DNA from: Alphaproteobacteria bacterium
Lineage (GTDB): Bacteria; Pseudomonadota; Alphaproteobacteria; JAEULC01
Direction of reading: 5' to 3'
Assembly: GCA_020851015.1 (NCBI GenBank)
Contig: JADZDN010000414.1
Span: forward strand, 1 to 14,056
DNA length: 14,056 nt
Shown here in pieces: positions 1 to 14,056 of this stretch. Position 1 is the stretch's first letter. The number at the start of each line of letters is the position of its first letter. The position numbers and the translations under genes were made by a program. The notes under the pieces were generated by a model. That model did no database searches. It was not told the origin of the DNA and saw only the letters and a list, made by a program, of their open reading frames with translations.

Positions 1-563
1 CGGGCTATCGCTACAAGCCCTGGGTCGGGCGGACCTACTACGCGCGGCCCGCGACCTACGGCGTCGGCGCCGGCTTCGCGGCCGGCACCTTCACCGGCTT
101 CGCGCTCGGGCTCGCCACCGCGGCGATCGTCGGCAACCAGTTCTGGGGCCCGCACTGGGACGGGCGGCGCGACGGCCGGCGCGACAATGCGCGCGACAAT
201 GTGCGCGACTCTGGCCCGCGCGGCAGCGGCGGCCGGCAGCAGGCCGGCGCCCAGCGTCCGGCCGGCGGCGCCGTCACGGTCAACAACGTGACCACCAACG
301 TCTACAACAACTGGGGCAACCGCGCGGTCGTACGCCAGTCGAACGCGCAGCCCGTCGCCGCCCCGGCGAACCTGCGCGAGCGCCAGCAGCAGGTCGAACG
401 CCTGCGCGCGGACTCCCAGCGCAACCGCGAGCGCTCGGCCCAGCAGCGCCAGGCGCAGCCCGCGCCCGGCGCGGCTCCCGGCGCGGCGGCCGGGACAGCG
501 CCGGCGGCCGCTGCGGCCGCGCCGCGAAACTACGTCTTCGTCGCCAAGGACGGCAATCCCTAA
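1..563 (+). CDS. Gln/Arg/Ala-rich envelope-type protein, 5'-truncated by window edge and ended by a premature stop
   Basis: The frame is open from base 3 with no start codon, so the gene begins before the window. The first visible part is aromatic and Gly-rich (GYRYKPWVGRTYY), then a Gly/Ala-rich hydrophobic stretch (GVGAGFAAGTFTGFALGLA) that looks like a membrane segment or glycine zipper. After it come Arg/Asp repeats (RRDGRRDNARDNVRD), an Asn-rich motif (TNNVTTNVYNNWGNRAVV) and low-complexity Arg/Gln/Ala/Pro sequence. The frame ends at TAA 561-563 directly after YVFVAKDGNP. Beyond that stop the same frame continues at once with similar sequence to 1127, so this is probably the front part of a longer protein broken by one base change. 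No enzymatic domain is recognised. A structural or cell-envelope role is a guess from composition. Alternatively it is an intact gene with a short C-terminus. I favour the broken-gene reading. Confidence 0.6.
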   Translation, partial: GYRYKPWVGRTYYARPATYGVGAGFAAGTFTGFALGLATAAIVGNQFWGPHWDGRRDGRRDNARDNVRDSGPRGSGGRQQAGAQRPAGGAVTVNNVTTNVYNNWGNRAVVRQSNAQPVAAPANLRERQQQVERLRADSQRNRERSAQQRQAQPAPGAAPGAAAGTAPAAAAAAPRNYVFVAKDGNP

Positions 564-1127
564 CGCCAGGGTCCGCGCGGACCCGAGCGGCTGGACAACC
601 AGCGCAACCGCGAGGTGTTCGATCCTTCGCGCCGCGGCCAGCCGCAGCAGCCCGACCGCCGCACCGCCCAGCCCGCCCCGGCGGCCACCGCGCCCGCGGC
701 CCGGCCCGCGACTCCGGTGCCCGCCGCAACGGCGCCCGCGCCGCCGCCCGCCCAGCGCGTCGACCAGAACCAGCGCCGCCAGCAGGACGACCAGGCCCGC
801 CGCGCGGCGGAAGAAAAAGCGCGCCAGGACGCGGCGCGCCAGCAGCAGGCCCGCCAGCGCGCCGACCAGCAGCGCCAGCGCGACAACGCCGCGCGCCAGC
901 AGCAGGAGAACGCCGCCCGCGCGCAAGCCGACCAGCAGCGCCGCGCGCAGGAGCAGGCTGCTCGCGCCCAGGCCGAGCAGGCCAGGCGCCAGCAGCAGCA
1001 GGCCGCTCCGCAGGCCAGGCCGCAGCCCCAGGGTCAGCCGCCCCAGGCCCAGCCGCAACAGCAGCGTCCGCCGCAGCAGGGCGGCAAAGGCCGCGAGCGG
1101 AAGTCAGACGAGCAGCAGACTCAGTAG
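564..1127 (+). pseudogene. Downstream half of the interrupted Gln/Ala/Arg-rich gene (after in-frame TAA)
   Basis: This stretch is in exactly the same frame as the preceding partial gene and is separated from it only by the TAA at 561-563. It opens with RQGPRGPERLDNQRNREVF, which reads naturally after VAKDGNP if the stop were a Tyr codon (TAC or TAT). It then runs through a Pro/Ala-rich linker, a long Gln/Arg/Ala helix-forming region with repeated ARQQQ and ADQQR units, and a Pro/Gln tail, ending at TAG 1125-1127. The charged, Ala-rich segment could form an extended helix or coiled coil, as in TolA-like periplasmic spacers; that comparison rests on composition only. A GTG at 615 could start an independent product, but no Shine-Dalgarno sequence precedes it, so separate translation is unlikely. 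The last 24 bases overlap the convergent LysE-type gene. Confidence 0.55.
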
Positions 1128-1724
1128 GGCTGCGATCCCGAAGGCGGCGAGGACCGCGCCCGAGACGCGGTTGATCCAGACCACCGCCGCTTGCGGCGCC
1201 TGGCGGTGCAGCGCCGCCATCGCGCCGGCGAGGAAGAGCCACCACGCGGCCGAGCCGAGGAACACGCCGGCCACCACGGCGAGCGCGCCGGCGGTGCCGG
1301 GCGTGGCGCCGAGCCCGAGGCCGGCGAACACCGCGATGAAGCTGAGGATCGTCGCGGGATTGGCCAGCGTCAGCACGAAGGTCGAGGCGAAGGCGCCGGC
1401 GAGGCTCGCGCCATTGCCGGCCGCCGCTGCGCGCGTCGCCGGCCGCTGCCGCGCGGTGCGCCAGCCCAGCCAGATCAGCGCGAGGCCGCCGCCCAGCGCC
1501 AGGAATTTCTGCTGCGCGATCAGGAATCCCGACACGGCGGTCAGTCCGAACGCCGCGACCGCGCCATAGACGCCGTCGGCCGCGGCCGCGCCCATGCCGG
1601 TCAGGAACCCGAGCGCGAAGCCGCCGGCCAGCGAGCGGCGGATGCACAAGACGCCGATCGGCCCGACCGGCGCGGCGATGGCGAGCCCGATCAGGAGCCC
1701 GCGCGCGAAAAGTCCGAAATCCAT
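1104..1724 (-). CDS. LysE/RhtB-family amino-acid exporter
   Basis: A 206-residue polytopic inner-membrane protein of the LysE superfamily, whose members export amino acids or related small metabolites using the proton motive force. The N-terminus (MDFGLFARGLLIGLAIAAPV) carries the family's APVGP motif at residues 18-22, followed by the basic CIRRSLAGG turn. The second conserved signature NPATI lies at 122-126, starting the second half of the protein. About six hydrophobic helices are visible and the length is normal for the family. The reading frame extends upstream to 1886, but those residues are Arg/Pro-rich and unlike the family. The ATG at 1724 is preceded by GGGGACAGGGGA, a good ribosome binding site, so I start there. 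The stop overlaps the convergent gene by 24 bp. The substrate cannot be read from sequence. Confidence 0.9.
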   Translation of the reverse strand: MDFGLFARGLLIGLAIAAPVGPIGVLCIRRSLAGGFALGFLTGMGAAAADGVYGAVAAFGLTAVSGFLIAQQKFLALGGGLALIWLGWRTARQRPATRAAAAGNGASLAGAFASTFVLTLANPATILSFIAVFAGLGLGATPGTAGALAVVAGVFLGSAAWWLFLAGAMAALHRQAPQAAVVWINRVSGAVLAAFGIAALLSLLLV

Positions 1725-1740
1725 GGAAAATCCCCTGTCC

Positions 1741-1784
1741 CCCAGGGCGCGGCCATCTGGGGCGCTGCCATCCGGGGCGCGCCA
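1741..1784. repeat. Imperfect 15-bp tandem repeat, about 3 copies
   Basis: Three consecutive units are visible on the plus strand: CCCAGGGCGCGGCCA, TCTGGGGCGCTGCCA and TCCGGGGCGCGCCA (the last one base shorter). They lie immediately upstream of the LysE-type gene's start, in its 5' leader. They may be a simple slippage product; no function is evident. Confidence 0.5.
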
Positions 1785-1944
1785 CGCCGACAGCATGGCC
1801 GCGCGCGCCACGCGCGGCGCGCGCGATCGCTCAGTCCCGCGTTCGGCGTCGTTGTCGGAAGGGCAGGGTGCACATGGCGGGCACATTCTACCCGCGCGAG
1901 CGGCAACCGCAAGCGCGGGGGCGCGCGGTAAGAAAAAGCCGCGG

Positions 1945-2337
1945 CTATTCCTCGGTCCGGCCCGCGGCGGCGCGGTTGCGCTCGTAGCGTCGCGCGAGCG
2001 GAAACGGCGGCAGCCAGGACTCGCGGCGGACGGTCCAGAGTTCGTAGGTCGGGCGCAGCTGGTCGGGCGCGTCGAGGGATCCCAGGTTCACCTCGATCTC
2101 GTCCGCGCTGCGCCCGAAGACGGTCGAGCCGCAACGGGGGCAGAAGAAGCGCCCGGCATAGCCGCGCGTCTCGCCCGCGATCGTCACCGCGTCCCGCGGG
2201 AATATCGCGGAGGCATGGAAAAGAGCCCCGTGATGCTTGCGGCAGTCGAGGCAGTGACAAATCCCGACCCGGTACGGGCGTCCCGTCGCCACGACGCGGA
2301 CATTGCCGCACAGGCAGCCGCCGGTGAAGCGGTCCAT
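1945..2337 (-). CDS. GFA (glutathione-dependent formaldehyde-activating enzyme)/CENP-V family zinc protein
   Basis: A 130-residue protein with the full cysteine pattern of the GFA fold: C8-x-C10 in GGCLCGNV, C27-H-C29-x2-C32 in CHCLDCRKHHGA, and C66-x2-C69 in FCPRCGS. In the family these seven cysteines bind one structural and one catalytic-site zinc. The founding member was described as catalysing or assisting formation of S-hydroxymethylglutathione, but most homologues have no proven activity, so the biochemical role is open. The ATG at 2337 is preceded by AAGGAG with a suitable spacer. The length is typical. The gene lies between a LysE-type exporter on the same strand, about 220 bp downstream, and a divergent aldo/keto reductase, with no clear functional link to either. 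Confidence 0.9.
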   Translation of the reverse strand: MDRFTGGCLCGNVRVVATGRPYRVGICHCLDCRKHHGALFHASAIFPRDAVTIAGETRGYAGRFFCPRCGSTVFGRSADEIEVNLGSLDAPDQLRPTYELWTVRRESWLPPFPLARRYERNRAAAGRTEE

Positions 2338-2684
2338 CGCGCATCTCCTTCGAACTCAAGCGGCCGGAATTCATAGAACGAGCGGCAGGGCCGTTTCAAC
2401 TGTCCCCTAATTCAGTGTCTCACGCACGGGTACACTCCGCCTCAGCCGCCTCCGCCGCGTGATGCGGTTGGCGAGGGTGGTGGCGGTGCGGCTGCCGCAT
2501 CGCTTGACGCAGCCGGGCGACCAGCGGCAGTTGATGGGCCATCCACGCGTTGTGTCCCGAGCCCGTTGAACCAGCTGATCTTGGTGCCGGCCTCGCGGAC
2601 CTTCACATCCGCGTGCGCGCGTCGATCCGGCCGCGCCGGTGTGGCATGATCGGTCGCGGGGATCGGAAGCGATGAAGGTTCGCC
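2338..2684. other. Intergenic region between divergent genes, with an unexplained gene-like stretch
   Basis: This 347-bp gap must hold the promoters of the GFA gene (-) and the aldo/keto reductase (+); I cannot pick out convincing -35/-10 pairs. On the minus strand, bases about 2620-2440 read as an open, gene-like frame containing VREAGTKISWFNGLGTQRV and then low-complexity Ala/Pro. No start or family is recognisable. Near 2400 the plus strand has TGTCCCCTAATTCAGTG; similar GGGGACAG-type sequences often border old mobile-element remnants in proteobacteria, which is only a weak hint. I see no complete gene. Confidence 0.4.
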
Positions 2685-3629
2685 ATGACGCCTCAATCCA
2701 CGCTGACCCGCCGGCACCTGCTGGGCGCGGCCGCGGCGCTGGCCGGCGGCACTGCCGCGGGGGGCGCGCTGTCGTCCGCGCCGGCGGCAGCCCAGTTGCG
2801 GCGGGTCGCGTCGCGGCCGATCACGCCGGGCGGCGAGGCGATCCCTGTCGTCGGGCTGGGAAGCTGGATCACCTTCAACGTCGGCAACGATCCGCAGGCG
2901 CGCGCGGGCGTGGCGGAGGTGATGCGGGCCTTCTTCGCGTCGGGCGGGCGGATGATCGAGTCCTCGCCGATGTACGGATCGTCGCAGGCCGCGATCGGCG
3001 CGGGCTTGAGGAAGCTCGGCATGCCGGGCGTCCTGTTCGCGGCCACCAAGGTGTGGACCGCGTCGGGCGCGTCCGGCCCGGCGCAGATCGAGGAATCGCG
3101 CGGGCTGTGGGGCGTCGAGAAATTCGACCTGCTGCAGGTCCACAACATCCTGGCCTGGGAGAAGCACCTGGAGACGCTCAGCGCGATGAAGGCCGCGGGC
3201 CGCGTGCGCTATATCGGCGTCACCACCTCGCACGGCATGCGCCACGCCGAGATCGAGCGCATCATGGCGACGCAGCCGATCGATTTCGTGCAGGTCACCT
3301 ACAACATCGCCGACCGCGACGTCGAGCAGCGCATCCTGCCGCTGGCGGCGGAGAAGGGCATGGCGGTGATCGCCAACCGCCCGTTCCGCGAGGGCGCGCT
3401 GATCGCGGAATTGAAGAACCGCAAGCTGCCGGACTTCGCCGGCGAGATCGACTGCGCGGGCTGGCCGCAGTTCCTGTTGAAGTTCATCGTCGCGCACCCC
3501 GCCGTGACCTGCGCGATCCCCGCCACCAGCCGCGTCGACCACGTGGTCGAGAACATGGGCGCCGCGCTGGGCCGCGCGCCCGATCCGGCGATGCGCCAGC
3601 GCATGGCCGACTATGTCCGGGGGCTGTAG
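2685..3629 (+). CDS. Tat-exported aldo/keto reductase
   Basis: A 314-residue protein beginning with a twin-arginine signal (TRRHLLGAAAALAGG, Arg-Arg at 9-10, cleavage probably after the APAAAQ stretch near residue 37), so it should be folded in the cytoplasm and exported. The rest is an aldo/keto reductase TIM barrel: VVGLGSW near 55-61, MIESSPMYGSS at 90-100, ATKVW with the catalytic-type Lys122, LLQVHN with His153, and VRYIGVTT at 174-181. Of the Asp-Tyr-Lys-His tetrad, Tyr97, Lys122 and His153 are present, but the Asp position is Glu92. AAGG lies 7 bases before the ATG. The physiological substrate is unknown. The DUF6064-like gene follows after 27 bp on the same strand and may be co-transcribed. 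Confidence 0.88.
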   Translation: MTPQSTLTRRHLLGAAAALAGGTAAGGALSSAPAAAQLRRVASRPITPGGEAIPVVGLGSWITFNVGNDPQARAGVAEVMRAFFASGGRMIESSPMYGSSQAAIGAGLRKLGMPGVLFAATKVWTASGASGPAQIEESRGLWGVEKFDLLQVHNILAWEKHLETLSAMKAAGRVRYIGVTTSHGMRHAEIERIMATQPIDFVQVTYNIADRDVEQRILPLAAEKGMAVIANRPFREGALIAELKNRKLPDFAGEIDCAGWPQFLLKFIVAHPAVTCAIPATSRVDHVVENMGAALGRAPDPAMRQRMADYVRGL

Positions 3630-3656
3630 CCGCGCGGGGGCCGGCGGGACCGGCCG

Positions 3657-4535
3657 ATGGAGCTGATCGGCCAGATCCTGGAATACCTCACCTATTCGCC
3701 GCGCGACCTGCTGCATTTCTCGCCGCGCGCCTATTTCCGCCTGTTCGCGATCAACAACGAAGCCGTGTGGCCGGCGCAGCCCGTCCTGCTGGCGCTGGGC
3801 GCGGCGCTGGCGTGGCTGGCGTTCCGCGTTTCTGCTCCTTCGGGACGGGCTCCTGAGCTCTTGTCGAAGGGCGGCCCTCCTCATCCTTCGAGACGGGCCT
3901 TCGGCCCTCCTCAGGATGACGCGATTTATTTGGGCTCCCAAACACCGCGTCATCCTGAGGAGGCGCGCAGCGCCGTCTCGAAGGATGAGAGGCGCGACCG
4001 GGTCGGGCGCCGCGCAATGTTCGCGATCCTGGCGGCGGCGTGGCTGTTCGTCGCGCAGACGTACCTGCGCGGGCAGCTCGCGACGATCCACCTCGCCGGC
4101 CAGCATTTCGCGCTCGCGTTTCTCGCGCAGGCGGCGCTGCTGCTGGCGTTTGGCGTCGCGCGGCGGGGCGCGGGGATGGCGGCGACCGGCAAAGTCCGGC
4201 GCCGGGGCGGGTTGGCGATCGTCGTGCTGGCGGTGGCGATCTATCCGACGATCGCGCCGCTCGCCGGCCGCCCCTGGGCGCAGGCGGAGATGTTCGGCAT
4301 CGCGCCCGACCCGACCGTGGCCGCGACGCTGGGCGTGCTGGTCGCGTCCGGCCTGAGCGCGCGGGCGCTGGCGGCGCTGCTGCCCCTGCCGCTCGCGTGG
4401 TGCGCCGTGACGGGCGTGACCTTGTGGACGCTCGACGCGCCCGCCTTCTGGCTGATGCCGGCGATCGGCGCGGCGGCGCTGGCGTGCGTGGCGACGGCCG
4501 GGCCTTCGACCGTGCGACCGTCGGTCCGGCGGTGA
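3657..4535 (+). CDS. DUF6064-like multi-pass membrane protein containing an inserted palindromic repeat
   Basis: A 292-residue integral membrane protein. The N-terminus (YSPRDLLHFSPRAYFRLFAI, then NNEAVWPAQP) matches my memory of the DUF6064 family, which has no known function. Hydrophobic segments are visible near residues 43-58, 119-135, 150-166, 186-204, 217-260 and 265-287. The odd feature is a hydrophilic block at about residues 60-112 (SAPSGRAPELLSKGG through EEARSAVSKDERR). It is encoded by palindromic repeats lying between the first and second membrane segments and staying in frame. Family members I recall have a short loop there. The ATG at 3657 has only a weak ribosome binding site, so coupling to the reductase 27 bp upstream is possible. 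It converges with the dioxygenase-type gene, 25 bp between stops. Confidence 0.72.
   Translation: MELIGQILEYLTYSPRDLLHFSPRAYFRLFAINNEAVWPAQPVLLALGAALAWLAFRVSAPSGRAPELLSKGGPPHPSRRAFGPPQDDAIYLGSQTPRHPEEARSAVSKDERRDRVGRRAMFAILAAAWLFVAQTYLRGQLATIHLAGQHFALAFLAQAALLLAFGVARRGAGMAATGKVRRRGGLAIVVLAVAIYPTIAPLAGRPWAQAEMFGIAPDPTVAATLGVLVASGLSARALAALLPLPLAWCAVTGVTLWTLDAPAFWLMPAIGAAALACVATAGPSTVRPSVRR
3837..3870. repeat. Short palindromic repeat (CCTTCG...CGAAGG) inside the DUF6064-like gene
   Basis: A 34-bp element bounded by CCTTCG (3837-3842) and CGAAGG (3865-3870), with GGACGGGCTCCTGAGCTC inside. It belongs to the same 'CTTCG...GCTCCTCAG' class of repeats as the pair that follows and may be a diverged unit of the cluster. 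It encodes residues about 61-71 of the membrane protein. Confidence 0.55.
3881..3988. repeat. Head-to-head pair of REP/BIME-type palindromic elements within a coding sequence
   Basis: Two 39-bp units, 3881-3919 and 3950-3988, each run from TCATCC to GGATGA and are inverted relative to each other. The left arm TCATCCTTCGAGACG at 3881-3895 is answered by CGTCTCGAAGGATGA at 3974-3988. The inner arm CCTCCTCAGGATGACGCG (3906-3923) is answered by CGCGTCATCCTGAGGAGG (3947-3964). The spacer is ATTTATTTGGGCTCCCAAACAC-like and relatively AT-rich. The central arms differ (GGGCCTTCGGCCC versus GGCGCGCAGCGCC) yet each is self-complementary, as expected for structured REP elements. The pair spans 108 bp, exactly 36 codons, and lies inside the DUF6064-like reading frame. 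Confidence 0.85.
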
Positions 4536-4560
4536 TGGGGAACGCAGGGCGCGGTTCGCG

Positions 4561-5430
4561 CTACGATGTCTTGCGCGCGGCGTCGGCGTCGAAGCCCTCG
4601 ATCCGGGTGCCGCGGTAGAGGATCTTGCCCTGGCGGTCGGCGATCGCCTTGTGCAGCGCCACGGCCTCGGGCGCCAGGTCGGATGCCGGCCGCGGCTCGT
4701 GGTCGAAATGGCGGAAGCGGTCGGCGCCGCGCACCAGCGTGGCGCTGTCGCGCGCGCCGGCGACCTGGCTGAGGCGCGTGGGGATGTAGCGGATCGCGTA
4801 GCCGATGCGCCGGTCGTCCGAGCGGTTGGGCTCGGAGCCGTGCACGATCCGCACGTGGTGCAGCGACATCTCGCCGGGCCGCAGCACCAGGTCGACGGCC
4901 TTGGACGCATCGACCTCGACCATCACCTCCTGGCCGCGGGTCAAGAGGTTCCGCTTGTCGAACGTGTCGCGATGCGCGATCTGGTCGCCGTGCGTGCCGG
5001 GAACGACGCGCATCGCGCCCGCCGCGATCGTGCTGGGCGACAGCGCGACCCAGGCCGTCGCGACGTCGGGCTCGCTCAAGCCCCAATAGGTCGAGTCCTG
5101 GTGCCAGGACACGAAGCCGGGGTCGTGCGCCTCCTTGATGAAGAAGCTGGACGACCAGCACAAGAGGTCCGGGCCCAGTATGTCCTCCACGGCGTCGAGG
5201 ATGCGGGGATGCCGCACCAGGTCGTAGAGCCAGGGGAACAGCAGGTGCGTCTTGTGGCGCAGGTTGCCCTTGAGCGGCCCGCCGGTGGCGGCCTCGTAGG
5301 CTTCGAGCCTGGCGCGGATCGCCCGCGCCTCGGCCGCCGGCATGACGCGCACGGGGAAGCAGTACCCGTCGCGGCGGTACTGCGCCAGGGCGGCGGCGGA
5401 CAGCAGCTTCGGCGCGGCGGCTGGGGACAT
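4561..5430 (-). CDS. Phytanoyl-CoA dioxygenase (PhyH)-family Fe(II)/2-oxoglutarate oxygenase
   Basis: A 289-residue protein of the PhyH family, non-haem iron oxygenases that use 2-oxoglutarate and O2 to hydroxylate a substrate. The iron-binding facial triad is visible as His110-x-Asp112 in SWHQDSTYWG and His197 in HHVRIVHGSEPN. Arg207/Arg208 (DDRRIGYAIRY) sit where the family binds the 2-oxoglutarate carboxylate. The N-terminal YRRDGYCFPVRVM and the VVPGTHGDQ segment before the distal His are also typical. The length is normal. The ATG at 5430 is preceded by GAAAGGA at a good distance. It converges with the DUF6064-like gene. The substrate cannot be predicted; bacterial members act on diverse secondary metabolites and lipids. 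Confidence 0.9.
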   Translation of the reverse strand: MSPAAAPKLLSAAALAQYRRDGYCFPVRVMPAAEARAIRARLEAYEAATGGPLKGNLRHKTHLLFPWLYDLVRHPRILDAVEDILGPDLLCWSSSFFIKEAHDPGFVSWHQDSTYWGLSEPDVATAWVALSPSTIAAGAMRVVPGTHGDQIAHRDTFDKRNLLTRGQEVMVEVDASKAVDLVLRPGEMSLHHVRIVHGSEPNRSDDRRIGYAIRYIPTRLSQVAGARDSATLVRGADRFRHFDHEPRPASDLAPEAVALHKAIADRQGKILYRGTRIEGFDADAARKTS

Positions 5431-5507
5431 CGCGCGAATCCTTTCGAGGGTCCAGTACGCGCAGGCAAGCGGCGCCTGTCAAGACGCGCGCCGCCGGCGC
5501 CGGGCGG

Positions 5508-5921
5508 CTACTCGGCCTCGTCGGCCTGGTCCGCGGGCTGGCCCCCGGGCTGGCCTCTGGGCTGGCCCCTGGGCTGGCTCTCCGGCTTCTTCGGGGGCGG
5601 CTCGATCATGCGGAAGTTCTGCTGGCCGGAATCCTGCTGGCCGAAATCGGCGCCGGGCTTGTGCTTGTTCTTCTCCGCGTCGGCCCGGCAGACGAAGCCG
5701 CCCGCGCCGTAGCGCGTGCTGGCATAGGCGTTCTGGCCGCGCCGGTAGTAGGTGCCGCTCTCGGCGTTGAGCCACACCACCTGGTCGCCGGGGCAGGAGT
5801 CTTGCGCCTCCTTCTGGAAGCGGTAGGTGGCGGCCTCGGCCCGGGCCGGCGTCGCGGCGGCTGGCGCGAGCGCGGCGGCAAGCAGGGCCGCCAGGGCGGC
5901 GCGGATGGGTGTGCGGAGCAT
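5508..5921 (-). CDS. Small secreted two-cysteine protein with QPxG tail repeats
   Basis: A 137-residue protein with a Sec-type signal peptide (MLRTPIRAALAALLAAALAP, Ala-rich cleavage region about 26-30). The mature part has the pattern Cys43-PGDQVVWLN...GTYYRRGQNAY...GGFVCRADAE with Cys78. This resembles small periplasmic proteins common in alphaproteobacteria with a CP-x-D-x-VVWLN...FVCR core, of unknown function. The two cysteines may form a disulfide (inference). The C-terminus is low complexity, with four QPxG/QPAD units. The frame is open upstream to 5993, but the ATG at 5921 has a near-perfect CAGGAGG five bases away, so I start there. It follows the ABC permease gene by 73 bp on the same strand; whether it belongs to that transcript is unclear. 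Confidence 0.75.
   Translation of the reverse strand: MLRTPIRAALAALLAAALAPAAATPARAEAATYRFQKEAQDSCPGDQVVWLNAESGTYYRRGQNAYASTRYGAGGFVCRADAEKNKHKPGADFGQQDSGQQNFRMIEPPPKKPESQPRGQPRGQPGGQPADQADEAE
5529..5576 (-). repeat. Four 12-bp tandem repeats encoding QPRG-QPRG-QPGG-QPAD
   Basis: Units on the plus strand are GTCCGCGGGCTG, GCCCCCGGGCTG, GCCTCTGGGCTG and GCCCCTGGGCTG. Each is four codons, so copy-number change would keep the frame of the small secreted protein. The repeat lies in its extreme C-terminal tail. Confidence 0.7.
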
Positions 5922-5994
5922 GGCCACCTCCTGTGCGGCAGGCGCCTGGCCGGCATCCTGCCCGCCATCGATCGGCGCGGAGCCTACCGCCAAA

Positions 5995-6834
5995 TCACCG
6001 GTGCGTCACCCGCCGCCGCGCCGCCGCGCGCCTGGCGACGGCGACGCCGCCGGTCGGGCGTCCGGCATCCCTGGCGTCGGGCTCGATCAGCAGGTTGAGC
6101 GCCAGCGCGGTCAGGGTGATGGCCAGGCCCGGCCACAGCATCAGCTCCGGCCGGTCGAAGATGAACAGGCGGTATTCGTACAGCATGGCGCCCCAGTCGG
6201 CGCTGGTCGCGTCGGCGCCCAGGCCGAGAAACGCCAGCGCCGCGTAGTGCACGACGTTGCGCCCGGCGTCGCCGGCGAGGTAGGCGCGCATGGTGGCAGC
6301 GCAGTTCGGCAGCACGTGCGCGCCGGCGATGCGCGCGGGCGCGGCGCCGAGCGCGCGGGCGGCCTGCACGTAGGGCATCGCCAGCAGCCGCGTCGCCAGC
6401 CCGTGCGCGACCAGCGCGTAGGGACCGGCGCCGGCGATGCCCAGGGCAAGCCCGGCCGACAGCGGGCTCAGTCCGAACAGCGCGGTCGCCGCCAGCGCCA
6501 GCACCAGGCTCGGCATGATCACCAGGAACTCGGCGGAGCGGAGCAGCACGGTCTCGACCGCGCCGCCGCAGATGGCGGCGCCGACCCCGATCGCGGTCCC
6601 GAGGAAGTAGGCGAGGGCGCCGATGGTGGCCAGCACGATCGCGGTATTGCCCGCCCCCAGCATCAGGCGCGAGAGCATGTCGCGCCCCAGGTGATCGGCG
6701 CCGAGCAGATGCGACCAGGACGGCGCGGCATGCGCGGCCGCGAGGTCGACCGCGTGCGGGTCCTGCGGCTGCCACAGCCCGGCCAGGATCAGCATGGCGC
6801 CGACCGCCGCCACGCCCTGCGCGTCGCGGTTCAT
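5995..6834 (-). CDS. Dpp/Nik-type ABC importer permease (DppC-like subunit)
   Basis: A 279-residue inner-membrane permease of the peptide/nickel/opine ABC class. The conserved N-terminal periplasmic motif HLLGADHLGRDMLSRLMLGA lies at 42-61. The cytoplasmic EAA loop that contacts the ATPase, YVQAARALGAAPARIAGAHV, is at 155-174. LGLGADATSADWGAMLYEYR, typical of DppC/NikC proteins, follows. About six membrane helices are visible. The ATG at 6834 overlaps the TGA of the upstream permease gene in an ATGA arrangement (6831-6834), indicating translational coupling. The last 25 residues are Arg/Ala-rich. No ATP-binding subunit gene follows; the next gene encodes a small secreted protein. The transported substrate is suggested only by the upstream cobalamin riboswitch. 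Confidence 0.92.
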   Translation of the reverse strand: MNRDAQGVAAVGAMLILAGLWQPQDPHAVDLAAAHAAPSWSHLLGADHLGRDMLSRLMLGAGNTAIVLATIGALAYFLGTAIGVGAAICGGAVETVLLRSAEFLVIMPSLVLALAATALFGLSPLSAGLALGIAGAGPYALVAHGLATRLLAMPYVQAARALGAAPARIAGAHVLPNCAATMRAYLAGDAGRNVVHYAALAFLGLGADATSADWGAMLYEYRLFIFDRPELMLWPGLAITLTALALNLLIEPDARDAGRPTGGVAVARRAAARRRVTHR

Positions 6835-7805
6835 CGCCGCAGCCTGGGCTCGAGCCCGCGCAGCGCCGCCTCGATCGCGGTCCGCGCCAGCAGCATCCAG
6901 ACGCCGATCGCGACCAGGTAGGCTTGCAGGACGAAGTAGTCGCGCGCGCCGATGCTCTGAACCAGGAACAGGCTGACGCCGGGCAGCGCGAACACGACCT
7001 CGGTCACGGCGGTGCCGCCGACCACCCAGGCGAATTCGGGCGCCATCGCCGCCACCATGGCGAACAGCGCCGCGCGATGCCCGTGCGACCACAGCGCGCG
7101 CGCCATGCCGAGGCCCTTGGCGCGCGCGGTGACGAAATAGGGCTCGCGCGAAGCGGCCAGCAGCTCGGTGCGATAGACCCGCGACAGCGGCCCGAGCGAA
7201 TAGAAGGCCAGCAGCAGGATCGGCGCCGCCAGCCGCGTCGCCGGCTCGCCGGAAAAGGGCCGGAGCAGCTGCAGCTTGACGCCGAGGAACCACAGCAGGA
7301 CCAGCCCCAGCCAGAATGCCGGCACGGACTGGGTCAGCACGTTGATCGCGCGCGACAGATGGTCGGCCAGCCCGCGTGGCTTCAGCGCCGCCAGGAAGCC
7401 GAGCGGCACCGCCAGCAGCGACGCGATCGCCAGGCTGCCGAACCCCAGGGCGGCGGAGATCGGCAGCCGTTCCAGCATCTCGCGGAGGATCGGCCGGCCG
7501 GTCCGGAACGAAACGCCCCAGTCGCCCAGCACGAACCGTCCGAGCCAGCTCAGGTACTGGCCGGCCAGGGGCTGATCCAGGCCCCATTGCCGGCGTAGCG
7601 CGCCGATCGTCTCGGGCGTCGCGGCGACGTTCCAGGCGACCAGCGCGATCTCCACCGGATCGCCCGGCATGGCGCGTAGCGTGGCGAAGGCCAGCAGGCT
7701 GGTGGCGAACAGCATCGCCAGCAAGCGCGCCGGGGCGCTTGCCGACGTTGCCGGCAGGCCGGCGCTGTCGGGGTCAGTCACGCGGCGGGGACGGAAGGCG
7801 CGCAA
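6831..7805 (-). CDS. Dpp/Nik-type ABC importer permease (DppB-like subunit)
   Basis: A permease of up to 324 residues, partner of the DppC-like subunit. Family features in order are LRAMPGDPVEIAL after the first membrane helix (residues 43-55), LRRQWGLDQPLAGQYLSWLG, FVLGDWGVSFRTGRPI, LPISAALGFG, and the EAA loop in YFVTARAKGLGMARALWSHG near 222-241. It ends with FALPGVSLFLVQSIGARDYF and a final helix. The start is uncertain. The longest frame begins with TTG at 7805, 10 bases past the stop of the substrate-binding protein gene. GTG at 7781 would give a start nearer the first helix and is a serious alternative; neither has a strong ribosome binding site. The close packing implies one transcript with the flanking genes. 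Confidence 0.88.
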   Translation of the reverse strand: MRAFRPRRVTDPDSAGLPATSASAPARLLAMLFATSLLAFATLRAMPGDPVEIALVAWNVAATPETIGALRRQWGLDQPLAGQYLSWLGRFVLGDWGVSFRTGRPILREMLERLPISAALGFGSLAIASLLAVPLGFLAALKPRGLADHLSRAINVLTQSVPAFWLGLVLLWFLGVKLQLLRPFSGEPATRLAAPILLLAFYSLGPLSRVYRTELLAASREPYFVTARAKGLGMARALWSHGHRAALFAMVAAMAPEFAWVVGGTAVTEVVFALPGVSLFLVQSIGARDYFVLQAYLVAIGVWMLLARTAIEAALRGLEPRLRR

Positions 7806-7814
7806 ATCCGGCCG

Positions 7815-9311
7815 TCATCGCGCCACCAGGTCGTCGCGGATGATGTAGTAGTCCGTTCCCCAGATGTCGTAGTGCGCCAGGCGCTTCGACAGGCCGATAT
7901 GGAACGGCACTTCGGCGATCGGGGCCACCGGCAGGTCGCGCGCGACGATGCGCTGCAGCTCCAGCGCCGAGGCGACGCGCTGGCGTGCGTCGCTCTCGCC
8001 TTCCATGCGCGTCAGCACGGCGTCGAGCTCGGCGCTCTTGTACCTGCCGAAGTTGCGCGTGCCGGTGCCGCGCAGCCCGTCGTTGGCGAAGAACGCCGGA
8101 TCGCCCGCGGGCGCGGTATGGGTGACGCGGAACAGCAGATCGAAATCGCCCGAATTGGCGATCGGCAGGAACTGCTCCACCACCCTGGGCGTCGTCTCGA
8201 TGCCGATCGCCGCCAGCTGCTGCCTGATCACCGGCAGGTAGATCATCAGGTCGGGCCAGTTCGAGGTGGCGTAGAGCGTGACGGCAAGGCGCTTGCCGTC
8301 CTTCGCGCGCAGGCCGCCGGCGCCGGGTTTCCATCCCGCCTCGTCGAGCAGCGCCGCCGCGGCCTTGGGGTCGTGGCGATAGGCCTGCTTGGCGGAGAAG
8401 GGGTAATGGGCCGCGTAAAGCCCCTGCGCCGGCTGGCCGGCCTTGGCGGCCTTCACCAGCATCGCGCGATCCACCGCCAGGTCGATCGCCTGGCGCAGCC
8501 TCGGATCGTCCAGCGGCGGGCGCGCGTGGTTCATGATCATGAGGTACATGTAGCCGCCGGTGATCGTGCGGGTGGCGAAGCCGGGCTGCGCCGCGATCCG
8601 GGGCAGCGATTCGGCGGGAATGCCGAACGCCAGGTCCAGCTCGCCGGATTGCAGCGCCAGCGCCATCGACTGCGTTTCGGGAAACAGGCGGATGCGGATC
8701 GGCGGGCGCTTGTCCGCGCCGGGATAGTGCGGGTTGGGCACCAGCGAGAATTCGCTGCCCGACTTCATGCCGGCCACCATGTAGGGGCCGGTGAACACGA
8801 AATCCTCGGCGCCTGCGGGCTTGTAGATCGCCAGCGGCCATTCGGCCAGCACCGAGCCCATGTTGGGAACCGCGCGCTCGCTGTCGATGCGCAGGGTCAG
8901 CGCATCGATGACCGTGACGGATATCCTGCCGGTCGAGGCGCGGGCATTGCCGTTCAGTTCGTTGCTGCGCAGCAGGCACGCCGCCACCTCGGCCGCCGTC
9001 ATCGGGCTACCGTCGGAGAACCGCACCCCCGGCTTCAGGCGCACGACCCACGCCTTGTCGCCGGCGCGCTCGACGCCCGTCGCCAGCCAGGGCGCCACCA
9101 GCCCCTGCTTGTCGACGATGAAGAGGTTCTGGCTGATGCCATGGCTGGTCAGCGCCCAGCCGTTGCTGGATTTGGTCACGTCGGTGCCCGCGGCGATGAA
9201 CGGCTTGCCGACATTGATCGTGGCGGGGATCTGCGCGGCGGCAGGATACGCGAGGCCGAAAAAGATCAGGGCGGATGCGAGCATCCGCGCGAGGCAACGA
9301 TGTTCATGCAT
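7815..9311 (-). CDS. Family-5 solute-binding protein of a peptide/nickel-type ABC importer, under cobalamin riboswitch control
   Basis: A 498-residue periplasmic binding protein of the SBP_bac_5 class. It starts with a Sec signal peptide (core MLASALIFFGLAYPAAAQ, cleavage near residue 27). The mature part shows the family's order: SHGISQNLFIVDKQGLVAPW, then VVRLKPGVRFSDGSPMTAAE, FTGPYMVAG, NPHYPG, DDPRLRQAIDLAVDRAML, KAAALLDEAGW, and the C-terminal RNFGRYKSAELDAVL. This class binds peptides, nickel, haem, opines or other metal chelates; sequence alone does not choose among them. The ATG at 9311 has a modest CCGGGAC upstream; an in-frame GTG at 9344 is possible but would put extra residues before the signal. 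The leader, 132 bases past the B12 box, identifies the regulation: cobalamin should repress expression. The DppB-like gene starts about 10 bases after the stop. Confidence 0.92.
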   Translation of the reverse strand: MHEHRCLARMLASALIFFGLAYPAAAQIPATINVGKPFIAAGTDVTKSSNGWALTSHGISQNLFIVDKQGLVAPWLATGVERAGDKAWVVRLKPGVRFSDGSPMTAAEVAACLLRSNELNGNARASTGRISVTVIDALTLRIDSERAVPNMGSVLAEWPLAIYKPAGAEDFVFTGPYMVAGMKSGSEFSLVPNPHYPGADKRPPIRIRLFPETQSMALALQSGELDLAFGIPAESLPRIAAQPGFATRTITGGYMYLMIMNHARPPLDDPRLRQAIDLAVDRAMLVKAAKAGQPAQGLYAAHYPFSAKQAYRHDPKAAAALLDEAGWKPGAGGLRAKDGKRLAVTLYATSNWPDLMIYLPVIRQQLAAIGIETTPRVVEQFLPIANSGDFDLLFRVTHTAPAGDPAFFANDGLRGTGTRNFGRYKSAELDAVLTRMEGESDARQRVASALELQRIVARDLPVAPIAEVPFHIGLSKRLAHYDIWGTDYYIIRDDLVAR

Positions 9312-9443
9312 GACGATGGTCCCGGCGACGTTGTGGCCCGTCACCGCGAACCCGGATTCCCGCTAACGGGCGATCGGACCGCCCGCTGCCGAAAATCCCG
9401 CCAGGGCACCCCGCCCGACGCGTCCGCGCGTGACCACGGTGAT

Positions 9444-9614
9444 GGCAGGTCTCCTGGCTTGCGGATCGTCGCCGATGCGCCGCCTTCCCGGTTTCCCAGT
9501 GGCAATCCTGGCGCTCGACTAGCCGCTCACAGTTGCGGGGGCAGCCGCGGCATTCGCTCCGCATCGGCGGGGCGGCACCGCGTTCCCATTCAATCCCTAC
9601 GCGGGAACCATCGC
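9444..9614 (-). promoter_or_regulatory. Cobalamin (AdoCbl-type) riboswitch
   Basis: Read on the minus strand, the core elements occur in order. GGTTCCC...GGGAACGCGGTG lies near 9610-9572, CTGCCCCCGCAACTGTGAGCGG at 9544-9523, GCCACTGG at 9503-9496, GGGAAGGCGGCGC next, and the B12 box AGCCAGGAGACCTGCC at 9459-9444. These match the conserved positions of the cobalamin riboswitch class. Between the B12 box and the binding-protein start are 132 bases with a possible stem GGTGACG/CGTCGCC (9345-9324) just before the ribosome binding site, and another at 9386-9366. Neither is followed by a U-run. Control by blocking translation initiation is therefore more likely than a Rho-independent terminator (inference). 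Ligand binding normally turns the gene off. Confidence 0.95.
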
Positions 9615-9618
9615 GGCC

Positions 9619-9648
9619 AAGCTACCCCAAGCGCCCGCCGCCGGTCAA
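9619..9648 (-). promoter_or_regulatory. Candidate promoter for the riboswitch-transporter transcript
   Basis: On the minus strand TTGACC (9648-9643) and TAGCTT (9624-9619) are separated by 18 bases. This would place the transcript start near 9612, right at the 5' edge of the riboswitch, which supports the call. The -10 element is a poor consensus match. Confidence 0.45.
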
Positions 9649-9673
9649 AGGATCGGCGACGGCGAAGCCGCGC

Positions 9674-10096
9674 CTAGGCGAGCGGCAGGCTGTGCCACCA
9701 GATGCGGCACTCCCGGCACAGCCCGCCGGCGAAACGCGCCGTGAGGATGCCGTCTAGCGCCATGCGGGGCAGGGGATCGCCCGGCTTGCGCGCGACCAGG
9801 TTGGTGCCGGTCGACGCGGCCCAGATGCGGAACAGCTCTTCCGACGCGACCTGGTAGGTCACGTGCCAATGCGCGATGCCGCCGTCCGGCGCGGCGGCGA
9901 GTATCTCGTACGTGAGCGCCACGTCCTGCTGCAGCTTGACCCGCTGCCAGTAGGCCGCGAGCGCGGCGTGCCCGCGCTGAACCGCGAAGGGCGTGTTGTG
10001 ATAGGCGCCGTCGGCCGCGAACAGCGCGCAGAATTTCGCGTCGTCCCGGCTCTCCCAAGCGTCCTTGTAGCCCTGCATGAATTGCTGGATGTCCAC
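9674..10096 (-). CDS. SnoaL/NTF2-like fold protein
   Basis: A 140-residue protein with the start typical of SnoaL-like/NTF2-superfamily proteins: QFMQGYKDAWESRDDAKFCA, then LFAADGAYHNTPF at 25-37, RGHAALAAYWQRV, and later strands GGIAHWHVTYQVAS and RMALDGILTARFAGG. The cone-shaped NTF2 fold is used by isomerases, hydratases and ligand-binding proteins. There are two cysteines in GLCRECRIWWHS near the C-terminus. I cannot assign a reaction. The start is GTG at 10096, preceded by AAAGGGAAA; an ATG seven codons in (10078) would trim the first helix. It ends about 60 bp upstream of the cobalamin riboswitch on the same strand, but that gap holds a candidate promoter, so a shared transcript is not required. 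Confidence 0.82.
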   Translation of the reverse strand: MDIQQFMQGYKDAWESRDDAKFCALFAADGAYHNTPFAVQRGHAALAAYWQRVKLQQDVALTYEILAAAPDGGIAHWHVTYQVASEELFRIWAASTGTNLVARKPGDPLPRMALDGILTARFAGGLCRECRIWWHSLPLA

Positions 10097-10243
10097 GCGA
10101 TTTCCCTTTCCCCTGAAGCACGGCGCCGATGCGGGAGGCGCAAGCTACGATCTAGCGCCGTCGCTTCAATAGGCGATCGACGGACAGGGCGCGCATGAAC
10201 CCCCTACGGCCTCGGCCAGGCGTGAGCCGGTCAGGCAATGAAT

Positions 10244-11113
10244 TCAGGCACGCACGGAATCCGCGGTCGCCGCCGCCGCGACCGGCCTTCCCGCGCGGAA
10301 GATGCGGTAGCGGCCGTTCTCGATCTGCGCGGCGGTGACGAAGCCGCTGCGCGCGCTGCCCCCGTCCAGGCCCAGGCGATCGTGGCGGAACGCGTGCGGG
10401 TCGTCCTGGCCGGTCAGCGCCTTGTGCTTGGGCGGCGGCGTGTGGCCATGGACCACCATCCATCCGCCGAACCCGCCTTGCCAGTCGAGGAAGCCCTGCT
10501 GGATCCAGGCCCAGCGCGCCTCGCCGAAGCTGGTCCAGGGCCGCGCCAGGAACTCCATCGTCTCCGCCCGGGGATCGAGCCCGGCATGGACGAACACGGT
10601 GTTGCCGAGCAGGACGTGCGAGCGCATCGCGTCGATCTGGCGCAGGATGTCGTCGCCCAGCGCGGCGGCCAGCAGCCCGGCGCCGAGCGGCGCTGCCGGA
10701 TCGCCGATCCGCGCGCGCATCTCGGCCAGCACGAGCTCGCCGCCCGTGGAAGCACTGCGCCACATGGCCTCGGCCTTCGCCGCGTTCCGCCCGCCATAGG
10801 CGGCGAGCAGCATCATCTGCTCGTGGTTGCCCATCAGCCGGTCGATGCGGTCGACGCCGCGCGCGCGCTCGTCCCCGGCCCACAGCTTCAGCACGCCCAG
10901 CGTGTCCGGGCCGCGGTCGATCAGGTCGCCCAGGTAGATCAGCCGGCGCTTCGCGCCGCACCGGGCTGCCTCCGCCTCGATCGCCGCCAGCAGGGCGCGA
11001 AGCTCGCGCGCGCAGCCATGCACGTCGCCCACGGCGAACACGGATTCGCCGCCGAGCGCGAAGGGGGCCGGCTTCCAGCCGGCGATGTCGACCGGCGCGG
11101 TCGCGTCGTTCAT
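10244..11113 (-). CDS. PPP-type metallophosphoesterase (serine/threonine phosphatase/ApaH-like)
   Basis: A 289-residue metallophosphoesterase with every signature block of the PPP/ApaH group: GDVHG at 29-33, GDLIDRGP at 62-69, GNHE at 95-98, VHAG at 175-178 and HGHT at 222-225. These supply the Asp, His and Asn ligands of a two-metal centre that hydrolyses phosphoesters. Related bacterial enzymes dephosphorylate proteins or cleave diadenosine tetraphosphate; the sequence does not decide between them. No signal peptide is seen, so it should be cytoplasmic. The ATG at 11113 has GGAG about 8 bases upstream. The gene stands alone between a small hypothetical gene and the SnoaL-like gene, all on the minus strand, with about 147 bp to the latter. 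Confidence 0.92.
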   Translation of the reverse strand: MNDATAPVDIAGWKPAPFALGGESVFAVGDVHGCARELRALLAAIEAEAARCGAKRRLIYLGDLIDRGPDTLGVLKLWAGDERARGVDRIDRLMGNHEQMMLLAAYGGRNAAKAEAMWRSASTGGELVLAEMRARIGDPAAPLGAGLLAAALGDDILRQIDAMRSHVLLGNTVFVHAGLDPRAETMEFLARPWTSFGEARWAWIQQGFLDWQGGFGGWMVVHGHTPPPKHKALTGQDDPHAFRHDRLGLDGGSARSGFVTAAQIENGRYRIFRAGRPVAAAATADSVRA

Positions 11114-11204
11114 GGCGGGCTCCGGGCGCGTCGTCGCCGCGAAGCCTATCGCGCCGGCGCGCCGCCGTCATGCCCGCGCCGGCAGGTCCGGCCTGATCGG
11201 GCGG

Positions 11205-11396
11205 CTAGACCTTGATGTCGACGAGCCTGTTCGACGGGGTGGTGGAAGCGGCGGCCTTCTCCTTGTCCGTCGCGCCTTCGCTCGCCTTTACCGCCGCCGA
11301 TTCGCTCTGCTCTTCCGCGGCTTTCGCCTGCGGCGTCGCCTGGGGCGCTGCCTGCACCTGGAAGGCGCTGATCGATCCTACGCCACCGACTGCCAT
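11205..11396 (-). CDS. 63-residue hypothetical protein
   Basis: A short Ala/Gln/Glu/Ser-rich protein, MAVGGVGSISAFQVQAAPQA at the front and NRLVDIKV at the end. There is no membrane segment or signal peptide and no recognised domain. The middle (AKAAEEQSESAAVKASEGAT) looks disordered or weakly helical. I trust it as a gene because AAAGGAG lies at an ideal distance from the ATG at 11396 and codon use matches its neighbours. The frame continues upstream to 11474, but that part is Arg/Pro-rich and has no ribosome binding site. A 278-bp gap separates its start from the divergent secreted-protein gene. Confidence 0.65.
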   Translation of the reverse strand: MAVGGVGSISAFQVQAAPQATPQAKAAEEQSESAAVKASEGATDKEKAAASTTPSNRLVDIKV

Positions 11397-11538
11397 GACG
11401 TGCTCCTTTCTGGGCTGCGGACCATCCCGCCAATCCGCGCGGGCCGCAGGGTTGCGTTCCCGCCGCCGCGACAATAGCGGCGAGGCCTTAACGAGCGCCT
11501 AGCAATGGCGGGGAATCTACGGATTATTTTCGTCAGAC

Positions 11539-11560
11539 CGCGGTCATGATGATGACCGCG
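11539..11560. promoter_or_regulatory. Perfect inverted repeat, candidate operator in the divergent promoter region
   Basis: CGCGGTCAT (11539-11547), spacer GATG, then ATGACCGCG (11552-11560): a perfect 9-bp inverted repeat. It lies between divergent start codons at 11396 and 11675, next to the locally AT-rich GGATTATTTTCG. No U-run follows on either strand, so a terminator is unlikely; a regulator binding site is the simplest guess. Confidence 0.45.
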
Positions 11561-11674
11561 CCGCGATCCTTGATCGAGATCATGGCCGGGAACGGCGCAG
11601 CGGCGCTTGATCGCGACAATCTTACGCAAATCAGCGACGCATTGTGGGGACGTCGCATCGCAGGAGATGCTGCC

Positions 11675-12133
11675 ATGCCGGAACTTCACGGCGGACGCGC
11701 CGCCGCACGCATCGGGGCGATCATTGCCGGCCTTGCGGCGCTCGCCCTTCCGCTGGCGGGGCACGCCGATCACGGCCACACGCACCGGCCGCCGGGTTTC
11801 ACCCAGCACCCGCCGCGCTGGCAGGGGCACGACATCCGCCGCTTCCACGAGCGCGATTTCGACCATTGGCGCGCCGGGCAGTGGCATCGCGGCTGGCACG
11901 ACGGGCGGCTGGCGTGGTGGTGGGTGTTCGGCGGGCTGTGGTACCCGTACGAGGCGCCGGTCTATCCCTATCCCGATCCGTACCGGCCGCCGTCCTACTA
12001 CGCCGCGCCGGTTCCGGCGCCTTCCGCGCCGCCCGGTCAGGGTTATTATTACTATTGCCAGAATCCGGCGGGCTATTATCCCTACGTGGCGGACTGCCCC
12101 GGCGGCTGGCAGGCCGTTCCGCCGCCGCAATAG
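11675..12133 (+). CDS. Secreted Tyr/Pro/His-rich protein with a YYPYV...C C-terminal motif
   Basis: A 152-residue exported protein. The N-terminus has a hydrophobic signal segment (RIGAIIAGLAALALPLAGHA, cleavage near residue 31), followed by a His/Arg/Trp-rich region (HDIRRFHERDFDHWRAGQW, then RLAWWWVFGGLWYPY) and a Tyr/Pro-rich linker. The end, YYYYCQNPAGYYPYVADCPG with Cys128 and Cys141 followed by GWQAVP, is a motif seen in many small proteobacterial envelope proteins of unknown function. The two cysteines probably form a disulfide (inference). The frame is open from 11546, but AGGAG before the ATG at 11675 and the position of the signal peptide decide the start. It is followed by the ABC membrane-domain gene 93 bp downstream, which has its own candidate regulatory site. 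Confidence 0.78.
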   Translation: MPELHGGRAAARIGAIIAGLAALALPLAGHADHGHTHRPPGFTQHPPRWQGHDIRRFHERDFDHWRAGQWHRGWHDGRLAWWWVFGGLWYPYEAPVYPYPDPYRPPSYYAAPVPAPSAPPGQGYYYYCQNPAGYYPYVADCPGGWQAVPPPQ

Positions 12134-12158
12134 CGGGCCGGAGGATGCAAGCCCGGTT

Positions 12159-12172
12159 TTGACCCAGGTCAA
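12159..12172 (+). promoter_or_regulatory. Candidate FNR/FixK/Dnr-type binding site (TTGA-N6-TCAA)
   Basis: TTGACCCAGGTCAA is a perfect palindromic match to the TTGA-N6-TCAA core recognised by the FNR/FixK/Dnr branch of CRP-type regulators. It ends 54 bp before the ATG of the ABC membrane-domain gene, a spacing compatible with an activator site about 41 bases before a transcript start near 12207. No strong -10 is visible, so the regulatory claim is inference. Confidence 0.45.
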
Positions 12173-12226
12173 GGAGCCATCCGCGACCGGCGGGCAAGCT
12201 CTAGCCAAAGGACTGGTCAGGACGGA

Positions 12227-13279
12227 ATGCCCATGCCCGGCTTGCTTCGACAGCTTCGCGTCGGCGGTGACGCGGCGCGCGGTCAAGCGCTGCCGCGCAC
12301 GGTCTACGGCTACCTGTGGCGGATGACCGGCCGGCACCAGGTCGCGCTGTCGGCCCTGGCGGTCGCGGTGTTCCTGATGAGCATGGGGCCGCTGGAGCTG
12401 CAGCGGCGGATCGTCAACGACGTGATCCGCGGCAGCGACCTCGAGACCCTGGTGCTGCTGTGCGGCGCCTATGCCGGCCTGGCGCTGACGATGGGCGCGA
12501 CCAAGCTGTGCCTCAACGTCTATCGCGGCTATGTCGGCGAGGCGGCGACGATCGACCTGCGCCGGCGCATCCATACGCTGATGGCGCCGCTGGTGGGCAA
12601 CCACGCCGCGGCGGAGGAGGCGGCCCAGGCCGAAGGCGTCGAGATCGCCATGGTGATCTCGGAGGTCGAGCCCGTGGGCGGCTTCGTCGGCATCAGCATG
12701 TCGGAGCCGCTGCTGCAGGGCGGCATCCTTTTGACCGTGGCCGGCTACATGGTGTTCCTGCAGCCCTGGATGGCGCTGGCCAGCCTGCTGCTGTTCTCGC
12801 CGCAGCTCGTCTTCGTGCCGCTGCTGCAGCGCGCGATCAACCGCCGCGCGGCCGAGCGCATCCGCGTGGTGCGCGAGGTGAGCGCCGGCCTGATCGACGA
12901 CAGCCGGCGCGAGGCGACGCCGCTGGGCCGCGCGCTGTTCGAGCGGCGCATCGCCAGCGTGTTCATGCTGAACATGCAGATCTTCCGCCGCAAGTTCCTG
13001 ATGAACTTCCTGATGAACGGCACCTACCATATCGGCGTGACCGGCATCCTTCTGGTCGGCGGCTGGTTCGTCATCACCGGGCGCACCGAGATCGGCACGG
13101 TGGTGGCGTTCCTGTCGGGCCTGTCGCAGCTCAACGATCCCTGGGGCGACCTGATCAACTATTTCCGCGAAAGCACCACGGCCCAGGTGAAGTACCGGAT
13201 GATCGCCGGCGCGATCGACCCCGCCTCGGTGGCGCGGCCCCAGCCGGGCGCCGATCCCGCGATGGCCGGCGCGCCTTGA
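12227..13279 (+). CDS. ABC exporter transmembrane domain protein lacking an ATPase domain
   Basis: A 350-residue protein that covers only the type-1 exporter membrane domain. Helices are visible near residues 40-54, 74-92, 163-200 (two) and 268-285. The exporter-specific long cytoplasmic extensions are represented by GEAATIDLRRRIHTLMAPLV, AEGVEIAMVISEVEPVGGFV, and GTVVAFLSGLSQLNDPWGDL followed by INYFRE. In normal half-transporters an ATP-binding domain with Walker A, ABC signature and Walker B follows; here the protein ends about 35 residues later (PQPGADPAMAGAP) with none of these. It must work with a separate ATPase or in another role. The ATG at 12227, with a second at 12233, follows AGGACGGA. 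The next gene downstream is an ATM1-type ABC half-transporter, and an FNR-like site lies upstream. Confidence 0.85.
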   Translation: MPMPGLLRQLRVGGDAARGQALPRTVYGYLWRMTGRHQVALSALAVAVFLMSMGPLELQRRIVNDVIRGSDLETLVLLCGAYAGLALTMGATKLCLNVYRGYVGEAATIDLRRRIHTLMAPLVGNHAAAEEAAQAEGVEIAMVISEVEPVGGFVGISMSEPLLQGGILLTVAGYMVFLQPWMALASLLLFSPQLVFVPLLQRAINRRAAERIRVVREVSAGLIDDSRREATPLGRALFERRIASVFMLNMQIFRRKFLMNFLMNGTYHIGVTGILLVGGWFVITGRTEIGTVVAFLSGLSQLNDPWGDLINYFRESTTAQVKYRMIAGAIDPASVARPQPGADPAMAGAP

Positions 13280-13315
13280 GGCGGGATGCCCGTCGGCGCG
13301 CCGGCGTGCCCGCGC

Positions 13316-13408
13316 CTAGTTCGCGAACCGGGCCTTGATCGCGCCGAGGCCGGATTCGTAGATGCCGGCCAGCGCGTCCTTCACCTCGTTCTCCTTGCCG
13401 GGCAGCCA
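13316..13408 (-). pseudogene. Possible 3' remnant of an unidentified gene
   Basis: On the minus strand a short frame reads LPGKENEVKDALAGIYESGL then GAIKARFAN before TAG at 13318-13316. Its codons are typical of real genes here (strong G/C third positions, balanced charged residues), but the frame is closed by TGA at about 13409-13411, with no start codon or ribosome binding site. It looks like the C-terminal end of a decayed gene. I do not recognise the parent protein. Confidence 0.3.
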
Positions 13409-13427
13409 TCGTGTTCAGGAGATGAAG

Positions 13428-13448
13428 CGAGGCGGTGGTCCCGCCTCG
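13428..13448. other. Hairpin-forming inverted repeat upstream of the ATM1-type gene
   Basis: CGAGGCGG (13428-13435), a 5-base loop, then CCGCCTCG (13441-13448) form an 8-bp GC-rich stem between the membrane-domain gene and the ATM1-type gene. There is no T-run, so it is not a standard Rho-independent terminator. It may affect mRNA processing or be incidental in GC-rich DNA. Confidence 0.3.
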
Positions 13449-13533
13449 TCGCCGGTCCCCGTGACTTCCCGGGCCTGCGCCCCCATATTGTGGGCGTGAT
13501 CACGCGCGAAATGTCCGGCCCGGTGCCGGCCCG

Positions 13534-14056
13534 ATGAGCCCCCCGCATCCCCTGATGCCGCCCCGCGAGGCCGGGGCGTCCGGCCGGGCGTTCCAACTCG
13601 GCGCCATCCGCACCCTGCTGCCGCATCTCTGGCCCAGCGACTGGGGCCTGCGCGGGCGGGTGGTGCTGGCGCTCGCCTGCCTGGCGACCGCCAAGATCGC
13701 CAATGTCTACGTGCCGCTGTTCTACAAGCACGCGATCGACGCGCTGACGCCGCATGTTTCGTCCGGGGCCCAAATCGGCGCGGCGGCGACGGTCGCGGCC
13801 CTACCGGTGGCGATGATCCTGGCCTATGGCTGCGCGCGCGTGCTGGCGCAGCTCTTCGCCGAGCTGCGCGACTTCGTGTTCGCCAAGGTGCAGGCGCGCG
13901 CCATCCGCACCCTGGCGCTCAGCGTGTTCCGCCACCTGCACGCGCTCTCCATGCGCTTCCACATCGAGCGCCAGACCGGCGGGTTGTCGCGCGCGATCGA
14001 GCGCGGCACGCAGGGCATCGACAACCTGCTGAGCTTCACGCTGTTCAGCATCTTCC
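13534..14056 (+). CDS. ATM1/HMT1-type ABC exporter half-transporter, N-terminal part (runs off the window)
   Basis: Only the first 174 residues are in the window, all from the membrane domain. It opens with a short Pro-rich leader (MSPPHPLMPPREAGASGRAF), then TLLPHLWPSDWGLRGRVVLA entering the first helix. NVYVPLFYKHAIDAL and the segment HALSMRFHIERQTGGLSRAI followed by ERGTQGIDNLL are the hallmark of ATM1/HMT1-type exporters. Characterised bacterial and mitochondrial members move glutathione-linked sulfur species or glutathione-metal conjugates across the inner membrane, giving heavy-metal tolerance or iron-sulfur links. I expect an ATPase domain beyond the window edge. ATG 13534 has no clear ribosome binding site; an in-frame ATG at 13555 is the alternative. 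A TGA at 13462-13464 rules out a longer upstream extension. Confidence 0.88.
   Translation, partial: MSPPHPLMPPREAGASGRAFQLGAIRTLLPHLWPSDWGLRGRVVLALACLATAKIANVYVPLFYKHAIDALTPHVSSGAQIGAAATVAALPVAMILAYGCARVLAQLFAELRDFVFAKVQARAIRTLALSVFRHLHALSMRFHIERQTGGLSRAIERGTQGIDNLLSFTLFSIF

Follow-up and report, generated by a model that had tools for sequence, protein, structure and literature searches.

A cobalamin riboswitch followed by a three-gene operon for a family-5 importer is a real and conserved sequence feature of the 14,056 nucleotides of alphaproteobacterial DNA analyzed here (the window). In the reading that we favor, and to which we assign a probability of roughly 60%, this B12-controlled operon imports cobalt and is energized by Opp/Dpp/Nik-type ATPases encoded elsewhere, an assumption prompted by the lack of any ATPase gene in the operon.

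The only match at gathering level that Rfam returned for the whole window is the cobalamin riboswitch family RF00174, at 9627-9427 on the minus strand (cmscan; 111.9 bits versus a gathering score of 31.5; E = 7.1e-28). This match is complete, since all 189 positions of the model (1-189) are covered, and a covariance model computed in this work (R1) scores the same aptamer (9427..9627) with 156.4 bits, the window being one of the 16 sequences from which R1 was built. The preliminary description had recognized a riboswitch core and a B12 box on the minus strand; both are indeed present there in a single copy each, at 9544-9523 and 9459-9444, respectively. From the aptamer to the start codon extends a leader (9312..9426, minus strand) with G+C-rich hairpins, as indicated by folding and a terminator scan. 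The fold of positions 9430-9290 has a z-score of -1.68 and was equaled by 10 of 200 shuffled sequences; folding of the leader is hence only slightly above that of shuffles. No terminator-like site was detected within the leader when positions 9200-9800 were scanned. At 9288-9271 (minus strand), where the binding-protein gene has its opening codons, a hairpin with a T-rich stretch behind it resembles a terminator; 0.5 such sites are expected by chance. By analogy to its family, from which the direction of regulation in this organism is assumed, the riboswitch would function as an OFF switch. On the same strand, a gene for a SnoaL-like protein (9677-10096) ends about 50 bases before the riboswitch.

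The gene order that had been proposed, a family-5 binding protein followed by two permeases, is supported by profile searches. The first gene (7815..9311, minus strand) encodes a periplasmic binding protein of 498 amino acids that is NikA-like, forms a clade of its own and belongs to SBP_bac_5 (PF00496; E = 1.3e-67), with no other Pfam family matching at 0.001. Its start is most likely the ATG at 9311, given the signal-peptide-like N-terminus. The second gene (6831..7805, minus strand; TTG start, with the true start being uncertain) encodes a NikB/DppB-type permease (permease B; BPD_transp_1, PF00528, E = 1.6e-26), and the third (5995..6834, minus strand) a NikC/DppC-type permease (permease C; PF00528, E = 1.3e-16), whose likely ATG overlaps the stop codon of the preceding gene, the two genes having four bases in common. 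Both parts of a Nik/Dpp-type set, the family-5 binding protein and the permease pair, are thus present in the window. The unit runs on to 5995, past the extent originally assigned to the feature (7815..9614). The permeases, initially described as DppB- and DppC-like, have as their nearest NCBIfam models the nickel-type ones Opp2B/NikB and Opp2C/NikC. All scores stay below the equivalog cut-offs (Opp2B 252.9 bits, cut-off 350; Opp2C 174.7, 300; NikB 207.8, 447; NikC 162.6, 358; and, for the binding protein, NikA 121.8, 393, and Opp5A 196.3, 600). A coupling-loop (EAA-like) motif is kept in the permeases of the window; the pattern used for it matched one of four E. coli permeases, and its counts across relatives were therefore not used.

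The permease genes are followed by a gene for a small, exported-looking protein with a proline/glycine-rich tail (5508..5921, minus strand) that has no match in Pfam at 0.001 or in NCBIfam at 0.001 or 1e-5 and is a putative operon member. Beyond it lies a gene of the PhyH family (4561-5430, Pfam). A 44-base inverted repeat, with arms that are 89% complementary and separated by 22 bases, is located at 3880-3989 (plus strand) inside an open frame (3657-4535) and resembles a mobile palindromic element.

A protein search with the binding protein yielded 231 relatives at E = 1e-20. Among the 120 of these that were listed, the nearest full-length proteins share 70-84% identity with the query and derive mostly from short contigs, one from a contig of 170 kb, and a partial relative (79% identity) is named as a Rhodospirillales bin. 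A profile scan using one genome per species resulted in 58 loci with the operon, which are titled as alphaproteobacterial (for some of the taxon names we presume membership of this class) apart from a Granulosicoccus bin and a second bin whose title says just "bacterium." Its distribution is patchy, as 6 of 150 sampled genomes from the order of one carrier (G004, itself included) possess it at E = 1e-60. The question posed at the outset, whether the riboswitch is conserved before orthologous genes or lost at all of these loci, can be answered: it is found upstream of the operon, on the coding strand and within 1.3 kb of the binding-protein gene, in 45 of the 58 loci. These calls were made with R1, derived from the window and 15 relatives, and with Rfam; the 16 model-building sequences match by construction, their coordinates stemming from Rfam hits, and Rfam was run on 11 of the 58 loci, four of them being positive. 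Among the 13 loci without a riboswitch, L055 is uninformative because only 446 bases are available upstream, and four, all with DUF1636-type operons, reside in genomes that gave no cobalamin riboswitch match at all (G039, G041, G044, and G045), which suggests other control, loss, or incomplete bins. Altogether, 54 of the 58 operon-carrying genomes contain at least one cobalamin riboswitch (30/30 in one set and 24/28 in the other). The reading frame is open in 57 of 59 translated binding proteins; the two broken ones (L001 and L054) were excluded from the binding-protein tree and kept in the residue counts with their stops as X. In two loci (L019 and L023), a second, divergent family-5 binding protein follows the operon downstream of permease B; it keeps His57, carries Asn at the place of His398, and its frame is open back into the permease C region. 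In Shinella, the operon adjoins metE and nrdH, each behind its own cobalamin riboswitch, and 6 kb of this plasmid (L110, 382-6030) contain three such riboswitches, one each in front of nrdH, metE, and the operon.

At many loci an additional gene is inserted between the switch and the binding protein. A gene combining CbiX with a thioredoxin-like [2Fe-2S] ferredoxin is present in 25 loci, all 25 of which have the riboswitch, and a DUF1636 gene in 20, 12 of them with the riboswitch; one or the other partner is hence found in 45 of the 58 loci. Eight loci have the riboswitch and neither partner, an arrangement like that of the window. The CbiX-ferredoxin label rests on Pfam for three examples and the DUF1636 label on Pfam for two, with tblastn used for the rest. 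Mapped onto the binding-protein tree, the CbiX-ferredoxin label changes 2 times compared to 18.5 in shuffles and the DUF1636 label 6 times compared to 16.8, and the partners therefore follow lineages. The CbiX domain was recognized with low significance (E = 1.4e-4 to 2.8e-5, close to the cut-off but passing it), and a chelatase activity of this partner is therefore a guess.

The top solved relatives of the binding protein are nickel-binding proteins of the NikA type, the best of which (4xkr) binds a nickel-histidine complex, and the computed fold is NikA-like. For another family-5 protein, CntA from S. aureus, the entry title of the structure 5yhe names staphylopine and cobalt as the bound partners. 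In the binding-protein tree, the family forms a clade separate from the NikA types, and its pocket differs. The ligand residues named for NikA are His416, Arg137, Arg97, and Tyr402 (PMC2667541, accessible passages). In an alignment to E. coli NikA of 31 relatives, taken from the 120 listed among the 231 hits (alignment A1; about 20% identity, with columns set from sequence and not from structure), His416 corresponded mostly to Gly or Ala, Arg137 to a gap, and Tyr402 mostly to Ala, while Arg97 was retained in 25 of the 31 relatives and Trp398 was replaced by His in 30 of them; the NikA ligand set is thus not matched. Across the loci, the His-for-Trp column has two exceptions, L054 and L030 (one A, the other N).

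We infer that the substrate is cobalt or a cobalt chelate. This best guess draws on the NikA-like fold, the partner genes, and the presence of a CobN-family gene in 56 of the 58 operon-carrying genomes (compared to 132/150 in the sample from the order of G004), a family that, by its name, also takes in magnesium-chelatase relatives. The preliminary description had ranked cobalt, a cobalt chelate, and a corrinoid precursor side by side, and of these the first two are favored. Uptake of a corrinoid or a corrinoid precursor (cobinamide or an incomplete corrinoid) strikes us as unlikely. Family-5 proteins have a pocket for a large ligand, which in solved relatives is, by the entry titles, heme in the case of SapA (7ofw) and glutathione disulfide in that of 3m8u, and the switch is the classic control of corrinoid salvage, governing B12 transporters in many bacteria (PMC3766115, accessible passages); the nickel-histidine complex bound by the top solved relative nevertheless speaks against this reading, as do the CbiX-like and ferredoxin domains, which point to metal handling, and the operons of three annotated alphaproteobacterial loci, where none of the gene names denotes an outer-membrane receptor for B12. 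We also consider it improbable that the operon serves to take up another nutrient when B12 runs out, e.g., nickel or a peptide/methionine source for B12-independent enzymes. B12 switches do control B12-independent isoenzymes as well (PMC7689651 and PMC3766115, accessible passages), and metE and nrdH are the neighbors of the operon in Shinella, but the CbiX-ferredoxin or DUF1636 partners fit metal handling better. Furthermore, in Kaistia terrae (L026, 13422 onward) a nik operon with a true NikA (TIGR02294; 698 bits, cut-off 393) and NikD/NikE-like genes lies 3.4 kb downstream of the ATPase-less operon, and nickel uptake by the latter would therefore be redundant there.

A role of the operon as a replacement for CbtAB was considered and rejected, since there is no anticorrelation: CbtA is present in 29 of the 58 operon genomes, which include some incomplete bins so that the 29 without CbtA are to be read accordingly, versus 71 of 150 genomes from the order of G004, a sample that covers one of the orders concerned and has six operon carriers inside. 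CbtA accompanies the CbiX-ferredoxin type in 23 of 25 cases compared to 6 of 33 at the other loci (Fisher p = 2e-8, with kinship as a confounder). In rhizobia, the operon would be a second cobalt importer, possibly for chelated cobalt. Since CbtA is mostly absent outside the CbiX-ferredoxin type, cobalt import in the DUF1636 and direct types, and perhaps in the lineage of the window, could depend mainly on the operon.

The preliminary description was right about a family-5 system behind a B12 riboswitch but overlooked that it lacks an ATPase gene. Neither a motif scan nor tblastn with seven E. coli ATPases (NikD, NikE, DppD, DppF, OppD, OppF, and GsiA) detected an ATPase gene in the window, and a hidden ATPase in the operon is thereby ruled out. 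When the 58 loci were searched with the same queries, the 3 kb that follow permease C were devoid of coding-strand matches, both in the window and at all 54 loci in which permease C is visible (at least 1 kb of sequence follows it in 52 and at least 3 kb in 49, and under 250 bases in L002 and L057); in L010, L028, L036, and L044, contig ends leave permease C unseen. Deposited annotations of plasmids from Shinella, Neorhizobium, and Paracoccus agree: in all three, the riboswitch precedes the operon, which consists of genes for a ferredoxin-type protein (annotated in Neorhizobium as NAD(P)H-dependent oxidoreductase subunit E), the binding protein, and two permeases, followed by unrelated genes.

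We infer that ATPases are borrowed from other transporters. Opp-type ATPases (oligo_HPY) occur in all 10 genomes scanned. The operon-carrying genome G020 (1.9 Mb) possesses two other Opp-type permease pairs without neighboring ATPase genes (contigs C45 and C52; L103 and L104) along with at least three Opp-type systems that do have their own, which makes ATPase sharing plausible there. In L003, L021, and L036, Opp-type ATPase matches on the same strand precede the binding protein by 1.2-1.35 kb, and on the Paracoccus plasmid the genes of another importer, complete with two ATPases, end directly ahead of the riboswitch; we regard these ATPases and those of the K. terrae nik operon as neighbors and perhaps donors, in a number too small for an argument. 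An ATPase placed behind another B12 switch was sought in 12 of the operon-carrying genomes, in 20 regions with a length of about 6 or 12 kb, and discarded as an explanation. ATPase-like frames are present in four of these regions, and none was seen to be of the Opp type; read by context, that of L094 is CbiO and those of L092 and L095 are BtuD/FecE-like, while that of L086 was left unassigned. The missing subunit is therefore seemingly not B12-controlled in those genomes.

Distant relatives from Aerococcus (32% identity) and Fusobacterium (34%) have two ATPase-like genes after the permeases, seen in the annotation of the former, where the first is apparently split by a frame change, and by tblastn only in the unannotated record of the latter; no riboswitch was found in 15 kb around either. 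The Fusobacterium vincentii record (L107, NZ_CP084075.1) is labelled a plasmid and may be a mislabelled chromosome, given its length of 2.1 Mb. Most simply, the ATPases would have been lost in the alphaproteobacterial branch, which would now rely on those of other systems. An operon that works independently of ATP or is a decaying remnant would account for the ATPase-less loci and for the lack of Opp-type ATPases behind other B12 switches, but is very improbable in view of relatives with 39-84% identity in many lineages, the predominantly open frames, the retained coupling-loop motif, and the ubiquity of Opp-type ATPases in the scanned genomes.

In the cobalt-import reading, a shortage of coenzyme B12 would lead the riboswitch to permit expression of the operon; the binding protein would capture cobalt, most likely as Co(II) bound to a small chelator, in the manner of NikA-type proteins; the permease pair would carry it across the inner membrane, and Opp/Dpp/Nik-type ATPases encoded elsewhere would energize them.

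Compared to NikABCDE of E. coli and SaNikA/Opp5A of S. aureus, the operon lacks NikD/NikE genes and its proteins score below every equivalog cut-off. Moreover, E. coli has nikR beside nik, whereas the present operon has a riboswitch in front, and its binding protein, by alignment, lacks His416 and Arg137 of NikA. The initial interpretation is supported in part. Precedent exists for a B12-switched Nik-type importer: NikA orthologues seemed to be specific for nickel in every case but C. tetani and D. hafniense, where a B12 riboswitch lies in front (PMC2667541, accessible passages). These Firmicutes systems are described there as NikABCDE and by this description differ from the present family, which is nearly exclusively alphaproteobacterial, lacks ATPase genes in the operon, and has partner genes in most loci. 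CbtJKL of Sinorhizobium meliloti is also an ABC importer for cobalt behind an AdoCbl riboswitch in an alphaproteobacterium (PMC7689651, accessible passages), but CbtJ is BtuF-like while the present binding protein is a PF00496 family-5 protein and thus of another family. MsmX-type ATPases are shared among sugar importers. For type I ABC importers, "multitask" ATPases encoded elsewhere have been described (PMC7658222, accessible passages), and the present operon resembles these systems in lacking a cognate ATPase gene; for an Opp/Nik-type operon, sharing is a candidate explanation only.

For cobalamin regulons, the accessible passages of PMC3766115 give a count of 12 cobalt-transport orthologues and do not name the present family, and those of PMC4285132 mention a predicted ABC-type cobalt transporter, its type unstated, in Dehalobacter. 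In the consulted portions of PMC12239276, PMC3621897, PMC13119186, PMC4285132, and PMC11477304, nothing appears on this importer family, and the open-access literature, as far as its accessible text goes and with subscription papers mostly outside the scope, yielded no description of a Nik-like operon that is B12-switched and ATPase-less, although genes of this kind may already be entered in regulon databases. What sets the family apart is its layout without ATPase genes, together with the CbiX-ferredoxin or DUF1636 partners and a binding pocket that is distinct. As a tentative generalization, somewhat short of even odds, the family may constitute a patchily distributed alphaproteobacterial cobalt module distinct from NikABCDE, CbtJKL, and CbtAB, defined by its B12 riboswitch, mostly a CbiX-ferredoxin or DUF1636 metal-handling protein, a His-for-Trp pocket, and permeases that permanently lack their own ATPases and use those of other Opp/Nik transporters.

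The cobalt needed to synthesize B12 enters cells through a patchwork of transporters, and riboswitch context led to the discovery of many of these (PMC7689651, accessible passages). The operon family adds a conserved, testable candidate to these cobalt transporters, provides the CbiX-ferredoxin fusion and DUF1636 with a concrete setting beside metal uptake, and raises the sharper question of how an Opp/Nik-type permease pair works without an ATPase gene of its own.
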